A DNA stretch of 64,000 nt from Streptomyces sp. L2. Its GTDB lineage: Bacteria > Actinomycetota > Actinomycetes > Streptomycetales > Streptomycetaceae. The notes below the pieces were generated by a model that had not been told where the DNA came from, searched no databases, and was given only the letters and a program-made list of their open reading frames with translations. The first letter of the stretch is position 1. Every line of letters begins with the position of its first letter. Below, piece by piece: positions 1-64,000 of this stretch. The stretch spans positions 682,001-746,000 of the forward strand of contig NZ_QBDT01000001.1 of NCBI RefSeq assembly GCF_004124325.1. The letters run 5' to 3'. The position numbers and the translations under genes were made by a program.

Positions 1-354
1 GTGCAGGATGATTCCCCGACGGCCCAGCCCGTCCATGAGCGGAGTGTTCGGGTCGACGCCGAACCTCGCCTTCAGCTCGCCGACGTCGGCGTCCACCAGG
101 TGACCGGCGATCCGCTCGACGGTCAGGTCCTCCCCTTCGACGTGGACGCGCAGGATCCCGCCGGCGACCGCGGACGACTCCGGCTCGTAGGCATGTCCGG
201 AGGCATGCCGTGGCTGCACGGCCAGATAGAAGGCTTTCCAGTCGTCGTCCGTGTGCCCGTGGTTCCCGCCGGGTCGCCGAATCCCGTAATCCCTTATGTA
301 GTTCCAGTGCTCCGGCGTTTTGTAACCGTGATATCCGTCGAATCGCGCAGCCAT
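1..354 (-). CDS. Hypothetical protein, 3' end cut by window edge
   Basis: The reverse strand is open from an ATG at 354 to the window edge, giving at least 118 residues with no stop. A GGAGAGAAG ribosome site lies directly before the ATG. The product begins MAARFDGYHGYKTPEHWNYI and includes an aromatic and basic N-terminal third followed by an acidic, Val-rich stretch (VHVEGEDLTVERIAGHLV). There is no signal peptide or membrane segment. I do not recognise the family. The start and reading frame are well supported, but the function is unknown because the C-terminus lies outside the window. Confidence 0.6.
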   Translation of the reverse strand, partial: MAARFDGYHGYKTPEHWNYIRDYGIRRPGGNHGHTDDDWKAFYLAVQPRHASGHAYEPESSAVAGGILRVHVEGEDLTVERIAGHLVDADVGELKARFGVDPNTPLMDGLGRRGIILH

Positions 355-531
355 CTTCTCTCCATGGACATCCCCGTGGACATGCGGCCGGGACCGGATC
401 CCGGCCGTGTCATGTTTCACCGATTCTGACGCACTGACGTACCACGGACGGAATTTTTGTGGCTAAGCGACAAAAACCCTTTGGACTGTGTGGCCGACAC
501 GCGAAAACGCGTTTTGCGGTCACCGATTGTC

Positions 532-933
532 TTACGTGTTGCGGTGAATCTCGTCCTCCCGGAACGTGACGACGACGGAACCGGGTCGCAGGGCGGCGTT
601 CTTCCGATGGGCACGTGCCCCAGGGGTCAGGGCTTCCCGGGTAGCGATGGCGATGGTGTCCCTGGCTCGGCGTGTCCGGATCGCGAAGGTGTGCATGCCC
701 GTGCTTCCGTCGGTGGTCTCGGTACCCAGGGTCACGATCCACACGAATTCCTTTTGCCGCAGCAGGTCGCCGGCAATCGAGGCGAAGGACCGGGGCCAGG
801 TCGTCGGGGGAGGCGGCGGGAGCGGGGAGGCCGTCGTTCGGCTGCGACCGTCGCGGAGCGGGAACCGCGCTCGGGCCGCCGTGCTCCGGCAGCGAGGCGG
901 TGTCACAGCGGTCGACGGGACCTGTGGCGGCAT
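532..933 (-). CDS. Possible small hypothetical protein
   Basis: An open frame of up to 133 codons with strongly G/C-biased third positions in its distal part, as expected of a real Streptomyces gene. The distal 85 residues (from about FASIAGDLLRQKEFVWIV to the TAA) look protein-like, but the first 40 are low-complexity Pro/Arg. The true start may therefore be an internal GTG. It is followed downstream on the same strand by the partial gene at the window edge. No family is recognised and it may be a gene remnant. Confidence 0.3.
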   Translation of the reverse strand: MPPQVPSTAVTPPRCRSTAARARFPLRDGRSRTTASPLPPPPPTTWPRSFASIAGDLLRQKEFVWIVTLGTETTDGSTGMHTFAIRTRRARDTIAIATREALTPGARAHRKNAALRPGSVVVTFREDEIHRNT

Positions 934-1161
934 CGTGCGGGCTGCTGGGGGTGAGGGGTCCGCGCGCGGAGAGTCCGGCCCATGAGGCCGGTAGAGCGGC
1001 GCGTGTCCTCAGGTTCGGCGACGGACATCCCTCGGCACATCGGCCCCCGGGAGATACTCGGGCCTCCGCGGAGATACCTTCCCGGCGCGCGACTACTCCT
1101 TGAGGCCTACGCCGACCGGTCATGGAAGGTGCTGTTCCCGGGGGGCGGCTTACTGTGAGGT

Positions 1162-1899
1162 ATGCGCGACAGGCTGCGAGGGAAGCCGTGGCCAAGCCCC
1201 CTGGCCGTGTTCGTCGCCGTGATCCTTCTCCCCGTGGTCGCCAAGAACCTGACCCTGACCTGGGTCCAGGTGGTGGCGGCCCGAGTGGGCTGCGGGGCGC
1301 TGCTGCGTGCACCGGCCGCTCGCGGTGTTCCTCGTGGTACTCCCGGCGACCTTGGTGGCCATGTACGCGGAGGATCTGGTCTTCCCGATGGCGCTGATGC
1401 CGATTCTGGCGCTGTTCCACGTCGGGCGGTCCTGCTCCCTCCGGATCGTCACAGCCTGCACGGTCCTTGCCGTCGCCACGGTGTACGTGACCGTCGACTT
1501 CGCGAAGGACATCGAGCACTTCGACCTGAGCAGCGCCAACCAGCTGGGCTGGTTCGTGACCGCCGCCGCGGGAGTGGCCGCCGAGAACCAGCTCCGGGCC
1601 CCGGTCGGAGGCCGACGGTGGGCGCGGCGTGCGGAGGAGTCGAGGCAGTCGGAGGCCAGGCGCCGGGTCAGCGACGAGCGGTTGCGCATCGCTCAGGGGG
1701 AGGTGGTGAATCTCGTCGGCGGGGGGGATGGCCAACGACGAGATCGCCGAGGCGCTGGTGCTGTCCCGGTTGACGGCCAAGACCGATGCGAGCCGGATTC
1801 TGACCAAGCTGGGGGGCCCGGGACCGCGCCCTGCTCGTCGTCCTCGCCTACGAGAGCGGGCTGCTGAGGCCCGGCGCGAGCGAGGGAGACGACAGCTGA
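1162..1899 (+). pseudogene. Decayed sensor kinase/response regulator fusion
   Basis: Three reading frames must be joined to read this locus. The first part (1162 to about 1300) encodes kinase-like membrane helices starting MRDRLRGKPWPSPLAVFVAV. The next frame continues with further hydrophobic segments and the linker RRVSDERLRIAQ, which in NarL-partner kinases runs straight into the phospho-acceptor helix ELHD. Here that helix is absent. The sequence instead jumps to EVVNLVGGG and then, after a shift in a run of seven G at about 1721-1727, to MANDEIAEALVLSRLTAKT, the LuxR-type DNA-binding helices of a response regulator. A third shift near 1815 restores the RDRALLVVLAYESGLLRPG tail. Catalytic and receiver domains are missing, so it is inactive. 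Confidence 0.75.
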
Positions 1900-2453
1900 G
1901 CACACCGGACTGCCGCGCCCGTGTCACCAGCCGCGTACATGATGTCGCCGACGGTCTCGAACACCGGGCCGTACGCCGGTGTTGGCGCATAGATCCACGC
2001 CCCGGCCAGCACCCTCTCACCCTTGTCCGCCAGCTCGTGCAGGGCCGTCATCCAGGCGGGCAGCGGGCCCGACGGCAGAAGACGGTAGCCGAGGACGCGG
2101 GCGAGCTGGGCGTCGGCCTCCCAGCGGTCGGCCGCTCCTGTCTGCGGGCAGTCCCGGTACACGTTTGGCCCGACGGTGTACCGGAAGGCGTGCTGCGCAC
2201 AGGCGTCCGCCGCCGTAAGAGAGATCATCGTGAACGGCAGCAGCGCGAAGCCGGGCGAGTAGAAGCTGCGTTTGAGCGCGAGGACGGTGCTGGAGTACGA
2301 CTCCAGGTTCAGGACCTTGAGGCGCAGCTCCGTGAAGTCGTCCAGCGGGAGCTGCGCGATCTTCTGGTAGAGCGCGGCGCTGAAACGGGCTCCGGGAAGC
2401 TCGCCGCAGGGCGCTCCGAAGGTGTTGCCGTACGCGTCCTTGATCAGGTTCAT
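1848..2453 (-). CDS. Hypothetical protein in conservon-like operon
   Basis: A 201-residue protein read from an ATG at 2453, starting MNLIKDAYGNTFGAPCGELP. The ATG lies within the 3' end of the upstream roadblock gene (4-base overlap), so translation is probably coupled. It is soluble by composition, with three Cys and several aromatic residues and no recognisable motif. Its place behind a sensor kinase and a roadblock protein is where classical conservons carry a DUF742 protein and a small GTPase, but it resembles neither. The last 52 bases overlap the 3' end of the converging kinase/regulator pseudogene. Function unknown; a signalling role is inferred from position only. Confidence 0.7.
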   Translation of the reverse strand: MNLIKDAYGNTFGAPCGELPGARFSAALYQKIAQLPLDDFTELRLKVLNLESYSSTVLALKRSFYSPGFALLPFTMISLTAADACAQHAFRYTVGPNVYRDCPQTGAADRWEADAQLARVLGYRLLPSGPLPAWMTALHELADKGERVLAGAWIYAPTPAYGPVFETVGDIMYAAGDTGAAVRCAQLSSPSLAPGLSSPLS

Positions 2454-2872
2454 CGTCGCGGCCCCGCGACGGCTCGGGACGCCATGGCCGGGTGCGCGTC
2501 GAGGCGTTCGGCGAACCGGGCCGCTTCGACGGCGATCTGTTCCTGATCCGCGCCGGCGTCGCCGACCAGGGCGAGACGGCCGCCGTCGGCCGTCTCGCAG
2601 ACGAACAGGAACCCCTCGGCGAAATCGATCACGACGTAGCGGACCCGGCTGGTCCCGAAGCATTCACCGGCGCCCCGCGCCAGGCCGTGCAGCCCGCAGG
2701 CCATGGCCGCCAGGCGCTCCGCCTCCGCGCGGTTCAGGGTGCGGGTGGCAGCGGTGACGAGTCCGTCACCGGAGAGCAGTACGGCGTGCCGGAGCGGCGC
2801 CACACGCCGCACCAGGTCTCCCAGGAGCCAGGTGGTCCCGCCGAGCGTCGAGGCTTCGAGTGGCGTGGTCAT
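2450..2872 (-). CDS. Roadblock/LC7-domain protein (CvnB-like)
   Basis: A 140-residue protein covering one roadblock/LC7 fold (residues about 10-120), with the typical core HAVLLSGDGLVTAATRTL near residue 28 and RYVVIDFAEGFLFV near residue 80. In Streptomyces conservons such proteins sit between a membrane sensor kinase and a Ras-like GTPase and are thought to modulate the GTPase. It overlaps the kinase upstream by four bases (ATGA) and the unknown gene downstream by four, so the three are one transcript. No GTPase gene follows here. Its usual partner must be encoded elsewhere or may have been lost. Confidence 0.85.
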   Translation of the reverse strand: MTTPLEASTLGGTTWLLGDLVRRVAPLRHAVLLSGDGLVTAATRTLNRAEAERLAAMACGLHGLARGAGECFGTSRVRYVVIDFAEGFLFVCETADGGRLALVGDAGADQEQIAVEAARFAERLDAHPAMASRAVAGPRR

Positions 2873-5148
2873 TGCGGCCGTCCTTCCGTCGGTTGACCGG
2901 TGTCCGGCGCGGCCTCGGAGGGCGGCGCCGAGGGGTACGGGGTGGCGGTGGCGACACGTCCCTGGGACATCCCGCGGTAGGAGGCGGCGCGGTTCACACG
3001 CGCCTCCTCGGGCGATGCCGGCACCCGGGGCGTGTGTCCCGACCGGTGGGTGCGCCGGGGCAGGCCCGACGGGGCCGGGCGGGGTTGTTGCGGGGCTGAT
3101 CGGCGGCCGGCGGCAGCGGAGTCCGGGTGAGCGGCCGTAGCCGGCTGCTGGTCGTCGGCGGAGGACGGCTGGCGTGGGACCGCGGTCGGCCCCGGGAGCA
3201 CGGAGCCGTCGCCGGACGGCGCCGTGGCCGTCGATGCCTCGGTCTTCTCCGGCGCGGGCGCCTGGGTGAGCAGGGTGTTCGGGATGAGGACGACGGCGGC
3301 GACCCCGCCGTAGGCGGAGCGGCGCAGGTTGACCTTGACGCCGTGGCGGTGCGCGAGCCGGCCGACGACCAGCAGACCCAGCCGTTCGGCGTCGGCGCGG
3401 TCGAAGTCGTTGTTCTGCGAGACGCGCAGATTGGCGTCCTCCAAGGCCTCCGGCCCCATGCCGAGGCCCCGGTCGTCGATCTCCACGACGAAGCCTCGCG
3501 CGGCGCTCATTCCGTCCACCGTGACCTGTGTGCGCGCCGGCGAGTGCTGCATGGCGTTCTCCAGCAGCTCGGCGATGAGATGGGTCAGATCGGTCACGGC
3601 ATGGCCGTGGACATACTGGTCGGCGAACGACCGTACGACGATGCGGGAGTAGTCCTCCACCTCGGCCGCCGCCGCCCGCACCACGTCGAACAGCGACTCG
3701 GGCTGGTCCCAGGCCGCCCGGGAGGAGCCGCCCGTGAGGATGATCAGTCCCTCGGCGTGGCGGCGCATCCGCGTCGCCAGGTGGTCGAGACGGAACAGTT
3801 CCGCGAGTTCGTCGGGATCCGTGGTGCGGCGTTCCATGGCGTCCAGCGACGCGTGCTGGCAGTCCAGCAGCACCTGGTTGCGCCGGGCCAGATTGACGAA
3901 CACCTCGGCGGCCGCACGGCGTCCCTCCGCCTGTCGCACGGCGGCGTCGACCGCCGCGAGCTGGACGGTGTTGAACGCGTGGCCGACCTCGCCGATCTCG
4001 TCGCGCCCGGACTTCATCAGCGGCGCCGCCTCGGCGACGTCCACCTCCTCTCCCGCGCGCAGCCGTTCCAGGACGTCGGGCAGCCGGTGATGCGCGAGGT
4101 CGCGGGCCGAGTTGCGCAGCCGGACGAGTCGTCTCGCGAGGTGCTGGCCGATCAGCGCCGACACGGCGACGGACAGAAGGATGGCCAGGACGCCGAGCGC
4201 CGTCGCACCGACGTTGCGCCTGAAGAGGTCGTCGGCACGCTCACCGGCCTGTGCGCCGATCCGCTGTCCCACCTGCTCGTTGACCCGGTCCAGGTCCACG
4301 CGCGCCTGCCGGGTGGCGGTGCGCCAGGCGTCGACTGAGCGGGCCTTGCCGATCGGGCCGTCGTCGTCGTGCAGGAACGCGCCCTCGTACCGTTCGAGTG
4401 TCATCCAGTGCCCGCTGCGCAGCAGTGCCTCGTAACCGGCCGCATCCGCGCCGTCGAGGTCGGGCAGATGGATGTCGAGCAGCAGCCGGTGCGCCTCCAC
4501 CGCACCGTCGAGCAGCCGCAGCTGGCCCTCGTCGGGCTTGGCCGCGCCGGCGATCCCGGCCAGGGACGCCTCTTCCTGGGCGACGTATTCCTGTACGCGT
4601 GCCAGCTCGACGAGCACGGTGTCGCGCTGGGCGAGGCGGTCGGCCTGGAGTGAGGTGAACGCCGCGCGGAGGCGGAAAGTGGGCGCGATGAGGTCGTTGT
4701 AGCGCTGCAGGATCTCCTCGGGGGGAAGCGACCGGTCCTGGGTTTCCGTCCGGACGGCCTTCAGGCGGCTGGCGCTGTCGAGCACGATGCCGACCGCATC
4801 GGAGGCGCCATGTCCGAAAGGGCTGGACCGGGCCTTGCGCGCGTAGGCGTGCGCCGCCCCGGCGAGCCGGTCGGTGTGTGCGCCGGCCGCGCGGAAGGCC
4901 GCCTGGGCCGTGGCCGAGCCATGGGCGGAGAGGTCTTCCATCGCGGCCAGCCGCTCGGCCTGGAGTGCCAGCGTCCAGTCGCGCAACGGGGCGCCGGCCG
5001 GTCCGTGGGCGTCACTGACGGCCCGGAGCCCGGACACGTCGTCCGACACCGTGACGAGCGAGAACGACCACAGTCCGCACAGGGTGATGAGCGGCACCAC
5101 GACCAGCACGATGAGCTTGGTCCTGATCGATAGGAGACGAAGGCTCAT
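2869..5148 (-). CDS. Nitrate-sensor-like histidine kinase (CvnA-like)
   Basis: A 759-residue membrane sensor. From the N-terminus: a transmembrane helix (KLIVLVVVPLITLCGLWSFS, about 11-30), a long extracytoplasmic helical region of the nitrate/nitrite-sensing type, a second transmembrane helix (ALGVLAILLSVAVSALIG), a HAMP-like linker, a dimerisation helix with LDHLATRMRRHAE, and an ATPase domain with N-box ELLENAMQHSP and G1 box DDRGLGMG. The last 150 residues are a disordered Pro/Ala/Thr tail. I chose MSLRLLSIRTKL (ATG at 5148) because the first helix follows at once; a longer frame exists upstream. It heads the operon with the roadblock gene. Confidence 0.88.
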   Translation of the reverse strand: MSLRLLSIRTKLIVLVVVPLITLCGLWSFSLVTVSDDVSGLRAVSDAHGPAGAPLRDWTLALQAERLAAMEDLSAHGSATAQAAFRAAGAHTDRLAGAAHAYARKARSSPFGHGASDAVGIVLDSASRLKAVRTETQDRSLPPEEILQRYNDLIAPTFRLRAAFTSLQADRLAQRDTVLVELARVQEYVAQEEASLAGIAGAAKPDEGQLRLLDGAVEAHRLLLDIHLPDLDGADAAGYEALLRSGHWMTLERYEGAFLHDDDGPIGKARSVDAWRTATRQARVDLDRVNEQVGQRIGAQAGERADDLFRRNVGATALGVLAILLSVAVSALIGQHLARRLVRLRNSARDLAHHRLPDVLERLRAGEEVDVAEAAPLMKSGRDEIGEVGHAFNTVQLAAVDAAVRQAEGRRAAAEVFVNLARRNQVLLDCQHASLDAMERRTTDPDELAELFRLDHLATRMRRHAEGLIILTGGSSRAAWDQPESLFDVVRAAAAEVEDYSRIVVRSFADQYVHGHAVTDLTHLIAELLENAMQHSPARTQVTVDGMSAARGFVVEIDDRGLGMGPEALEDANLRVSQNNDFDRADAERLGLLVVGRLAHRHGVKVNLRRSAYGGVAAVVLIPNTLLTQAPAPEKTEASTATAPSGDGSVLPGPTAVPRQPSSADDQQPATAAHPDSAAAGRRSAPQQPRPAPSGLPRRTHRSGHTPRVPASPEEARVNRAASYRGMSQGRVATATPYPSAPPSEAAPDTGQPTEGRPQ

Positions 5149-5416
5149 TGTTCGCGGGGTCCTTATGGTGACGGGAGAGCGCTGAATGCATGCGACGCAT
5201 TCCGAGCGACGCAGACGTAAGAGCGATGACGGCGCCATCCATCCCGCCACTTTACTCACTCTTTACCTAATGGTTCGTCGTCGGTCACGTCCATCGATTT
5301 CTTGTAACCATGGGCAGAAATCGCGGGATCGTTTCCATCTCTCGCACTCCTACGGGTGCGTCGGGCTGTCTCTTCGCAGTCCGCGCATCGATTTCCGGCA
5401 CACCCGCGAGGTGGAG

Positions 5417-6247
5417 ATGCACAGAGACGACGAGAGCGCCATGAGACGGCCGGAGGGACGGGGCCTCGGCGGACCGGACGAGACTCTGGCGCGGCACTGG
5501 CTCGTCCGGGCGCTCACCAAGAGCCCCGGCCCGCCCGAGGAGACCCTGGCCGAGCTCGCCCACTCGGCGAACTGGCGGCTTCCGGACACCGTGCAGATCG
5601 TCGCGCTCACTCCGGCGCCCGGCCGGCACCGGGGGGTACTCCAGCAGTCCGACGTCCTGGCCGACTGGCACGCCGAGACCCCGTTCCTGCTGATCCCGGA
5701 CCCGGCTCCGGACTCGCTCACGCTGGTGCGCCGCGCGCTCCGCGGCACCACCGCGGCCATCGCCCCGGTGGTGCCGCGCCCCTACGCCGCTGCCTCGCTG
5801 CGCTGGTCACGGACGATGCTCGCGCTCGTTCCCGAACACCGGGGTGCGCAGACACGGATGGTCCGCGTGGAGGAACATCTGGCGACGGTGCTTCTGCTGC
5901 AGGACGAGGCGCTGCTGCGGCTGTTCACCGGCCGGCTTCTGCATCCGCTGGCCGATCTGACACAACGCCAGAACGAACGGGCGACCGAGACACTGCTGGC
6001 CTGGCTGGAGAACGGCAACGGCGCCCGGGCCGCCGAGGCCCTGGGCGTCCATCCGCAGACCGTGCGGTACCGGCTGCGGCGGCTCGGCAAGCTCTTCGGG
6101 CCGCTGCTCCGGGATCCGCAGCGCCGCTTCGAGCTGGAACTGGCCCTGCGGGCAAGCCGCCTGGCCGACGAGCTGCGCAGAAAACACCTCCGCGTGCCGG
6201 CCCGGAGACGGCCGGACACGCCGGAGGTGTGGAGCCGTCAGTGTTGA
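5417..6247 (+). CDS. PucR/CdaR-type transcriptional regulator
   Basis: A 276-residue regulator. The last third carries the PucR-type helix-turn-helix: TLLAWLENGNGARAAEALGV followed by HPQTVRYRLRRLGKLFG near residues 205-245. The N-terminal 190 residues lack a recognisable ligand domain. GGTGGAG lies just upstream of the chosen ATG (MHRDDESAMRR), although the frame stays open further upstream. It is transcribed away from the sensor-kinase operon, across a 268-base divergent region. The target is unknown; the converging lyase gene begins 18 bases beyond its end. Confidence 0.8.
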   Translation: MHRDDESAMRRPEGRGLGGPDETLARHWLVRALTKSPGPPEETLAELAHSANWRLPDTVQIVALTPAPGRHRGVLQQSDVLADWHAETPFLLIPDPAPDSLTLVRRALRGTTAAIAPVVPRPYAAASLRWSRTMLALVPEHRGAQTRMVRVEEHLATVLLLQDEALLRLFTGRLLHPLADLTQRQNERATETLLAWLENGNGARAAEALGVHPQTVRYRLRRLGKLFGPLLRDPQRRFELELALRASRLADELRRKHLRVPARRRPDTPEVWSRQC

Positions 6248-6265
6248 ACTGTCGGCGCTGAGCAG

Positions 6266-7210
6266 TCAGTGCTGAACCGTCGTGGACAGCGAGAAGTCCG
6301 CGAACTGGGCGCTCTCGTTCTTCTTCGGTCCCCACGAGGTGTCGTGGCCGCCGAAGAAGGTGGAGAAGAAGACTCCACCGAAATTGATCTTGGAGATACC
6401 GGTGGCCGCGTGCTTGGCGGCGAAGACCTGCTTGCCGTCGAACCAGACCGTGAGGTCACCGGTGCTGCGGTTCACCAGCTGCTCGACGCTGTGCCAGTTG
6501 CCGTCGGCGGTCCACTGCCAGTTGCCGACGCCGAGGTCGACGCCGTAACCGGTCGGACCGGAGTTGCTCGGGGTGTAGAGGTAGAGCTCGCCGTCGTTCG
6601 GGTGGGACTTGGCCCGGAACATGTGGCGCGTCGACCATCCGTTGCCGTGGGTGCCGCCGGACTCCTGCCCGATGACACCGCCGTACAGCCCGGGCAGCTT
6701 CCCGCCCTTGCCGAAGTCGAAACCCGACGGGAACTTCAGGTGGTACTTGAGGTCGAGCGTGGACGACTTGGCCAGCTCCGGTTTGCCGAGGCCGGTGAGC
6801 GAGGTGTAGAACTGCCCGCCGCCCTTCGTGGGGCAGTTGCGGCACGAGTTGGCCGACGAGCCCTTGCCGTACGTCACGCTCAGCGCGGTGCCGTCGCCGG
6901 GAGCCTTGGCGTCGCTGACCTGCTTGAGGTTCGCCTGGCCCCAGGCGCCTTTCGCCGCCACACCCCAGGACTTCTTCCAAGCCTTCGAGCCGTAGCCCTT
7001 GAAGTCTCCGGTCCAGGCCGCCCCGGACGGGGCCGTGGAGGAGGACGGGTGAGAGCCGGACGCCTGGGAGGCGGACGAGTGGGACGCGGACGGCTCGGGA
7101 GAGGCCATGGCCAGGGACGCGGTGACCGCGGCGGCGGCCGTGCCGACCGCGACGGCGAGGGCGACGCGGCGTTTACCGAAAGTCCGGCGGGCATGAGATG
7201 TCGAGGACAT
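6266..7210 (-). CDS. Secreted polysaccharide lyase (PL14-like)
   Basis: A 314-residue exported protein. A basic start (RRTFGKRR) and hydrophobic stretch VALAVAVGTAAAAVTASLAM form a signal peptide, followed by a Ser-rich linker (about 38-65). The mature domain has the hallmark segment GKGGKLPGLYGG, then STRHMFRAKSHPNDGELYLY and WQWTADGNWHSVEQLVN, the pattern of family 14 polysaccharide lyases and related jelly-roll enzymes that cut uronic-acid polymers. The substrate (alginate or glucuronan) cannot be told from sequence. It stands alone, convergent with the PucR-type regulator and divergent from the next secreted protein. Confidence 0.72.
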   Translation of the reverse strand: MSSTSHARRTFGKRRVALAVAVGTAAAAVTASLAMASPEPSASHSSASQASGSHPSSSTAPSGAAWTGDFKGYGSKAWKKSWGVAAKGAWGQANLKQVSDAKAPGDGTALSVTYGKGSSANSCRNCPTKGGGQFYTSLTGLGKPELAKSSTLDLKYHLKFPSGFDFGKGGKLPGLYGGVIGQESGGTHGNGWSTRHMFRAKSHPNDGELYLYTPSNSGPTGYGVDLGVGNWQWTADGNWHSVEQLVNRSTGDLTVWFDGKQVFAAKHAATGISKINFGGVFFSTFFGGHDTSWGPKKNESAQFADFSLSTTVQH

Positions 7211-7639
7211 GATGCTCCTTCAGGGAGTGAGTGGACGGTTCAGGACTCGTCCGGCGGGACGGAGAACCCCGTCGTGGCGCGGAGGCCCGACGGGCGTACG
7301 GCCGGCACGGCGACGCGGGGAACGCGCGCTGCGCGACACGGTGGCCGGGACAGAAGGGGAAGCCGTACACGGTGCCACCCCAAGGCTCCGATCGCCTATA
7401 TGAACGATGCCTGTTCCGAAGGAGGATCGAGCCGGGGCAAGCTAGCCGTGGCACGGAGATCAAGTCAATGCCCGCAACCGGCGGCCGTCGCCGCTTTGTC
7501 ACTGGTGCACACATCGTCTCGGATTCTTGCCGCAATCCGGACCGCGGCCCTTGACGCTCCCGGAAGGCCGCTCCTAGATTTCCCGGTCGGTTCAGCACAA
7601 CGAATTTGGTCCGCATACCTGAACGTAGGGAGATCCTCC
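7211..7639. other. Divergent intergenic region (429 bases)
   Basis: This region separates the lyase (reverse) from a secreted protein (forward). It must hold both promoters, but no -10/-35 pair, operator or hairpin is convincing by eye. Both strands are open over long stretches only because of GC content. Confidence 0.5.
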
Positions 7640-8413
7640 ATGGCACGGCCCGACGGCCACCGCAAGAGGATGACCCGGCGTCGACGGGGTCTTGGTCTCG
7701 CGCTGGTGTCCTTGGCCGGGACGTGCGCCGCACTGGTGGCCGTGCCACAGGCGTCGGCCTCCTTCGTCCCGGGCGGGCTGGTCTCGGCGCACTACGTGAT
7801 CCGGGACGCGCCCCGCGGCGGACTCACCGGGATCGGCTTCCCGGTCACCGTGATCCACCGGCCCGACGCGGCGGGCCAGTACTGGGCCCAGCAGTTCTCG
7901 TTCACAGACGGCCACGGCGGCTACATCGGCATGGCCTCGAAAGGAGGCGGCCAGGCGAAGTTCAGCGTTTTCGGCAAGGGGTTCACCACGCATGACGCAC
8001 GCTGCCGCAAAGGAGCGGACCTCGGGTCCGGTGTCAGCTGCAACATCAACCATCCCATCGCCACCGGCGTGACCTACCGGCTGGATGTCACCCGCGGTGC
8101 GCGCGGTTCCTGGCAAGGCTGGATCGTCGACACCTCGACGGGCCGCCGGACCGAGATCGGGCAATGGACCGCGCCTGCCGGTACGGGCCTGCTCAGGCCT
8201 AGCGGATCCGGTTTCGCGGAGTACTACCTCCCCGTCTCCTCCTGCGCCTCACTCCCGTACGCGCAGGTCCGGTTCGGCGCCCCACGCACGCTCGGGGCCG
8301 AAGGCGGCACGGGCTGCTTCAACAGCGCCTACGCCTACGGGAGATGCAAAGGCGCCGCCACGTCGAGCGGCCGGCCCGTGAACGACGGCGTCGACATCAC
8401 CACAGGCCGTTGA
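7640..8413 (+). CDS. Secreted protein, DUF3472-like
   Basis: A 257-residue exported protein. The N-terminus has an Arg-rich region (RKRMTRRRRG), a hydrophobic helix (LALVSLAGTCAALVAV) and an Ala-Ser-Ala cleavage region (PQASAS). The mature part is beta-rich, with AHYVIRDAPRG, YWAQQFSFTDGHGGYIGMAS and six cysteines that could pair. The beginning of the mature domain resembles DUF3472, found in secreted actinobacterial proteins of unknown function. I chose the ATG at 7640 because the signal peptide begins there; the same frame extends upstream without coding character. Confidence 0.7.
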   Translation: MARPDGHRKRMTRRRRGLGLALVSLAGTCAALVAVPQASASFVPGGLVSAHYVIRDAPRGGLTGIGFPVTVIHRPDAAGQYWAQQFSFTDGHGGYIGMASKGGGQAKFSVFGKGFTTHDARCRKGADLGSGVSCNINHPIATGVTYRLDVTRGARGSWQGWIVDTSTGRRTEIGQWTAPAGTGLLRPSGSGFAEYYLPVSSCASLPYAQVRFGAPRTLGAEGGTGCFNSAYAYGRCKGAATSSGRPVNDGVDITTGR

Positions 8414-8618
8414 GCCGGCCGGCCACTCCTGTCGCCGGCAATCGCGTCCCGGAGCGGTGACGGAGTCTTCCCGCTCCGTCGAAACGTCGGCCGCCGCGCC
8501 GGAGATCTTCGCTTCCGGCCGCCGTGTCCTGCGCGCGACATACACCGCCACCGGCGCGGAGCCCCTTCCACCGTTCCCGTCCCACCACACACATCTCATG
8601 TCTCATGGAGGAACAACC

Positions 8619-9542
8619 ATGTCCACCGCACACACACCCCGTTCCCACCGCGCGCGGCGGCACCGCCGCAGTGTCATCGCCGCCGCGTCCGCGCTCGGCG
8701 TCGTCTCGCTCGGCCTGTGGGCCGGCCAGAGCTTCGCCTCCCAGACGGACAAGTCCCCGAAGACGACCGCGGGCCCCCGGCCCGACCACGTGGTCGTCGT
8801 CATGTTCGAGAACCAGCCCTTCCGATCGGTCATCGGATCGTCCAGCGCGCCGTACATCAACTCGCTGGCCAAACAGGGCGGACTCCTCACCGCCTCGACC
8901 GCGCTGAGCCACCCGAGCCAGCCGAACTACTACCAGCTGTTCTCGGGCTCCAACCAGAAGATCAAGAACGACAGTTGCCCGAAGCTCGGCACCATGACCG
9001 CACCCAACCTGGCCAGCGGGCTCCTGGCGGCCGGCAAGACCTGGGGCAGCTACAACGAGAACATGCCGTCCAAGACGACCACCTGCAAGAGCGGTCTCTA
9101 CGGGGCCAAGCACAACCCGTGGTTCGGCTTCAAGAACGTGCCGGCCGCGACCGCACACGACTTCACGTCCTTCCCGAAGGACTACTCGAAGCTGCCCACT
9201 GTCTCGTTCGTCACGCCGAACCTGTGCAACGACATGCACGGAGTCTCCGGCACCTGCAAGAAGAGCGTCTCCACCGGTGACTCCTGGCTGAAGAGCAAGC
9301 TCGACGGCTATGCGCAGTGGGCCAAGGCCAACAACAGCCTGCTGGTCGTCGACTTCGACGAGGGTAAGGGTTCGGACCAGCGCATCACCACCCTCTTCGT
9401 CGGAGGGCCGGTGAAGCCCGGCAGCACCACCAGCACCAAGTACGACACCTACGACGTGCTCCGCACCATCGAGGACATGTACGGCGTGACGCCTTCGGGC
9501 AACGCGGCCTCCGGCACGGACATCACCGGCATCTGGAAGTAG
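8619..9542 (+). CDS. Secreted phosphoesterase
   Basis: A 307-residue exported enzyme of the phosphoesterase (phospholipase C/acid phosphatase-like) superfamily. A twin-Arg-containing basic start (RARRHRRS) and hydrophobic helix form a Sec or Tat signal. Motifs in order are HVVVVMFENQPFRSVIG (metal-binding region near residue 53), SHPSQPNYYQLFSG, NMPSKTTTCKSG and LLVVDFDEGKGSDQRITTLF near the end. The family hydrolyses phosphate esters outside the cell. GGAGGAAC precedes the ATG by a few bases. An MFS transporter follows after 27 bases and may share the transcript, hinting at release and uptake of a phosphorylated compound. Confidence 0.8.
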   Translation: MSTAHTPRSHRARRHRRSVIAAASALGVVSLGLWAGQSFASQTDKSPKTTAGPRPDHVVVVMFENQPFRSVIGSSSAPYINSLAKQGGLLTASTALSHPSQPNYYQLFSGSNQKIKNDSCPKLGTMTAPNLASGLLAAGKTWGSYNENMPSKTTTCKSGLYGAKHNPWFGFKNVPAATAHDFTSFPKDYSKLPTVSFVTPNLCNDMHGVSGTCKKSVSTGDSWLKSKLDGYAQWAKANNSLLVVDFDEGKGSDQRITTLFVGGPVKPGSTTSTKYDTYDVLRTIEDMYGVTPSGNAASGTDITGIWK

Positions 9543-9569
9543 TCCCGATCCTCTGGAAGCGGCACACAC

Positions 9570-10856
9570 ATGTATCTCGCGGACAGCCGTTCCGCGGACG
9601 GCGCCCGCTCGCCCGGCCGGAGCACCCGCTCCGGCCGGGCGGCCGTCGCCGTCCCCTCCACCGTCATCGTCCTCGGTACGGTCAGTCTGATCACCGATGT
9701 CTCCTCGGAGATGGTGACAGCCGTTCTCCCGCTCTACTTCGTCGCCCAGCTCGGTATGTCCCCGCTCGGCTTCGGCCTGCTGGACGGCGTGTACAACGGT
9801 GTCACCGCTCTGGTCCGGCTGGTCGGCGGACGCCTCGCCGACCAGGGCGGCAGCGCGCACAAGATGATCGCCGTCATCGGCTACGGCCTGTCGGCACTGT
9901 GCAAACCCTTCCTCCTCCTCGCGCACAGCGTGCCGCTGATCGGTGCGGTCCTCGCCGCCGACCGCACCGGTAAGGGCCTGCGCACCGCGCCACGCGACGC
10001 GATGATCTCCTTCGCCACCGAACCCGCCTCGCGTGGGCGGGCGTTCGGTGTGCACCGGGCCATGGACACGGGCGGTGCGCTGCTCGGCCCGGTCGTCGCC
10101 TTCCTCGTACTGCGCGTGGCCGCGGGTGGCTACGACGCGGTCTTCGGTCTCAGCGGATGCATCGCCGCGCTCGGTGTCGTCGTCCTGCTGCTCTTCGTGC
10201 CGAGACGCATCGCTGACGGGCCGGCGGCAGTGCCGGCGCCGGACGAACGCCGGGCACCTCTGCGCCGGCTGATCCGGCGGCCCGCGGTACGGCGGCTCAC
10301 CGCCTGCGCGGTGCTGCTCGGACTGACCAGCGTCAGCGATTCCTTCCTCTACCTCGGCCTCCAGCGGCGGCTGGACCTGTCCGACACCTGGTTCCCGCTG
10401 CTGCCGCTGGGCACCGCCGCCGGCTTCCTGCTCCTGGCGTATCCGTTCGGCCGGGTGGCCGACCGGATCGGCCGCAGACGGCTCTTCCTCCTCGGCCACC
10501 TGGGCCTGCTCGGCGCGTACGTCCTGCTCCTGGCTCCCGGCGCCGGCAAGGGCTCGGTCCTGCTGCCGTGTCTCGTACTGAGCGTGCACGGCGCGTTCTA
10601 CGCCGCCACCGACGGTGTGCTCGCCGCGGCCACCGCCGACGCCGTGCCCGAGGAGGAGCGTGGCAGCGGTCTCGCCGTCGTGCAGACCGGTCAGGCCGCG
10701 GCACGGTTCCTGTGCTCCATCGGCTTCGGCGCGGCATGGACGTCATGGGGCGACCGCGGCGCCCTGGCCATCGCCACGGCCGGGCTGGTCGCCGCCGTCG
10801 CCGTCAGCGCCGTATTGCTGCGCCCGGCCGCCGGCAGCCGGGAGGAGGAGCGGTGA
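9570..10856 (+). CDS. MFS transporter
   Basis: A 428-residue integral membrane protein with about 12 hydrophobic helices. The first begins near VPSTVIVLGTVSLITDVSSE, and the loop segment DRTGKGLRTAPRDAMISF near residue 135 is typical of one major-facilitator branch. The last codons overlap the start of the next gene (GTGA), so the two are translationally coupled. The substrate is unknown. Its neighbours, a secreted phosphoesterase and a membrane-anchored beta-propeller protein, suggest a small uptake or export unit. Confidence 0.85.
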   Translation: MYLADSRSADGARSPGRSTRSGRAAVAVPSTVIVLGTVSLITDVSSEMVTAVLPLYFVAQLGMSPLGFGLLDGVYNGVTALVRLVGGRLADQGGSAHKMIAVIGYGLSALCKPFLLLAHSVPLIGAVLAADRTGKGLRTAPRDAMISFATEPASRGRAFGVHRAMDTGGALLGPVVAFLVLRVAAGGYDAVFGLSGCIAALGVVVLLLFVPRRIADGPAAVPAPDERRAPLRRLIRRPAVRRLTACAVLLGLTSVSDSFLYLGLQRRLDLSDTWFPLLPLGTAAGFLLLAYPFGRVADRIGRRRLFLLGHLGLLGAYVLLLAPGAGKGSVLLPCLVLSVHGAFYAATDGVLAAATADAVPEEERGSGLAVVQTGQAAARFLCSIGFGAAWTSWGDRGALAIATAGLVAAVAVSAVLLRPAAGSREEER

Positions 10857-11869
10857 ACATCAAGCGCCGCCTGACGGTGCTGCTCACCGTCGTTCTCTTC
10901 CTGGGCTCCGTCGGTGTGGGAACGCTGCTGCACGCACACCGGCAGGCAGCCAGGACGTCACAGACTCAGGCCGGCGGTCCGCGCGTCGTCTCCGGCGACG
11001 TCGACCTCGACACTCCTGGCACGATCCTCTTCCGCAACACCGCCTGGGGCCCGCACTGGAACGAGATCACCTCGGTACCGGCCGCCGACCCGAACGGACC
11101 GCGCACGTCAACGGGCCTGGACTGCATGCGTTTCTACACGGCCAAGGGCACCGGTATCTGCCTCCAGGGAAACCACGGCACCGTGCGTGAGACTTACCGC
11201 GCGGTCGTGCTCGACGCGCGTCTGCACGAGGTGCGTCACTTCGCCCTGGCCGGCATCCCCACCCGTGCCCGTGTCTCGCCGAACGGCCGCATGGTCGCCT
11301 GGACGGTGTTCGTCGGCGGTGACTCGTACGCGGGCAGCAGCTTCTCCACCCGTACCACCATCGTGGACACCCGCACCTGGAGCACGGACCGGAACCTGGA
11401 GACGTACCGCTTCCTTCTGGGCGGGCGGCAGAAGGAGGCCGCCGACCTCAACGTCTGGGGTGTCACGTTCGCCGACGACATACACTTCTACGCGACCGTC
11501 GCCACCGGCGGCCGCACTTACCTCGTCCGCGGCGACCGCAGCGCCAGGACCCTGACGGCGCTGCACACCAATGTCGAATGCCCCTCGCTGTCCCCGGACG
11601 GCACCCGCATCGCCTTCAAGAAGCGTGTCAAGGGCGCCGATCCGGACGCACCCTGGCGGCTGTACGTTCTCGACCTGCGCACGATGCGCGAGACCGCCAC
11701 GGCCGAGTCGAACAACGTCGACGACCAGGCCGCCTGGAGCGGGAACGACTCCCTGGTCTACGCGTTGCCGGGCGACTACGGCGACGACCTGTGGACCGTG
11801 GCCGCCGACGGAAGCGGCCACCCGCGCCGCCTCATGGTCTCGGCGATGAGCCCCGCCTACACCCGGTAG
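10853..11869 (+). CDS. Exported TolB-like beta-propeller protein
   Basis: A 338-residue protein starting at a GTG that overlaps the transporter stop codon; GGAGGAG lies seven bases upstream. The N-terminal hydrophobic helix (LTVLLTVVLFLGSVGVGTLL) is a signal peptide or membrane anchor. The remainder contains WD40/TolB-type blades: ARVSPNGRMVAWTVFVGG, CPSLSPDGTRIAFKKR with WRLYVLDLRTM, and DDLWTVAADGSG. Such propellers usually bind proteins or ligands. Coupling to the MFS gene implies a shared role at the membrane. Confidence 0.75.
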   Translation: MNIKRRLTVLLTVVLFLGSVGVGTLLHAHRQAARTSQTQAGGPRVVSGDVDLDTPGTILFRNTAWGPHWNEITSVPAADPNGPRTSTGLDCMRFYTAKGTGICLQGNHGTVRETYRAVVLDARLHEVRHFALAGIPTRARVSPNGRMVAWTVFVGGDSYAGSSFSTRTTIVDTRTWSTDRNLETYRFLLGGRQKEAADLNVWGVTFADDIHFYATVATGGRTYLVRGDRSARTLTALHTNVECPSLSPDGTRIAFKKRVKGADPDAPWRLYVLDLRTMRETATAESNNVDDQAAWSGNDSLVYALPGDYGDDLWTVAADGSGHPRRLMVSAMSPAYTR

Positions 11870-11882
11870 GTGGTGTGCGGGC

Positions 11883-11934
11883 TCAGTCGTCCTTGCGGGT
11901 CAGTCGTCCTTGAGGGTCAGTCGTCCTTGAGGAG
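11883..11934. repeat. Tandem 17-18-base repeats at a stop codon
   Basis: Three near-identical copies of GTCAGTCGTCCTTGAGG (one with GCGG at its end) lie in a row. The right-most copy contains the stop codon and last codons (LKDD) of the sigma-factor gene on the reverse strand. The other two lie just past the stop, so they look like duplications of the gene's own 3' end. Confidence 0.8.
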
Positions 11935-13596
11935 AGTCCCGTCGTAGATGAAGTCAGAGCAGGGCGCGTCCTCGTCGTCCGTTTGCGTGGTGTTGGTGCC
12001 GATGGTGTGGCGGTGCGGTCTGCCCGCCGCCGCGTTCCGGCCGTCTTCGAGGCCGAGAAAGGCGCCCACGCTCGTGTCGACGAACGAGGCGACGCCTCGG
12101 GAGGTGTCGTCGACGACCGCCCAGTCCTGGAGGTCGTCGTCGGAGTCACAGGCATGCTGTGCCACGGGAGCGTCCTTGGTCGCCAGGCCCGAGCTGGTGA
12201 GGCACAGCCTGCTCGCTCCGTTCCGCAACTGCACGTGGAGGAGACCATCGTCGTTCACGTCGCCGGTCACGACCAGCACGTCCCAGTGCTGACGTGCGCT
12301 GCCGTCGCAGGCGGCCTCGTGCGGCTGAAGGCCGTCGACGGCCCTTCCTCCCTCGATCTCCATGCACCCGCCGGTGATCGCGACGCGCAGCCGCCGGCTT
12401 GTGTCCCCGGCGGGCCTCTTGGGCTGCGCCATAACCGTCGGACGACGCGACGGGGGCGGTCCTGAGCGCGACGGCCGGGTCGAAGCGGTCGGCCGCCTTG
12501 AACCCTTGCCGGGCCGGTGGCCGGGCGAGGAGGAGGCGTCGCTGCCGGAGGAAGGAATGGCGGATGGCGCCAGATCCGCGTGACGGGCGGACGGGACGGT
12601 CGGCGGCGCGGACCGGTTGTCCTGCTCCTGAGGCAACAGGGCGAAGCCTCCGAGCCCGGCCGCGACCACCGCCGTGGCGAGCGCGGCGCCCATCGGCGCC
12701 GACACCTTGGCCCGGGACCACAGGCTCTTCGGCCCGGCGAGCGTCGCATGGCCGGCGACGGCCGCCGCGGTGGCATCGGCTCCGGCGCACCGTGCGGCGA
12801 CGTACGCCGGGCCGCCCCACAGGAGCAGTCCCACCGGAAGTGCCGTAGGCAGACGCTCGTTGACATCGGTGAGGTGCTCCAGAGCCTGGCGGCAGGGCAG
12901 GCACTGCGCGAGGTGACGGTCGAGTACGCGGCTGGTGTGGCGCCCGGAGCGGCGCACCGCGGCGCCCAGCAGGGCGGCGTGATGCCGGCACTCGGCCGAA
13001 GCCGTACCTCTTTCGGCATGCGCCGACAGATAGGCTTCGCGCAGGCCCTCACGCGCGCGGGCCGCGAGGGAGGCGACACCGCTCGCCGTCATTCCGAGCA
13101 ACGAGCCCACCTGAGCGGCCGGTTCGTTCTCGATCACCGTGTGCCACAGGACGGCTCGCCAGCGTTCGGGCAGCGCGCGAAAGCCCCGCAGCATCAGGTC
13201 GCGGTCCTCCAGCCGCAGCACACGCTCCTCACTGCTCTCCGCCTCCGGACCCTCCGGAATCGCCGCCAGCCAGCCGGCGAAGTCGGGAGACAACTCCGTC
13301 CGCCTGGCGGTGTCGGCCCATCCGGCGGCCGTACGGCGCACGATGGTCAAGAGGTAGTGCCGCCAAGCCAGTTCGGGTCCGCTGCCGGCCCGGACGGCTT
13401 GCAGGGCACGGGCGAAGGCTTCGGACGTCAGGTCCTCGGCGGTGTCGGGGTCCCGGCAGCAGATGCGGGCATACGCGAGCACGGCGGGCTGGTGGCGGCG
13501 GTACAGCTCGGTCAGAGCTTCGTCGTCGCCTTCCCGTACGGCAGCAGTGATGTCGGCATCCGACCGGGACTGCTGCTGTTCCTCATTGGAGAGCAT
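11917..13596 (-). CDS. ECF sigma factor fused to zinc-finger, TM and ricin-like domain
   Basis: A 559-residue fusion. Residues 11-95 are sigma region 2 (ALTELYRRHQPAVLAYARI, AEDLTSEAFARAL). Residues 130-190 are region 4 (ALPERWRAVLWHTVIEN with the LGMTASGVASLAARAREGL helix). Around 228-235, HLAQCLPC gives the His-x3-Cys-x2-Cys of zinc-binding anti-sigma domains. Residues 302-322 form a membrane helix. A Pro/Ser-rich linker follows, and about 405-559 is a ricin-type domain (CMEIEGG, ACDGSARQHWDV, RLCLTSSG, HACDSDDDLQDWAVV). Together these imply a membrane-held sigma factor with an outward sugar-binding sensor. I chose MLSNEEQQ since GAGGGA lies eight bases before it. Comparable fusions are known among actinobacterial ECF groups. 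Confidence 0.85.
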   Translation of the reverse strand: MLSNEEQQQSRSDADITAAVREGDDEALTELYRRHQPAVLAYARICCRDPDTAEDLTSEAFARALQAVRAGSGPELAWRHYLLTIVRRTAAGWADTARRTELSPDFAGWLAAIPEGPEAESSEERVLRLEDRDLMLRGFRALPERWRAVLWHTVIENEPAAQVGSLLGMTASGVASLAARAREGLREAYLSAHAERGTASAECRHHAALLGAAVRRSGRHTSRVLDRHLAQCLPCRQALEHLTDVNERLPTALPVGLLLWGGPAYVAARCAGADATAAAVAGHATLAGPKSLWSRAKVSAPMGAALATAVVAAGLGGFALLPQEQDNRSAPPTVPSARHADLAPSAIPSSGSDASSSPGHRPGKGSRRPTASTRPSRSGPPPSRRPTVMAQPKRPAGDTSRRLRVAITGGCMEIEGGRAVDGLQPHEAACDGSARQHWDVLVVTGDVNDDGLLHVQLRNGASRLCLTSSGLATKDAPVAQHACDSDDDLQDWAVVDDTSRGVASFVDTSVGAFLGLEDGRNAAAGRPHRHTIGTNTTQTDDEDAPCSDFIYDGTLLKDD

Positions 13597-14044
13597 GAAT
13601 GTGGTCCCTCGGAGACGGCAGACGGGGCGATACCTGGCCAACTCATGTGCAGTGAGGGCCGGTTACCGGCATCGCCTCGGGATCTCGGGCGGAGATTAGC
13701 ACCGTGAGCACATTGGCCGGGGAAAGCTGTCACGGGACTGACAAAATCACGCAGAGGCCGGTTGCGTGAGACGCAGCTGGAGTTCACTTGACTGACCCAA
13801 GTGGTTCAGACCAATACGGATATCCCTTGACAATCATCGCGAGCGAGCGTAATTTCTGGGCGCCATGTTCCAGATCATGGATGATGTTCACATATGTGAC
13901 TTCATCGCAGCCTGGAATTCGACGCCGCCATGCGGTCCGACCACCCATGTCGCTTTATGTGAATTTCCCTGCACCCAATCGGCGGGAGCGCTCGGAAGTT
14001 CTTCCATGTGTTCTTCGTGATCTTCTGTGTGAACGAGAGGGAAA
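13597..14044. other. Divergent intergenic region, AT-richer right half
   Basis: A 448-base region between the sigma-factor gene (reverse) and the SDR gene (forward). From about 13,780 the base composition is clearly richer in A/T than the surroundings, consistent with promoter DNA for the SDR gene. It contains a perfect 12-base palindrome, listed separately. Confidence 0.5.
13888..13899. promoter_or_regulatory. Palindromic operator candidate upstream of SDR gene
   Basis: TCACATATGTGA is a perfect 12-base palindrome, flanked by partly matching GATG and CATC further out. It lies about 145 bases before the SDR start in A/T-rich DNA. This is the kind of site bound by dimeric regulators (GntR, CRP or LacI types), but no regulator gene is adjacent, so the binder is unknown. 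Confidence 0.4.
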
Positions 14045-14791
14045 ATGACTCAACGACGCATCGTGGTCTCGGGCGGCGGTACGGGCATCGGACGCGCCGT
14101 TGCCGACGCGTTCGCGGCAAGCGGTGACCGCGTGATCATCATCGGCCGCCGCGAAAGAGCGTTGGAGGGGACGGCGGAACTGCTCAACGCGGAGCACGGA
14201 GACGGCCTTGTCACGTGGGTTGCGGCGGACCTGTCCGAACCCGAACAGGTCCGCCGCGCGGTCCAGGTCGTCACCCGCGGCGGCGGCGTGGACGTCCTGG
14301 TGACCAACGCGGGCGGCAATGTGGCTCCGGCCCGCGGCGATGATCTGGAGGAGATCGCTGACGGCTACCGCCGCAACTTCGCTGCCAACGTGCTGACGTC
14401 CGTTCTGCTGACCGAGGCTCTCCTGCCGCACCTGGCCCGCCCCGGCGGCCGGATCGTCCATCTCTCCTCCGTCGCGGCGCTGCGCGGCCCGGGCTCGTAC
14501 GGCGGATCCAAGGCTGCCGTCAACACCTACACCTTCGAACTCGCCCAGCGACTCGGCGCGGAGGGCATCACCGTCAACGCGGTGGCTCCCGGGTTCGTCG
14601 CCGACACGGAATTCTTCGGCGACCGCGCCACACCCGAGTTCGTCTCCGCCCGTGTCGCCCAGTCACTCACCGGCAAGCCGGGCACGCCCGACGAGATCGC
14701 CGTGGCGATCCGTTACGTCGCCTCACCGGAGGCGGCCTACCTGACCGGTCAGATCCTGCACATCAACGGCGGTGCGGCGCTCGGCCGTTAG
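14045..14791 (+). CDS. SDR-family oxidoreductase
   Basis: A 248-residue short-chain dehydrogenase. It has the nucleotide-binding TGIGRAVADAFAASG near residue 12, NAGG near 90, the active-site Ser in HLSSVAALRG near 140, Tyr and Lys in YGGSKAAV near 155, and the C-terminal YLTGQILHINGGAAL. All catalytic residues are present, so it should be an active NAD(P)-dependent alcohol/ketone oxidoreductase. The next gene encodes a fumarylacetoacetate-hydrolase-family enzyme. That pairing occurs in sugar-acid catabolism (the 2-keto-3-deoxy-fuconate type route), which is a plausible but unproven role. Confidence 0.85.
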   Translation: MTQRRIVVSGGGTGIGRAVADAFAASGDRVIIIGRRERALEGTAELLNAEHGDGLVTWVAADLSEPEQVRRAVQVVTRGGGVDVLVTNAGGNVAPARGDDLEEIADGYRRNFAANVLTSVLLTEALLPHLARPGGRIVHLSSVAALRGPGSYGGSKAAVNTYTFELAQRLGAEGITVNAVAPGFVADTEFFGDRATPEFVSARVAQSLTGKPGTPDEIAVAIRYVASPEAAYLTGQILHINGGAALGR

Positions 14792-14940
14792 CTCCGGCCA
14801 CAGCCGAACCGATCACGCCGAGCCGGCCGGCCGCCGATCGGACCCGTGTCCGCGGCGTGGTCTCGTCCCCCATGCGAGACCACGCCGCGCCGGTTCATCC
14901 AGCCGGTGCCACGTCACACCCGTACGCCATCCCCATCCTC

Positions 14941-14994
14941 CGACTTCCCCGACTTCCCCGACTTCCCCGACTTCCCCGACTTCCCCGACTTCCC
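14941..14994. repeat. Six tandem copies of a 9-base unit
   Basis: CGACTTCCC is repeated six times without a mismatch, directly before the GAGGAG ribosome site of the next gene. The repeat lies between the SDR and hydrolase genes, in the probable 5' leader of the latter. Confidence 0.95.
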
Positions 14995-15008
14995 CGAGGA
15001 GAATCCGC

Positions 15009-15860
15009 ATGCGATTCCTGCGCGTGGGCGCGAAGGGCGCCGAGTTCCCCGTCGTGATCGACGCCGACGGCATCTCTCCTGACCTGTCCACGGTGACAGG
15101 CGACATCGACGGGGCCTTCTTCGCCGCCTTCGGCGTCGGCCTCGCACGGGACGCCCTGGACGCCGGCGAACTCGCGCCCATCGACGTGACCGGTCTGCCG
15201 GTCGGTGCTCCGGTGGCCGCTCCGGGGAAGATCGTGTGTATAGGGCTCAACTACTGTGACCACGCCGCGGAAACCGGCGCGGAGCTCCCCTACGAGCCGG
15301 TGATCTTCCTCAAGGCCGCGAACACCGTGGTCGGACCGGACGACACCGTCCTGATACCGCGGACCAGTGTGAAGACCGACCACGAGATCGAACTCGCGGC
15401 GGTGATCGGACGAACGGCCCGGTATCTGGACTCTCCCGACCGGGCCCACGCGGTGATCGCGGGGTACACGATCAGCGACGACGTCAGTGAGCGGGCCTTC
15501 CAGCACGAGCGCGGCGGCCAGTGGACCAAGGGCAAGTCCTGCGAGACCTTCAACCCGCTCGGCCCCTGGCTGGTCACACCTGACGAGACAGGCGACCCGC
15601 AGAACCTGACGATGCGCCTGTGGGTCAACGGAGAGCTGCGCCAGGACAGTCACACCTCGAATATGGTCTTCCCCGTGCACATACTCGTCTGGTACCTCAG
15701 TCAGTTCATGGTGCTGGAGCCCGGCGACGTCATCAACACCGGAACACCGGCGGGAGCCGCCTTCGGCACCACCCCCTTCCCCTACCTCGCCCCCGGCGAC
15801 GTGGTCGAAGCGGAGATCGACCGCCTCGGCCGCCAGCGCCACGTCATCGGAAGCTCCTGA
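15009..15860 (+). CDS. Fumarylacetoacetate hydrolase family protein
   Basis: A 283-residue enzyme. The C-terminal two thirds carry the family signature: KIVCIGLNYCDHAAE near residue 75, the metal-binding Glu pair in KTDHEIELAAVIGR near 120, the Asp in YTISDDVSERAFQ near 160, KSCETFNPLGPW, and GDVINTGTPAGAAFG near 240. The family cleaves C-C bonds in beta-diketo acids, or hydrates or decarboxylates related 2-keto acids, with Mg2+ or Mn2+. The ATG is fixed by a GAGGAG site seven bases upstream, immediately after the tandem repeat. Likely to work with the upstream SDR. Confidence 0.87.
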   Translation: MRFLRVGAKGAEFPVVIDADGISPDLSTVTGDIDGAFFAAFGVGLARDALDAGELAPIDVTGLPVGAPVAAPGKIVCIGLNYCDHAAETGAELPYEPVIFLKAANTVVGPDDTVLIPRTSVKTDHEIELAAVIGRTARYLDSPDRAHAVIAGYTISDDVSERAFQHERGGQWTKGKSCETFNPLGPWLVTPDETGDPQNLTMRLWVNGELRQDSHTSNMVFPVHILVWYLSQFMVLEPGDVINTGTPAGAAFGTTPFPYLAPGDVVEAEIDRLGRQRHVIGSS

Positions 15861-16018
15861 TGGCTGCCGCCGGGCGCCGTACGTCGCATCGCGCCGTGTT
15901 GATCACTGCGGTCGTGGTAGCCAACACGGCGTCGATGGAGTGACCTCGTCTTTGTACGGGCGCGACTCGCCGGAGGTGTGCATGCGACCAGCGCGGAGAT
16001 CGATGGGGACTGCTGCAG

Positions 16019-17068
16019 GGTTAGGTGACACCTGACCTGGCTTGCTGAGAAGCGGCCTGGAAGGACGTTGCAGTGCCCAAGCCGTATCCGAAGGAGTTCC
16101 GCGAGGACGTCGTGCGGGTAGCGCGTAACCGCGAGCCCGGCGTCACGCTGGAACAGATCGCCACCGACTTCGGGGTCCACCCGATCACCCTGTCGAAGTG
16201 GCTGCGCCGTGCCGACACCGACGAGGGCAACAGGCCCGCGACGACGTCGGGTGAGTCGGCCGAGCTGCGCGAGGCCCGCAAACGGATCCGGCTGCTGGAG
16301 CAGGAGAACGAGGTGCTCAGGAGGGCTGCGGCATATCTGTCGCAGGCGAACCTGCTGGCAAAATGATGTACCCGCTCGTCCGTGAGCTGGCCGCCGCCGA
16401 TGCCCCTGACAGGGTGCCGGTGGCGGTGACGTGCCGGGTGCTCGGGCTGGCCCGCCAGCCCTACTACCGGTGTCTGGACCGGCCGGTCACCGATGCCGAA
16501 CCGGCCGAGGCGAATCGGGCCAACGCGCTGTTCGACACTCACCGCGACGACCCCGAGTTCGGTCACCGCTTCCTGCTCGACGAGGCCCGCGCCAACGGTG
16601 AGCCGATGGCCGAGCGGACCGCCTGGCGGATCTGCCGGGACAACGGCTGGTGGAGCGTCTTCGGCGAGTCCAGGGGCCGCGGCAAGAATGCCAAGGCCGG
16701 GCCACCGGTCCACGATGACCGGGTGCAGCGCAACTTCGCCGCCGACGGACCGAACCTGTTGTGGCTCACGGACATCACCGAGCACCCCACCGGCGAGGGC
16801 AAGCTGTACCTGTGCGCGGTCAAGGACGTGTTCTCCGGCCGCATCGTGGGCTATTCCATCGACTCACGGATGAAATCCCGCCTCGCGGTGAACGCGCTGG
16901 CATCCGCCGTCGCGCGCCGTGGCCAGGTGGCCGGGTGCATTGTGCATTCGGATCGCGGCTCGCAATTCCGGTCACGGAAGTTCGTGTCCGTTCTCGCCCG
17001 GAACAACCTGGTCGGCTCGATGGGCCGGGTCGGGGCGGCCGGCGACAACGCGGCGATGGAGAGCCCGA
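16019..17068 (+). mobile_element. IS3-family insertion sequence, truncated at its right end
   Basis: Two overlapping transposase frames (OrfA at 16,073 and OrfB at 16,363) identify an IS3-family element. OrfB stops matching at about 17,065, before the catalytic Glu region, and the sequence then passes into unrelated integrative-element DNA. The right end is therefore lost. The left terminal repeat cannot be fixed by eye, so the 16,019 boundary is approximate. Confidence 0.7.
16073..16366 (+). CDS. IS3-family transposase OrfA
   Basis: A 97-residue protein with an N-terminal helix-turn-helix (PYPKEFREDVVRVARN and IATDFGVHPITLSKWLRRA) and a C-terminal leucine-zipper-like segment (ARKRIRLLEQENEVLRRAA). 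It binds the element's ends and is normally joined to OrfB by ribosomal frameshifting. The start is a GTG behind AAGGACG. Its TGA overlaps the OrfB ATG (ATGA). It appears intact, but the element is no longer complete. Confidence 0.85.
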   Translation: MPKPYPKEFREDVVRVARNREPGVTLEQIATDFGVHPITLSKWLRRADTDEGNRPATTSGESAELREARKRIRLLEQENEVLRRAAAYLSQANLLAK

Positions 17069-17130
17069 AAGTAGCCGCATTTGCTCAATGGACCGATAGC
17101 AACCGTCGCCAACGCCGAACCGCATCGTGA
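16363..17130 (+). pseudogene. IS3-family transposase OrfB, 3'-truncated
   Basis: The frame encodes the HTH_21 segment (ANALFDTHRDDPEFGHRFL) and the first two catalytic aspartates of the DDE integrase core (LLWLTDITEHP and IVHSDRGSQFRS). The match stops at AAGDNAAMES, after which 20 unrelated residues run to a stop at 17,130. The catalytic Glu and about 60 C-terminal residues are missing. The truncated enzyme cannot be active. The break coincides with the start of the integrative-element remnant. Confidence 0.85.
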
Positions 17131-17206
17131 GAAGGAGGCCGCTACGGACCGTGCAGTTGCTCGCCCTCATGCCGTCCTGCCTGATGGCCGAGCGTCTCTC
17201 CTGGTC

Positions 17207-17399
17207 AGCGCCTGGTATACGACCAGTGACCTCGCTGCCTGCCGGAGAGTGGACGCCTCAACCCTGCGCCGCTGGCGCACCGCTCAACCTCCCCAGGGGC
17301 CGTCTTTCGTCACCGTCTCGGAACGCGTCGTGATGTACAGCGCCCTCGACGTCGAGGAATGGCTCCGCCACCGGCGCACCGTCCCGAGCAAGGGACTCA

Positions 17400-17410
<11 letters not shown>
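17207..17410 (+). CDS. Excisionase-like helix-turn-helix protein, start unclear
   Basis: A short frame encodes YTTSDLAACRRVDASTLRR followed by VTVSERVVMYSALDVEEWLR, the winged-helix pattern of small excisionases. It ends by overlapping the integrase start, as xis and int do in pSAM2-like elements. The frame stays open upstream to 17,081, but those residues look unrelated and no ATG or GTG with a ribosome site lies at the expected start, so the 5' end is probably damaged. Excisionase bends attachment DNA to favour excision; here it has no functional partner. Confidence 0.5.
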
Positions 17411-18634
<1,224 letters not shown>

Positions 18635-18746
18635 GTGCGCTCACTCGCGGTGACCCGCGTGATCGCGCGAACAGCACTTTACCCCACGTGCGGCGCCCCG
18701 CCGAAGAGGGGCCGGACGAAGGGGCGGGACGGGGGACAATCGTCGT

Positions 18747-19271
18747 ATGAGCGACGCAGGCGCAGCGGCGGGACGGGCGGCGGGCACCCGGGACCGGGAC
18801 ACCGAGGGGCGGGCGCGCAACGCCCGGCCCCGGGACGGGCTGGGCCGGCCGCTGCCGTACGGGTCCGAGGGTGTGGACCGGCAGCCGGAAGGGGTCGTAC
18901 GGTCCCCGGAGCAGACCGTCCGCGCGGCGCAGGCGCTGCTGGACGCGGGCAGGCCGTTCCACGCGCACGAGGTGTTCGAGGACGCCTGGAAGGCGCGTCC
19001 CGGGGACGAGCGGACGCTGTGGCGGGGCCTGGCCCAGCTCGCGGTGGGCCTCACCCACGCGGCCCGCGGGAACGCCACCGGCGGGGCCCGGCTGCTGCGG
19101 CGGGGGGCGGGCGCGGCGGAGGAGTGGGCGGCCGGGCGGGGCGAGGACCGGCCGTACGGGATGGACCTGTGCGGGCTCGTCCGCTGGGCGCGGGAGCTGG
19201 CCGACCGGGTCGGGGCGCCCGGCGCGGGGCCCGTCGACGCGGCCGCGGAGGCACCCCGGCTGCGGTCCTGA
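18747..19271 (+). CDS. DUF309 domain-containing protein
   Basis: A 174-residue protein whose central part (about 60-130) matches DUF309: AAQALLDAGRPFHAHEVFED, then RTLWRGLAQLAVGLTHAARG and GGARLLRRGA. The helical HAHEVFE...W...GLxQLA pattern is the family core. The biochemical role of DUF309 is not known. The first 55 residues are low-complexity Arg/Gly/Ala. It precedes cobF by about 100 bases on the same strand, but no link to cobalamin synthesis is established. Confidence 0.8.
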   Translation: MSDAGAAAGRAAGTRDRDTEGRARNARPRDGLGRPLPYGSEGVDRQPEGVVRSPEQTVRAAQALLDAGRPFHAHEVFEDAWKARPGDERTLWRGLAQLAVGLTHAARGNATGGARLLRRGAGAAEEWAAGRGEDRPYGMDLCGLVRWARELADRVGAPGAGPVDAAAEAPRLRS

Positions 19272-19374
19272 GCAGGCCCGGAAACGAGACGCCCGCACCC
19301 CGTTCCGGACGGTCGTCGCAGGCCGTGTGGAGGCGGTGCACGCACTGTCAGTGGCATGGGGCAGACTCGGGGAC

Positions 19375-20148
19375 GTGCGAAAGATTCATGTCATCGGTAT
19401 CGGCGCGGGCGACCCCGACCAGCTGACCCTCCAGGCGGTCAAGGCGCTCCGCGGCACGGACGTGTTCTTCCTCCTCGACAAGGGCGAGGTGAAGAGCGAC
19501 CTGACCCGGCTGCGCCGGGACATGCTCGACGCACACCTGCCGGAGGGGTCGTACCGGGTGGTGGCGGCCCGTGACCCGGAGCGCGACCGCGCGGCGGGCG
19601 GCGCGTCGTACTCGCCGGCCGTGGAGGACTGGCGCAGCGCCCGCGCCGGGATCTACGAGCGGATGATCACCGAGGAGCTGCCCGAGGACGGCACGGGCGC
19701 GTTCCTGGTGTGGGGCGACCCCTCGCTGTACGACAGCACGCTCGGGATCCTCCAGGAGGTGCTGGAGCGCGGCTCGGTGGCGTTCGAGTACGACGTGGTG
19801 CCCGGCATCAGCAGCGTCTCCTCGCTGGTCGCCCGGCACCGCACGGGCCTGAACCGGGTCGCCCGGCCGGTGCAGATCACCACCGGGCGGCGGCTGGCCG
19901 AGGGTTTCCCGGAAGGAGTGGACGACGTGGTGGTGATGCTGGACGCGCACCAGGCCTTCCGGGAGTACGCCGGGGACGACATCGACATCTACTGGGGGGC
20001 GTACATAGGCACCCCGGACGAGATCCTGGTCTCCGGCCCGCTCGCGGAGGCCGGCCCGCGCATCGAGCGGCTGCGGGCCGAGGCGCGGGAGCGCAAGGGC
20101 TGGATCATGGACACCTATCTGCTGCGCAGGAACCCCGCCGAGTCCTGA
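19375..20148 (+). CDS. cobF: Precorrin-6A synthase (deacetylating), CobF
   Basis: A 257-residue tetrapyrrole methylase that in the aerobic cobalamin route methylates C-1 of precorrin-5 and releases acetate to give precorrin-6A. The start GTG gives VRKIHVIGIGAGDPDQLTLQ, the SAM-binding GxGxGDPxxLT motif; GAFLVWGDPSLYDSTL near residue 115 and EYDVVPGISSVSSLVAR near 140 are typical. A few codons upstream remain open, but the family starts here. It converges with cobK, which encodes the next enzyme of the pathway, leaving a 36-base gap. Confidence 0.88.
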   Translation: MRKIHVIGIGAGDPDQLTLQAVKALRGTDVFFLLDKGEVKSDLTRLRRDMLDAHLPEGSYRVVAARDPERDRAAGGASYSPAVEDWRSARAGIYERMITEELPEDGTGAFLVWGDPSLYDSTLGILQEVLERGSVAFEYDVVPGISSVSSLVARHRTGLNRVARPVQITTGRRLAEGFPEGVDDVVVMLDAHQAFREYAGDDIDIYWGAYIGTPDEILVSGPLAEAGPRIERLRAEARERKGWIMDTYLLRRNPAES

Positions 20149-20184
20149 GGGTCGAGGAGGCCCGGTGCCGGTCAGAGTGCCGGG

Positions 20185-20946
20185 TCAGGGCGCCGGGTGT
20201 CCCGCGCCACCGAGACCGAGCCGGTCCAGTACGGCCGCCACGTCGGGCAGCGCCGTCAGGCCGGACGGGAGCGGCGGGCGGCGTACGACGACGACGGGGA
20301 GCCCGAGTTCCCGCGCGGCCGTCAGTTTGGCCGCCGTCGCCTCGCCGCCGCTGTCCTTGGTGACCAGCACGTCGACGCGGTGGGCGCGCAGCAGTGCCCG
20401 CTCGTCGGCGAGGGTGAACGGGCCGCGGGCCAGGACGACTTCGGTGTCCGGCGGCAGCGGCGGCCCGGGCGGGTCGACGGAGCGGACGACGAAGTGCAGG
20501 TCCGTCAGGCCGGCGAAGGCGGCGAGGCCGAGGCGCCCGGTGGTGAGGAACACCCGGCGGCCGAGGCGGGGCAGCGCCTCGGCGGCGGCGTCCAGGGACG
20601 GGACCGTGTGCCAGGCGTCGCCCGGTCCGGGCCGCCAGCCGGGGCGGCGCAGGGCGACGGCGGGCACGCCGGTGCCGGCCGCCGCGCGTGCCGCGTTGGC
20701 GGTGATCGCCTCGGCGAAGGGGTGGGTGGCGTCGACGAGGGCGTCCACGGCGTGCTCGCGCAGCCAGGCGGCGAGGCCGGCGGCTCCGCCGAACCCGCCG
20801 ACGCGGACGTCCCCGGGGACGGCGCCCGGCCGTGCCACCCGGCCGGCCAGGGAGGTGGTGACGCGGACTCCCGGGAGCGCGGTGAGGGCGGCGGCGAGCC
20901 GGCGGGCCTCGGTGGTGCCGCCGAGGACGAGGACGTGCGGGGCCAT
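20185..20946 (-). CDS. cobK: Precorrin-6A reductase, CobK
   Basis: A 253-residue reductase that reduces precorrin-6A to precorrin-6B with NADPH. It begins APHVLVLGGTTEARRLAAAL (GGTxEAR nucleotide-binding motif). It also has DALVDATHPFAEAITANAA near residue 82, RVFLTTGRLGLAAFAGL near 140, and VDVLVTKDSGGEATAAKL near 205, all hallmarks of the family. It acts directly after CobF, encoded on the opposite strand. The start ATG at 20,946 fits the family length. Confidence 0.9.
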   Translation of the reverse strand: MAPHVLVLGGTTEARRLAAALTALPGVRVTTSLAGRVARPGAVPGDVRVGGFGGAAGLAAWLREHAVDALVDATHPFAEAITANAARAAAGTGVPAVALRRPGWRPGPGDAWHTVPSLDAAAEALPRLGRRVFLTTGRLGLAAFAGLTDLHFVVRSVDPPGPPLPPDTEVVLARGPFTLADERALLRAHRVDVLVTKDSGGEATAAKLTAARELGLPVVVVRRPPLPSGLTALPDVAAVLDRLGLGGAGHPAP

Positions 20947-20993
20947 GGCAGGCAGCGTACGGGTGGACGGCACGCGGCCCGGCCTGGGGCGGG

Positions 20994-21767
20994 TCAGCGG
21001 ATCAGCAGCTGCACGCCGCCCACCACGGTGGCCGCGATCACCAGTTGTTCGAAGAGCCGCTGGTTGATCCGGTGCACCGCCCACTTGCCGAGCAGTGCGC
21101 CGGGGACGACGAAGACCACGAGGGCAGCGTCGAGCAGCAGCGAGTGACCGTCGATCAGGCCGAGCCCGGCGCTGAAGGGCACCTTGGAGACGTTCACGAT
21201 GAGGAAGAAGAACGCCGAAGTGCCGAGGAAGCCGAGTTTGCGGAAGCCGGCGGAGAGCAGGTACAGCGCCATCACCGGGCCGCCGGCGTTGGCGACCATG
21301 GTGGTGAACCCGCCGAGGACGCCGTAGGAGCGGGCCTTGAGCCGCCCCGCCCGGGAGGTGACGGCCGCGGGCTCGTCCCCGGTCTCGGCGCGGCGCCGCC
21401 GCCGGACGGTGAGGCCGGCCATGAGCAGCAGGATCGCGCCGATGGAGGCGCGGACCACGCCGTCGTCCGCCCACACGAGGAACAGCGTGCCGAACACCAC
21501 GCCGGCCGCCACGGCGGGGAACAGCCGCCACAGGGTGGGCCAGTGGGCGTGCCGCCGGTAGGTGAGCACGGCGAGCACGTCGCCCGCGATCAGGATGGGC
21601 AGCAGGACGCCGGTGGAGGCGCGGGCGGGCAGGATCGCCGCGAAGACCGCGAGGCTGACCGTGTTGGCCCCGCTGACGGCGGTCTTGGAGAAGCCGACCA
21701 GCAGGGCCGCGGCGGCGAGGGCGGCGAACTCCCAGCCGGATATGTGCCAGAGCGTCATCGTGTCCAT
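20994..21767 (-). CDS. TauE/SafE family sulfite/anion exporter
   Basis: A 257-residue membrane protein with about eight hydrophobic helices in two halves. Repeat features are AALLVGFSKTAVSGANTVSL near residue 22 and GVLGGFTTMVANAGGPVMAL near 150, matching the GxxxG-rich halves of TauE/SafE permeases. These export sulfite, sulfoacetate or related organic anions. It lies 47 bases downstream of the cobK start region on the same strand, but as an upstream gene for cobK it may share a transcript with it. Substrate unknown. Confidence 0.85.
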   Translation of the reverse strand: MDTMTLWHISGWEFAALAAAALLVGFSKTAVSGANTVSLAVFAAILPARASTGVLLPILIAGDVLAVLTYRRHAHWPTLWRLFPAVAAGVVFGTLFLVWADDGVVRASIGAILLLMAGLTVRRRRRAETGDEPAAVTSRAGRLKARSYGVLGGFTTMVANAGGPVMALYLLSAGFRKLGFLGTSAFFFLIVNVSKVPFSAGLGLIDGHSLLLDAALVVFVVPGALLGKWAVHRINQRLFEQLVIAATVVGGVQLLIR

Positions 21768-21846
21768 GCGGAGACCGATGCTATGCGCACGTATCCGGTG
21801 GCGTCAGGAGCGTCTCGCCTGGCGGTCCCTGCCGCCCCTGCCGTCC

Positions 21847-23358
21847 CTACCGGTCGCCGTACTGGGTGCGCAGTTCCCGCTTGAGGACCTTCATGCTCGG
21901 GCCGAGCGGCAGCGCGTCCGCGAACTCCACGCGGCGCGGGTACTTGTGCCGGCCCAGGTGGTCCTTGGACCACTCGGTGAGCGCGGCGGCGTCGAGGCGG
22001 CCGTCCGCGGCGGGCACGACGACGGCGCACACCTCCTCGCCGTGCAGTTCGTCGGGCAGGCCGATGACGGCCACCTGCGCGACGCCGGGGTGGCGCATCA
22101 GGACCTCCTCGACCTCGCGCGGGTAGACGTTGTAGCCGCCGCGGATGATGACGTCCTTCTTGCGGTCGACGATCCGCAGGAAGCCCTCGTCGTCCTTGGT
22201 GCCGAGGTCGCCGGTGCGGAACCAGCCGTCGACCAGGGCCTCGGCGGTGGCCTCGGGGCGGCCGAGGTAGCCGGAGAAGACGTTGTGGCCGCGGATGACG
22301 ACCTCGCCGAGTTCACCGGGCGGCAGGAGTTCCACGCGGCCCTCCACCTCGGCGCGGGCGATCTCGACGTCGACGCCCCACAGCGGGTGGCCGATGGTGC
22401 CGGCCCGGGTGCCGAACACGGGCTGGTTGACGGTCGCCGTCGGCGAGGTCTCCGACAGTCCGTAGCCCTCGTAGATCCGCGCGCCGAACGCGGCCTCGAA
22501 CCGCTCCAGTACGGCCACCGGCAGCGAGGCGCCGCCGGAGATGCACACGCGCAGTACGGGCAGGGCGTCCGCGTCGGCCGCCGCAGCGGCGAGGGCGACG
22601 AACATCGTCGGCACGCCCTGGAAGGTGTTCACGCCCTCCTTCACCATGAGGTCGATGGCGCGGGCCGCGTCGAAGCGGGGCAGCAGGACGAGCGTGGCGC
22701 CCGCCCGCCAGGTGGAGTTGAGCGAGACGGTCTGGCCGAAGGCGTGGAACAGGGGCAGGGCGCCGAGCGCGACGTCGTCGGGGCGGATGTCGTTGGCGTC
22801 GAAGGCGTTGACGGTCGCGTTCATCACCAGGTTGAAGTGGCTGAGGACGGCGCCCTTGGGGACGCCGGTCGTGCCGCTGGTGTAGAAGATCACGGCCGGG
22901 TCGTCGGCGGCGCGGGTGACGTAGGAGGGCAGCGGCTCGGCATCCGCGGCGAGAGCGTCGAACTCCTCGCCGAGGACGACGGTGCGCACGCCCAGGGCGT
23001 CCGCGGCGGCCCGCCCGGTCTCGGCCTGCGCCGGGTGGACGAGCAGCAGGGCCGCCCCGCTGTCCTTGAGGACGTGCTCGACCTCGGGCGCGGAGAGCAG
23101 CAGGTGCACGGGGACGACGACCGCGCCGGCCGCCGCGGCGGCGTAGTACGCCACCGGGAACTCGGCGGTGTTGGGCGCCATCAGGGCGACCCTGTCCCCC
23201 GGCCGGACCCCGAGTCCGGCGAGCGCGCCGGCCCGCGCCCGGGCCCGCTCCCACACCTCGGCGAACGTCAGCCGCAGGTCCCCTTCGACCAGGGCGGTCT
23301 TCCCGGGGCGGCGCCGGGCGTTCTCGGCGAGTACGGCGGCGACGGACAGGCTTGCCAT
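21847..23358 (-). CDS. Long-chain fatty-acid-CoA ligase family protein
   Basis: A 503-residue ANL-superfamily enzyme that activates a carboxylic acid with ATP and CoA. Motifs in order: FYTSGTTGVPKGAVLSHFN (A3 phosphate loop) near residue 150, EGYGLSETSPTATVN (A5) near 285, RTGDLGTKDDEGFLRIVDR (A7-A8) near 380, and KKDVIIRGGYNVYPREVEEV with a closing lysine region. Length and motifs suit medium or long-chain fatty or aryl acids. A thiolase gene ends 57 bases upstream on the same strand, suggesting a fatty- or aryl-acid degradation operon. Confidence 0.88.
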   Translation of the reverse strand: MASLSVAAVLAENARRRPGKTALVEGDLRLTFAEVWERARARAGALAGLGVRPGDRVALMAPNTAEFPVAYYAAAAAGAVVVPVHLLLSAPEVEHVLKDSGAALLLVHPAQAETGRAAADALGVRTVVLGEEFDALAADAEPLPSYVTRAADDPAVIFYTSGTTGVPKGAVLSHFNLVMNATVNAFDANDIRPDDVALGALPLFHAFGQTVSLNSTWRAGATLVLLPRFDAARAIDLMVKEGVNTFQGVPTMFVALAAAAADADALPVLRVCISGGASLPVAVLERFEAAFGARIYEGYGLSETSPTATVNQPVFGTRAGTIGHPLWGVDVEIARAEVEGRVELLPPGELGEVVIRGHNVFSGYLGRPEATAEALVDGWFRTGDLGTKDDEGFLRIVDRKKDVIIRGGYNVYPREVEEVLMRHPGVAQVAVIGLPDELHGEEVCAVVVPAADGRLDAAALTEWSKDHLGRHKYPRRVEFADALPLGPSMKVLKRELRTQYGDR

Positions 23359-23415
23359 GTGTGGTGCTCCGTTCCTCGTGTGTCTGGTCCCGCGTGGGGC
23401 GCCGGGAGCAGGGTG

Positions 23416-24603
<1,188 letters not shown>

Positions 24604-24672
24604 GGCTTGGACTCCTGACCGACGACGCTGTGGATCAGCGCGGACCGAATGGTTGTTCCGCAGAGCCTTAAT

Positions 24673-24683
24673 TAGCACTGCTA
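24673..24683. promoter_or_regulatory. Palindrome between thiolase and lipase genes
   Basis: TAGCACTGCTA is a perfect 5+1+5 palindrome in an A/T-rich patch of the 154-base divergent region. Its size and place suit a regulator controlling the thiolase-ligase operon, the lipase, or both. The regulator is not encoded nearby. Confidence 0.4.
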
Positions 24684-24757
24684 GTTTTGGACTATAGACC
24701 GCCGACCGGCTCCCTGGGAAGATCCCACAGAACCTTCGCCGAGCCGCTGGAGCAGAC

Positions 24758-25567
24758 ATGGCCGACACGCGCGAGCACACCCTGACCGGGACCCGCGGCA
24801 CCCTCGCGGTCCGCGAGTGGCCGCACCCGGCCCCCCGCTACCTGGCGCTCGTCGTGCACGGCTACGGCGAGCACGCCGGACGGTACGCCGAGCTCGCGGC
24901 GGTCCTGGGCGGCCACGGGGCGGCCGTGTACGGGCCGGACCACATCGGTCACGGCAGGTCGGACGGCGAGCGGGTGGTGATCGAGGACTTCGAGGACGTG
25001 GTCACCGACGTGCACGCGGTCGCCGGCCTGGCCCGCGCCGCGCACCCCGGCCTGCCGCTGGTCGTCGTCGGGCACTCCATGGGCGGGCTGATCGCGGCCC
25101 GCCACGCCCAGCGGTACGGCGCCGGGCTGAGCGCGCTCGTGCTGTCCGGGCCGGTCATCGGCGACTGGGAACTGCCCGGCCGACTGCTCGCCCTGCCCGA
25201 GATCCCGGACACCCCGATCAGTCCCGCCGCGCTCTCCCGCGACCCCGCCGTGGGCCCCACGTACGCCGCCGATCCGCTGGTCTGGCACGGGCCGATGAAG
25301 CGGCCGACGCTGCGGGCGTTCGTACGGACCCTGGAGAGCGTAGAGAAGGGCGGCGACGTCGGCCCGCTGCCGGTGCTGTGGCTGCACGGCGACGACGACC
25401 GGCTGGTACCGCTGCCGGGAAGCCGGACCGGCGTGGAACGCCTCGCCACGGACCGGCTGACCGAACGCGTCTTCCCCGGGGCCCGGCACGAGATCTTCAA
25501 CGAGACGAACAGGGCGGACGTCTTCGCGGAACTGACGGGCTTCCTGGACGGGGTGCTGCCGCGCTGA
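24758..25567 (+). CDS. Alpha/beta hydrolase, monoacylglycerol-lipase-like
   Basis: A 269-residue cytoplasmic hydrolase. The Ser nucleophile lies in VVGHSMGGLIAARHAQ near residue 110, Asp in LWLHGDDDRLVPLPG near 215, and His in FPGARHEIFNETNR near 245. YLALVVHGYGEHAGRYAELA near residue 28 forms the HG oxyanion region. This pattern belongs to the serine-aminopeptidase/monoglyceride lipase branch. It is transcribed divergently from the thiolase operon, fitting a role in releasing fatty acids. Confidence 0.87.
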   Translation: MADTREHTLTGTRGTLAVREWPHPAPRYLALVVHGYGEHAGRYAELAAVLGGHGAAVYGPDHIGHGRSDGERVVIEDFEDVVTDVHAVAGLARAAHPGLPLVVVGHSMGGLIAARHAQRYGAGLSALVLSGPVIGDWELPGRLLALPEIPDTPISPAALSRDPAVGPTYAADPLVWHGPMKRPTLRAFVRTLESVEKGGDVGPLPVLWLHGDDDRLVPLPGSRTGVERLATDRLTERVFPGARHEIFNETNRADVFAELTGFLDGVLPR

Positions 25568-25894
25568 CGGGGCGCCTGGACGGGCGGTGCCGTAGTCACC
25601 GGCTTCGCGGACGGCACGCTGCCGCGCCTTCCGGCTGTCTGGACGGGCCGCCGCCGCGCCGATCCGCTGCCCGGGCGGGTTCCCGGCGCGCTGACCGGCT
25701 GTCCCCGCGGGGCACCGCCGCGGCCCGCCGCCGCCCGGTCCCGTGGCCCGGCCCCTCCCCCGGCTCTCCTCCGCTGATCAGGGGCGTTTTGCTGCCTTCC
25801 GGCCGGGCACCCGCCCTCCAGGACGTCCTGCGCCGAGGCGCGCGCCACGGCGTCCGGACGACGCAGTACGACGACGGAAGGGATGATCCGCGCC
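25568..25894 (+). other. Non-coding stretch downstream of lipase
   Basis: A 327-base region of very high GC with two degraded copies of the lipase 3' end sequence (GACGGGGCGCCTGGACGG and related) but no convincing gene. It leads into the damaged dps gene. Confidence 0.4.
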
Positions 25895-26422
25895 ATGGCC
25901 GTGGTGAGGAGCACGCTGCCCGAGGAGGCGCTCGGGGTCACCGGAACCGCCCTGCAGGAGACCCTGGTGGACCTGCCGGGACTGTCGCTGATCGGCAAGC
26001 AGGCGCACTGGAACATCGTCGGGCCCCGGTTCCGCTCGATCCACCTCCAGCTGGACGAGGTCGTCGCGACCGCCCGCACCCACTCCGACACGGTCGCCGA
26101 ACGCGCCGCCGCGCTGGGAGTGCCGCCGGACGGCCGGCCGGAGACGATCGCCGCGACCTTCGCGCTGCCCGGCACCAAGGACGGCTGGCTGCGCGACACC
26201 TAGGTCGTGGAACTGCTGGTGTCGGGGCTGGGGACGGCCATCGCGCGGCTGCGCTGGGGGTCCCCCCAGCTCGAACGAAGTTGAGAGCCTGGGGGAGCAT
26301 CGACGCGACCGAGAAGGCCGACCCGGTCACCCAGGACCTGCTGATCACGATCACCGCCGACCTGGAGAAGGAAGCGCTGGATGTTCCAGGCCGAGAACCA
26401 CCGGCCCGAGGACACCGCCTGA
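25895..26422 (+). pseudogene. Dps-family ferritin-like protein, broken
   Basis: The frame from ATG 25,895 encodes a Dps N-terminal half: [20 protein letters not shown], then [21 protein letters not shown] with the ferroxidase-type His and Asp, and [18 protein letters not shown]. It meets a TAG at 26,201 where homologues have Asp. The coding sense continues as VVELLVSGLGTAIARLR, is interrupted by a 44-base palindromic insertion, then resumes as IDATEKADPVTQDLLITITA. It suffers a further one-base shift before WMFQAENHRPEDTA and the final TGA. Three independent lesions make it a pseudogene. Confidence 0.88.
26254..26298. repeat. Palindromic repeat inserted in dps
   Basis: Between the codons for RLR and IDATEK lies an extra segment of about 44 bases. 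TGGGGG pairs with CCCCCA at its left end, and TCCCCCCAG with CTGGGGGA across the whole unit, around a core CTCGAACGAAGTTGAGAG. It looks like a short non-coding dispersed element of the kind frequent in Streptomyces genomes. Confidence 0.75.
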
Positions 26423-26487
26423 GCCGCCGGCCGGACGCGGCACAGGAACCGCGGCACAGCGAACGCGCCGCAGGAAAGGGGAAACCC

Positions 26488-26820
26488 ATGGCCGACTCCC
26501 TCGAACTCGAAGCGCTGTGGGAGGACTTCCACCGCACGGTGAACATGACGTCGCAGGAGCTGGCGGCCTGGCTCCGGGTCCGGGACGCGGGCGAGGAGAC
26601 CGAGCCCCTTCCGGACGAGGCGGGCACCGCCACCGGGCAGCACGTGCTGGCCATCCTGCAGAAGCGGCGCACCGACCTCACCGACGACGACGTACGGGTG
26701 ATGTACCGGGTCGTCGACACGGTCGGCGACCTGGTGGACGTGGCGGACGAGCCAGAGCCCGAGAGCACCCGCCGCCGGCACCGGCTGATGACGCTGGGCC
26801 ACGACCCGCTGAAGCCGTAG
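26488..26820 (+). CDS. DUF3140 domain-containing protein
   Basis: A 110-residue protein starting MADSLELEALWEDFHRTVNM behind GGAAAGGGGAAACCC. The ALWEDFHRTVNMTSQELAAWL and VMYRVVDTVGDLVDVADEP segments match DUF3140, a small actinobacterial family annotated in places as DNA-binding, without firm experimental support. It is intact, though its neighbours on both sides are disrupted by palindromic insertions. The next gene begins six bases after its stop. Confidence 0.8.
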   Translation: MADSLELEALWEDFHRTVNMTSQELAAWLRVRDAGEETEPLPDEAGTATGQHVLAILQKRRTDLTDDDVRVMYRVVDTVGDLVDVADEPEPESTRRRHRLMTLGHDPLKP

Positions 26821-26825
26821 CCGCC

Positions 26826-27543
26826 GTGAACCGCGACGAGCAGAAACGGGTCGTCGACGCGCTGGTGTCGGAGTACGGGCAGACGTACGCCGAGGAGGCG
26901 GGGATCCGGCTGAAGGACACCCCGCAGCCGCTGTACCGGCTGCTGGTGCTGGCCCTGCTGCTCAGCGCCCGCATCCGGGCCTCCGTCGCGCTGGCCGCCG
27001 CCCGGGAACTGCACGAGGACCACCTCGACAGTCCGCGCCGGATGGCCGACGCGGACTGGCAGCGGCGGGTGGACGCGCTCGGCCGGGGCGGCTACCGGCG
27101 CTACGACGAGCGGACGGCCACCCTCCCCCGTAGCCCTTCGGGCACGGGGGTACCCCCAGTCGCTCCGACTCCGCATTCGCTCCGCTGCGCTCGGCGACGG
27201 CGCAGAGCTGCTGACGGACCGGTGGGGCGGCGACCTGCGCCTGCTGCACGAGGAGGCGGACGGCGACACCGGCGAACTCCGGCGCCTGCTCCAGGAAGCG
27301 CCGGGCGTCGGGCCGGCCGGCGCCGACATCTTCCTGCGCGAGGCACAGCGGGTGTGGCCCGAGGTCGGCCCCTACCTCGACGACAAGGCGCTGGCCGGCG
27401 CCGGCCGGCTCGGGCTGCCGAAGGACCCCGGCCGGCTGACCCGGCCGGCCGGGGACACCGAACCCGCCGTGCTGGCCGCCGCGTTGGTGCGGGCCGCCCT
27501 GGACAAGCAGGTCGCCGAGGACTGCCTGCGCCGGGCCGCATGA
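26826..27543 (+). pseudogene. Endonuclease III-like protein, broken by an insertion
   Basis: The 5' part from GTG 26,826 encodes RDEQKRVVDALVSEYGQTYA and YRLLVLALLLSARIRASVAL, the helical start of HhH-GPD DNA-glycosylase-like proteins. Coding continues to RYDERTAT, then runs into a GC-rich palindromic insertion (about 27,121-27,207) that also shifts the frame by one. The 3' part resumes as LGDGAELLTDRWGGDLRLLH, EAPGVGPAGADIFLREAQ and a C-terminal helix ending CLRRAA. Without the insertion the protein would be about 210 residues. The iron-sulfur cysteines of true endonuclease III are absent, so it is a relative of unknown specificity. Confidence 0.78.
27121..27207. repeat. Palindromic repeat inserted in the glycosylase-like gene
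   Basis: About 85 extra bases containing CCCCGT/ACGGGG and GCCC/GGGC stems around a TTC loop, then the perfect 12-base palindrome GGGGGTACCCCC, then CGCTCCGACTCCGCATTCGC. It is similar in style to the unit in dps 0.9 kb away but not identical in sequence. Confidence 0.7.
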
Positions 27544-27608
27544 TCGTGTCAGACTGCTCGCACGCCCCCAGGTGACCATCCGGGGCCGGTCGAGCGGAGG
27601 AGCAGCAC

Positions 27609-28415
27609 GTGACGGGGACCGAGCAGGCCGCCCAGGGCATCGACACCACCCGGCCGCACCCGGCCCGGGTCTACGACTGGTACCTCGGCGGCAAGGACAA
27701 CTACCCCGTCGACGAGCAACTCGCCCGCCGCATCACGGAGATAGACGGCGGTGCGCCGCGTGCCGCCCGCGCCAACCGGGCGTTCATGCGCCGGGCCACC
27801 CGCGCGCTGGCCGAGGAGGCCGGAATCCGGCAGTTCCTGGACATCGGCACCGGCATCCCGACCGAGCCGAACCTGCACCAGATCGCCCAGTCCGTCGCCC
27901 CGGACGCCCGCGTGGTCTACGTCGACAACGACCCCATCGTGCTGGCCCACGCGGGCGCGCTGCTGCGCGGCACCCCCGAGGGCGTGACCGAGTACGTGCA
28001 GGCCGACGCCCGCGACCCTCGCTCCATCCTCGACCAGGCCGGCGCGATCCTGGACCTGGACCGGCCCGTCGCCCTGTCGCTGATCGCCCTGCTGCACTTC
28101 CTCGCCGACGAGGACGGCGCCCACGACGTGGTGCGCACCCTGGTCGACGCCCTGGCGCCGGGCAGCTGCCTGGTGCTGTCGATGATGACGGCCGACTTCG
28201 AACCGGAGAACGTACGGCGGGGCATCACCGCGTACGCGCAGGGCGGGGTGACGCTGGTGGCCCGCTCGCAGGACGAGGTGGGCGCCTTCTTCACCGGCCT
28301 CGACCTGCTGGAGCCGGGGATCGTGTCCGTCGCGGACTGGCGGCCCGAGGAGGCCCCCGAGGGCGACGGACCGATCTCCCTGTACGGCGCGGTCGGCGTC
28401 AAGACGGCCCGGTGA
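27609..28415 (+). CDS. DUF574-family SAM-dependent methyltransferase
   Basis: A 268-residue methyltransferase of the S-adenosylmethionine-binding family abundant in Streptomyces. PARVYDWYLGGKDNYPVDEQ near residue 17 is the family signature, FLDIGTGIPTEPNLHQIAQ near 78 binds SAM, and VVYVDNDPIVLAHAGALL near 100 carries the acidic ribose-binding residue. The substrate is unknown for the whole family. It starts with GTG behind GGAGGAGCA. Its 3' end is separated by only six bases from the 3' fragment of the split HAD gene on the other strand. Confidence 0.87.
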   Translation: MTGTEQAAQGIDTTRPHPARVYDWYLGGKDNYPVDEQLARRITEIDGGAPRAARANRAFMRRATRALAEEAGIRQFLDIGTGIPTEPNLHQIAQSVAPDARVVYVDNDPIVLAHAGALLRGTPEGVTEYVQADARDPRSILDQAGAILDLDRPVALSLIALLHFLADEDGAHDVVRTLVDALAPGSCLVLSMMTADFEPENVRRGITAYAQGGVTLVARSQDEVGAFFTGLDLLEPGIVSVADWRPEEAPEGDGPISLYGAVGVKTAR

Positions 28416-28421
28416 CCGTAG

Positions 28422-28597
28422 CTACAGCGGTATATGCGGTATATCGAGGACCCGGGCGACGGTCCGCAGCACCCCGTTGTCGTTGTTGGACGGCGCGAGG
28501 TGCCGGGCCCGCCGGACCACCTCCGGGTGGGCGTTGGCCATGGCGAACGACCAGTCCGCCGCGTCGAGCATCTCCAGGTCGTTGAGGTAGTCGCCGA
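28422..28597 (-). pseudogene. 3' fragment of HAD-family phosphatase, split by element
   Basis: Read on the reverse strand, this fragment encodes GDYLNDLEMLDAADW, AMANAHPEVVRRARHLAPS and a stop at 28,422-28,424. It is the missing end of the Cof-type HAD phosphatase whose 5' part lies at 37,700-38,412. GDxxND is HAD motif IV and AMANA a conserved Cof feature. The 9.1-kb element separates the two parts, so this piece has no start and is presumably not translated. Confidence 0.9.
28582..28597. other. Left attachment site (attL)
   Basis: TTGAGGTAGTCGCCGA occurs here and again at 37,700. The two copies bound the integrated element and lie at exactly the point where the HAD reading frame is interrupted. 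On the reverse strand the core encodes the GDYL of HAD motif IV. Confidence 0.92.
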
Positions 28598-28610
28598 CTA
28601 TGAGTGCATG

Positions 28611-28623
28611 AGCGCTGCGCTCA
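28611..28623. repeat. Putative integrase arm-type site, left
   Basis: AGCGCTGCGCTCA, 13 bases, lies 14 bases inside attL and recurs in the same orientation at 37,624 near attR. A 7-bp inverted repeat (TTGCAGG/CCTGCAA, 28,633-28,665) follows. Paired direct repeats near both ends are what arm-binding sites of tyrosine integrases look like. Confidence 0.55.
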
Positions 28624-28698
28624 CCAGGATCTTTGCAGGTACCTGGGGAAACGCAGAGCCTGCAATATCTCTGACTACCCAGAGCGGAGGCTCATGTC

Positions 28699-28911
28699 AT
28701 GACTGTGACCAAGGCCACTCACCGCCGGACCCTCCCGAACGATCTGATCACCGCACTCCGCCGCTCCGCCCGTGTCGCGGTCGACGCCGAAGAACTTGAG
28801 GCCGTCGCGGGCGTCGTCGGAGCCTTCCGGTCCCAGTCGACCGACCGCCGGGAACGCCGACAGTACGACCGCCTCCTCCGCCGGGTATGGCGGCAGATGG
28901 ACGCACGTTAG
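28699..28911 (+). CDS. Small hypothetical protein of the element
   Basis: A 70-residue basic protein (MTVTKATHRRTLPNDLITAL) with a predicted helical middle (VAVDAEELEAVAGVVGAF) and an Arg-rich tail (RRERRQYDRLLRRVWRQM). GGAGGCTC lies ten bases before the start. It is the first gene inside attL. The charge and helices would suit nucleic-acid binding, but no family is recognised. Confidence 0.5.
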   Translation: MTVTKATHRRTLPNDLITALRRSARVAVDAEELEAVAGVVGAFRSQSTDRRERRQYDRLLRRVWRQMDAR

Positions 28912-29079
28912 CCCCCCTTGCCCTGACCCGTCGGCGTGGTCACGTCCTTGAGGAGCGGGGGCGTACCGGAAGGCCACTATCTGGGACCCAGAAGCCGCTG
29001 GGCGGATGTTCCCGCAGGCAACCCGACCGGTAACAACGCCGACAGGCGGGCAGGGGCTCGTAGCGTTACGGTCCCCTCT

Positions 29080-29373
29080 ATGAACGAATACACAGACGTG
29101 AGACTGACCGCAGAGAGCGATGCGGACTGGGCAGCTGCTTACCGGGTCTTACAGTCGCTCTCTGACACATATGAGCCCGACAGGCCGACCAACAGGGGGT
29201 TTGTCTGGTACAACTTCCGGGGCAGCCAGCATAGGGAGGTGCCCGTCACACTGGGGGTCTGCCTTGCGGGGGACGTTGAGGCGCACGTTCGAGCGAGCCT
29301 TGCCAGCCTGGCCCCACCGCACCTAGTCGATCAGTTCAGGGTCGAAGTAGAAGACGCCAATCCTCTGATCTAG
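29080..29373 (+). CDS. Hypothetical protein of the element
   Basis: A 97-residue protein starting MNEYTDVRLTAESDADWAAA, with a middle FVWYNFRGSQHREVPVTLGV and an acidic C-terminus. No ribosome site precedes the ATG, so the mRNA may be leaderless, which is common in Streptomyces. No family is recognised. It lies between the first small gene and the regulator gene that converges on it. Confidence 0.5.
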   Translation: MNEYTDVRLTAESDADWAAAYRVLQSLSDTYEPDRPTNRGFVWYNFRGSQHREVPVTLGVCLAGDVEAHVRASLASLAPPHLVDQFRVEVEDANPLI

Positions 29374-29432
29374 ATCCCCACCCCTCTGGGACCCTCCGTG
29401 CGGGGCATTCCCAGGGGGCTCTTTGCATGCTG

Positions 29433-30179
29433 TCAGGGGCTCCATGTCCTACCCCTGCCCCACAATTCCTCTGCGTGGTCGCGGAACCGGTCAAACATGC
29501 CGCCGTCGCCGTGCCGCCGCAGGTGCAGAAGGGGCGAGTCGTGTCCGACCAGCCGTGCAAGGTGCGGTGTCACCAGGGCGTCATCATCGAAGCGGAACAC
29601 AGACAGGCTGACATGGTTCACAGCGTCCTCAGGCGCGCTGTAGCGGACTTCCACCCCGTCCAAACGGGCTAGGTGCTCAAGCGTGATGCGGATGCGCGTG
29701 GAGACGCTCAGGGCGGTGTCCTCGATGACTTCCCGCTGCCTGGTCACCTCCCCCTCAGGGTCGCCGAGCAGGAAGCGCACAGACACGCCATCCTGGATCT
29801 TTCGGGCAAGGGTCTGGGTGAACGCCGGGATCGACGTGAAGAAAAAGTAGTTGGTGTACCCGGCTAGGAAGATCTCCCGCGCGGCACCCTCGGTCAGGCC
29901 CGACCACACGGAGCCGGGGCAGGCGGACCGGTAGGGGTAGGTCCGGGCGATCTCCACGTCACCGCCGGTCTTGATTCGTTCCTTCACGGCCTTGGGCCAG
30001 AGCATCTCTTCGTTGACTCCCAACGCCTCTGCGGCGTCGTGACGGTTCCGAGCGTGCGGCACTAGGTCTTCGTCCGCCAGCCACCGTTCCACGGTCTTGC
30101 CGGTCACACCGATGTGTGCCGCGAGGCGTCTGGGCGGCACGCCGGCCGCCTCCATAGCCGTTCGTAAGCCGACGTTCAA
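29433..30179 (-). CDS. HTH regulator with C-terminal DUF5919-like domain
   Basis: A 248-residue protein. The N-terminal helix-turn-helix reads AMEAAGVPPRRLAAHIGVTG and TVERWLADEDLVPHARNR. The remainder contains REIFLAGYTNYFFFTSIPAF, VSVRFLLGDPEGEVTRQREV and VNHVSLSVFRFDDDALVTPH, the pattern of DUF5919, itself reminiscent of phospholipase-D-like folds. I chose a TTG start at 30,179 because AGGAGG lies four bases upstream and homologues begin with this NVGLR segment; the frame continues upstream without character. It is divergent from two small genes and probably represses or senses for the element. Confidence 0.65.
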   Translation of the reverse strand: MNVGLRTAMEAAGVPPRRLAAHIGVTGKTVERWLADEDLVPHARNRHDAAEALGVNEEMLWPKAVKERIKTGGDVEIARTYPYRSACPGSVWSGLTEGAAREIFLAGYTNYFFFTSIPAFTQTLARKIQDGVSVRFLLGDPEGEVTRQREVIEDTALSVSTRIRITLEHLARLDGVEVRYSAPEDAVNHVSLSVFRFDDDALVTPHLARLVGHDSPLLHLRRHGDGGMFDRFRDHAEELWGRGRTWSP

Positions 30180-30287
30180 CACCCCTCCTACGGACGTTTG
30201 GGCGTTTTCCAAGGTACCGCCCAGAGGGATCAACTGTCCTTGTGACGCAGGCACATACGACTGTCCGGGGGAGCCAGGATCAAACCC

Positions 30288-30503
30288 ATGGGAGCCAAGA
30301 GACAGACCACGCCCGCCAACCCCGTCTTCCTGTCGCATGCAGTCCATGAGGAGTGGCTACTCGACTGCACCCCGGCAGCGGGCTGCCGGGTGTGCGCGGC
30401 CAACTGGAAGCAGCTCGAAGCGGCCCGGGACGCCGGGAACATTGATCAGGCGGCCAGGCACGCGTCAGAGATCCGTGATCATCGTGGGGGTGGGCACTCG
30501 TGA
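30288..30503 (+). CDS. Small hypothetical protein, first of a coupled pair
   Basis: A 71-residue protein (MGAKRQTTPANPVFLSHAVH) with two Cys in AAGCRVCAANWKQLEAARDA and a His-rich tail. It is divergent from the regulator gene across 108 bases, and its stop overlaps the next gene's GTG (GTGA). Small genes of this style often lie beside HTH regulators in Streptomyces genomes; function unknown. Confidence 0.55.
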   Translation: MGAKRQTTPANPVFLSHAVHEEWLLDCTPAAGCRVCAANWKQLEAARDAGNIDQAARHASEIRDHRGGGHS

Positions 30504-30706
30504 TCCGCTACGTCCGGCACAAGATCTGCGGGCACCCCGATATTCCGCCCGTCCATAACGCGAAATGCCAAGGATGCAGCTGGACGGCGCCGGAAGGCAG
30601 AGCCGCTGACGTCGATATCGACTGCATGAAACACACGGGGCTTTCCGGGCACACCCAATTCGAGCGAACAGCCCGATGGTCGACGTTCGTGGTGCGCGCA
30701 GAATAG
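30500..30706 (+). CDS. Small Cys/His protein, second of the pair
   Basis: A 68-residue protein (VIRYVRHKICGHPDIPPVHN) with CQGCSWTAPEGRAADVD and CMKHTGLSGHTQFERT. The spaced Cys-x2-Cys and Cys/His residues suggest a small zinc-binding fold; the layout resembles DUF7848-type proteins. Translationally coupled to the preceding gene. Role unknown. Confidence 0.55.
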   Translation: MIRYVRHKICGHPDIPPVHNAKCQGCSWTAPEGRAADVDIDCMKHTGLSGHTQFERTARWSTFVVRAE

Positions 30707-30755
30707 GCGGCCAATAACGGGGGAATTGCCGCCTGAATTCACGGCCAGGGGCGCC

Positions 30756-30808
30756 CGATAAACGGCCGTCGCGGCGTCGATAAAGGGAGTCCGGTCGGCG
30801 ATAAAGGC
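30756..30808. repeat. Iteron-like direct repeats
   Basis: CGATAAACGG, CGATAAAGGG and CGATAAAGGC start at 30,756, 30,778 and 30,799, that is every two helical turns, followed by the palindrome CCGATATCGG at 30,808. Same-face spacing suggests a protein-binding array. Confidence 0.6.
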
Positions 30809-31166
30809 CGATATCGGGGGGCTCGGCGGGCGAGTGACGGCCATCGGGCTCGCTTCAGGGGATACCAAGGCGTGGCGGCGCTCTGACCTTGGGTCCCTGG
30901 GGGTCGATACCGCCTCTGACCTGCATCTTTGCGCCTTCGACCCATGATCATCCGTGGAATCCTGGGTGCGGGGAGAAAATAGGTCCCTAGGGCGTGGGGT
31001 CGCAGAGGGCCGCCTTGCAAGGCCGACAACAGCCCCCCTACCCCATTACCTAATTCCATTCCGCGTCGAGGTAATTCCTTTTCATCGGCTCCACCTTTCC
31101 TGAATTCCAAACTGCTTCGGGCGTCGTGAATTCAGCTCGCACTGCGGTCGACACGAAAGGCTTTAT

Positions 31167-31222
31167 CGACATATTCAATGCAATTCACGTCACGACTTCA
31201 GCGAAACGCTTTGAATATGTCG
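31167..31222. repeat. 12-bp perfect inverted repeat
   Basis: CGACATATTCAA (31,167-31,178) and TTGAATATGTCG (31,211-31,222) are perfect inverted copies with a 32-base spacer. TCGACAT recurs at 31,243. It lies in the A/T-rich part of the non-coding region, left of the capsid/protease operon. Confidence 0.8.
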
Positions 31223-31318
31223 AGCAGAGGCAATCCATTTCATCGACATTGCTTGCGATAACGTCGATGCGCGAACGGCGATAAACCGCGAATGTGTCAT
31301 TGTATGTAGCAACGACAA

Positions 31319-31385
31319 AGCCTGTGTGATCACGATGGACGTAACCACACAGGCTGTCGGTCAGGCGAGGATCACGGCGCCTGAC
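31319..31385 (-). terminator. Double hairpin after the capsid operon
   Basis: AGCCTGTGTG (31,319-31,328) pairs with CACACAGGCT (31,346-31,355), and GTCAGGC (31,360-31,366) with GCCTGAC (31,379-31,385). Both lie just past the protease stop on the reverse strand, as expected of transcription termination, though the U-tract is weak. Confidence 0.65.
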
Positions 31386-31395
31386 TTCTCACGCG

Positions 31396-32037
31396 TCACG
31401 AGAGGGCTGCGCGCAGCGTGAGGGTTCGGAGGTAGCTAGCGCGGGCACCGGGGCCCATGACCTGCCGCTGCTCGGCAGAGCGCACACCTACGGTGGTAGT
31501 GGTGTACGCAGGTTGCAGAACGGGACCACACTCGAAGAGGTCGACTCGCTGAAGACTGCGAGTCAACTCGTCGCCACGGTGCAGAGCACGCATAGCCGTG
31601 TCGGTGTCCAGTGTGCGACCGTTCGCGTCTTGCCACGTCTCAGAGATCACACGGAACCGAAAGCTCTGCCCACCGATGGCGCCTGCTGCCACGGCCTCAC
31701 GAACGGCCTGGGCGGCGTCGCTCTCGAAGAGCCGGGCTTCCGTCCACAGGCCCACCGCGTCTTCCCGCGCGACTTGCATGGCCGCGATCGGGAGCGTGCC
31801 CACGCGAGGATCGGTACCGTGGGCGTACTGGACGAGGGGCGTGCGTCGGCTGAGGCTGTCCGTAAACGCTCCGGGCATGATCTGCTCCCGGAAGCTGACA
31901 CCCATCTCGCGGATAATGGTGGGCTCATGGAACCTCGCGGCATACCCGACGAGAGTCCGCCCATCACCGGACGGGTTAGTGATGTCCCCGGAGGTGCGGA
32001 GTTCCACACCCCCGGGCCTGAAGGCCGCAGTCATCAC
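31396..32037 (-). CDS. HK97-family prohead protease
   Basis: A 213-residue capsid-maturation protease. TLVGYAARFHEPTIIREMG and FREQIMPGAF near the N-terminus, LVQYAHGTDPRVGTLP near residue 70 with the catalytic-type His, and IGGQSFRFRVISETW near residue 120 with the Ser nucleophile match the U35 family. It trims capsid N-terminal regions during shell maturation. The GTG start overlaps the capsid gene stop (GTGATG, with an ATG one codon later). It follows the capsid gene, whereas in HK97-type phages it usually precedes it. Confidence 0.87.
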   Translation of the reverse strand: MMTAAFRPGGVELRTSGDITNPSGDGRTLVGYAARFHEPTIIREMGVSFREQIMPGAFTDSLSRRTPLVQYAHGTDPRVGTLPIAAMQVAREDAVGLWTEARLFESDAAQAVREAVAAGAIGGQSFRFRVISETWQDANGRTLDTDTAMRALHRGDELTRSLQRVDLFECGPVLQPAYTTTTVGVRSAEQRQVMGPGARASYLRTLTLRAALS

Positions 32038-33467
32038 GCAGTCGTGGGGACGTCGAGCAGGCGGAAGGCGTTCGTCGTCATCACATTGGAGCCGGTACGC
32101 AGCCAGAGCAGCGCTCCCCGCTCACCAGTCGGACGCCCATGCGATCCCATCAAGTTCGGGATGAACTCCAGTTGCGCCCCGACGCGATCGGCGATCACGA
32201 ACTGCTGAAAGTCGCCGACGACCAACTGATAGTTGCTCTCGGTGACGCTTGCGCTCAGCGAGCCGTCCATGTCGCTGATCTCGTTCATGGGTCGGTTGAG
32301 GAGTCGCTGTGGTGACTGGGCCAACTCCGGGAACTTCAGAGCCCCGTTCGTGGTCTCCATCTGCCTTAGGCCGTTGATCACGCTCAGGTTCGCGGCCCAC
32401 TGTGATCTTGCCTGGAAGCGCGGCGGCAGTGCCGCCTGGAGCGTGAACGGGTCCGCCGAGGACAGGGCCTCAGTGCCGCCACCTTGGATGACGCTAGAGC
32501 CATCGGAGACGAGGGCCGTGACGAGGCCGGTCGGCTGAGCGACGCCGGAGCCGGTGGTGTATGCGGTTGCCATCAACCGGTCTGCCGCATCCACCAAAAT
32601 CATTTGAAGCGACTGGATGAAGCCGAGAGCGTCCCCGCCGACCTCAAACGAGTACGGGGTGAAGGCTGACGCCTTGTACACCGGCACAGCGGGCGACGCG
32701 AGCGCCGGAGACGCATCGGCGGCCTCTACTCCCTCACCCAGCCACTCGGCCGTAGTGCCAGCGCTTGTGACGCCCCTCCACTCACTGCTGACCGTTTGGA
32801 CGACACGTGCGATGCGGCGCAGCGGGTTGGTACTACCGTCTGAAGTCAAGATCACCGTGGGGTCCAACGAAAGTGGCAGAAGGTAACCGCCTGACGACCC
32901 GGTGTTCTCGGCCATCGCCCGCTGCTCGCTGGCCACGGCGCGGACCTGGCGGAAAGCTTCATGTTCCTCCTGGCTCCAGTCCAAGTGGCCGCGTTCCGGA
33001 TCTCCGGCCAGCGCCGCGAATGCCCGCTCGTAGGCCGGATTACCGGTCGCGATAGCCCAGCGGGCAGCCCAGGACTGCGCGGCCGGTGAACCCTTGCTGA
33101 CGAGCCCCTCGACCTTCTCGGCGGCCTGGGAGGGAAGGATCCCGCCGGACGTCATCCGCTCCAGCGTCCGCATGGCGTTGTCCCGCATCGTCGGGGCCGT
33201 CGTCCGGGTGGCGGTGAGGCCGTCAGTCCCGCGCTCCACGTTGCCACCGCCACCGGCGGCAAGGGCCCTGATGCGCTCCACGGCGGCCTGGCCGGCCTTC
33301 TCGCGGGCAGTCAGCGCGTCCCACTCCTCCTGCGCCTCAGCGTCGAGTTCCCGGCCTTCAAACCGCTCGTGAAGGGCTTCCAGTGCGTCGCGGCATTCGG
33401 CCAACGTGAAACTGGCGATGTCGCGCTCTTCGCCGTCACCTTCGTAGGTCTTCTTACGTCGTGTCAT
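32034..33467 (-). CDS. HK97-type phage major capsid protein
   Basis: A 477-residue capsid subunit. Residues 1-115 are charged and helical (FTLAECRDALEALHERF, ERIRALAAGGGG), like the delta/scaffold region removed by the prohead protease. The shell domain starts around AMAENTGSSGGYLLPLSLD and includes VVQTVSSEWRGVTSAGTTAEWL, AFTPYSFEVGGDALGFIQSL and DAADRLMATAYTTGSG. It ends in LWLRTGSNVMTTNAFRLL, characteristic of the HK97 fold. First gene of a two-gene late operon behind a nested inverted repeat. Encapsulin is unlikely because of the adjoining protease, integrase and att sites. Confidence 0.9.
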   Translation of the reverse strand: MTRRKKTYEGDGEERDIASFTLAECRDALEALHERFEGRELDAEAQEEWDALTAREKAGQAAVERIRALAAGGGGNVERGTDGLTATRTTAPTMRDNAMRTLERMTSGGILPSQAAEKVEGLVSKGSPAAQSWAARWAIATGNPAYERAFAALAGDPERGHLDWSQEEHEAFRQVRAVASEQRAMAENTGSSGGYLLPLSLDPTVILTSDGSTNPLRRIARVVQTVSSEWRGVTSAGTTAEWLGEGVEAADASPALASPAVPVYKASAFTPYSFEVGGDALGFIQSLQMILVDAADRLMATAYTTGSGVAQPTGLVTALVSDGSSVIQGGGTEALSSADPFTLQAALPPRFQARSQWAANLSVINGLRQMETTNGALKFPELAQSPQRLLNRPMNEISDMDGSLSASVTESNYQLVVGDFQQFVIADRVGAQLEFIPNLMGSHGRPTGERGALLWLRTGSNVMTTNAFRLLDVPTTA

Positions 33468-33471
33468 GGTA

Positions 33472-33480
33472 TTCAGTTGT
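33472..33480 (-). promoter_or_regulatory. Shared leader motif, capsid gene copy
   Basis: On the sense strand ACAACTGAA ends four bases before the T-ACC-ATG of the capsid start. The same nine bases, or a one-base variant, occur before four other genes of the element (34,094, 34,548, 35,993, 36,342). Confidence 0.6.
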
Positions 33481-33504
33481 TCCTTCGAAGCTAAGGGGAA
33501 TTCC

Positions 33505-33546
33505 GAAGATCGTTCTTGGTAACCTGGGTTAACGTCGGCGATCTTC
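33505..33546. promoter_or_regulatory. Nested inverted repeats upstream of capsid gene
   Basis: GAAGATCG (33,505-33,512) and CGATCTTC (33,539-33,546) flank an inner imperfect palindrome GGTAACC-TG-GGTTAAC (33,518-33,533). A further GGGTTAC half-site lies at 33,554. Placed 38-80 bases before the capsid start, it could be an operator or an mRNA hairpin controlling capsid expression. Confidence 0.55.
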
Positions 33547-33702
33547 CGGACATGGGTTACTAGAGCCCTCAGACCGAAGGGGGCGACTACTGGCCCTGAC
33601 TCGACGATCCACAGTTCCGACGGCTTTCAGGGGGCCCCTAGGCCCTGCTTTCAGCCGAAAGCGTCGAAACTCGGCGTTCTATTTTCTAGCTTACCATAAA
33701 AT

Positions 33703-33734
33703 AAAGGGCCGCCCCATGATCAGGACGGCCCTTT
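33703..33734. terminator. Intrinsic terminator between early and late genes
   Basis: AAAGGGCCG and CGGCCCTTT form a perfect 9-bp stem with a 14-base loop, flanked by T-rich DNA on both sides, so it can work in both directions. It lies nine bases past the stop of the last small gene and separates that operon from the capsid operon. Confidence 0.8.
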
Positions 33735-33742
33735 TCTGGTTT

Positions 33743-34078
33743 TTACTGCCAGTCGTCGGGGATTTGGTTCGGCACTTCAGTGCTTATCCACCGAGCCCCG
33801 GGGAACTCGGTCACGTCGTCATCCATGATCCACTCGTAGGGGGCGGAAGCGATGTCCTCATAATCGACGTGGAAGAACACGACGGCGCCTTCCCTGCGCA
33901 TACGCACAGCGAGTTCACCGGCCGCATCCCGCGCCCTCAGGGAAGCCTTCCAGTCGTCCTCAGGCAGATAGGCCATGGCGGCGCAGGGGACGTACCGCAG
34001 CTTCAGCCGTGCGAGTTTGCTGAGGTACTCAAGCTTAGGCATTCCGTCGTCACCGTACTCGATAGCGTCGTCGTTCAC
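33743..34078 (-). CDS. Hypothetical protein of the element, early operon
   Basis: A 111-residue acidic protein starting at a GTG (VNDDAIEYGDDGMPKLEYLS), with GAGAGG eight bases upstream and the leader motif before that. The middle reads YLPEDDWKASLRARDAAGEL and the end FHVDYEDIASAPYEWIMDDD. The GTG overlaps the previous stop (GTGA). No family is recognised. Small acidic proteins next to capsid genes in satellites can be assembly or packaging modulators; that role is only a possibility. Confidence 0.6.
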   Translation of the reverse strand: MNDDAIEYGDDGMPKLEYLSKLARLKLRYVPCAAMAYLPEDDWKASLRARDAAGELAVRMRREGAVVFFHVDYEDIASAPYEWIMDDDVTEFPGARWISTEVPNQIPDDWQ

Positions 34079-34272
34079 TTTGTGCCGCCTCTCTTCAGTT
34101 GTGTAGGCCGCCAGGGACACGCCCTGGCATGGGTGCCGGACAGCTCCACCTCTTCGCACACCAGGCAGTGCCGGGGTCTGGGAGCTTTCCTTCGGGCTTT
34201 CTGGGTCCGGCGGTATTCCGACCAGACGTCGACTTGAAGCAGGTCGGCGAGGGGGTCAGTTTCTGAGCCCAC
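34075..34272 (-). CDS. Small zinc-finger-like protein of the element
   Basis: A 65-residue basic protein from a GTG that shares one base with the preceding stop codon. It has a basic patch (YRRTQKARRKAPRPR) and then HCLVCEEVELSGTHARACPW, giving Cys-x2-Cys and His-x3-Cys pairs that could bind zinc. Overlaps on both sides show tight translational coupling. No family is recognised; a DNA-binding or nuclease-related role is conceivable. Confidence 0.55.
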   Translation of the reverse strand: MGSETDPLADLLQVDVWSEYRRTQKARRKAPRPRHCLVCEEVELSGTHARACPWRPTQLKRGGTK

Positions 34273-34532
34273 TAGAGGTAGTCCTCGCCGGGCGCATCCT
34301 GGGGCTGATACTTCCCGTCTGGTGTTTCGGCGAATAGCCATTCCCTGTCGATGGCGCCGAAGGTTTCCCCGCCGTAGGACATGCTGATCGTGTCGCCTTC
34401 GTGGCGGAAGATCACGAAGTTTTGGCCGGCCATGGCCCCTGCGACGCGGAGCCGGTAGCGGTCATCTTCGGAGAGGTTCAGCCATGCCGAGTCGATAGCG
34501 GCTTGGATCTTGATGCGCTGTTCTGCGTTCAT
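34272..34532 (-). CDS. Hypothetical protein of the element
   Basis: An 86-residue protein (MNAEQRIKIQAAIDSAWLNL) with a central VAGAMAGQNFVIFRHEGDTI and C-terminal WLFAETPDGKYQPQDAPGED. GGAGAAGAG precedes the ATG and the leader motif ACAACTGAAC lies immediately upstream of that. It is separated from the ATPase gene by about 215 bases and is coupled to the two genes downstream. No family is recognised. Confidence 0.6.
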   Translation of the reverse strand: MNAEQRIKIQAAIDSAWLNLSEDDRYRLRVAGAMAGQNFVIFRHEGDTISMSYGGETFGAIDREWLFAETPDGKYQPQDAPGEDYL

Positions 34533-34547
34533 GATCTCTTCTCCTTG

Positions 34548-34556
34548 TTCAGTTGT
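34548..34556 (-). promoter_or_regulatory. Shared leader motif, small-gene operon copy
   Basis: Sense-strand ACAACTGAA (within ACAACTGAACAAGGAGAAG) lies 15 bases before the start of the 86-residue protein. The copy at 34,094-34,102 has the same 15-base gap to its own gene's start. Confidence 0.6.
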
Positions 34557-34747
34557 TGAGCAGGTCGCCGGGGACGGACCCTGAGCCGCGACCAGTCCGG
34601 CGCCCCCCTCCACCCAAGGGCTTTCATCTTCGCTTTCGGTGAAGCTGTCGGGTGAGGGTGTCGGGTGTCGGGAACCTAAAGGTTTCCCGACGCCGACAAC
34701 ACCCCCTCACAGGTGTTCTCCCGACATGTCGCGACACTGCGACACCC

Positions 34748-35971
34748 TTACTGACCTGCGTCGTTGTCGGCGAGGAGGATCCACCTCTTCTGCTGACCGG
34801 GTCCGGTATCCCCAACCGCGTCCGCGACACCCCTTCTGGCCATTTTGTTGAGGGCCTCAGAGATCGTTGAGCGCGTCAGCCCGTGGCCGTTCTTCTCCTT
34901 CACCGCGTCGCCGATCTCCTTTACCGACATGGCCCGGTCAGCGCTCAAGGCGTCGAGGATCTTCCGGTCTGCGGGGCTCAGCCCGTCATCAGGGCCGGAG
35001 CCGGAAGGCGTCTCGCTCACGCTGATCGAGTAGTGCATGGCGGAGCTGAGATCGTCCGGGTTGTCGGCCCGTACGCGGCGGATGAACGTCACATCCTCGT
35101 CGGCGACCTCATCTCCCGCGAACGACCACTTGAGGGCGGCCGTCGTCTCCTTGGTGACGGGGTCGGTGCTCTTACTGACCGCGGCCACGGAGATGAGGAA
35201 GCGTCCCCATTCGTTAGGGCCTGCTCCGGAACTGCGGTCGTGGCCTTTGCCCGAACCGGTCTTATTCCAGTGATGGCTGATGAGTAGCGTCGTCCCGGCG
35301 GCCTGCGTGATCTTCTGGACGCCGTTGAGGAGTGCGCCCATGGAGATGAGGTCGCTGCCTGTGGCGCCGCTCGCGGACAGGTACAGCGGGTCGACGATCA
35401 CGAGTGCTGGTTTCCGCTCCGTGATGGCTTGCCGGATTAGTTCCAGATCACCCTGGTTTCCCAGCTTGGGCGCCGAGAACTCCGGGAAGATCGGGAGGGC
35501 GTTCACCTGCTCGCGGCTGAGTCCTTTGGCCGCGCCGATGGCGTGGATCCGGCGGAGTAGTTTCCGCTTGCCGCCCTCGCCATAGAAGATGATCACGGGG
35601 CCGCTCGTGTCGGTCGGGTAGTGACCGAGCCATGCCCCGCCGGATGCGCAGGAGACTGCCGCGTCGAGGACTGCCCACGTTTTGCCGGCCTTCTTCTCAG
35701 CGGAAAGCATCCCGTAGTCACCAGCCGAGATGACGGGCCGGAACAGCCATTGCGGGTCGCCTGCCGCAGCCACCTCGACGGCGACGTCAGCCAGTGACTG
35801 GACTGCGAACGCCGGGCCCCTCTCCTGTACGCGAAGGTACTGCACCACGTTGAGGACTTGGTCGAACTGGGCGCACTCGTCGGGAGACAACTCCCTGCGG
35901 ATCTCATCGGCCGCGCCCGGGTCATCTGCACCTCGTTCAGCCAGGTAATGCAGGATGTTCGGTGTTATCAT
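34748..35971 (-). CDS. RepA-like AAA ATPase with winged helix
   Basis: A 407-residue protein. Residues 83-98 contain AGDYGMLSAEKKAGKTWAVL (Walker A, AEKKAGKT at 91-98), near residue 190 KPALVIVDPLYLSASGATG is Walker B, and LLISHHWNKTGSGKGHD follows. This is the RecA-type fold of RSF1010 RepA-like hexameric helicases (AAA_25). A C-terminal winged helix (DRKILDALSADRAMSVKEIG, LTRSTISEALNKMARRGV) probably binds DNA. It is likely the replication helicase of the excised element. I chose MITPNILHYL; an upstream start is possible. The leader motif lies 21 bases before the ATG. Confidence 0.82.
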   Translation of the reverse strand: MITPNILHYLAERGADDPGAADEIRRELSPDECAQFDQVLNVVQYLRVQERGPAFAVQSLADVAVEVAAAGDPQWLFRPVISAGDYGMLSAEKKAGKTWAVLDAAVSCASGGAWLGHYPTDTSGPVIIFYGEGGKRKLLRRIHAIGAAKGLSREQVNALPIFPEFSAPKLGNQGDLELIRQAITERKPALVIVDPLYLSASGATGSDLISMGALLNGVQKITQAAGTTLLISHHWNKTGSGKGHDRSSGAGPNEWGRFLISVAAVSKSTDPVTKETTAALKWSFAGDEVADEDVTFIRRVRADNPDDLSSAMHYSISVSETPSGSGPDDGLSPADRKILDALSADRAMSVKEIGDAVKEKNGHGLTRSTISEALNKMARRGVADAVGDTGPGQQKRWILLADNDAGQ

Positions 35972-35992
35972 GTTAGGTAGCAACTCTCTCTG

Positions 35993-36001
35993 TTCAGTTG
36001 T
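35993..36001 (-). promoter_or_regulatory. Shared leader motif, ATPase copy
   Basis: Sense-strand ACAACTGAA, continuing CAGAGAGAG, 21 bases before the ATPase start. Part of the five-copy family described in the findings. Confidence 0.6.
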
Positions 36002-36045
36002 AAGAGCGATGCCCTCGACGTGGCAGGTCGGGGGCATTCGTCTGT

Positions 36046-36312
36046 CTAGGCGGCCTCTGTGGAACGGCGCTTCGAGCGCGCGACGCTGGACGCGAAGGCG
36101 AGACGCTGGAAGTAAGCTTTGCGGGCGCTCTCGGCGCGCTTGGCGCGCTCCTGAGGGGGCAGGACACCCTCAGGGTCAACCTCCCGCTCGAAGCGGCTCA
36201 GAAACGCTTCGCGGGCGGGGGCGGTGTGGGCAGTGCGGTCGGCTGTCTTGGACCACTGGACATTCGCGGCGATCGACGCGCGGAGGGACCTCTGCTCGGG
36301 GGTGAGGGCCAC
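36046..36312 (-). CDS. Small Arg-rich helical protein of the element
   Basis: An 88-residue protein from GTG at 36,312 (VALTPEQRSLRASIAANVQW), with GGAGG six bases upstream. It is largely helical: AREAFLSRFEREVDPEGVLP and RAKRAESARKAYFQRLAFAS. Similar short proteins occur in actinobacterial plasmids and prophages, usually beside replication or regulatory genes, without known function. A variant leader motif (ACAATTGAA) lies 29 bases upstream. Divergent from the next gene. Confidence 0.65.
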   Translation of the reverse strand: MALTPEQRSLRASIAANVQWSKTADRTAHTAPAREAFLSRFEREVDPEGVLPPQERAKRAESARKAYFQRLAFASSVARSKRRSTEAA

Positions 36313-36402
36313 TAGGGGCCTCCATTCGTGTTCTGTTGATGTTCAATTGTTTTGCGGATCTTTCAGGCTGTGCGCCCGGGTATCCCATTGTGTCCGGTTA
36401 GC

Positions 36403-36417
36403 GTAGCGTTTGGCTAC
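36403..36417. promoter_or_regulatory. Inverted repeat in divergent promoter region
   Basis: GTAGC-GTTTG-GCTAC lies in the 149-base region between two divergent genes (36,312 reverse and 36,462 forward). It is a candidate operator for the switch between the replication genes and the gene facing the integrase. Confidence 0.4.
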
Positions 36418-36461
36418 TGTCTAGTAGGAAATGAGCTTGAGGTCACACGAGGGAGATCGAC

Positions 36462-36677
36462 ATGGAAATCAGGATCATGGGGCCAGGTTCGGGCGAATTC
36501 TGGACCCTCTCGCACAGGTACGCCGTGCTCGCCTATGGGTCACTGGTTGGCGACAGGGAGGGATGGCGACTCTCATGGTTCACGTCGCAAGGACTCCGCG
36601 ATGAGTTCATCGGCTGCGGCGCGGATGAGCAGGCTAAGGCGTTAGAGCTTGCGCGGGAGTACCTACCCGAGGACTAG
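36462..36677 (+). CDS. Small hypothetical protein facing the integrase
   Basis: A 71-residue protein (MEIRIMGPGSGEFWTLSHRY) with GGGAGA before the ATG, and DEQAKALELAREYLPED at its end. The stop codon shares the CTAG palindrome with the integrase stop, so the two genes converge with a four-base overlap. A gene opposing the integrase could limit its expression by antisense transcription. An excisionase role is possible by size, but no helix-turn-helix is evident. Confidence 0.55.
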   Translation: MEIRIMGPGSGEFWTLSHRYAVLAYGSLVGDREGWRLSWFTSQGLRDEFIGCGADEQAKALELAREYLPED

Positions 36678-37588
36678 AGGTCGCCGAGATTGAGTTTCCG
36701 AGCCTCTTCTACGGCGCGGCGCTCGGAAGAGTGCTTTGTATACCGGTCGAGCATGTCGCGCCGTGTCCACCCGGCAACACTCATGAGTCCTTGCTCGGAT
36801 CCGCCCGCCGCGAGCCATCGTGTAGCTGCCGTGTGCCGCAGCTTGTGCGGTGAGAAGCCGTCTATTCCTGCGACCTCTGACCGGCGGACCAAGGCGCCGT
36901 AGAGGGCCGGGTACTCGAAGGTGCGGCCACGGTCGCCAAGCCACAGATCCGGCAGGTGCGCCAGGCGGTGTTTCTTGCGCAGGGAGAGGTAGCGGTCTAC
37001 CGCTGCGGCCGTCTGTGCGCTGAACGGCACTACCCGGCCCTTGCCGCCCTTGCCCCGTTCGATGGTCGCCTCAAATGTCTTGAGGTCGACGTCAGCCAGG
37101 GTCATGGCCACGACTTCACCGGCGCGGGCGCCTGTCTCGATCATGAAACGAACGATCGCTTCGTCCCGCCGGGCGCGGAAGTCCTTTTTATTCTTAGGGT
37201 TTTGGCACGCCTTGATCAAGTCCCGGCATTGATCATCAGACAGTGCCGGAACAACCTTCTGATCAACCTTCGGGGGCTTAAGACCGTCCAGTTTGTCACT
37301 GTCGATCTCACCCTCTTCGGCCAGCCACGCGGAGAAGCGGCGCAACGCCAACTGTCTTGACTTTGCCGTGGTTGCCGCCGCGCCGTCAGCGAGCAGTGAG
37401 GACACGAACGCGTTGGCTGTCGGCCGGTCGAGCAGCGGGGGGCGATCATGAGTCTCGCACCAGCGCAGGAACCCCTTCACGCCGTCGCCATAGACCTTGA
37501 TCGTCTGCTGAGACTTCCGCTCTGCCGCGAGATGCAGTAGCCATGAGTTGAGGAGGCCGGATATGTCCGGGTCGTCTTGCTTCGACAT
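36674..37588 (-). CDS. Tyrosine integrase of the element
   Basis: A 304-residue site-specific recombinase. Residues about 10-95 are the core-binding SAM-like domain (SWLLHLAAERKSQQTIKVYG). The catalytic domain has Arg in IETGARAGEVVAMTLADVDL, Lys in RGKGGKGRVVPFSAQ, His-x2-Arg in FSPHKLRHTAATRWLAAG, Trp in VAGWTRRDMLDRY and the nucleophile Tyr in that same segment. All residues needed for strand exchange are present. It lies 111 bases inside attR and is presumably responsible for integration into the HAD gene. Confidence 0.92.
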   Translation of the reverse strand: MSKQDDPDISGLLNSWLLHLAAERKSQQTIKVYGDGVKGFLRWCETHDRPPLLDRPTANAFVSSLLADGAAATTAKSRQLALRRFSAWLAEEGEIDSDKLDGLKPPKVDQKVVPALSDDQCRDLIKACQNPKNKKDFRARRDEAIVRFMIETGARAGEVVAMTLADVDLKTFEATIERGKGGKGRVVPFSAQTAAAVDRYLSLRKKHRLAHLPDLWLGDRGRTFEYPALYGALVRRSEVAGIDGFSPHKLRHTAATRWLAAGGSEQGLMSVAGWTRRDMLDRYTKHSSERRAVEEARKLNLGDL

Positions 37589-37623
37589 GGCCGCAGTCTA
37601 GAGGCTGGATACCTACGACTAGA

Positions 37624-37636
37624 AGCGCTGCGCTCA
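37624..37636. repeat. Putative integrase arm-type site, right
   Basis: AGCGCTGCGCTCA, identical to the copy at 28,611 and in the same orientation, 63 bases inside attR. Confidence 0.55.
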
Positions 37637-37683
37637 AGAATAAAGTTGCCCCTATCCGTAAATTAGCAGGTCAGAGGCATCGA

Positions 37684-38412
37684 TCAGGGCTTGACATATT
37701 TGAGGTAGTCGCCGAACACCATGGTCTGCGCGGGCGTGATGCCCAGCTCCCGCTGGAGGCCGCGCAGCGCGGCACCCTTATGCGCGGTGCGGTTCATGAC
37801 GTCAACCCAGTGCTCCCCGGAGACGACGACCTGGTGGGTGGCCGCGAACCCGGCCAGGGCGGGGGCGGTGGTGTCCGCGGCGGAGCCGAAGTCGAACAGC
37901 GCCACCTTGATCACGTCGTCGTCGACGGCGGTGACGTCCTCGACGATCCGGTGCTCGACGTAGTACTTGCGGACCTCGGCCAGGAACGGTTCGTCGGTCC
38001 GCTCCACGTAGGCCGCCCGCTTGCCGCACACCACGGCGCCGGCGTCCACTCCGTCCGCGACCAGCCGTCGTACCGTCCGCGCGACCTCGGCGGCGACCGA
38101 CCTGTCCAGCGGGTCGGAACTCAGCTCCGCGCCGTCGCGCACCACATACGTGCCGTTCTCGGCGATGAACACCATGCCGTCGGCCACCTCCGCGAACTGC
38201 CGGGCCAGCGTGGCGTACTGCCGGCCGCTCGCCGGGCTGAACAGCACACCGCGCCGGCGCAGTTCCGCGAGCATCGGCCACAGTCCGTCGGGGATCCGCT
38301 TGGCGTCGTCCAGCAGCGTGCCGTCCATGTCGGTGACGACGAGCCGGATGTCCGCCGCGCCGGCCGGCGGGCAGGGGGTGTCGATCAGGGGCGCGGGCGG
38401 CGTGGCGGGCAT
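37684..38412 (-). pseudogene. 5' fragment of Cof-type HAD phosphatase, target of the element
   Basis: From the ATG at 38,412 the frame encodes HAD motif I (LVVTDMDGTLLDDAKRIPDG), motif II in VLFSPASGRQYATLA, ENGTYVVRDGAELSSDPL and GAALRGLQRELGITPAQTMV. Motif IV should read GDYLNDxxM, but at the att core it becomes GDYLKYVKP and stops after six element-derived residues. The remaining 58 residues are stranded at 28,422-28,597. Without the second Asp and the C-terminus the Mg2+ site is incomplete, so the phosphatase should be inactive while the element is integrated. Precise excision would restore about 295 residues. Confidence 0.92.
37700..37715. other. Right attachment site (attR)
   Basis: Second copy of TTGAGGTAGTCGCCGA. 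To its right the HAD 5' fragment continues without interruption. Confidence 0.92.
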
Positions 38413-38603
38413 GTCGTTCTTCCGGTCGGCGGCGGGGGCGCTCTCCAGTGTCGCGTACGGCGGATTCCGGCCAGGGCGGCGGGGGTGGGGCCGCGCGGGC
38501 GCACCTTCGCGCCGACGTGCGCGTTCACCGGACAGCGGGAGTGACGAGCGGCACAATGACGGCGGAGCACCGCCCGGCCGGCCAGGACCGTCGAGGAGGA
38601 CGT

Positions 38604-40007
38604 ATGACCACCCTTGCCGACCCCGTGCCCGGCGGGCGCCCCGGCGACCTGCGCCGGGTCGCCGCGCTCACCGCGGACCTGACCGCGCGGGACGTGCACG
38701 GGATCGTCCTGGCGTACGTGGACACGGCGGGTGTCTGCCGGGTGAAGACGGTCCCGACGGCGCGGCTGGAGGCGGCCGTCTCGTGGGGCGTCGGCATGTC
38801 GCCCGTGTTCGACACGTTCCTCGCCGACGACTCGATCGTCACCACCGACGTCCTCGGCTCCCCCGACGGCGACCTGCGCCTCTACCCCGACCTCGACCAG
38901 CTGGTGCCCCTCGCCGCGCAGCCCGGCTGGGCCTGGGCGCCGGTGGACCGGATCACGCAGGAGGGCGAACGGCACCCGGGCTGCGCCAGGACCTTCCTGC
39001 GCCGGATCGTCACCGACGCCGCCGAACGGCACGGCATCGCCTTCAAGGCGGCCGTCGAGATCGAGTGGTGCGTCGGACTCGGCCCGGCGGCGGACGGCGC
39101 GTTCGTCCCGGCGGTGCGCGGCCCGGCGTACGGCGCGATCCGGCAGACCGGGCTGAGCGACTACACCGCCGCGCTGCTCGCCGCGTGCGCCGTGCAGGAC
39201 ATCGACGTCGACCAGCTGCATCCCGAGTACGCGCCCGGCCAGTTCGAGATCTCGGTGGGCGCGCTGGACCCGGTGGCGGCGGCCGACCGGAGCGTGCTGG
39301 TCCGGCAGACGATCCGGGCGGTGGCCGAACGGCACGGACTCACGGTGTCCTTCGCGCCCGCGGTGTCCGCCGAGGGCGTCGGCAACGGCGGCCATCTGCA
39401 CCTGTCCGCCTGGCGCGACGGCGCCAACCTGCACGCCGGGGGCGAGGGCCGGTACGGCATGACGGCCGAGGCGGAGGCGTTCACGGCCGGGATCCTCGCC
39501 CGGCTCCCCGCGCTGACGGCCGTCACCGCGCCGAGCCCGGCCAGCTATCTGCGGCTCAGGCCGTCGCAGTGGGCCGGTGTCTTCACCGCGTGGGGCCGGG
39601 AGACCCGGGAGGCCGCGCTGCGGGTGGTGACCGGCACGGCGGGCCGCCGGGCGCACGACGCCAACCTGGAGGTCAAACCGGTCGACCTGGCGGCCAACCC
39701 GTATTTGGCGCTCGGCTGCGTGATCGCAGCCGGCCTCGACGGTGTGACCGCCGCCCTGCCCCTCGGCGAGGAGATCACCGGCGACCCGGCCCGCTACGGC
39801 CCCGACGAGGCCGCCGCGCTCGGCGTACGGCGGCTGCCCACCTCGCTGCCCGAGGCGGTCGAGGCGTTCCGCACCGACGACGTGCTGCGGGCCGCGCTGG
39901 GCCCGGTCCTGGCGGACGCGGTGACCGCTGTACGGCTCGGGGAGGCGGCCGCCGTGGACGGTCTCGACGACGCCCGGGTGGCGGCGGCCTACCGCTGGGC
40001 GTACTGA
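38604..40007 (+). CDS. Glutamine synthetase-like enzyme
   Basis: A 467-residue type I glutamine-synthetase homologue. The N-terminal beta-grasp part reads VLAYVDTAGVCRVKTVPTAR. Catalytic features are AAVEIEWCVGL near residue 150, HPEYAPGQFEISVGALDP near 210, GVGNGGHLHLSAW near 255 and YLRLRPSQWAGVF near 310. It is divergent from true GlnA and lacks the adenylylation site, like the gamma-glutamyl-amine synthetases or FluG-type proteins. An amidohydrolase gene follows three bases after the stop, so they are one operon. GAGGAGG precedes the ATG. Confidence 0.85.
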   Translation: MTTLADPVPGGRPGDLRRVAALTADLTARDVHGIVLAYVDTAGVCRVKTVPTARLEAAVSWGVGMSPVFDTFLADDSIVTTDVLGSPDGDLRLYPDLDQLVPLAAQPGWAWAPVDRITQEGERHPGCARTFLRRIVTDAAERHGIAFKAAVEIEWCVGLGPAADGAFVPAVRGPAYGAIRQTGLSDYTAALLAACAVQDIDVDQLHPEYAPGQFEISVGALDPVAAADRSVLVRQTIRAVAERHGLTVSFAPAVSAEGVGNGGHLHLSAWRDGANLHAGGEGRYGMTAEAEAFTAGILARLPALTAVTAPSPASYLRLRPSQWAGVFTAWGRETREAALRVVTGTAGRRAHDANLEVKPVDLAANPYLALGCVIAAGLDGVTAALPLGEEITGDPARYGPDEAAALGVRRLPTSLPEAVEAFRTDDVLRAALGPVLADAVTAVRLGEAAAVDGLDDARVAAAYRWAY

Positions 40008-40009
40008 CG

Positions 40010-41185
40010 ATGGCGGCGCCCGGCCCGGTGCACGAGGCGCTCGCCGCCCTGCCGCTGGTGGACCACCACTGCCACGGCGCCGTCACCGCCGACCTCGGCC
40101 CGGCGGAGTTCGAGTCCCTGATCACCGAGGGCGAGCGCTGGCCCGGCATGTCGACGTTCGACAGCCCGGTCGGCGTGGCCGTGCGCCGGCACTGCGCGCC
40201 CCTGCTGGACCTCCCCCGGCACGCGCCCGCCGCCGACTATCTGGCCCGGCGCGCCGAGCTGGGCTGGCGGGAGGTCAACCGGCGGTTCCTCACCGCGGCC
40301 GGTGTGGAGGCGTTCTGCGTCGACACCGGGTACACCCCGCACCCCGTCACCTCCCCCGCCCGACTGGCCGCGGCCTCGGGTGCGGCCGGCTACGAGGTCG
40401 TACGGCTGGAGCAGCTCGCGGAGACGGTGGCCGCGCGGGGTGTGGAGCCGGGCGAGTACGCGGACGTGGTCCGGGCGGCCGCCGAGGAGGCGGTACGCCG
40501 GCCGGGCGTGGTCGGCGTGAAGTCGGTGGCCGCGTACCGCACCGGCTTCGCCCTGGACCCGGCCCGACCCGGCGCCGCCGACGTCACGGCCGCCGCCGCG
40601 CGGTGGCTCGCCCGCGGCGGCCGCCTGGACGACCCGGTCCTGGTACGGCACCTGCTGTGGAGCGCCGTCGGCCTCGGCCTGCCGCTGCAACTGCACACGG
40701 GGTTCGGCGACGCCGACGTCCGCCTGCACCACGCCGACCCGGCCCTCCTCACCGACTGGCTGCACCTGACCTCCGGCACGATCGACGTCCTGCTGCTGCA
40801 CTGCTGGCCGTACCAGCGTCAGGCCGCCTACCTGGCCACGGTGTTCGAGCGGGTGCACCTGGACGTCGGACTGGCCCTGCACTACACCGGCCCGGCACGG
40901 GCGCGGGCGGTGCTCGCGGAGGCCCTGGAGATCACCCCGTACCGCAAGCTGCTCTACAGCTCGGACGCGTACGGCGTGGCCGAATTCCACCACCTGGGGG
41001 CGCTGTCCTTCCGGCAGGGTCTGGCCGACCTCCTCCAGTCCCGGGTGGACGCCGACGAGTTGAGCCTGCCCGACGCCCTGCGGTACGCGACCTGGGCCGG
41101 CCGCGACAACGCCCGACGCCTCTACGGCCTGACCGAAAACGAACCCGCCCGCGACAGCAGCGGATGCCCCACCCGGAAAGTATGA
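40010..41185 (+). CDS. Amidohydrolase (FluG N-terminal-like)
   Basis: A 391-residue metal-dependent hydrolase with the TIM-barrel signature: PLVDHHCHGAVTADL (metal-binding His-x-His) near residue 17, VVGVKSVAAYRTGF near 170 with the Lys, LPLQLHTGFGDADVRL near 225, DVLLLHCWPYQRQAAYLATV near 260 and LLYSSDAYGVAEFHHLG near 320 with the final Asp. In fungal FluG and some bacterial proteins this domain is fused to a glutamine-synthetase domain; here the two are separate adjacent genes. Likely hydrolyses an amide or a gamma-glutamyl-type product of its partner. Confidence 0.83.
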   Translation: MAAPGPVHEALAALPLVDHHCHGAVTADLGPAEFESLITEGERWPGMSTFDSPVGVAVRRHCAPLLDLPRHAPAADYLARRAELGWREVNRRFLTAAGVEAFCVDTGYTPHPVTSPARLAAASGAAGYEVVRLEQLAETVAARGVEPGEYADVVRAAAEEAVRRPGVVGVKSVAAYRTGFALDPARPGAADVTAAAARWLARGGRLDDPVLVRHLLWSAVGLGLPLQLHTGFGDADVRLHHADPALLTDWLHLTSGTIDVLLLHCWPYQRQAAYLATVFERVHLDVGLALHYTGPARARAVLAEALEITPYRKLLYSSDAYGVAEFHHLGALSFRQGLADLLQSRVDADELSLPDALRYATWAGRDNARRLYGLTENEPARDSSGCPTRKV

Positions 41186-41192
41186 TCAAGCA

Positions 41193-41729
41193 ATGTCTGA
41201 CATGACCGAAACCACGCCCGGCTGGCTGGCCACGGACGAGCTGGAAATGGCCAGGGCCCGGATGCCGATCCTGTACGTCGAGGCCGTGCCCGTGCGCGTG
41301 GACGACAGCGGCGAAGTCACCAGCATCGGGCTGCTGCTGCGCATCGGCCCGGACGGAACGGTCAGCCGGACCCTGGTCTCCGGCCGTGTCCTGCACCACG
41401 AGCGGGTCCGCGACGCGCTGCTGCGCCACCTGGAGAAGGACCTGGGCCCGGTCGCCCTGCCGCGCATCCCGTCCTCCCTGCAGCCGTTCACGGTCGCCGA
41501 GTACTTCCCGACGGCCGGGATCACCCCGTACCACGACCCCCGCCAGCACGCGGTGTCCCTCGCCTACGTGGTGCCGGTGACCGGTGACTGCCGGCCCCGG
41601 CAGGACGCGCTGGACCTGGTGTGGTTCAGCCCGCAGGAGGCGGCGTCGGCGGCCGTGCAGAACGAGATGCCGGGCGGGCACGGGGCGCTGCTGAAGCAGG
41701 CCCTCGCGCACGTCGGCGTCGTGTCCTGA
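41193..41729 (+). CDS. NUDIX-fold protein, DUF4916-like
   Basis: A 178-residue protein (MSDMTETTPGWLATDELEMA). RMPILYVEAVPVRVDDSGEV begins a beta-sheet core, HHERVRDALLRHLEKDLGP replaces the usual Nudix helix, and QHAVSLAYVVPVTGDCRPRQ and LDLVWFSPQEA complete the fold. This matches the DUF4916 branch of NUDIX proteins, in which the GxxxxxExxxxREUxEExGU box is poorly conserved, so hydrolase activity is uncertain. It starts eight bases after the amidohydrolase stop and probably belongs to the same operon. Confidence 0.75.
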   Translation: MSDMTETTPGWLATDELEMARARMPILYVEAVPVRVDDSGEVTSIGLLLRIGPDGTVSRTLVSGRVLHHERVRDALLRHLEKDLGPVALPRIPSSLQPFTVAEYFPTAGITPYHDPRQHAVSLAYVVPVTGDCRPRQDALDLVWFSPQEAASAAVQNEMPGGHGALLKQALAHVGVVS

Positions 41730-41840
41730 CCCCTGCGCCGGGTTTGTCGGCATCCCTGGGGCAACGCCTGCACCAGAAGCACCAAAACAATGGCAAAGGG
41801 GTCTGGGGAAACGGCGGTTGGCCGTGCGAAGGTGCGGGCC

Positions 41841-42632
41841 ATGAGCACAGAGCACGTCCTCGACCAGCGGCCCCGCAGCCATGCCCGCCTCCTCGCACCC
41901 GCGAACAAGGTGCCGGAGGTGACCGTCTACTTCTGGATCATCAAGGTCCTCACCACCGGCATGGGCGAGACCGCGTCCGACTTCCTGGCCCACCTCTTCG
42001 GGCCCATCCCGGCGGTCGGGCTGGGCGGGGCCGGGCTGGTGGCGGCGCTCGTGCTCCAGTTCGCCGTCCGCCGGTACGTGGCCTGGATCTACTGGACGGC
42101 CATCGTCATGGTCAGCGTGTTCGGCACGATGGCCGCGGACGTGCTGCACGTCGGCATCGGCGTCCCCTACGCCCTGTCCACGCCGGCCTTCCTGCTGGTC
42201 CTGGCCGCCGTCTTCGCCCTCTGGTACGCCAGTGAGCGGACGCTGTCGATCCACAGCATCCGCACCCGCCGCCGGGAGACCTTCTACTGGGCGGCCGTCC
42301 TCGCCACCTTCGCCCTCGGCACCGCGGCCGGCGACCTCACCGCCTCGGTCGGGCTCGGCTACCTCGGCTCGGTCGTCCTGTTCGCCCTGGCCATCTGCGT
42401 CCCGGCGCTCGCCCACCGGGCCGGCACCCTCGGCGCGGTGACCGCGTTCTGGACGGCGTACGTCATCACCCGCCCGCTCGGCGCCTCGATCGCCGACTGG
42501 ATGGCGGTGTCCAAGGCGCGCGGCGGTCTGGAGTGGGGGCTGGGCCCGGTCACCCTGTCGTGGACGGTGGCGATCCTCGGCTTCGTGGCGTACCTGGCGG
42601 TGTCGGGCCGGGACAAGGAGCGGCCGGCCTGA
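41841..42632 (+). CDS. COG4705-type integral membrane protein
   Basis: A 263-residue protein with about seven hydrophobic helices. The internal similarity of TVYFWIIKVLTTGMGETASDF (near 27) and RETFYWAAVLATFALGTAAGDL (near 150) points to a duplicated half. This double pattern is characteristic of the uncharacterised COG4705 membrane family. Transport is likely, but the substrate is unknown. Monocistronic, followed by two strong hairpins. Confidence 0.75.
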   Translation: MSTEHVLDQRPRSHARLLAPANKVPEVTVYFWIIKVLTTGMGETASDFLAHLFGPIPAVGLGGAGLVAALVLQFAVRRYVAWIYWTAIVMVSVFGTMAADVLHVGIGVPYALSTPAFLLVLAAVFALWYASERTLSIHSIRTRRRETFYWAAVLATFALGTAAGDLTASVGLGYLGSVVLFALAICVPALAHRAGTLGAVTAFWTAYVITRPLGASIADWMAVSKARGGLEWGLGPVTLSWTVAILGFVAYLAVSGRDKERPA

Positions 42633-42648
42633 CCGGCCGGGACATGCG

Positions 42649-42738
42649 AGAGGGCCCCTCGCGTGCCCGAAGGGCCCTCTCGCGTGCCAAGCCCCTGGCA
42701 TACGAAAGGACCCCCGCGAGCTGCTGCCCGCGGGGGCC
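42649..42738. terminator. Two consecutive terminator hairpins
   Basis: GAGAGGGCCC pairs with GGGCCCTCTC (42,649-42,682), and CCCCCGCG pairs with CGCGGGGG (42,712-42,737). They lie between the membrane-protein gene and the reverse-strand tRNA, so they can stop transcription from both sides. Confidence 0.75.
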
Positions 42739-42748
42739 CTTCACACCG

Positions 42749-42822
<74 letters not shown>

Positions 42823-43475
42823 GTGCCGTTTGACCTGGGGTTTCCCCGGTCGAAACGCGCAGGGAAACAATACCGCACTCGGGTCGGTGGTCGCGCACCC
42901 GTTTTCGGGGACGCGGGGCGCCTTCTCCGGGACGCGGGGCGTCGGGGACGTACGGGATTCAGGTACGCCTCCCGCATGCCCGCCCGGCTCCGCCTCGCCG
43001 ACGCGCCGCGCATCGGTGTTCCGCACCGCCTCGCCACCGGCCCGCACCCCGGTGCCACCCCTCTCCTCGCCCCGCCCATGTCCGCCCGATCCCGTCTCGC
43101 CGGCACGCCGCGCATCGGTGTCGCCCGTCATCCCTCGCGCTCCCTCCCCTGACCGCCGTCGTACTCGCCACTCCGGTGCACAGCGGACCGCTTTCCTGGC
43201 CGATGCCGCCGCGCCGGGCGGCCGGTGCCGCAGGCAGGGGCAGCGGTACACGCCCGGGTGCCGTCTCTGCCGGCCCTGCGCTCCAGCCCGCGCCCCGCCC
43301 GGATCCCGCCCGGTCCGCTCCCCCGTCCGCGCCCCGAGTCCGCGCCTCCGGCCGGAGGCGGTGCGCGGGGTGTCGCCACCGCCGGCCCGGCCGCCTCCCC
43401 CATGCCCCGGCACGGAATGCGCCGCGGGCGTCGCGCGGGATCATGTCATGTCGGGTCCCCGTGCGCCGGGGTATT
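42823..43475. other. Long intergenic region without convincing gene
   Basis: About 650 bases of repetitive, very GC-rich DNA. Two imperfect 24-base direct copies ending CGCCGCGCATCGGTGT lie near 42,998 and 43,100, and nearby degenerate copies of CCGGCTCCGCCTCGCC follow. The upstream promoter of tRNA-Pro must lie at the left end. I see no gene. Confidence 0.45.
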
Positions 43476-43835
43476 TCAGGGTTCGCGCGAGACGCCCACC
43501 CCGGGGTGGGCGTCGAGGAGGCGGGGTGGGGCTGCCTGGCGCCAGGAGTCGGCCAGGATGGCGCGCAGTTCGTCCTCGTCGTCCAGGGCGGCGAGTCTCG
43601 CTCTCACCCAGGCGAACTGGGCCTCGTGGCCGGCGATCCAGAACTTCTCCGGCTCGGCCAGCACCAGTTCGTCGCGCTCCTCCTTGGGGCAGCGCACGGC
43701 GAGGGACGTCTCCTCCTCGGGCAGCGTGGCGAACATCTTCCCGGCGACCCGGAAGGTGGGCATGCTCCAGGCGATCTTCTCCGTCGTGTCCGGCAGGGAC
43801 AGGGCGATACGGCGTACATCCTCGGCATCCGGCAT
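43476..43835 (-). CDS. MmcQ/YjbR family protein
   Basis: A 119-residue protein of the MmcQ/YjbR (DUF419) family. MPDAEDVRRIALSLPDTTEK, FRVAGKMFATLPEEETSLAV and ELVLAEPEKFWIAGHEAQFA match the double-wing fold with its conserved aromatic and acidic residues. The family is often described as DNA-binding, but its role is not established. The ATG at 43,835 has only a weak ribosome site. Downstream of the lysR gene but separated by 41 bases. Confidence 0.8.
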   Translation of the reverse strand: MPDAEDVRRIALSLPDTTEKIAWSMPTFRVAGKMFATLPEEETSLAVRCPKEERDELVLAEPEKFWIAGHEAQFAWVRARLAALDDEDELRAILADSWRQAAPPRLLDAHPGVGVSREP

Positions 43836-43876
43836 GCCACGAACGTAGCCCGTGCCACTGACAACCGCCCCGGTGC

Positions 43877-44779
43877 TCAGTCCTGGGCCGCCGCTCCCAG
43901 GGCGTCGAGCACCGGCCGGATCAGCGGATGGCCCTCGGCGCCGCGTCGTACGGCGGCGAAGACGCGCCGGGTCGGGGCCACGCCGTCGACGGGGCGGACG
44001 ACCACACCGGTGAGGTCCATGCCGCGCAGCGCGGAGCGGGGCACGAGGGCGACGCCCGCGTCGGCGGAGGCCAGCGCGACGACCGCGCGGAAGTCGTCGG
44101 AGGAGTGTTCGAGGCGGGGCTGGTATCCGGCGCTCTCGCAGGCCAGGACGACCACGTCGTGGCAGGGGTTGCCGGGATAGGGGCCGATCCACGGATCCTT
44201 CGCCAGTTCGGCGAGGGGGACCTCCGGGGCGTCCGCGAGCCGGTGTCCGAGGGGGACGACGGCGTCGAAGGGCTCGGCGTACAGGGAGACGTGGGTCAGC
44301 CGGGGGTCGTCGGCGGCCGGCGCCCCCCGGTACTCGACCGCGACGGCCACGTCGACCTGCCGGTCCAGGACCATGGGGAGGCTGGCGTCGCCCTCGGCGT
44401 CCTGGACGCGGATGCGTATGCCCGGCGCGCTGTGCGCGAGCCGGGCCACGGCGGGCGCGACGACTTGGGCGATGCCGGTCGCGAAGGCGGCCACGGTGAC
44501 CGTGCCGGCCTCGCCCGAGCCGTACGCGGCCAGCTCGGCCTCGGCGCGCTCCAGCTGGGCGAGGACCGCGTTGGTGTGGCTGAGCAGGATCTCACCGGCC
44601 GGGGTGAGCCGTACGCCCTTTGCGCTCCGCTCGACGAGCCGGTGCCCGGTCTCCTGCTCCAGGGCCGTGAGCTGCTGGGAGACGGCGGAGGGGGTGAGGT
44701 AGAGCGCGGCGGCCGCCGCCGTGACCGTGCGGTGGTCGGCCACCGCACGGAGGATGTGGAGCCGCCGTGCCTCGATCAT
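43877..44779 (-). CDS. LysR-family transcriptional regulator
   Basis: A 300-residue regulator. Residues 1-62 are the LysR winged helix (RRLHILRAVADHRTVTAAAA, LTPSAVSQQLTALEQETGHR). The rest is the periplasmic-binding-type effector domain (VTVAAFATGIAQVVAPAVAR, GIRIRVQDAEGD, DPWIGPYPGNPCHDVVVLAC). It begins 30 bases after the kbl stop on the same strand. LysR proteins often regulate adjacent genes, so threonine catabolism is one possible target, but most act on divergent genes and none lies here. Effector unknown. Confidence 0.87.
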   Translation of the reverse strand: MIEARRLHILRAVADHRTVTAAAAALYLTPSAVSQQLTALEQETGHRLVERSAKGVRLTPAGEILLSHTNAVLAQLERAEAELAAYGSGEAGTVTVAAFATGIAQVVAPAVARLAHSAPGIRIRVQDAEGDASLPMVLDRQVDVAVAVEYRGAPAADDPRLTHVSLYAEPFDAVVPLGHRLADAPEVPLAELAKDPWIGPYPGNPCHDVVVLACESAGYQPRLEHSSDDFRAVVALASADAGVALVPRSALRGMDLTGVVVRPVDGVAPTRRVFAAVRRGAEGHPLIRPVLDALGAAAQD

Positions 44780-44809
44780 GCCCCCATTATCCCAGGGCGT
44801 CGGTCCTGG

Positions 44810-46003
44810 TCAGGCCCTCAGCTCCGCGCGCGCTGCGATGAACGCGTCGATCGCCCGGTTGACGTCCTCGGTGGAGTGCGCGGCGGACAGCTGGACGCGG
44901 ATACGGGCCTGGCCCTGCGGGACGACCGGGTAGGAGAAGCCGATCACGTACACGCCGCGCTCCAGCAGCAGCTCGGCCATGCGGCCGGCCTCCGAGGCGT
45001 CGCCGATCATGACGGGCGCGATGGCGTGATCGCCGGGGAGGATGTCGAAGCCCTCCTCGGTCATCCGGCGGCGGAACAGCGCGGTGTTCTCGGCGAGGCG
45101 GACCCGCAGGTCGTCGGCCGACTCCAGGAGGTCGAGGACCTTCAGGGAGGCGGCGGCGATGACCGGGGCGAGGGTGTTGGAGAACAGGTACGGGCGGGAG
45201 CGCTGGCGCAGCAGGGCGACGATCTCGGCGCGGGCGGCGACGTAGCCGCCGGAGGCGCCGCCGAGGGCCTTGCCGAGCGTGCCGGTGATGATGTCGACGC
45301 GGTCCATGACACCGTGCAGCTCGGGCGTACCGCGACCGGTGGGGCCGACGAAGCCGACGGCGTGGGAGTCGTCGACCATGACCATGGCGTCGTAGCGGTC
45401 GGCGAGGTCGCAGATCTCCGCGAGGGGCGCCACGTAGCCGTCCATGGAGAAGACGCCGTCGGTGACGATCAGCTTGCGCCGGGCGTCGCCCGCGGCCTTG
45501 AGCTGGGTCTCCAGATCGGCCATGTCGCGGTTGGCGTAGCGCAGTCGCTGGGCCTTGCTGAGGCGGATGCCGTCGATGATGGAGGCGTGGTTGAGGGCGT
45601 CGGAGATCACCGCGTCCTCGGGGCCGAGGAGGGTCTCGAAGACACCGCCGTTGGCGTCGAAGCAGGAGGAGTAGAGGATCGTGTCCTCCTGCCCGAGGAA
45701 CGCGGCGAGGCGGGCCTCCAGCTCCTTGTGCACCTCCTGGGTGCCGCAGATGAAGCGGACGGAGGCCATGCCGTAGCCCCAGCGGTCCAGGGCCTCGTGG
45801 GCGGCGGCGACCACGTCGGGGTGGTCGGCGAGGCCGAGGTAGTTGTTGGCGCAGAAGTTGAGGACCTCGCCGGGGCGGCCGCCCGCGGTGACGTTCACGG
45901 TCGCGGACTGCGGGGTGCCGATGACCCGCTCGGGCTTGTGCAGTCCGGCGGCACGGATCTCGTCGAGGGTGGTACGCAGGTCGTCTCGAACAGAGTTGAA
46001 CAT
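44810..46003 (-). CDS. kbl: 2-Amino-3-ketobutyrate CoA ligase (glycine C-acetyltransferase)
   Basis: A 397-residue PLP enzyme of the alpha-oxoamine synthase family. It cleaves 2-amino-3-ketobutyrate with CoA to glycine and acetyl-CoA. Signatures: [19 protein letters not shown] near residue 48, [19 protein letters not shown] near 125, [20 protein letters not shown] near 200, and the PLP-lysine region [20 protein letters not shown] near 240. I chose MFNSVRDD because GGAG lies six bases upstream. tdh lies upstream on the same strand, completing the two-step threonine-to-glycine pathway. Confidence 0.93.
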
Positions 46004-46039
46004 GAGGGACTCCATCAAGTGCGGGGCGAGTGAGCCGAA

Positions 46040-46125
46040 GGGGCGCGCCTGTGTCGAGGGACCGAGCGCGCGGAGGCCCGAAGGGTTGAGAACGGTCGGT
46101 TCCTCGACACAGGCTTTGGCGCCCC
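46040..46125. repeat. Large inverted repeat between tdh and kbl
   Basis: GCCTGTGTCGAGG (46,047-46,059) and CCTCGACACAGGC (46,102-46,114) are perfect 13-base inverted copies. GGGGCGC and GCGCCCC extend the stem outward after a small bulge. It fills the 143-base gap within the tdh-kbl operon and may act as RNA hairpin, attenuator or mRNA stabiliser. Confidence 0.8.
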
Positions 46126-46146
46126 GGAGGTGAACCGAGCCGGAAA

Positions 46147-47175
46147 TCAAGCAGTCCAGTCCAGGATGATCTTGCCGCTGGTGCCGGACGCCGCGTCGGC
46201 GAAGGCGGCCTCGTGGTCGCGGTAGCCGTAGCGGCCGGTGATCACGGGAGCGAGGTCCAGGCCGCCCTCCAGCAGGACGGACATCGCGTACCAGGTCTCG
46301 AACATCTCGCGGCCGTAGATGCCCTTGATGGTGAGCATCGAGGTGACGATCCGGGACCAGTCGACCGGGAACTCCTCGGCGGGCAGGCCGAGCATGGCGA
46401 TGCGGCCGCCGTGCGTCATGTTGGCGATCATGTCCCGCATGGCCTCGGCGCGGCCGGACATCTCCAGGCCGATGTCGAAGCCCTCGCGCAGCCCCAGTTC
46501 GCGCTGGCCGTCGGCGATCGTGGACCGGGACACGTTCAGCGCCAGGCTGACGCCGATCTTGCGGGCCAGTTCCAGGCGCTCCTCGCTGACGTCGGTGATG
46601 ACGACGTTGCGGGCGCCGGCGTGCCGGGCGACGGCGGCGGCCATCAGGCCGATCGGGCCCGCACCGGTGATCAGGACGTCCTCGCCGACCAGCGGGAAGG
46701 ACAGCGCGGTGTGCACGGCGTTTCCGAACGGGTCGAAGATCGCGGCGACGTCGAGGTCGACGGGGACGCGGTGCACCCACACGTTGGACGCGGGCAGGGC
46801 GACGTACTCCGCGAAGGCGCCGTCGCGGCCGACCCCGAGCCCGAGGGTGGCCCGGCACAGGTGGCGGCGGCCGGCCAGGCAGTTGCGGCATTTGCCGCAC
46901 ACCAGGTGGCCCTCGCCGCTGACCCGGTCGCCGATGCGGATGTCGGCGACGTCGCGGCCGGTCTCGACCACCTGGCCGACGAACTCGTGTCCGACGACGA
47001 GGGGGGTGCGGATCGCCTGCTGCGCCCAGCCGTCCCAGGCCCGGATGTGCAGGTCGGTCCCGCAGATACCGGTCCGCATGACCTTGATCAGCACATCACC
47101 GGGTCCGATGGCGGGCTCGGGTACGTCCGTGAGCCGGAGTCCGGGCTCCGCCTTCTCCTTGACCAGCGCCTTCAC
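46147..47175 (-). CDS. tdh: L-threonine 3-dehydrogenase
   Basis: A 342-residue zinc-dependent medium-chain dehydrogenase that oxidises threonine to 2-amino-3-ketobutyrate with NAD+. Catalytic zinc ligands lie in [19 protein letters not shown] (Cys) and [16 protein letters not shown] (His-Glu). The structural zinc cysteines are in [16 protein letters not shown] near residue 95. The Rossmann motif is [20 protein letters not shown] near 168. [14 protein letters not shown] is typical of threonine dehydrogenases. The GTG start follows CAGGAGCGG. Its product is the substrate of the downstream kbl enzyme. Confidence 0.93.
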
Positions 47176-47364
47176 GCGTGCCGCTCCTGTGGGGTGAGGT
47201 CCCGGCCGCGGGGCATGCCGAAGGAGCCCGCGCCGGGTCAGAGGGGTGGAATCACCCTGCAATCTGCCGTATCGGGGGCCCCGGGGTCCATCGAGCTTTT
47301 CTTAACCGCCGCCACAGCTTTCCTTCACGCCCCGCACTGCACGCCTGACCGCGGGCCCGGCCGG

Positions 47365-47940
47365 TCACGGCGGCAGGCCGTCCTCGGCCGACCGTTCGAG
47401 GCGTACGGCGAGGTCGGCGGCCAGCGCCTTGATGGTCTCCAGGCCTGCCTTCCCCCAGGCCCGCGGCGCCACGTCGGACACACTCACCGTGCCGAGGGCC
47501 ATGCCGGAGCTATCGAGGAGCGGGGCGCCGAGGTAGGAGCGGATGCCGTACTCGTCGACGACGGGGTTGCCGGCGAACCGCGGGTAGTCGCTGACGTCCT
47601 CCAGGACCAGCGCCTTGCGGCGGACCACGACGTGCGGGCAGAAGCCGTGGCCGCGCGGCAGGACACGGCCGACCTCAGGGCTGGTGCCGTCCTCCCGGAC
47701 CACGGGCGGGAACACCGGGACGCGCAGTCCGGCGAAGAACTGGCGTTGCTCGCCGATGAAGTTGACCATGGCGTAGGGCGCGCCGGTGAGCTGGGCGAGG
47801 TGGTCGGCGAAGGCGTCGAGGGCGGGTTCGGGCCGCTCGCCGAGGCCGAGCCGGCGCAGCCGGTGCACGCGGGCGGGGGCCTCCTTGTCCTCGGGGGTGA
47901 GCAGCAGGCCCCTGACGGGCCGGGGCGGCTCATAGCTCAT
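47365..47940 (-). CDS. GAF domain-containing protein, conservon-associated
   Basis: A 191-residue protein occupied almost entirely by one GAF domain: HLAQLTGAPYAMVNFIGEQR near residue 48, HGFCPHVVVRRKALVLEDVS near 97, IRSYLGAPLLDSSGMALGTV near 133. GAF domains bind small molecules or chromophores; the single Cys in GFCPHV resembles the chromophore-linked position in some, but that is not evidence of one here. It lies 117 bases downstream of the conservon GTPase gene on the same strand and could be its sensor or an accessory. Confidence 0.8.
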   Translation of the reverse strand: MSYEPPRPVRGLLLTPEDKEAPARVHRLRRLGLGERPEPALDAFADHLAQLTGAPYAMVNFIGEQRQFFAGLRVPVFPPVVREDGTSPEVGRVLPRGHGFCPHVVVRRKALVLEDVSDYPRFAGNPVVDEYGIRSYLGAPLLDSSGMALGTVSVSDVAPRAWGKAGLETIKALAADLAVRLERSAEDGLPP

Positions 47941-48057
47941 GTCCGGGCTCCGTCGCGGTGGGCGAACCTCATGTGCGGGCTCCGTGGGCGGTGTGTCGGG
48001 TGACTGATGGTGAGTGAAGCGGGGTCGGCTGCGGGCGGTGGGGCGGGGTCGGACGGG

Positions 48058-48657
48058 TCACAGGTGGGCGCTGCGGCTCGGGGCGGGCGCCGGGGTGTGG
48101 GCGAGGAGGTGGCGGACGAGGACCAGCAGGGTCTGCACGCCGGAACTGGAGATGCGGGCGTCGCAGCGGACGACCGGGATCCGCGGGTCGAGGTCGAGGG
48201 CGGACCGTACCTCCTCGGGGTCGTAGCGGTAGCCGCCGTCGAACTCGTTGATGGCGATGATGAAGGCGAGGCCGCGTTCCTCGAAGAAGTCGACGGCCGC
48301 GAAGCACTCCTGGAGGCGGCGGGTGTCGGCGAGGATCACGGCGCCGAGGGCGCCCTCGGACAGTTCGTCCCACATGAACCAGAACCGCTCCTGTCCGGGC
48401 GTGCCGAACAGGTACAGGACGTGCTGCGGGTCGAGGGTGATGCGCCCGAAGTCCATGGCGACGGTCGTCTCGACCTTGTTCTCGATGCCGTCGAGGTTGT
48501 CCGTGGCGGCGCTGACCGTGGTGAGCAGTTCCTCCGTGCTGAGCGGGGCGATCTCGCTGACCGCGCCCACGAAGGTCGTCTTGCCGACCCCGAACCCGCC
48601 CGCCACCAGGATCTTGAGCGCGGTCGGGAACGGGTCAGAGCTGTCGTCGTAGTCCAT
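48058..48657 (-). CDS. Conservon small GTPase (CvnD-like)
   Basis: A 199-residue ATP/GTP-binding protein. Walker A is KILVAGGFGVGKTTFVGAVS near residue 14, the switch region TTVAMDFGRITLDPQHVLYL near 65, DxxG-like FGTPGQERFWFMWDELS near 88, and base recognition FIIAINEFDGGYRYDP near 130. These are the features of the MglA/Ras-like proteins encoded in Streptomyces conservons. Its start lies 23 bases inside the DUF742 gene. It should act at the membrane with the sensor kinase, roadblock and DUF742 proteins. Confidence 0.92.
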   Translation of the reverse strand: MDYDDSSDPFPTALKILVAGGFGVGKTTFVGAVSEIAPLSTEELLTTVSAATDNLDGIENKVETTVAMDFGRITLDPQHVLYLFGTPGQERFWFMWDELSEGALGAVILADTRRLQECFAAVDFFEERGLAFIIAINEFDGGYRYDPEEVRSALDLDPRIPVVRCDARISSSGVQTLLVLVRHLLAHTPAPAPSRSAHL

Positions 48658-49012
48658 CGAGCACTGCCTCCAGCAGAGACCGGTCAGTGGGGTTGTGGTG
48701 GAAGGCGGGGGGCTTGGTGGTCAGCGCCCCGCAGTCGACGAGGTCGGACAGCAGCACCTTGGTGACCACCGCGGGCAGGGTGAGGTGGGCGGCGACCTCG
48801 GCGACCGAGACGGGGGCCCGGCACAGGTCGAGCGCCTGGGCGTGCTCGGGGCCGAGGTAGCCGAGCGGGGTGACGCCGGTGGCCATCACCTGGGACATCA
48901 GGTCGAGGGCGATGCTGGGCTCGGTGCGGCCGTTGCTGACCGTGAAGGGTCGCACCAGGCGTCCGGCCGCGTCGTCGAGCCAGGGCCCGTCGCCGGCTGT
49001 GGCCACGCTCAC
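48635..49012 (-). CDS. Conservon DUF742 protein (CvnC-like)
   Basis: A 125-residue protein from a GTG that overlaps the roadblock stop codon (GTGA). DDAAGRLVRPFTVSNGRTEP, LDLMSQVMATGVTPLGYLGP, EHAQALDLCRAPVSVAEVAA and LPAVVTKVLLSDLVDCGAL are the DUF742 features, the third being a winged-helix-like region. DUF742 proteins always lie between the roadblock and GTPase genes of conservons and probably link them. The 23-base overlap with the GTPase gene shows coupling. Confidence 0.9.
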   Translation of the reverse strand: MSVATAGDGPWLDDAAGRLVRPFTVSNGRTEPSIALDLMSQVMATGVTPLGYLGPEHAQALDLCRAPVSVAEVAAHLTLPAVVTKVLLSDLVDCGALTTKPPAFHHNPTDRSLLEAVLDGLRRQL

Positions 49013-49443
49013 GGCCTCGTCGCCGTGGGTTCGACGGCGTGCTGCCGGGGTGCGGTGACCAGATAGGGGCGGACGCTCTTGACGAGCATGGCCATCTCGT
49101 AGCCGAGCACGGCGGCGTCGGCCTCGCGGCCGGCGAGCACGGCGAGGCAGGTGCCGGAGCCGGCGGTGGTGACGAACAGCAGGGTCGAGTCGAGTTCGAC
49201 GACGACCTGCCGTACGTCCCCGCCGTCGCCGAACCGGACGCCCGCGCTGCGGCCGAGGGAGTACAGGCCGGAGGCCAGGGCCGCCATGTGGTCGGCGCTG
49301 TCCGGGTCGAGGCCGTGCATGGACTTCACGAGTCCGTCGCAGGACAGCAGCACGGCGCTGGCGGTGTGCGGGACGCGTTGCACGAGGCCGCTGAGCAGCC
49401 AGTCGAGGTCGGATGCCTGGGCGGTCGGCGCATCGCTCGCCAT
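49009..49443 (-). CDS. Conservon roadblock/LC7 protein (CvnB-like)
   Basis: A 144-residue roadblock protein: LDWLLSGLVQRVPHTASAVL near the N-terminus, SCDGLVKSMHGLDPDSADHM, and RQVVVELDSTLLFVTTAG near residue 85. It is closer to the conservon consensus than the paralogue at 2,450. It lies 83 bases after the sensor-kinase gene and overlaps the DUF742 gene by four bases. It presumably regulates nucleotide exchange or hydrolysis on the GTPase encoded two genes downstream. Confidence 0.9.
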   Translation of the reverse strand: MASDAPTAQASDLDWLLSGLVQRVPHTASAVLLSCDGLVKSMHGLDPDSADHMAALASGLYSLGRSAGVRFGDGGDVRQVVVELDSTLLFVTTAGSGTCLAVLAGREADAAVLGYEMAMLVKSVRPYLVTAPRQHAVEPTATRP

Positions 49444-49526
49444 GGTGGATCGACTCCTTGGGGTACGAAGGTCTGTGGAAGCGGGGGGTGGGCGGGTGAG
49501 GTCGCCACAGCTTCAGGCGTCGGGCG

Positions 49527-52403
49527 TCATCCGGCCGGTGCGCTCCCGTCGGCACGACCGGAAAACTCGGTCCCGGGCGCGGGGGCGTGCGCCTGGGCGC
49601 GGGGTATGGGTGGCTGACCGGGTGCGGCCGGAGCCGCCCCCGACGGACCGTCACCCACCGGCTCCTGGAACGGAACGGGCAACGCCCTGACGCGGGTCTG
49701 GTGTCCGGCGCCGCTGCCCCCCTCGGCGCCCGGGGCCAGATGAAGCATGTCCAGAGCCGACGGCGTCAACTCTCCGCCGGACCGTCCGCGTCCGAGCTCG
49801 GCCCCGTCGGAAGACTGACCCCGCCGCGGAAGTGCCGGCGCCGACGGCAGACTCCCACCGTGCCGCTCACGCTCGCCACCGGACGACTGGGACGCCGGAT
49901 CGTACGACAGCGATTCGGCTGCCGGTGGCGGCACAGCCCGGGCCCGTACGGGGAGTTCGCTGCGGGCCGGTTCGCCGGACAGCTGCGGGCCCAGATCGTA
50001 CGGAAGCGGATCGGCTGCTGATGGCCGCACCGCCCGGGTACGTACGGGGAGGTCGCTGCCGGCGGGCTCGCCGGACGGCTGCGCGGCCGAATCGTACGGA
50101 AGCGGATCGGCTGCTGATGGCCGCACCGCCCGGGCGCGTACCGGGAGTTCACCGCCGGCGGGCTCGCCGGTCGGGGCCTCATGGGGCGCCTTCGGCGTGG
50201 TGGGCTGCCAGGGTGCCGGGTCCGTGTGGCCGGCGGCCTCGCCCGTGGGCTCGCTCCAGGGGGGAGCCGCGTGCGCAGGCTCCTCGGGTCCGGGCTGCTC
50301 CAGGTGCTGCTGTGCCTCGGCCAGGCCGATACCGCGCTGGAAGGCGGCCATCAGGCCGGGGTCGTGGCCCGCGACGGTGTCGGTGTCCGGGCGGGGGGCG
50401 GGGCCGCCCCGCAGTTGGGGCACGATGTGCTCCTGGGCGCGGCGGCGGGGCAGTCGGGGCTTGTCCATAGTGCCGCGTACGGCGCCCGCGCGCGGGGTGG
50501 GCGCCAGGCCGGCGTGGGCCTCGACGGTCACCCGGTCCTCGGCGCTGACCCCGGGCACGGCCTCGGCGGGGTTGGCCCGCCGCTCCCCGGCCCCGCGCAC
50601 GGGCAGGGGGGCCGGCGCGTCCCCGGCCCGCGCCCCCGCCGTCGAGCCGGTCCCGGTCCTCCCGCTCCCGCCCTGCGCGTCCCCGAGCGGCCCACGCTCG
50701 GGGTGCACGGACGCGAGCCGGGCGGTGCCGTTGGTTCCGTCGCCCACGGCCTCGCTCGGCGCGGCGCCGTTCCACGCGCTCCCGTTCAGAGGTGCGACGT
50801 TCGGCGCGGCGCCGTTCCTGGCCGCCGGGGCGGCGCGTCCGGGTGTGCGGAGTGCGTGCCGGCGGCGGCCGGCGGCGGGGGGCCGGGCGGGCGCGCTCGG
50901 CGCGGCGGACGGGTCGTCGGCCGGCGCGGCGCCCGGACCGTTCGCCCGGTCGTCGTCCGCCTCCACCGCCCCTGCGTCACCCGTCTCCGCCGTGGCCCGG
51001 CCCTGCGCGCCGCCGACGGAACCGGGGATGCCACCGGCCGGCACCGCCTGCCACTCCGCCTGCGGCCCTGCCTGCGCGGGAATCGCCGCTTCAGGACGGG
51101 CGCCCTGCGGGGAGTGCGGCGCCGGCACCGCCAACCGCCCGCCGGCCGACGCCTCCTGCGGTCCCACCGTTCCGGTTCGGGCCGCGGGCGCGGCCGGTGC
51201 CGTGCCCAGCAGGGCCTGGGGGACGACGAGTACGGCCTGTACGCCGCCGTAGATGTTGGTCTGCAGGCGCACATGGATGCCGTGGCGGCGGGCGAGTTGG
51301 GAGACGACGTAGAGGCCGATGCGGCCGTCGGCCAGCAGGCTGGCGACGTTGACCTGGTCGGGGTCGGCGAGCAGGGCGTTCATCCTGCTCTGTTCGCCGA
51401 CCGGCATGCCGAGCCCGCGGTCCTCGACCTCCACGGCGAGCCCGGAGGTCACGAGGTTGGCGCGGAGCAGCACCTGGGTGTGCGGCGCGGAGAACACCGT
51501 GGCGTTCTCGACGAGTTCGGCGAGCAGGTGGATCACGTCGGCGACGGCGTGCCCGCGCAGTTCGCCGTCGATGGGCGGCACCAGCTTGACCCGGGAGTAC
51601 TGCTCGACCTCGGCGATGGCGGAGCGCAGCACCTCGGTCATGTCGACCGGGTTGCTCCACTGCCTGCGGGAGACGGCGCCGCCGAGCACGGCGAGGTTCT
51701 CCGCGTGCCGGCGGATGCGGGTGGCGAGGTGGTCGACGTGGAAGAGGCCCTTGAGCAGGTCGGGGTCCTCGATCTGGTTCTCCAGGTCGTCCAGGATCGA
51801 GATCTCCCGGTGCACGAGGGACTGGAGCCGCCGCGCGAGGTTGACGAAGACCTCCAGTTTCTGCTCGCTGCCGGCCTGGCTGGAGAGCTGGGCCGCCTGC
51901 ACGACGGCGGTGACGGCGCCGTCGTGCGCGCGGGCCAGGTCGGCGGCGAGGAGCTCGAAGTCGTCGGCGTCCTCCGGCGGCCCGCGGCGCGCCGCGCGGT
52001 GCGGCGGGTCCTCTCCCTGGCGGAGTGCCTCGACGAGGTCGAGCAGGTCGGCCTCGCCGCGGGCGGCCGTGCGGCGCAGGGCGCCGATCCGGTCGGCGAC
52101 CTGGCGGGCCGCACGGTCCGCGGCCACGGCGGCGGTCAGCACTCCCGCGACGGTCACGGCGACCGCGCCCGCGAGCACGGCCCACAGGGTGGGCCCCGGG
52201 TGCGCGCCGGTGGAGCGGACGCTGAACAGCACGGCCGCGCTCGCGCTGAGCGCGACCGCGACGGGCGGCAGCACCGCGAGCCGCATCAGCTGTGGCCGTA
52301 TGTGCGTCTCGGGCAGTGCGGGGGCGGGTCGGGCGACCGGTCGCCCGTGCCGGCCGCCCTCACGGCGGTCGGGTCGGGCGGCCGGTGCGCGGAGGTGAGA
52401 CAT
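49527..52403 (-). CDS. Conservon sensor histidine kinase (CvnA-like) with long tail
   Basis: A 958-residue membrane protein. Two hydrophobic helices (LMRLAVLPPVAVALSASAAV and LWAVLAGAVAVTVAGVLTAA) lie within residues 40-110. A dimerisation helix contains FHVDHLATRIRRHAENLAVL, and the ATPase domain contains LLAELVENATVFSAPHTQV and VEVEDRGLGMPVGE. After about residue 430 comes a disordered Pro/Ala/Gly tail of more than 500 residues with three tandem 32-residue repeats. I chose MSHLRAPAAR, since GAGG lies six bases upstream; longer starts are open. First gene of the conservon. Confidence 0.87.
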   Translation of the reverse strand: MSHLRAPAARPDRREGGRHGRPVARPAPALPETHIRPQLMRLAVLPPVAVALSASAAVLFSVRSTGAHPGPTLWAVLAGAVAVTVAGVLTAAVAADRAARQVADRIGALRRTAARGEADLLDLVEALRQGEDPPHRAARRGPPEDADDFELLAADLARAHDGAVTAVVQAAQLSSQAGSEQKLEVFVNLARRLQSLVHREISILDDLENQIEDPDLLKGLFHVDHLATRIRRHAENLAVLGGAVSRRQWSNPVDMTEVLRSAIAEVEQYSRVKLVPPIDGELRGHAVADVIHLLAELVENATVFSAPHTQVLLRANLVTSGLAVEVEDRGLGMPVGEQSRMNALLADPDQVNVASLLADGRIGLYVVSQLARRHGIHVRLQTNIYGGVQAVLVVPQALLGTAPAAPAARTGTVGPQEASAGGRLAVPAPHSPQGARPEAAIPAQAGPQAEWQAVPAGGIPGSVGGAQGRATAETGDAGAVEADDDRANGPGAAPADDPSAAPSAPARPPAAGRRRHALRTPGRAAPAARNGAAPNVAPLNGSAWNGAAPSEAVGDGTNGTARLASVHPERGPLGDAQGGSGRTGTGSTAGARAGDAPAPLPVRGAGERRANPAEAVPGVSAEDRVTVEAHAGLAPTPRAGAVRGTMDKPRLPRRRAQEHIVPQLRGGPAPRPDTDTVAGHDPGLMAAFQRGIGLAEAQQHLEQPGPEEPAHAAPPWSEPTGEAAGHTDPAPWQPTTPKAPHEAPTGEPAGGELPVRARAVRPSAADPLPYDSAAQPSGEPAGSDLPVRTRAVRPSAADPLPYDLGPQLSGEPARSELPVRARAVPPPAAESLSYDPASQSSGGERERHGGSLPSAPALPRRGQSSDGAELGRGRSGGELTPSALDMLHLAPGAEGGSGAGHQTRVRALPVPFQEPVGDGPSGAAPAAPGQPPIPRAQAHAPAPGTEFSGRADGSAPAG
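49881..50168 (-). repeat. Three tandem 96-base repeats in kinase tail
   Basis: Three consecutive 96-base units encode 32-residue repeats beginning GEPAG-x2-LPVRxRAVRP and ending near PYD-x4-S. Units one and two are almost identical in protein; the third is diverged. Confidence 0.9.
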
Positions 52404-52877
52404 CTGCGTCCTCGTACTGGTCCGTCGGGCTGCCATCCGGACACTCACAGTAGTCGCCAGAGCATCATGTGCGGTGGGCAGTTGACAAAGTCCCCCGCGG
52501 ACAGTCCCGCTCTGGTATGAGGCTTCGTACGACAGACCGATGACCTTTTCGGACGGGTGAGGCAGACCCGAAAGGGTTCGATACGACCTGGTCAAAAGCG
52601 ATCAGCGGCGCAAGGGGTGCCCGGAAGGTCTCGTGCGCCCCCTATCCCATCGCACGCCTCGATGCGCGCCGCCCCGCACCCCGGGCGGCACGCGGCACTC
52701 GCGCCCACACCCGCGGAACCGTCACTCACAGTATCGGCGTTGGCCTGCGCTCAGGGGCGTTGTCAGTGGTGCTCCGTACTGTGAAGCCATCATCCGAACG
52801 GACCGGCGTCCGCGGCGGGTTGGCCGACCCGTGGCAGACGTCCGCGCGCCCATGGGCACACAAAGGGGACTGACACG
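52404..52877. other. Divergent intergenic region (474 bases)
   Basis: It holds the promoter of the conservon (reverse) and of the vWA gene (forward). A CACAGTA near 52,446 and CTCACAGTATCGG near 52,725 are similar short elements upstream of each gene. No clear operator palindrome is visible. Confidence 0.4.
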
Positions 52878-53975
52878 ATGAGCGCCACGGTAAGGGACCG
52901 GCTCAAGAAGCACTTCGTGAACCACGTCGCTCTCGTCATCGACAAGTCCGGTTCGATGAGGGGGCATTCGGAGCAGCTCATCCGCGTGGTGGACGAGTTC
53001 GTGAAGGGCCTGGCGGAGGAGTCCGACCGGCTCGGCCACGAGACCCGGATCAGTCTCTACGCCTTCGACCACCTGGTGGAGAACCTGGTGTGGGACATGG
53101 ACGTGAAGCACCTGCCGTCCATGCGGGGCCTCTACACCGTCGAGAACGGCGCGACCGCGCTCATCCAGGCATCGGTGAAGGCGCTGGACGACCTCGGCCA
53201 CATATGGGAGGAGTACGGCGAACACAGCTTCCTCCAGGTCGTGGTCACCGACGGCGAGGAGAACGCCTCGGGCGCGGACCGGACGGGCTCGCGCCACGAT
53301 CACCTGCCCGACGGCCGCGCCGTCCTCGACGAGTGGCGGGGGCGGATCGCGGACAAGCTGAACAGCCTGCCGGACCACTGGACCTCGGCCATCATGGTGC
53401 CCAACTCCCTGGCCAAGCGCACCGCTCAGCAGTACGGCTTTCCCACCGGCAACATCTCGATCTGGGACGCCGACTCGGCGCAGGGCGTCGAAGAGGCGAT
53501 CGGCGCCGTCAAGTCGGCCGCCACGCGCTTCCTGCGGGACCGGGAGCAGGGTGTGCGCGGAACCAGGAACCTCTTCGCCATGGGCCAGGACCTCAGCACG
53601 GCCGACGTGAAGTCCAGTCTGCGGGCCCTCGACCCCGGCAAGTACGTGCTGATCCCGGTGGACCGGCAGACGCCGATCCGCGACTTCGTCACCAGCGCTG
53701 GGCACCCGTACAAGACGGGCTGCGCCTACTACGAGCTGTCCAAGCGCGAGAAGATCCAGGCCAACAAGAAGATCGCGGTGGCGGAGAAGGACGCCACCAG
53801 CGGCCGGATGACGGGAAAGGTGTTCACCGGCCCCGCGGCCCGCCGGCTTCTGGGCCTGCCGGAGACGGAGGTGACGGTGACGCCCGGCAGCAACGCGGAG
53901 TACACCGTGTTCGTCCAGTCGACCTCGGTCAACCGCAAACTCCTCCCGGGCACCAGGCTGCTGGTCCTCCTGTAG
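52878..53975 (+). CDS. von Willebrand factor A domain protein
   Basis: A 365-residue cytoplasmic protein. The N-terminal vWA domain has the MIDAS motif ALVIDKSGSMRGHSEQLI near residue 19, RISLYAFDHLVENLVWDM, and QVVVTDGEENASGADRTG near 120. The C-terminal half (SKREKIQANKKIAVAEKDAT, FTGPAARRLLGLPETEVTV) is characteristic of phage- and stress-associated vWA proteins of actinobacteria. Metal-dependent protein binding is expected; the partner is unknown. GGGGACTGACACG precedes the ATG. Monocistronic. Confidence 0.82.
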   Translation: MSATVRDRLKKHFVNHVALVIDKSGSMRGHSEQLIRVVDEFVKGLAEESDRLGHETRISLYAFDHLVENLVWDMDVKHLPSMRGLYTVENGATALIQASVKALDDLGHIWEEYGEHSFLQVVVTDGEENASGADRTGSRHDHLPDGRAVLDEWRGRIADKLNSLPDHWTSAIMVPNSLAKRTAQQYGFPTGNISIWDADSAQGVEEAIGAVKSAATRFLRDREQGVRGTRNLFAMGQDLSTADVKSSLRALDPGKYVLIPVDRQTPIRDFVTSAGHPYKTGCAYYELSKREKIQANKKIAVAEKDATSGRMTGKVFTGPAARRLLGLPETEVTVTPGSNAEYTVFVQSTSVNRKLLPGTRLLVLL

Positions 53976-53981
53976 GGCGGG

Positions 53982-54899
53982 TCAGCGGCCTTCCGCGACG
54001 GCGACGCGCCCCGACCTCAGGGAGGCCCGCACCCGCGTCTGGCTGCCGATCGAGTGCGCGAGGGCGAGGAGCGTGTCGTCCGAGACCACCCGCAGGCCGT
54101 ACTCCGCGAGCAGCGCGGCCAGTTGATCCGGCCGCCACAGCGAGCGCCACGGCTCGCCGGAGGTGACGGAACTGCCGAGCACGCGGGCCAGCAGCCGCCC
54201 GGTGGCCGCCTTCGCCGACGGCGTCTGGTAGTTGACGACGAGCGCGCTGCCCGGGGCCGTCCGGGCGGCGAGCGCGGCCACCGTGGCCCGCACCTCGTCC
54301 CGGGTGAGGTACGGCACGACCCCCTCCCACAGCCATGTCGTGGGCCGGGCCGGATCGTGCCCGGCGGCGTCCAGGGCCGCACCGAGGTCGTCGACGGTGA
54401 AGTCCACGGGTGTGAACCGTACGGAGCGGGCCGTGACCGGCGGTCCGGCAGGGCCGGTGTCGTCCGCGTCCATCCCGCGGACCCCGGGTGCGACAGCGGC
54501 GAGGCGGGCCCGTTTGTCCTCCTGGGAGGCGGGATGGTCGACCTCCCACACATCGGTGCCCGCCAGTTCGGGCAGCCGCCAGGCGCGGGTGTCCAGGCCG
54601 GCGCCGAGGATCACCAACTGGCCGGTCACTCGGGCGCGCAAGGCCTCGTCGATGGCGACCGTCCGCGGCACGACCACCTCGGCGCACGCCCGCACGCTCT
54701 CGTACGCGGTGCGCGCCCGCATTCCGTCGGGCGGAGTGCTCGCGCGCACCTGGTCCACGGGCACGCGCTCCGGGGCCCGCAGGAGCCGTCCCGCCACCGG
54801 ATCGGCGAACCGCCCCGGAACGGCCCTGCCGTCCGCGGCCGCCCGTCCCTGGCAGACCAGCACCGCCGTCCGGCTCGCCGTTCGCCCGCTCTCGTCCAT
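53982..54899 (-). CDS. SAM-dependent methyltransferase, LCMT-like
   Basis: A 305-residue methyltransferase. QLVILGAGLDTRAWRLPELA near residue 92 is the SAM-binding motif, VWEVDHPASQEDKRARLA near 115 the acidic region, and TWLWEGVVPYLTRDEVRATV near 190 the family signature of leucine-carboxyl-methyltransferase-like (PPM1) enzymes common in actinobacteria. Members act on small molecules or protein C-termini; the substrate here is unknown. It converges with the vWA gene with only six bases between. Confidence 0.85.
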   Translation of the reverse strand: MDESGRTASRTAVLVCQGRAAADGRAVPGRFADPVAGRLLRAPERVPVDQVRASTPPDGMRARTAYESVRACAEVVVPRTVAIDEALRARVTGQLVILGAGLDTRAWRLPELAGTDVWEVDHPASQEDKRARLAAVAPGVRGMDADDTGPAGPPVTARSVRFTPVDFTVDDLGAALDAAGHDPARPTTWLWEGVVPYLTRDEVRATVAALAARTAPGSALVVNYQTPSAKAATGRLLARVLGSSVTSGEPWRSLWRPDQLAALLAEYGLRVVSDDTLLALAHSIGSQTRVRASLRSGRVAVAEGR

Positions 54900-55022
54900 G
54901 GGACCGCATTCAACACCAGCCTCCGGGGGCGCCGAACCATTCCGATAGCATGTTCGAGCTTGCGATGATTGGCGTCGTCGCTGCTCGTCCGTCAAACCCG
55001 AATCGAATCGGCCAAACGATTG

Positions 55023-56393
55023 ATGTCCAGAGCGTCGCGGGTGATGTCACACATAGGCGGCAGGTCCGCGTCGGCCCTGGGGGGTCCCCGGCGGGCCGTG
55101 CTGTGGACCGCGGCGGGGGCGGCGCTTCTCGGGCTCCTCATAGCCATGGAGATCGTCTCGCGCCGCTACGGCGAACCGGGCCCGATGTCCACCCTGGCCC
55201 GCGGTCTGTTCCTCGCCCCGAAGCCGGGTCCGCTGTACGGCGGTCTGGCGTTGATGATGGTGGTGCTCACCTGGCGGCAGCGGTTCGTGGCCGCCGGTGC
55301 CGCCCTCGGTATCGACCTCGTCTTCGTGCTGGTGCGCTGGGCGGCCGGCGTCAGGCCGAGCGACGGGCACGGCTTCGGCAACGGCGCGCTGTGGGTGATG
55401 CTGGGCTGCGGGGTCTTCGCCGTCACGCGCCGCACCGGCGCCGACCGTGTGCTGCTGCTGAAGGGCGTCGGTCTTGGCCTGCTGCTGGCGGCCGGGCGCA
55501 AGACCGGCGACACCTGGCTGCTCATCACCTCCAAGGCCCGCCCGGCGGTGCTCGACCAGTACGTGGCGACCGCGGACCACGCGCTGGGCAACCCCTCATG
55601 GCGGATGGGCCGGGCCGTCCGGGCCACCGACCCGTTCGGCCCGCACCTCCTGCACCTGGTCTACGCCCAGCTCGCGGTGGCCGCGATCGTCGTCGCGCTG
55701 TACCAGCTGCGGAACGTGGCGGCCGAGGGGCGCTTTCCGCGCCACCATCTGGTGCGCACCTTCCTGGTGATAGGTCTCCTCGGCCCGGCCGTCTACATGA
55801 TCTTCCCGGTGGTTGGGCCGGTCTTCGCCTACGGCCCGGGCGCCTCCGGCACCGGCGGCGTCGAATGGGCGGTGGCGAACCTCTGGCCGCACACGCCGCC
55901 GCCGGTCGGCTCCCCGCACCCGGTGCCGTACGACGGGATCACGCCCCGCAACTGCATGCCCAGCCTGCACACGGCGTGGGCCACCGCGATCTTCATCCAC
56001 ACCCGCGCCGCCCCCCGGGCCCTGCGGTACGCGGGCACGTTCTGGCTGGTGGCCACGCTCAGCGCGACCCTGGGGTTCGGCTACCACTACGGCGCGGACC
56101 TCATCGCCGGCGTGGTGTTCGCGCTCACCATCGAGACGGCGCTGCGCTCGCTCGACCGCGGCTGGGACCGGGCGGGCGTACGGCTGGTCGTCTACGGTAC
56201 GGCGGTCTTCGCCGCGCTCCTGGTCTCGTACCGCTGGCTGCCGGAGGAGATGGCCGCCCGGCCGTGGCTGTTCGGGCCCCTTCTGCTGCTGGCGCTGATC
56301 TCCGTGGTCTCCGGCTACGTGCGGACCACCAGACAGTGGGAGCGGCCCACCGCACCGGCGCCACGACCGGAGTCGCAGCTCGAACCGGTGTGA
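55023..56393 (+). CDS. PAP2-family membrane phosphatase
   Basis: A 456-residue protein with about ten membrane helices. The conserved PAP2 segments are TPRNCMPSLHTAWATAIF near residue 320 (the PSxH motif) and GFGYHYGADLIAGVVFALT near 350 (His and Asp). The first KxxxxxxRP motif is less clear. The family removes phosphate from lipid substrates, and related actinobacterial enzymes handle inositol phospholipids or prenyl phosphates. The start is uncertain: MSRASRVMSH is chosen, but a TTG at 54,969 in frame and an internal ATG are possible. Confidence 0.8.
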   Translation: MSRASRVMSHIGGRSASALGGPRRAVLWTAAGAALLGLLIAMEIVSRRYGEPGPMSTLARGLFLAPKPGPLYGGLALMMVVLTWRQRFVAAGAALGIDLVFVLVRWAAGVRPSDGHGFGNGALWVMLGCGVFAVTRRTGADRVLLLKGVGLGLLLAAGRKTGDTWLLITSKARPAVLDQYVATADHALGNPSWRMGRAVRATDPFGPHLLHLVYAQLAVAAIVVALYQLRNVAAEGRFPRHHLVRTFLVIGLLGPAVYMIFPVVGPVFAYGPGASGTGGVEWAVANLWPHTPPPVGSPHPVPYDGITPRNCMPSLHTAWATAIFIHTRAAPRALRYAGTFWLVATLSATLGFGYHYGADLIAGVVFALTIETALRSLDRGWDRAGVRLVVYGTAVFAALLVSYRWLPEEMAARPWLFGPLLLLALISVVSGYVRTTRQWERPTAPAPRPESQLEPV

Positions 56394-56430
56394 GCCGCCT
56401 TCCCGCCGTGCCGGGTTCAGCCCCTGACCG

Positions 56431-57624
56431 TCACCGGTCGCCCGCGAGGTCGAGGTCCGCCGGCCGCTCCTCCGCGGGCGCCTCCACCGGGCGGACGCCG
56501 CGCCAGTGGTGGGCGATCGGCTGGGATACGGTCCGCCACCAGGGCTCGCCGGGCACCTTGCCTCCGGGCTCGAAGGGTTCGCCCGGCCGCGGGAGCGCCA
56601 CCGGCTGTCCGGCCTCGTCGCCCGCGTCCTTCGTCCACTCCCCCGGCTCCGCCCAGGCGTGCGGGGCGAGGTTGAAGGTGCCCCAGTGGATCGGCAGCAG
56701 CACCCCGTGCGGGGCGCCGCCCTGGAGGTCGAGGTGGGCGCGCAGGCCCTCCTCGGGGGTCATGTGGATGTCCGGCCAGAACGGGGAGTACGCGCCGATC
56801 TGGATCATGGTGGCGTCGAACGGGCCGTGGGCGGCTCCGATGTCCTTGAAGCCCTCGAAGTAGCCGGTGTCCCCGCTGTGGTAGATCCGGTGCTCCTCGC
56901 CGGCGACGGCCCAGGAGGCCCAAAGGGTGTGCTGGGTGTTGCGCAGGCCCCGGCCGCAGAAGTGGCGGGCGGGGGTCGCGGTGAGGGTCAGGCCGCCGAC
57001 CCGGGTCGACTCGTGCCAGTCCAGCTCGCGCAGCCGGTCGGCCGCGACACCCCAGCGTTCGAGGTGGGCGCCGACGCCGAGGGGCACCGCGAACAGGGTG
57101 TCCGTGCCGGCCAGCGCCTTGATCGTGGGCATGTCCAGATGGTCGTAGTGGTCGTGGGAGATGACCACGACGTCGACCGGGCCGAGGGCGGCCAGCGGCA
57201 GCGGCACCGGGTGCAGCCGCCTGGGCCCGACGAAGGGGAACGGGGAGCAGCGCTCGCCCCAGACCGGGTCGAACAGGGCCCGGTGTCCGTCGATCTCCGC
57301 GAGCACGCTGGAGTGGCCCATCCAGGTCAGCCGCAGCCCCGTGGCGGGCGGTCTGGCCAGGTCGGCGTAGGTCGTGGCGTGCACCGGGACGGTGCCGCCC
57401 GGCGCGCGCAGCGGGCGCTGCTCCTTGTCGAGGAAGACCTTCGCGAGGTCGCGCCGGGACCCGGAGGGAACCGTACGGACGGTGCCGCCCGGGTTCTGGA
57501 AGACGCCGTCCTTGAAATGCGGGGAGCGGCGGATGCGTGCCATGCGCTCACCGCCGGGATCCGCGCCGAAGGCGGCGGGCCGCAGCCCTCGGAGCCCGGG
57601 ACTCTGGGAACGCGGACCGGTCAC
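56431..57624 (-). CDS. Metallo-beta-lactamase-fold hydrolase
   Basis: A 397-residue enzyme related to N-acyl-phosphatidylethanolamine phospholipase D and UlaG-type hydrolases. Zinc ligands are in VDVVVISHDHYDHLDMPTIK near residue 150 (HxHxDH), LTATPARHFCGRGLRNTQH near 210, RIYHSGDTGYFEGFKD near 240, and LLPIHWGTFNLAPHAWAEP near 315. No signal peptide. Likely hydrolyses a phosphodiester or lactone. It converges with the PAP2 gene, separated by 37 bases. Confidence 0.85.
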   Translation of the reverse strand: MTGPRSQSPGLRGLRPAAFGADPGGERMARIRRSPHFKDGVFQNPGGTVRTVPSGSRRDLAKVFLDKEQRPLRAPGGTVPVHATTYADLARPPATGLRLTWMGHSSVLAEIDGHRALFDPVWGERCSPFPFVGPRRLHPVPLPLAALGPVDVVVISHDHYDHLDMPTIKALAGTDTLFAVPLGVGAHLERWGVAADRLRELDWHESTRVGGLTLTATPARHFCGRGLRNTQHTLWASWAVAGEEHRIYHSGDTGYFEGFKDIGAAHGPFDATMIQIGAYSPFWPDIHMTPEEGLRAHLDLQGGAPHGVLLPIHWGTFNLAPHAWAEPGEWTKDAGDEAGQPVALPRPGEPFEPGGKVPGEPWWRTVSQPIAHHWRGVRPVEAPAEERPADLDLAGDR

Positions 57625-57765
57625 GGTACCTCCAGGTGGAGTCGCTGAGGCCTTCCATTATGGTCGGCCCGTCCGACAAGCAGACCGACGGCGCCCCGCC
57701 CCCGGTGTCCCCGCCACTGGCCGGACACGTTCGGTGTCGTACTGGTGACGGATTAGGGTGGCCGC

Positions 57766-58377
57766 GTGGCGAGAGTGCGGTTGAGCGTGGCGGAGCGGCG
57801 CGAGGAGCTGCTGCGCGCGGCTGTCGAGCAGATCGAGGTGCGGGGCGTGGCGGCGCTCAGGATCGCCGACGTGGCGTCCGCGCTCGGGGTGAGCAACGCG
57901 CTGGTGCTGTACCACTTCTCCACGAAGGAGCAGCTGGTCGCCGCCGCGTTCGCGCACGCGGCGGAGGGCGACCTCGCGCACCTGCGGGGGCTGCTGGGCC
58001 GGCGGACGTCGGCGGTGCGCCGGCTGCGGTCGGCCGTCCGCTGGTACGCGCCGTCGGGTGCGGCCAAGGGCTGGCGGCTGTGGATCGAGGGCTGGGCGGT
58101 GTCACTGCGCGAGCCGGCTCTGCGCGAGGTCACCCGGGAACTGGACCGGCAGTGGAAGGCGGCGATCGCCGCCGTCATCACAGAGGGCGTCGCCGCGGGC
58201 GAGTTCGCGTGCGCCGATCCCGAGGGTACGGCCCTGCGCCTGACGGCCCTCCTGGACGGGCTCGCCGTCCAGCTGACCTCCTATCCGGGCGGCGTGCCCC
58301 GCACCCGCGCGCAGGAGTGGGGCGAGGCGGCGCTGGCCCGGGAACTCGGGCTGGAGCAGGAGTCCCTGAGGGGCTGA
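57766..58377 (+). CDS. TetR-family transcriptional regulator
   Basis: A 203-residue repressor. The N-terminal helix-turn-helix is LRIADVASALGVSNALVLYH near residue 25 followed by FSTKEQLVAAAFAHA, typical of TetR proteins. The C-terminal ligand domain has a BetI-like helical pattern (WRLWIEGWAVSLREPALREV, ALRLTALLDGLAVQLTSYPG). It starts GTG about 140 bases after the divergent metallo-hydrolase gene and could regulate it. Ligand unknown. Confidence 0.85.
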   Translation: MARVRLSVAERREELLRAAVEQIEVRGVAALRIADVASALGVSNALVLYHFSTKEQLVAAAFAHAAEGDLAHLRGLLGRRTSAVRRLRSAVRWYAPSGAAKGWRLWIEGWAVSLREPALREVTRELDRQWKAAIAAVITEGVAAGEFACADPEGTALRLTALLDGLAVQLTSYPGGVPRTRAQEWGEAALARELGLEQESLRG

Positions 58378-58678
58378 CGTCCCGCGGTGTGCGCGAGGAG
58401 GGCCGGCCGATGCCCCGCGGCGCGCCTGGACCTGGGCGCTGCCGGGGGCCGGTCCCGCCGCGTTCAGTCCCGTCCGCGCCCTGTGCCGTCCGCGCCCCGT
58501 GTGGTCGTGTCCCGTGACGGCCGCGCCCTGTGCCGTCCGCGCCCCGTGTGGCCGTGTCCCGTGACGGTCGTGTCCCGTGACGGTCGTGTCCCGCGGCGCG
58601 CCGGTCGGGCGCCGCGGGGCGCCGGTCGGGCGCCGCGGGGCGCCGGTCGGGCGCCGCGGGGCACGGTGCGTCGGGGTG
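58378..58678. repeat. Tandem-repeat tract downstream of SGNH gene
   Basis: Non-coding. Two 58-base copies containing GCCCTGTGCCGTCCGCGCCC run from about 58,468 to 58,585, with extra TCCCGTGACGGTCGTG units. A 21-base unit (GCCGGTCGGGCGCCGCGGGG plus C) is then repeated three times at 58,600-58,662. The tract fills the gap between the TetR and SGNH genes, which converge. Confidence 0.85.
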
Positions 58679-59506
58679 TCAGGCCACCGACGCGATCCGC
58701 GTCTTGATGTCGTCCGGTGACAGCGTGCCCTTCGCCGTGACGTGGTCGCCGGAGGACTCGCCCCGCAGCCGGCGGCCGATCCACGGGACGAGGTACTCGC
58801 GGGCCCAGTGCACGTCGTCGCGGCGGACCTCCAGCGTGCCCCGGGGCGGCAGGGGCGGCCAGGGCTGCTCGGGGTCGGCCGGGATCTCCAGGCCGAGGGC
58901 CTGACCGGCGCGCAGGGCCACGCGGGTGTGGCCCTCCGCCGACAGGTGGAGCCGGTCGTCGTCCCACGCCCGGCGGTCCTGCACGGACTTCAGGGACCAC
59001 AGGTCGAGCACCGGGCAGCCGTACCGGTCGGCGATGGCCCGCACGTGCCCGTTGTACGTGGCGATCTTGCCCCGCAGGTGCTTGAGCACCGGGACGCCAC
59101 GCGTGTCGAAACCGGTCGTCACGAGGACCGTGCCCGCCGCCTCGGCCAGCCGGGACACCGACCGCTCGAAGCGTTCGGCGACCTCGTCCGGGTCGGTGCC
59201 GGGGCGGATGATGTCGTTGCCGCCCGCGCAGAAGGAGACCAGGTCCGGGGCGAGTTCGAGCGCCTTGGGGACCTGGTCCGCCACGATCTGGTCGAGCAGC
59301 TTCCCGCGCACCGCGAGGTTGCTGTACCGGAAGTCTCCTTCGGGCCGCCGGTCGGCGAGCAGGACCGCGAACCGGTCGGCCCAGCCGACGAACGCCCCGT
59401 CGGGCCCCGGATCGCCGACGCCCTCGGTGAAGCTGTCCCCCACCGCCACGTACGACCCGATCGACCCGATCACCGATGTGTTGTCACTCTTCGAATCGTC
59501 TGCCAC
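58679..59506 (-). CDS. SGNH/GDSL-family hydrolase
   Basis: A 275-residue cytosolic esterase. Block I is SYVAVGDSFTEGVGDPGPDG with the Ser nucleophile near residue 25, block II Gly in SNLAVRGKLLDQIVADQ, block III VSFCAGGNDIIRPGTD near 92, and block V DDDRLHLSAEGHTRVAL with the Asp and His near 185. The set is complete, so it should be an active lipase or esterase. An extra C-terminal region (residues 210-275) lacks a known function. No signal peptide. Confidence 0.88.
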   Translation of the reverse strand: MADDSKSDNTSVIGSIGSYVAVGDSFTEGVGDPGPDGAFVGWADRFAVLLADRRPEGDFRYSNLAVRGKLLDQIVADQVPKALELAPDLVSFCAGGNDIIRPGTDPDEVAERFERSVSRLAEAAGTVLVTTGFDTRGVPVLKHLRGKIATYNGHVRAIADRYGCPVLDLWSLKSVQDRRAWDDDRLHLSAEGHTRVALRAGQALGLEIPADPEQPWPPLPPRGTLEVRRDDVHWAREYLVPWIGRRLRGESSGDHVTAKGTLSPDDIKTRIASVA

Positions 59507-59652
59507 GTCGGACCATGATTCACCTTCGGATGTGACTTACGCGACCGTAGGCGGGGGTTGACGGACGGTGAGAAGTCCCACTGCTTATTCATTTGCCATT
59601 CAGGAATACTCCGGGGCAGCCGGGTCGGCCAGGACCACCGGGACCGGCCGGG

Positions 59653-60558
59653 TCAGCCGACGGTGACTCCGTGCCGGCTGAGGTAGGCGACGGGGTCGAT
59701 GTCCGAGCCGTAGTCCGGGGTGGTCCGGATCTCGAAGTGCAGGTGCGGTCCGGTCACGTTGCCGGTGGCGCCGGACAGGCCGAGCTGCTGTCCCTCCGTC
59801 ACGCTCTGCCCGGCGGACACGGAGAGCTGGGAGAGGTGGGCGTACTGGGCGTAGTGGCCGTCGTTCAGCTTGACGACGACCTGGTTGCCGTACGCGCCGC
59901 CCCAGCCCGCGGAGACGACCGTGCCGGCGGCGACGGACTTGACGGAGGTGCCGGTCGGGACGACGAAGTCGACGCCGGTGTGGTAACCGCTGGACCACAT
60001 GCTGCCCGCCACGTGGTAGCCGGTGCCGATGGTGGCGCCGGTCACCGGGAGGGTGAAGCCGGTGGAGGGGGTGGCGGCCGGGGGCGGGGTCTGCGGCTTG
60101 GACGGGTGGGTGGACGGGGTCGCGGAGTGCGCGTCGGAGGACGGGTGGTGTGCCGCCGCCGCGCGCTTGCCGAGCGTGAGCTTCAGGCCGGGGTGGATCA
60201 GCGACGGGTCGTCGCCGACGGCCTGCCGGTTGTCGTCGTAGAGCCGGTGCCAGCCGCCGCGGACGTCGTGGTCGTCGGCTATCTTCGCCAGGCAGTCGCC
60301 GGACTTCACCGTGTAGGTGCGGACGCCCGGAGCGCGGTGCGCGGCCGCCGGCTTCGCGGCGGTCGCCTTCACCGCCGTGCCCTTGGCGGCCGGGAGGGCC
60401 TGGGTGACGTGCGCGGAACCGGACTGCGGGGTGGCGGCGTGGGCTCCGGCGGCCCCGACGAGCGGCAGGGCGAGGGCGGCGCCGCCGGTTCCGGCGACGG
60501 CGATGGAGCGGGTCAGACGCTGGGTCTTGGGACGACGGTGCTTACCCTTCGCGGGCAT
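59653..60558 (-). CDS. Secreted LysM-M23 peptidoglycan endopeptidase
   Basis: A 301-residue cell-wall enzyme. A basic start and hydrophobic helix (LTRSIAVAGTGGAALALPLV) form a signal peptide. Residues about 80-130 are a LysM domain (YTVKSGDCLAKIADDHDVRG, LIHPGLKLTLG), followed by a Pro/Ser/Thr linker. The M23 domain (about 175-300) contains GYHTGVDFVVPTGTSVK, GQQLGLSGATGNV and GPHLHFEIRTTPD with the zinc His and Asp residues. It cuts peptide cross-links in the wall. GGAGAGGAATGCGC precedes the ATG, directly after a c-di-AMP riboswitch. Confidence 0.93.
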   Translation of the reverse strand: MPAKGKHRRPKTQRLTRSIAVAGTGGAALALPLVGAAGAHAATPQSGSAHVTQALPAAKGTAVKATAAKPAAAHRAPGVRTYTVKSGDCLAKIADDHDVRGGWHRLYDDNRQAVGDDPSLIHPGLKLTLGKRAAAAHHPSSDAHSATPSTHPSKPQTPPPAATPSTGFTLPVTGATIGTGYHVAGSMWSSGYHTGVDFVVPTGTSVKSVAAGTVVSAGWGGAYGNQVVVKLNDGHYAQYAHLSQLSVSAGQSVTEGQQLGLSGATGNVTGPHLHFEIRTTPDYGSDIDPVAYLSRHGVTVG

Positions 60559-60571
60559 GGCGCATTCCTCT

Positions 60572-60760
60572 CCGGCGCCTGCGAGGTGAGCTGTCGGGTT
60601 CGGACTGGAGCTGCCCGGCCGCGCGGTGCGCGGCTTCACCCCGAGCCTGTCGCGGAGACCGGGACAGGCAGTCGTACCTGGTGGGTCCCCCGCTCCTGCC
60701 GTACACGGGTCATGTGTGTGGGGACTCCGGACGGCGGCAGGATTCGGCGTTCCGTCCGGA
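60572..60760 (-). promoter_or_regulatory. c-di-AMP (ydaO-yuaA) riboswitch
   Basis: The leader of the endopeptidase gene contains, in order on the sense strand, GAGCGGGGGACCCACC, CGGGGTGAAGCCGCGC and CCGAACCCGACAGCTCACCT followed by CGCAGGC, the conserved core of the ydaO-yuaA riboswitch. In Streptomyces these precede wall-hydrolase and Rpf genes, which c-di-AMP turns down. The outer borders are approximate. Confidence 0.85.
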
Positions 60761-61031
60761 ATTGGTGGCGAACGTAAGCGAGCGGGACGCACGGCGACAA
60801 GGAGCCGGTTCCCGCCTCCGCCGTTTCGGATGATCGGATACCGGAAAGCGCGGTCACCGTGCGTGCATGTCCGCGCTCTCGCTCGCCTCAATTGCCGCCG
60901 GGCGCCCGGACATTACGTGAGCATGACGTGCGACGGTCGGTCACCACTATGACGCTCCTCACGCACGCCATACCCACCTCCCCCTATTTCGTAGCGAGTT
61001 GGAGCGAAGCCGCAAAATTCGGGCAGACGAC
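60761..61031. other. Promoter region of endopeptidase
   Basis: About 270 bases, less GC-rich, upstream of the riboswitch and past the end of the alpha-galactosidase gene, transcribed the same way. It should carry the endopeptidase promoter and the galactosidase terminator. I cannot name either confidently. Confidence 0.4.
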
Positions 61032-63122
61032 TCAGATGCGACACAGACGGAGAACCGTCGCATCGAGATCGCCGCGCAGCCCGGTCCGCAGACCGTGGTG
61101 CCGGAGGACGGCACCTCGGTGCACTTCGCCCGTTTCACGGCATTCGTACGACGCGGCCGGGTCGAGTCCGCGCAGCCGCAGGGCCGGGACCGGTTCGCCG
61201 TACCGCTGCGACTGGAGCCAGGCGAGCACCACCGTCTCGTCGCCGAGGACGTACTGGACGGCGCTGAGGCCGCCCGCCGGCGGGCGCAGCCGGTACAGGT
61301 CGCCGTGCTGGACGACGGGCCGTATCTCCTTGTAGAGGTCCACCCAGGCGCGGGCCTCGGCGAGGTCCTCCTCGCTCCACTCGGTGAGGTCGCCTCCGAC
61401 GCCGAGGACTCCCGCCATGGCGCTGACGAAGCGGTAACGCAGGCTGCTCAACCGGCCGTTGAGCTGGCTGTTCGGGCTGTCGGTGACCCAGGCGGCCATG
61501 ACCCGGGCGGGGTGGACCTGGCTGAACCCGTGCTGGATGGCGAGCCGGTCCAGCGGGTCGGTGTTGTCGGAGGTCCACACCTGGTCGGTGCGGCTCAGCA
61601 CCCCCAGGTCGATCCGGCCGCCGCCGCCCGAGCAGGACTCGAAGGCGACCTCGGGGTGCGCGGCGCGCAGCCGGTCCAGCAGGGCGTACAGGGCGTGGGT
61701 GTGGTCGGTCCACAGGCGTTGCGGGTACGGCTCCCCCGGCCAGCCGGCGTCGGTGAAGCAGCGGTTGAAGTCCCACTTCACATAGTCGACGGGCGCACTG
61801 GAGAGCAGGGTGTGCAGCTGCTCCCACAGGTACTCCTGGACGTCCTCGCGGGCCAGGTTCAGGACGAGCTGATTGCGGAATTCCGTCCGCTTTCGCCCCG
61901 GTTGATACTGCACCCAGTCAGGGTGCGCGCGGTAGAGATCGCTGTCGGGGTTGACCATCTCGGGTTCGACCCAGATGCCGAACCGCATGCCGAGGCCGTG
62001 CACCTGGTCGGCGAGGGGCTTCAGGCCGTGCGGGAAGCGGTCGGGGTTGGGCGTCCAGTCGCCGAGTCCGGCCCGGTCGCTGGTGCGGGCGCCGAACCAG
62101 CCGTCGTCCACGACGAACAGCTCGACGCCGATGGCGGCGGCCCGCCGGGCGAGCGCGGTCTGCTGCTCCTCGGAGATGTCGAAGAAGGTGGCTTCCCAGG
62201 AGTTGAACAGCACCGGCCGGTCCCGGTCCGCGTCCGGGATCACGTGCGCGCGCTGGTAGGCGTGCCAGGTGCGGCTGGCCCCGCCGAAGCCGCCGTCGCT
62301 CCACAGGCCGGCGAAGACCGGGGTGGTGTAGGAGCGGCCCGGCTCCAGGAGGAGCAGACCGGAGTCGTCGTGGCCGGCGCCGCCGGTGATCTGCACGCGC
62401 GCGTCCGGGAGCTGGGCGACCGCGATCCGCCAGGAGCCGGACCAGCCGAGGGCGCAGCCGTAGACCTCGCCGCGCTCCTCGGTGGCGTCGGTGTCGAGGG
62501 CGACCCAGGGCAGGTGCTGGTGTCCGGTGTGGCCGCGGCGGCTGCCGATGACCTTCTCGCCGTAGGTGAGGGGCGCGCTGGTGAGCAGGGACTCGGCGGC
62601 CCAGCGGCCGTGCAGCTGGGAGAGCCGCCAGCCGTCGCGGTCGGGCAGGGTCCAGGTGGCGGCGTCGGCGCGCAGCAGTTCCACGGGCGCGGGGCCGCCG
62701 TTGTGCAGGGTGACCCAGCGCTCGACGACGTCGCCGCGCATCCGGTAGTGCAGGGTGATCGCGAGCCCGTCGTCGTCGAAGCGCAGTCGCAGCGCGTCGT
62801 CGTCCGTCTCGTACGACACGAAGCACCACTCGGTGCCGCGCCGCTCACCGGTGCGGACGGACAGGGCGGGGCGGGTGAAGCGGGGGCCACCCTCGACGGG
62901 GTACTCCTCGCGGCCGTCCAGCGGGGACTCGAAGGGGCGGTACGCGGGCAGCGGGTCCGCCGCCAGGGCCTCGGCGTCGGCGAGGGCGATGCGCGGGCCC
63001 CAGTGCAGGTGGACCAGCTCGTCCGCCTCCGCGAGGTGGAGGGCATAGCTGCTGCCGGGGCCGGACAGGAGCCAGGTACGGCCGTTCTCGGCGATCTCCG
63101 CCATCTCCGCCATCTCCGCCAT
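61032..63122 (-). CDS. GH36-family alpha-galactosidase
   Basis: A 696-residue glycoside hydrolase. The N-terminal beta-supersandwich runs to about residue 300. The catalytic barrel contains VLFNSWEATFFDISEEQQ, LFVVDDGWFGARTSDR, FGIWVEPEMVNPDSDLY, the nucleophile Asp in APVDYVKWDFNRCFTDAGWP and the acid/base Asp in QVWTSDNTDPLDRLAIQ. These are all GH36 hallmarks. No signal peptide, so it acts inside the cell on imported alpha-galactosides. The start has three in-frame ATGs at 9-base intervals; the first has GAGG six bases upstream. Confidence 0.92.
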   Translation of the reverse strand: MAEMAEMAEIAENGRTWLLSGPGSSYALHLAEADELVHLHWGPRIALADAEALAADPLPAYRPFESPLDGREEYPVEGGPRFTRPALSVRTGERRGTEWCFVSYETDDDALRLRFDDDGLAITLHYRMRGDVVERWVTLHNGGPAPVELLRADAATWTLPDRDGWRLSQLHGRWAAESLLTSAPLTYGEKVIGSRRGHTGHQHLPWVALDTDATEERGEVYGCALGWSGSWRIAVAQLPDARVQITGGAGHDDSGLLLLEPGRSYTTPVFAGLWSDGGFGGASRTWHAYQRAHVIPDADRDRPVLFNSWEATFFDISEEQQTALARRAAAIGVELFVVDDGWFGARTSDRAGLGDWTPNPDRFPHGLKPLADQVHGLGMRFGIWVEPEMVNPDSDLYRAHPDWVQYQPGRKRTEFRNQLVLNLAREDVQEYLWEQLHTLLSSAPVDYVKWDFNRCFTDAGWPGEPYPQRLWTDHTHALYALLDRLRAAHPEVAFESCSGGGGRIDLGVLSRTDQVWTSDNTDPLDRLAIQHGFSQVHPARVMAAWVTDSPNSQLNGRLSSLRYRFVSAMAGVLGVGGDLTEWSEEDLAEARAWVDLYKEIRPVVQHGDLYRLRPPAGGLSAVQYVLGDETVVLAWLQSQRYGEPVPALRLRGLDPAASYECRETGEVHRGAVLRHHGLRTGLRGDLDATVLRLCRI
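63094..63122 (-). repeat. Threefold 9-base repeat at a start codon
   Basis: ATGGCGGAG is repeated three times (last copy followed by ATCGCCG), giving MAEMAEMAE at the N-terminus of the galactosidase and three alternative start codons in frame. Confidence 0.9.
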
Positions 63123-63290
63123 CAAGACCTCACAGGTGTCAACAGAGCCGATCAATCCCGAACATCATCGGGTGTGAGGTACGCCCTGACAATGCCTGTG
63201 GACAACTCATTGCCCGAGGAAATCGATGTCGTATCGTCGACGGGTGCCCGTCGGCGAGCCGCGCCGGCGGCGCCGACCGGGAGGAGCCCC

Positions 63291-64000
63291 CGTGACGCAG
63301 CAGGTCCCGTCGACCGAGCCCGAGCTGGCCGGAGTCCGCAACTTCCGCGACGTCGGCGGACTGCCGGCGCGGGACGGACGGCGGGTGCGCCACGGCGTGC
63401 TGTTCCGCAGCGGGCACCTCGCCCACGCGACCTCCGAGGACGCCGCGTTCCTCGCCTCGCTGGGCCTGCACACGGTCTTCGACTTCCGCAACGCCGCCGA
63501 CCAGAAGCTGGAGGGGCCGGACGTCGCGCTCCCCGGGGTGCGCAATGTGAACCTTCCGCTGAGCGACCCGGCGGACGGCGCGGAGTTCTGGAAGATGGTC
63601 CGCGACGGCGACCTCGACCAGCTGCGCGGGATCCTCGCCGACGGCAAGGCGGCCGGCCGGATGATCGCCTCCTACCGGCAGATCGTCAGGGACCGCACCG
63701 CCGAGCACTCCCGGGTGCTGCACGCGCTCGCCGAGGACAGCGTGCCCGCGCTGATGCACTGCGCGGCCGGCAAGGACCGCGCGGGCATCTCGATAGCCGT
63801 GACGCTGCTCGCCGTGGGCGTGGAGCGGGACGCGATCGTCGCGGACTACCTGGAGTCCAACGCCAGGCACCGCCGCTACAAGGTCCACCGCAGCGGCAGC
63901 GCGGAGACCGCGTACACCCCCGAGGTGATGGAGCTGCTCAGCCCGTTGTTCGAGGCGCGCGCCGAGTACCTGGCGGCGGCCTTCGACAGCATCGAGCAGC
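63291..64000 (+). CDS. Tyrosine-protein phosphatase, 3' end cut by window edge
   Basis: At least 236 residues from a GTG behind GGGAGGAG. GVRNFRDVGGLPARDGRRVR near residue 12 and LFRSGHLAHATSEDAAFLAS are the start of the Tyr_phosphatase3 family. The active site LMHCAAGKDRAGISIAVTLL near residue 160 gives HCxxGKxR with the catalytic Cys and Arg. It dephosphorylates phosphotyrosine or phosphoinositides in related proteins. The frame stays open to the window end, so the C-terminus is missing. The galactosidase gene is divergent, 168 bases away. Confidence 0.88.

Follow-up and report, generated by a model that had tools for sequence, protein, structure and literature searches.

A 9,118 bp element in the chromosome of Streptomyces sp. 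L2 is probably a complete integrated phage satellite that encodes its own capsid, of the phiRv1/phiRv2 kind, as judged from its gene content and the relationships of its capsid. The element was analysed within a 64 kb stretch of DNA, referred to as the window, and was compared with related loci in other genomes. The portal-less layout that it shares with actinobacterial relatives suggests an old family of shell-making parasites that borrow helper parts.

Integration site of the element

The ends of the element were set by the longest exact match between them, a 16 bp repeat. G+C content is about 0.56-0.68 within the element and mostly 0.70-0.79 in the flanks. The repeat interrupts a HAD-family gene, of which the N-terminal part terminates in ...MVFGDYL and the C-terminal part resumes with DLEMLDAADWSFAMANAHPEVV, and an uninterrupted HAD frame is present in four related genomes.

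28422..28597, - strand: C-terminal part of the host HAD-family gene; the frame continues across the att repeat
28582..28597: att repeat at the left end, with TCGGCGACTACCTCAA as its - strand reading; 16 bp, the longest exact match shared by the two ends
37700..37715: right att repeat, the same 16 bp; exact match, with the host gene unbroken in 4 relatives
37700..38412, - strand: N-terminal part of the host HAD-family gene (interrupted); 89% identity to the unbroken homologue in genome G016

The att repeats of the window element and of loci L036, L063 and L099 have GCGACTACCT in common (in the 13 bp repeat of L063, from its C to the last base). A jump to a secondary site was considered, but the full 16 bp fits the HAD gene. 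CGACTACCT was not found in the 6.9 kb of phage Kromp surrounding its related integrase. The element is also flanked by a pair of identical tRNA-Pro genes separated by 24 kb. They were not taken as the ends of a larger element because the exact match between them extends just 4 bp past the 75 bp gene.

Genes of the element

Coding calls were made by codon-position G+C; longer antisense frames exist and were not counted as coding.

28699..28911, + strand: 70 aa protein adjoining the left att; codon-position G+C; best PHROGs match E 0.18, a holin family
28936..29373, + strand: 145 aa possible gene; open frame, no PHROG
29433..30347, - strand: putative regulator with weak HTH and DUF5919-like regions; HTH_31 2.1e-4 and DUF5919 0.031, both below cut-off
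30288..30503, + strand: 71 aa possible gene; codon-position G+C, no PHROG
30500..30706, + strand: 68 aa possible gene; codon-position G+C, no significant PHROG
30756..31285: non-coding stretch dense in repeats, a candidate origin or packaging site; CGATAAA/TTTATCG cluster
31396..32034, - strand: prohead serine protease (S78); PF04586 1.5e-22
32034..33467, - strand: HK97-type major capsid protein, 477 aa; PF05065 1.2e-32, TIGR01554 3.2e-38
33743..34042, - strand: second p86-family protein, 99 aa, adjoining the capsid; E 9.2e-9 against the p86 profile, outside its training set
34075..34341, - strand: 88 aa protein with a Cys-rich stretch; phrog_13335 6e-4
34272..34532, - strand: p86, acidic 86 aa protein (pI 4.4), first member of the p86 family; profile and leave-one-out tests
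34748..36037, - strand: RepA-like AAA_25 ATPase, putative replication protein; PF13481 AAA_25 E 1.1e-25
36046..36312, - strand: p88, small protein accompanying this integrase clade; phrog_2842 2e-12
36462..36677, + strand: 71 aa possible gene convergent with the integrase; codon-position G+C alone, no significant Pfam or PHROGs family
36674..37588, - strand: tyrosine integrase, 304 aa; PF00589 E 2.8e-25

All frames of more than 150 aa taken as coding have an assignment, that of the regulator being weak. The integrase is 60% identical to that of L036 and 62% identical to that of Streptomyces phage Kromp, and among the 18 portal-less loci, the window and eight comparison loci searched, p88 is present in L036, L020, L063, L099 and the window. 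The C-terminus of the ATPase has weak HTH matches (HTH_20 5.6e-4, below cut-off). PICIs in general are marked by an integrase, a specific att site, a replication gene and a helper-controlled regulator adjoining the integrase. The window element has an integrase, a specific att site and a putative replication gene, the origin being a candidate; its HTH regulator, weakly supported, sits at the end far from the integrase.

CGATAAA/TTTATCG occurs five times in the 64 kb window, each time at a separate place within 30756-31285, and the stretch 31100-31400 folds with a z of -4.7. GAATTCA (5 counts) and CGATATC (4 counts) are restricted to 30.6-31.1 kb. These motifs are near-palindromic and were counted on both strands, which means fewer places, and so CGATAAA alone was used.

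The protease carries the motifs YAHG, GGQSF and FECGPV, which we take to hold its catalytic H, S and E. In the window the capsid gene precedes the protease gene, opposite to the usual order of head genes. The Pfam shell domain of the capsid begins at residue 193, and a long region ahead of it is retained. Among 50,697 phage records, the nearest capsids have 41% identity over 70% of the query or 33% over 94%. PDB 9lw6 is a solved relative (E 3.6e-115 to the profile of A1) that scored 508.9 bits against the phage-side group of capsids and 372.1 bits against the portal-less group; with the higher score to phages, it falls on the phage side. A literature search found no published paper that names this structure.

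Portal, terminase, tail and lysis genes

Portal, large terminase (TerL), tail and lysis families gave no match at E 0.1 or better, with Pfam in ten frames and PHROGs in the frames scanned, and local portal and TerL profiles, read as far as E 10, had no hit among the frames of at least 40 aa within 28001-38500. Head-tail connector families had no match in the frames scanned with Pfam and PHROGs, HNH had no Pfam match among the ten element frames, and a small terminase subunit (TerS) was not found in the window element; weak PHROGs matches of the regulator include terminase small subunit at E 0.13 and 0.18. For the small frames, PHROGs, Pfam and PADLOC returned nothing significant that would indicate a role in tail, lysis or defence.

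The portal family PF04860 and, in a terminase/HNH check, PF05119 were absent from the strain's own genome; PF04860 misses some portals and left the genome's other prophage-like region undetected. PF03354 and phrog_2 missed TerL next to most portal-bearing capsids, so their silence says little, and TerL was detected instead by a local profile grown from three phages. An unrelated region of the same genome (G000:C1, 3.772-3.807 Mb) has a TerL (phrog_2 E 3.1e-42) and, judging from gene sizes and translations, genes resembling those for portal, capsid and tape measure. This region could be a helper; nothing links it to the element.

These results bear out most of a preliminary description of this DNA. 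Its coordinates and exact att sites were right, and the integrase that it called intact, the RepA-like ATPase, the HK97-type capsid with its own protease and the intactness of the large genes were all confirmed. The absence of portal, large terminase, tail and lysis genes likewise held, and such portal, terminase or tail genes as the small frames might have contained were looked for and not found. For the regulator that it named, an HTH-type frame is present, with a match below cut-off.

Relatives and the capsid tree

The capsid tree is divided by a branch with 98/99 support. On one side are 18 portal-less rows (the window and 17 loci) and phiRv2, which we counted as portal-less; on the other are 14 portal-bearing prophages and three phages. 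A single change of portal state is seen in the rows counted, which leave out L107, L110 and the database and viral rows and from which L106 was dropped. TerL lies beside the capsid in all 14 tabulated portal-bearing prophages versus none of the 19 portal-less-group loci (L101 and L117 treated as one element); the grouping was made by portal presence, and TerL is the independent part of the comparison. With at least 2.5 kb upstream, a portal or TerL was seen in 0 of 19 loci with the portal-less type of capsid versus 80 of 84 with the other type. PF04860 was absent in 17 of the 19 genomes with a portal-less-type capsid and on a separate contig in the remaining two.

The relatives also share features of a mobile element. 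Att-like repeats were found in eight of the 15 portal-less relatives searched, with spans of 8,608-10,855 bp, and overlap tRNA or tmRNA genes in four portal-less loci. The relatives conserve the layout: loci in Micromonospora (L020), Nocardia (L022) and the same genus (L036) retain integrase, replication protein and capsid as a set. The window and 11 of 18 relatives have a protease gene; none was seen in the other seven (L036, L020, L021, L064, L065, L066 and L106), with L065 and L066 cut by a contig end near the capsid. TerS or HNH genes lie beside the capsid in four relatives (L098 and L065; L064 and L101). Some copies evidently decay, since L106 and L109 have broken capsid genes. In L107, an integrase, an ATPase-like frame, a protease, a phage-type capsid and a tape-measure-like frame of 1,344 aa occur without portal or TerL, which indicates that portal-less loci arose at least one further time. 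The possibility that the relatives are random deletions of one larger prophage was checked, and the 98/99 branch and the 8.6-10.9 kb spans speak against it.

The p86 family

p86 is a new family of small acidic proteins, with two copies in the window, encoded immediately ahead of the head genes. Its profile had 12 matches at E<1e-4 in 351 genomes, each ahead of protease and capsid genes and together spanning two capsid lineages; eight of the 12 are members of the profile and four are independent of it. In the four independent cases p86 is directly followed by a protease and another kind of PF05065 capsid, and the portal and TerL profiles matched nothing in 18 kb. p86 was not seen in eight of 18 relatives. 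In leave-one-out tests, two left-out members scored 10.0 and 11.2 bits versus 11.0 bits for the best background frame, and no convincing PDB relative was found (best E 0.035). Because the p86 slot holds TerS in two relatives (L098 and L065), our guess, based on sequence and position, is that p86 is a packaging or assembly adaptor that couples the shell to the portal-motor complex of a helper.

Proposed cycle and alternative explanations

In the proposed cycle, a helper phage would infect or be induced and the element would excise. The RepA-like ATPase would replicate it, with the repeat region at 30.8-31.3 kb as a possible origin, while its own capsid and protease would build and mature the satellite's shell, which helper portal, terminase, tail and lysis proteins would then fill and finish. 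A point against the satellite reading is that a portal-less shell cannot take in DNA in the usual way unless a helper portal fits. One study notes the general assumption that a portal is the base on which the heads of tailed phages assemble, and states that SaPIbov5 procapsids could form without one (PMC8569155).

The main alternative is that the capsid is incorporated into the helper's shell and makes it smaller, as Ccm does, the helper providing the remainder. There is precedent in cos-type SaPIbov5, in which, according to the same source, the capsid homologue Ccm takes pentamer places and redirects helper assembly (PMC8569155). The long region retained ahead of the window's capsid domain and the seven relatives without a visible protease, which could use that of a helper, agree with such mixing. 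It is nevertheless unlikely, since the window and 11 of 18 relatives have their own protease, whereas Ccm cleavage is assumed by its authors to use the helper's (PMC8569155), and no close helper capsid is known here among the phage records searched. Ccm also strongly lowers helper titre (PMC8569155), so a capsid homologue can act against a phage, and the capsid and protease might protect the host by disrupting infecting phages during assembly, transfer being secondary. We regard such an anti-phage island as improbable, as the best PADLOC match among ten element frames (integrase, capsid and protease excluded) was E 1.7e-3 and the integrase and replication protein are retained.

Decay of a prophage that lost its portal, terminase and tail genes would fit the broken capsids of L106 and L109, the tape-measure-like frame of L107, and the many remnant prophages described for actinobacteria (PMC10023795). 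The window element, however, has exact att sites and intact large genes, and belongs to one side of a well supported branch; spans of 8.6-10.9 kb were seen at different integration sites, with integrase, replication protein and capsid together in L020, L022 and L036; decay is thus equally improbable. Origin as a random scrap is unlikely because of the 98/99 split of the capsid tree and the att-like repeats in eight of 15 relatives. HK97-type shells also occur as encapsulins, which are shells without protease or packaging genes and with a cargo gene. A capsid without portal or motor could form such a closed shell, domesticated on an integrative element and packaging no DNA, but the prohead protease of the window and the TerS or HNH genes adjoining the capsids of L098, L065, L064 and L101, which point to DNA packaging, make this the most improbable of the alternatives.

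More tentatively than the satellite reading itself, we propose that these elements form an old, distinct satellite family across Actinomycetota and one Chloroflexota bin, which may through most of its past have kept a shell while having neither portal nor motor, with p86 docking shells of either capsid lineage onto the portal and motor of unrelated helpers. If so, a lineage with a shell and often a protease, lacking portal and motor, would have shells that can be matched to foreign portals, and shell-portal compatibility would become testable. phiRv1 and phiRv2, long termed prophage-like, would belong to a widespread family of satellites, and a p86 gene preceding protease and capsid genes could serve as a marker for further elements.

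Comparison with known systems

In the frames scanned, the element shows none of the portal, TerL, tail and lysis genes of a complete temperate phage. Rhodococcus and Gordonia phages REQ1, Shagrat and ThankyouJordi and 14 prophage loci have homologous capsids and proteases; unlike the window, they have portal and TerL near the capsid and lie across the 98/99 branch.

The likeness to capsid-forming PICIs noted in the preliminary description stands for the capsid and protease, which both encode. Membership fails because those elements need tails only: PMC10690885 describes portal, connectors, both terminase subunits and HNH among their genes, whereas portal, TerL, TerS and HNH were not found in the window element. 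MulchRoom and MiniFlayer, satellites of Streptomyces phages, also have their own capsid gene but add to it genes for portal, both terminase subunits, scaffold and adaptor (PMC10690885). SaPIbov5 resembles the window in carrying a capsid homologue, and its particles can contain the helper's portal (PMC8569155). The window element differs from it in having its own prohead protease, and in host and capsid lineage.

The closest likeness is to phiRv1, phiRv2 and the Mycobacterium candidate PICIs, which like the window element are small, integrated, and have an integrase and an HK97 capsid. The kinship suggested earlier is real for phiRv2: P0109, a protein named as belonging to the phiRv2 prophage of M. 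tuberculosis, falls in the window capsid's group (E 1.2e-131, 50% identity over 81%). phiRv1 has a serine integrase, according to a reference title, and the window element a tyrosine integrase; the window element has, besides, a reversed capsid-protease order and two p86 copies. Mycobacterium candidate PICIs were defined in PMC10654092 by an integrase and a capsid, with phiRv1 and phiRv2 called PICI-like, and that source leaves open whether a helper phage mobilises them. In the window, too, a single small integrated region combines genes for integration and major capsid. The earlier remark that no described Streptomyces element with this exact layout was known is too strong when applied to the kind, which is already known from these similar published elements, and the window element is a variant of it.

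Bounds and gene content of the element

The longest exact match between the ends of the element was a 16 bp repeat (28582-28597 and 37700-37715), and the element was therefore assigned a length of 9,118 bp within a genome of 8.07 Mb, of which the window covers G000:C1:682001-746000. It interrupts a HAD-family gene at the GDYLND motif. Close homologues of this gene (75-89% identity) were present in four of the 30 other genomes searched, and the frame was unbroken at the corresponding site in 4/4. Four genes of the element encode a tyrosine integrase, an AAA_25 ATPase that resembles RepA, an HK97-type capsid and, after the capsid, an S78 protease; alongside them are small frames and an HTH regulator with weak support. 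The integrase of Streptomyces phage Kromp (L230, 28317-29237) is 62% identical to that of the element, and this integrase type is thus common to the element and a full phage. An identical pair of tRNA-Pro (GGG) genes lies 24 kb apart in the window (18560-18634 and 42748-42822), and the frame adjoining the first of them (17400-18392) is integrase-like in appearance.

Portal, terminase, tail and lysis families gave no match at E 0.1 in the scanned frames (Pfam, ten frames; PHROGs; NCBIfam; PADLOC). With PHROGs, the regulator weakly matched terminase small subunits (E 0.13 and 0.18) and a 70 aa frame weakly matched a holin (E 0.18). Local portal and large terminase (TerL) profiles, grown from three phages, had no match in the element up to E 10, and PF04860, a portal model that misses some portals, had none in the whole genome. 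The single TerL match of the genome lies 3 Mb from the element, inside an unrelated prophage-like region (G000:C1 about 3,772,000-3,807,000; L114-L116), where portal-, capsid- and tape-measure-like genes were recognized by reading. This region is a possible resident helper.

Related capsids and the absence of portal and TerL

Capsid matches were found in 17/392 genomes of the genus and 15/396 genomes of the phylum set, own genome counted in both, and in 23/351 genomes of family f3, judged Mycobacteriaceae-like. Three further loci came from genome_contigs and others from IMG/VR. The closest match in the genus, which was full-length, was in G389, a genome in which no portal was found. The other genus matches inspected, whose partial identity was 33-44% (25% in one case), had a portal near the capsid; the inspection took in all but four weak matches (G179, G073, G022 and G365). 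PF04860 was absent from 17/19 genomes with a portal-less capsid and lay on a different contig in the remaining two.

With the local profiles, both portal and TerL were near the capsid in 14/14 tabulated portal-bearing loci, and neither was near it in any of the 19 loci of the portal-less group, where L101 and L117 are apparently one element. PF04860 had served to define the groups, so only TerL counts as independent evidence here. Portal and TerL were also present in three loci outside the table (L046, L048 and L070). A wider count took in every locus that had 2.5 kb or more of upstream sequence and whose capsid scored >150 bits; portal or TerL was present in 0/19 portal-less-type loci versus 80/84 of the other type (exceptions L107, L158, L174 and L185), with type set by profiles trained on part of the counted loci. 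Just two portal-less loci (L110 and the duplicate L117) are independent of those profiles, as are the IMG/VR loci on the portal-bearing side.

A tree was constructed from 48 capsids after removal of L106, because its gene is broken, and L025, because of its odd length. A branch with support of 98/99 separated 18 portal-less rows (the window and 17 loci), the phiRv2 protein, eight database proteins and L110 from 14/14 portal-bearing prophages and three phages; many forks within the portal-less side are open. Portal state changed once among the rows with a stated portal condition, a count that leaves out L107, L110, viral rows and database rows and in which phiRv2 was presumed to be portal-less. 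At least one further change is required by L107, which is portal-less, lies on the side of the phages and is either a recent capture or a remnant. L107:3416-14970 holds an integrase, an ATPase-like frame, a protease, a phage-type capsid and a tape-measure-like frame of 1,344 aa, and portal and TerL were not found there. Capsid genes are broken in L106:9430-10493 and L109:9061-10496, so some copies are decaying.

Integration sites of the relatives

Of the 18 portal-less loci, 15 were searched for att-like repeats, and eight had them.

Longest att-like repeat and span in each locus
L036: 22 bp, span 10,753
L063: 13 bp, span 10,855
L099: 21 bp, span 9,998
L020: 46 bp, span 9,714, overlaps a tRNA-Met gene
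L064: 47 bp, span 8,608, overlaps a tRNA-Lys gene
L021: 44 bp, span 9,304, overlaps a tRNA-Trp gene
L109: 26 bp, span 9,109, overlaps a tmRNA gene
L098: 28 bp, span 9,910, resembles the RNase P RNA gene

The repeats of L036, L063 and L099, which share an integrase clade, are located at the 3' terminus of a gene for a primary sigma factor, as judged by reading translations. Most or all of GCGACTACCT is common to these three repeats and the att core of the window. No att-like repeat was found in the other seven loci searched: L100, L102, L104, L105 and L022, all of which have a serine-recombinase-like frame by reading; L066, which a contig end truncates; and L101. For a packaged element, sizes that vary little between many sites would be expected.

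Modules that accompany the capsid

Immediately ahead of the capsid genes, the element encodes an acidic protein of 86 aa, designated p86. A profile was generated by aligning it with same-slot proteins of the relatives. Left-out members scored 10.0-40.7 bits, and two of them (10.0 and 11.2 bits) did not stand out from the top-scoring background frame (11.0 bits). Outside the training set the profile matched L103 (4.6e-12), L104 (8.9e-10) and a second window protein (33743-34042; 9.2e-9), each directly ahead of a protease or capsid; its best score in portal-bearing loci was 9.8 bits (L108). Overall, p86 was present in the window and 10/18 portal-less relatives. All 16 members have a pI of 4.1-4.8, and none had a significant PHROGs match (best E 0.016).

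A widened profile gave 12 matches at E<1e-4 in the 351 family f3 genomes, and five weaker ones up to 0.01. Eight of the 12 were loci already in the profile and four (L226-L229) were independent. In these four, p86 is followed by a protease and then a different capsid of the PF05065 model; these capsids are 41-50% identical to one another, and the two that can be aligned with the window's are about 23% identical to it. These loci pair p86 with a second capsid lineage, which ties p86 to head genes across two lineages. An integrase-profile match and repeats 8.0-9.4 kb apart were each found in 3/4 of them, and none was matched by the portal or TerL profile. The N-terminal end of the L226 capsid is 44% identical to L109 over 59 residues, locally closer to the window's group than is the L226 shell domain. 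A P27 small terminase occupies the p86 slot in L098 and L065, and an HNH gene adjoins the capsid in L064 and L101; on these grounds we would guess at a packaging or assembly role for p86.

The protease was present in the window and 11/18 relatives. A second small protein, p88, was confined to elements whose tyrosine integrase is of one clade (window, L036, L020, L063 and L099), and is therefore probably part of an integration or early module. Ten replication proteins were scanned: four had AAA_25 alone, two AAA_25 with Prim-Pol, two Prim-Pol alone and one DUF3631, and that of L022 had no match above the cut-off. The replication protein is exchangeable among elements. CGATAAA/TTTATCG occurs five times in the 64 kb window, every time within the repeat-dense non-coding stretch at 30756-31285 and at five separate places. 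Folding of part of this stretch surpassed that of 100/100 shuffles (z -4.7). This stretch is a candidate origin or packaging site.

Proposed working and comparison with known systems

The analysis shows an integration gene together with att repeats, head genes that are conserved, and a narrow size; neither portal nor motor was found. We propose that a helper would drive excision, after which the element would replicate and build its own shell, matured by its own protease, with portal, motor, tail and lysis supplied by the helper. A less probable rival to the own-shell step is that the capsid, like Ccm, the capsid homologue of SaPIbov5, would mix into the helper shell. Neither a single phylum-wide portal-less capsid group nor a p86 family was reported in the literature searched, a coverage outside which most subscription journals and preprints fall.

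Capsid and protease stand in the opposite order in phage L112 and in the relative L063, in contrast to the element. Among published systems, PMC10654092 already describes Mycobacterium candidate PICIs that carry an integrase and a capsid and treats phiRv1/phiRv2 as PICI-like, and PMC10023795 raises the possibility that small elements of actinobacteria are satellites.
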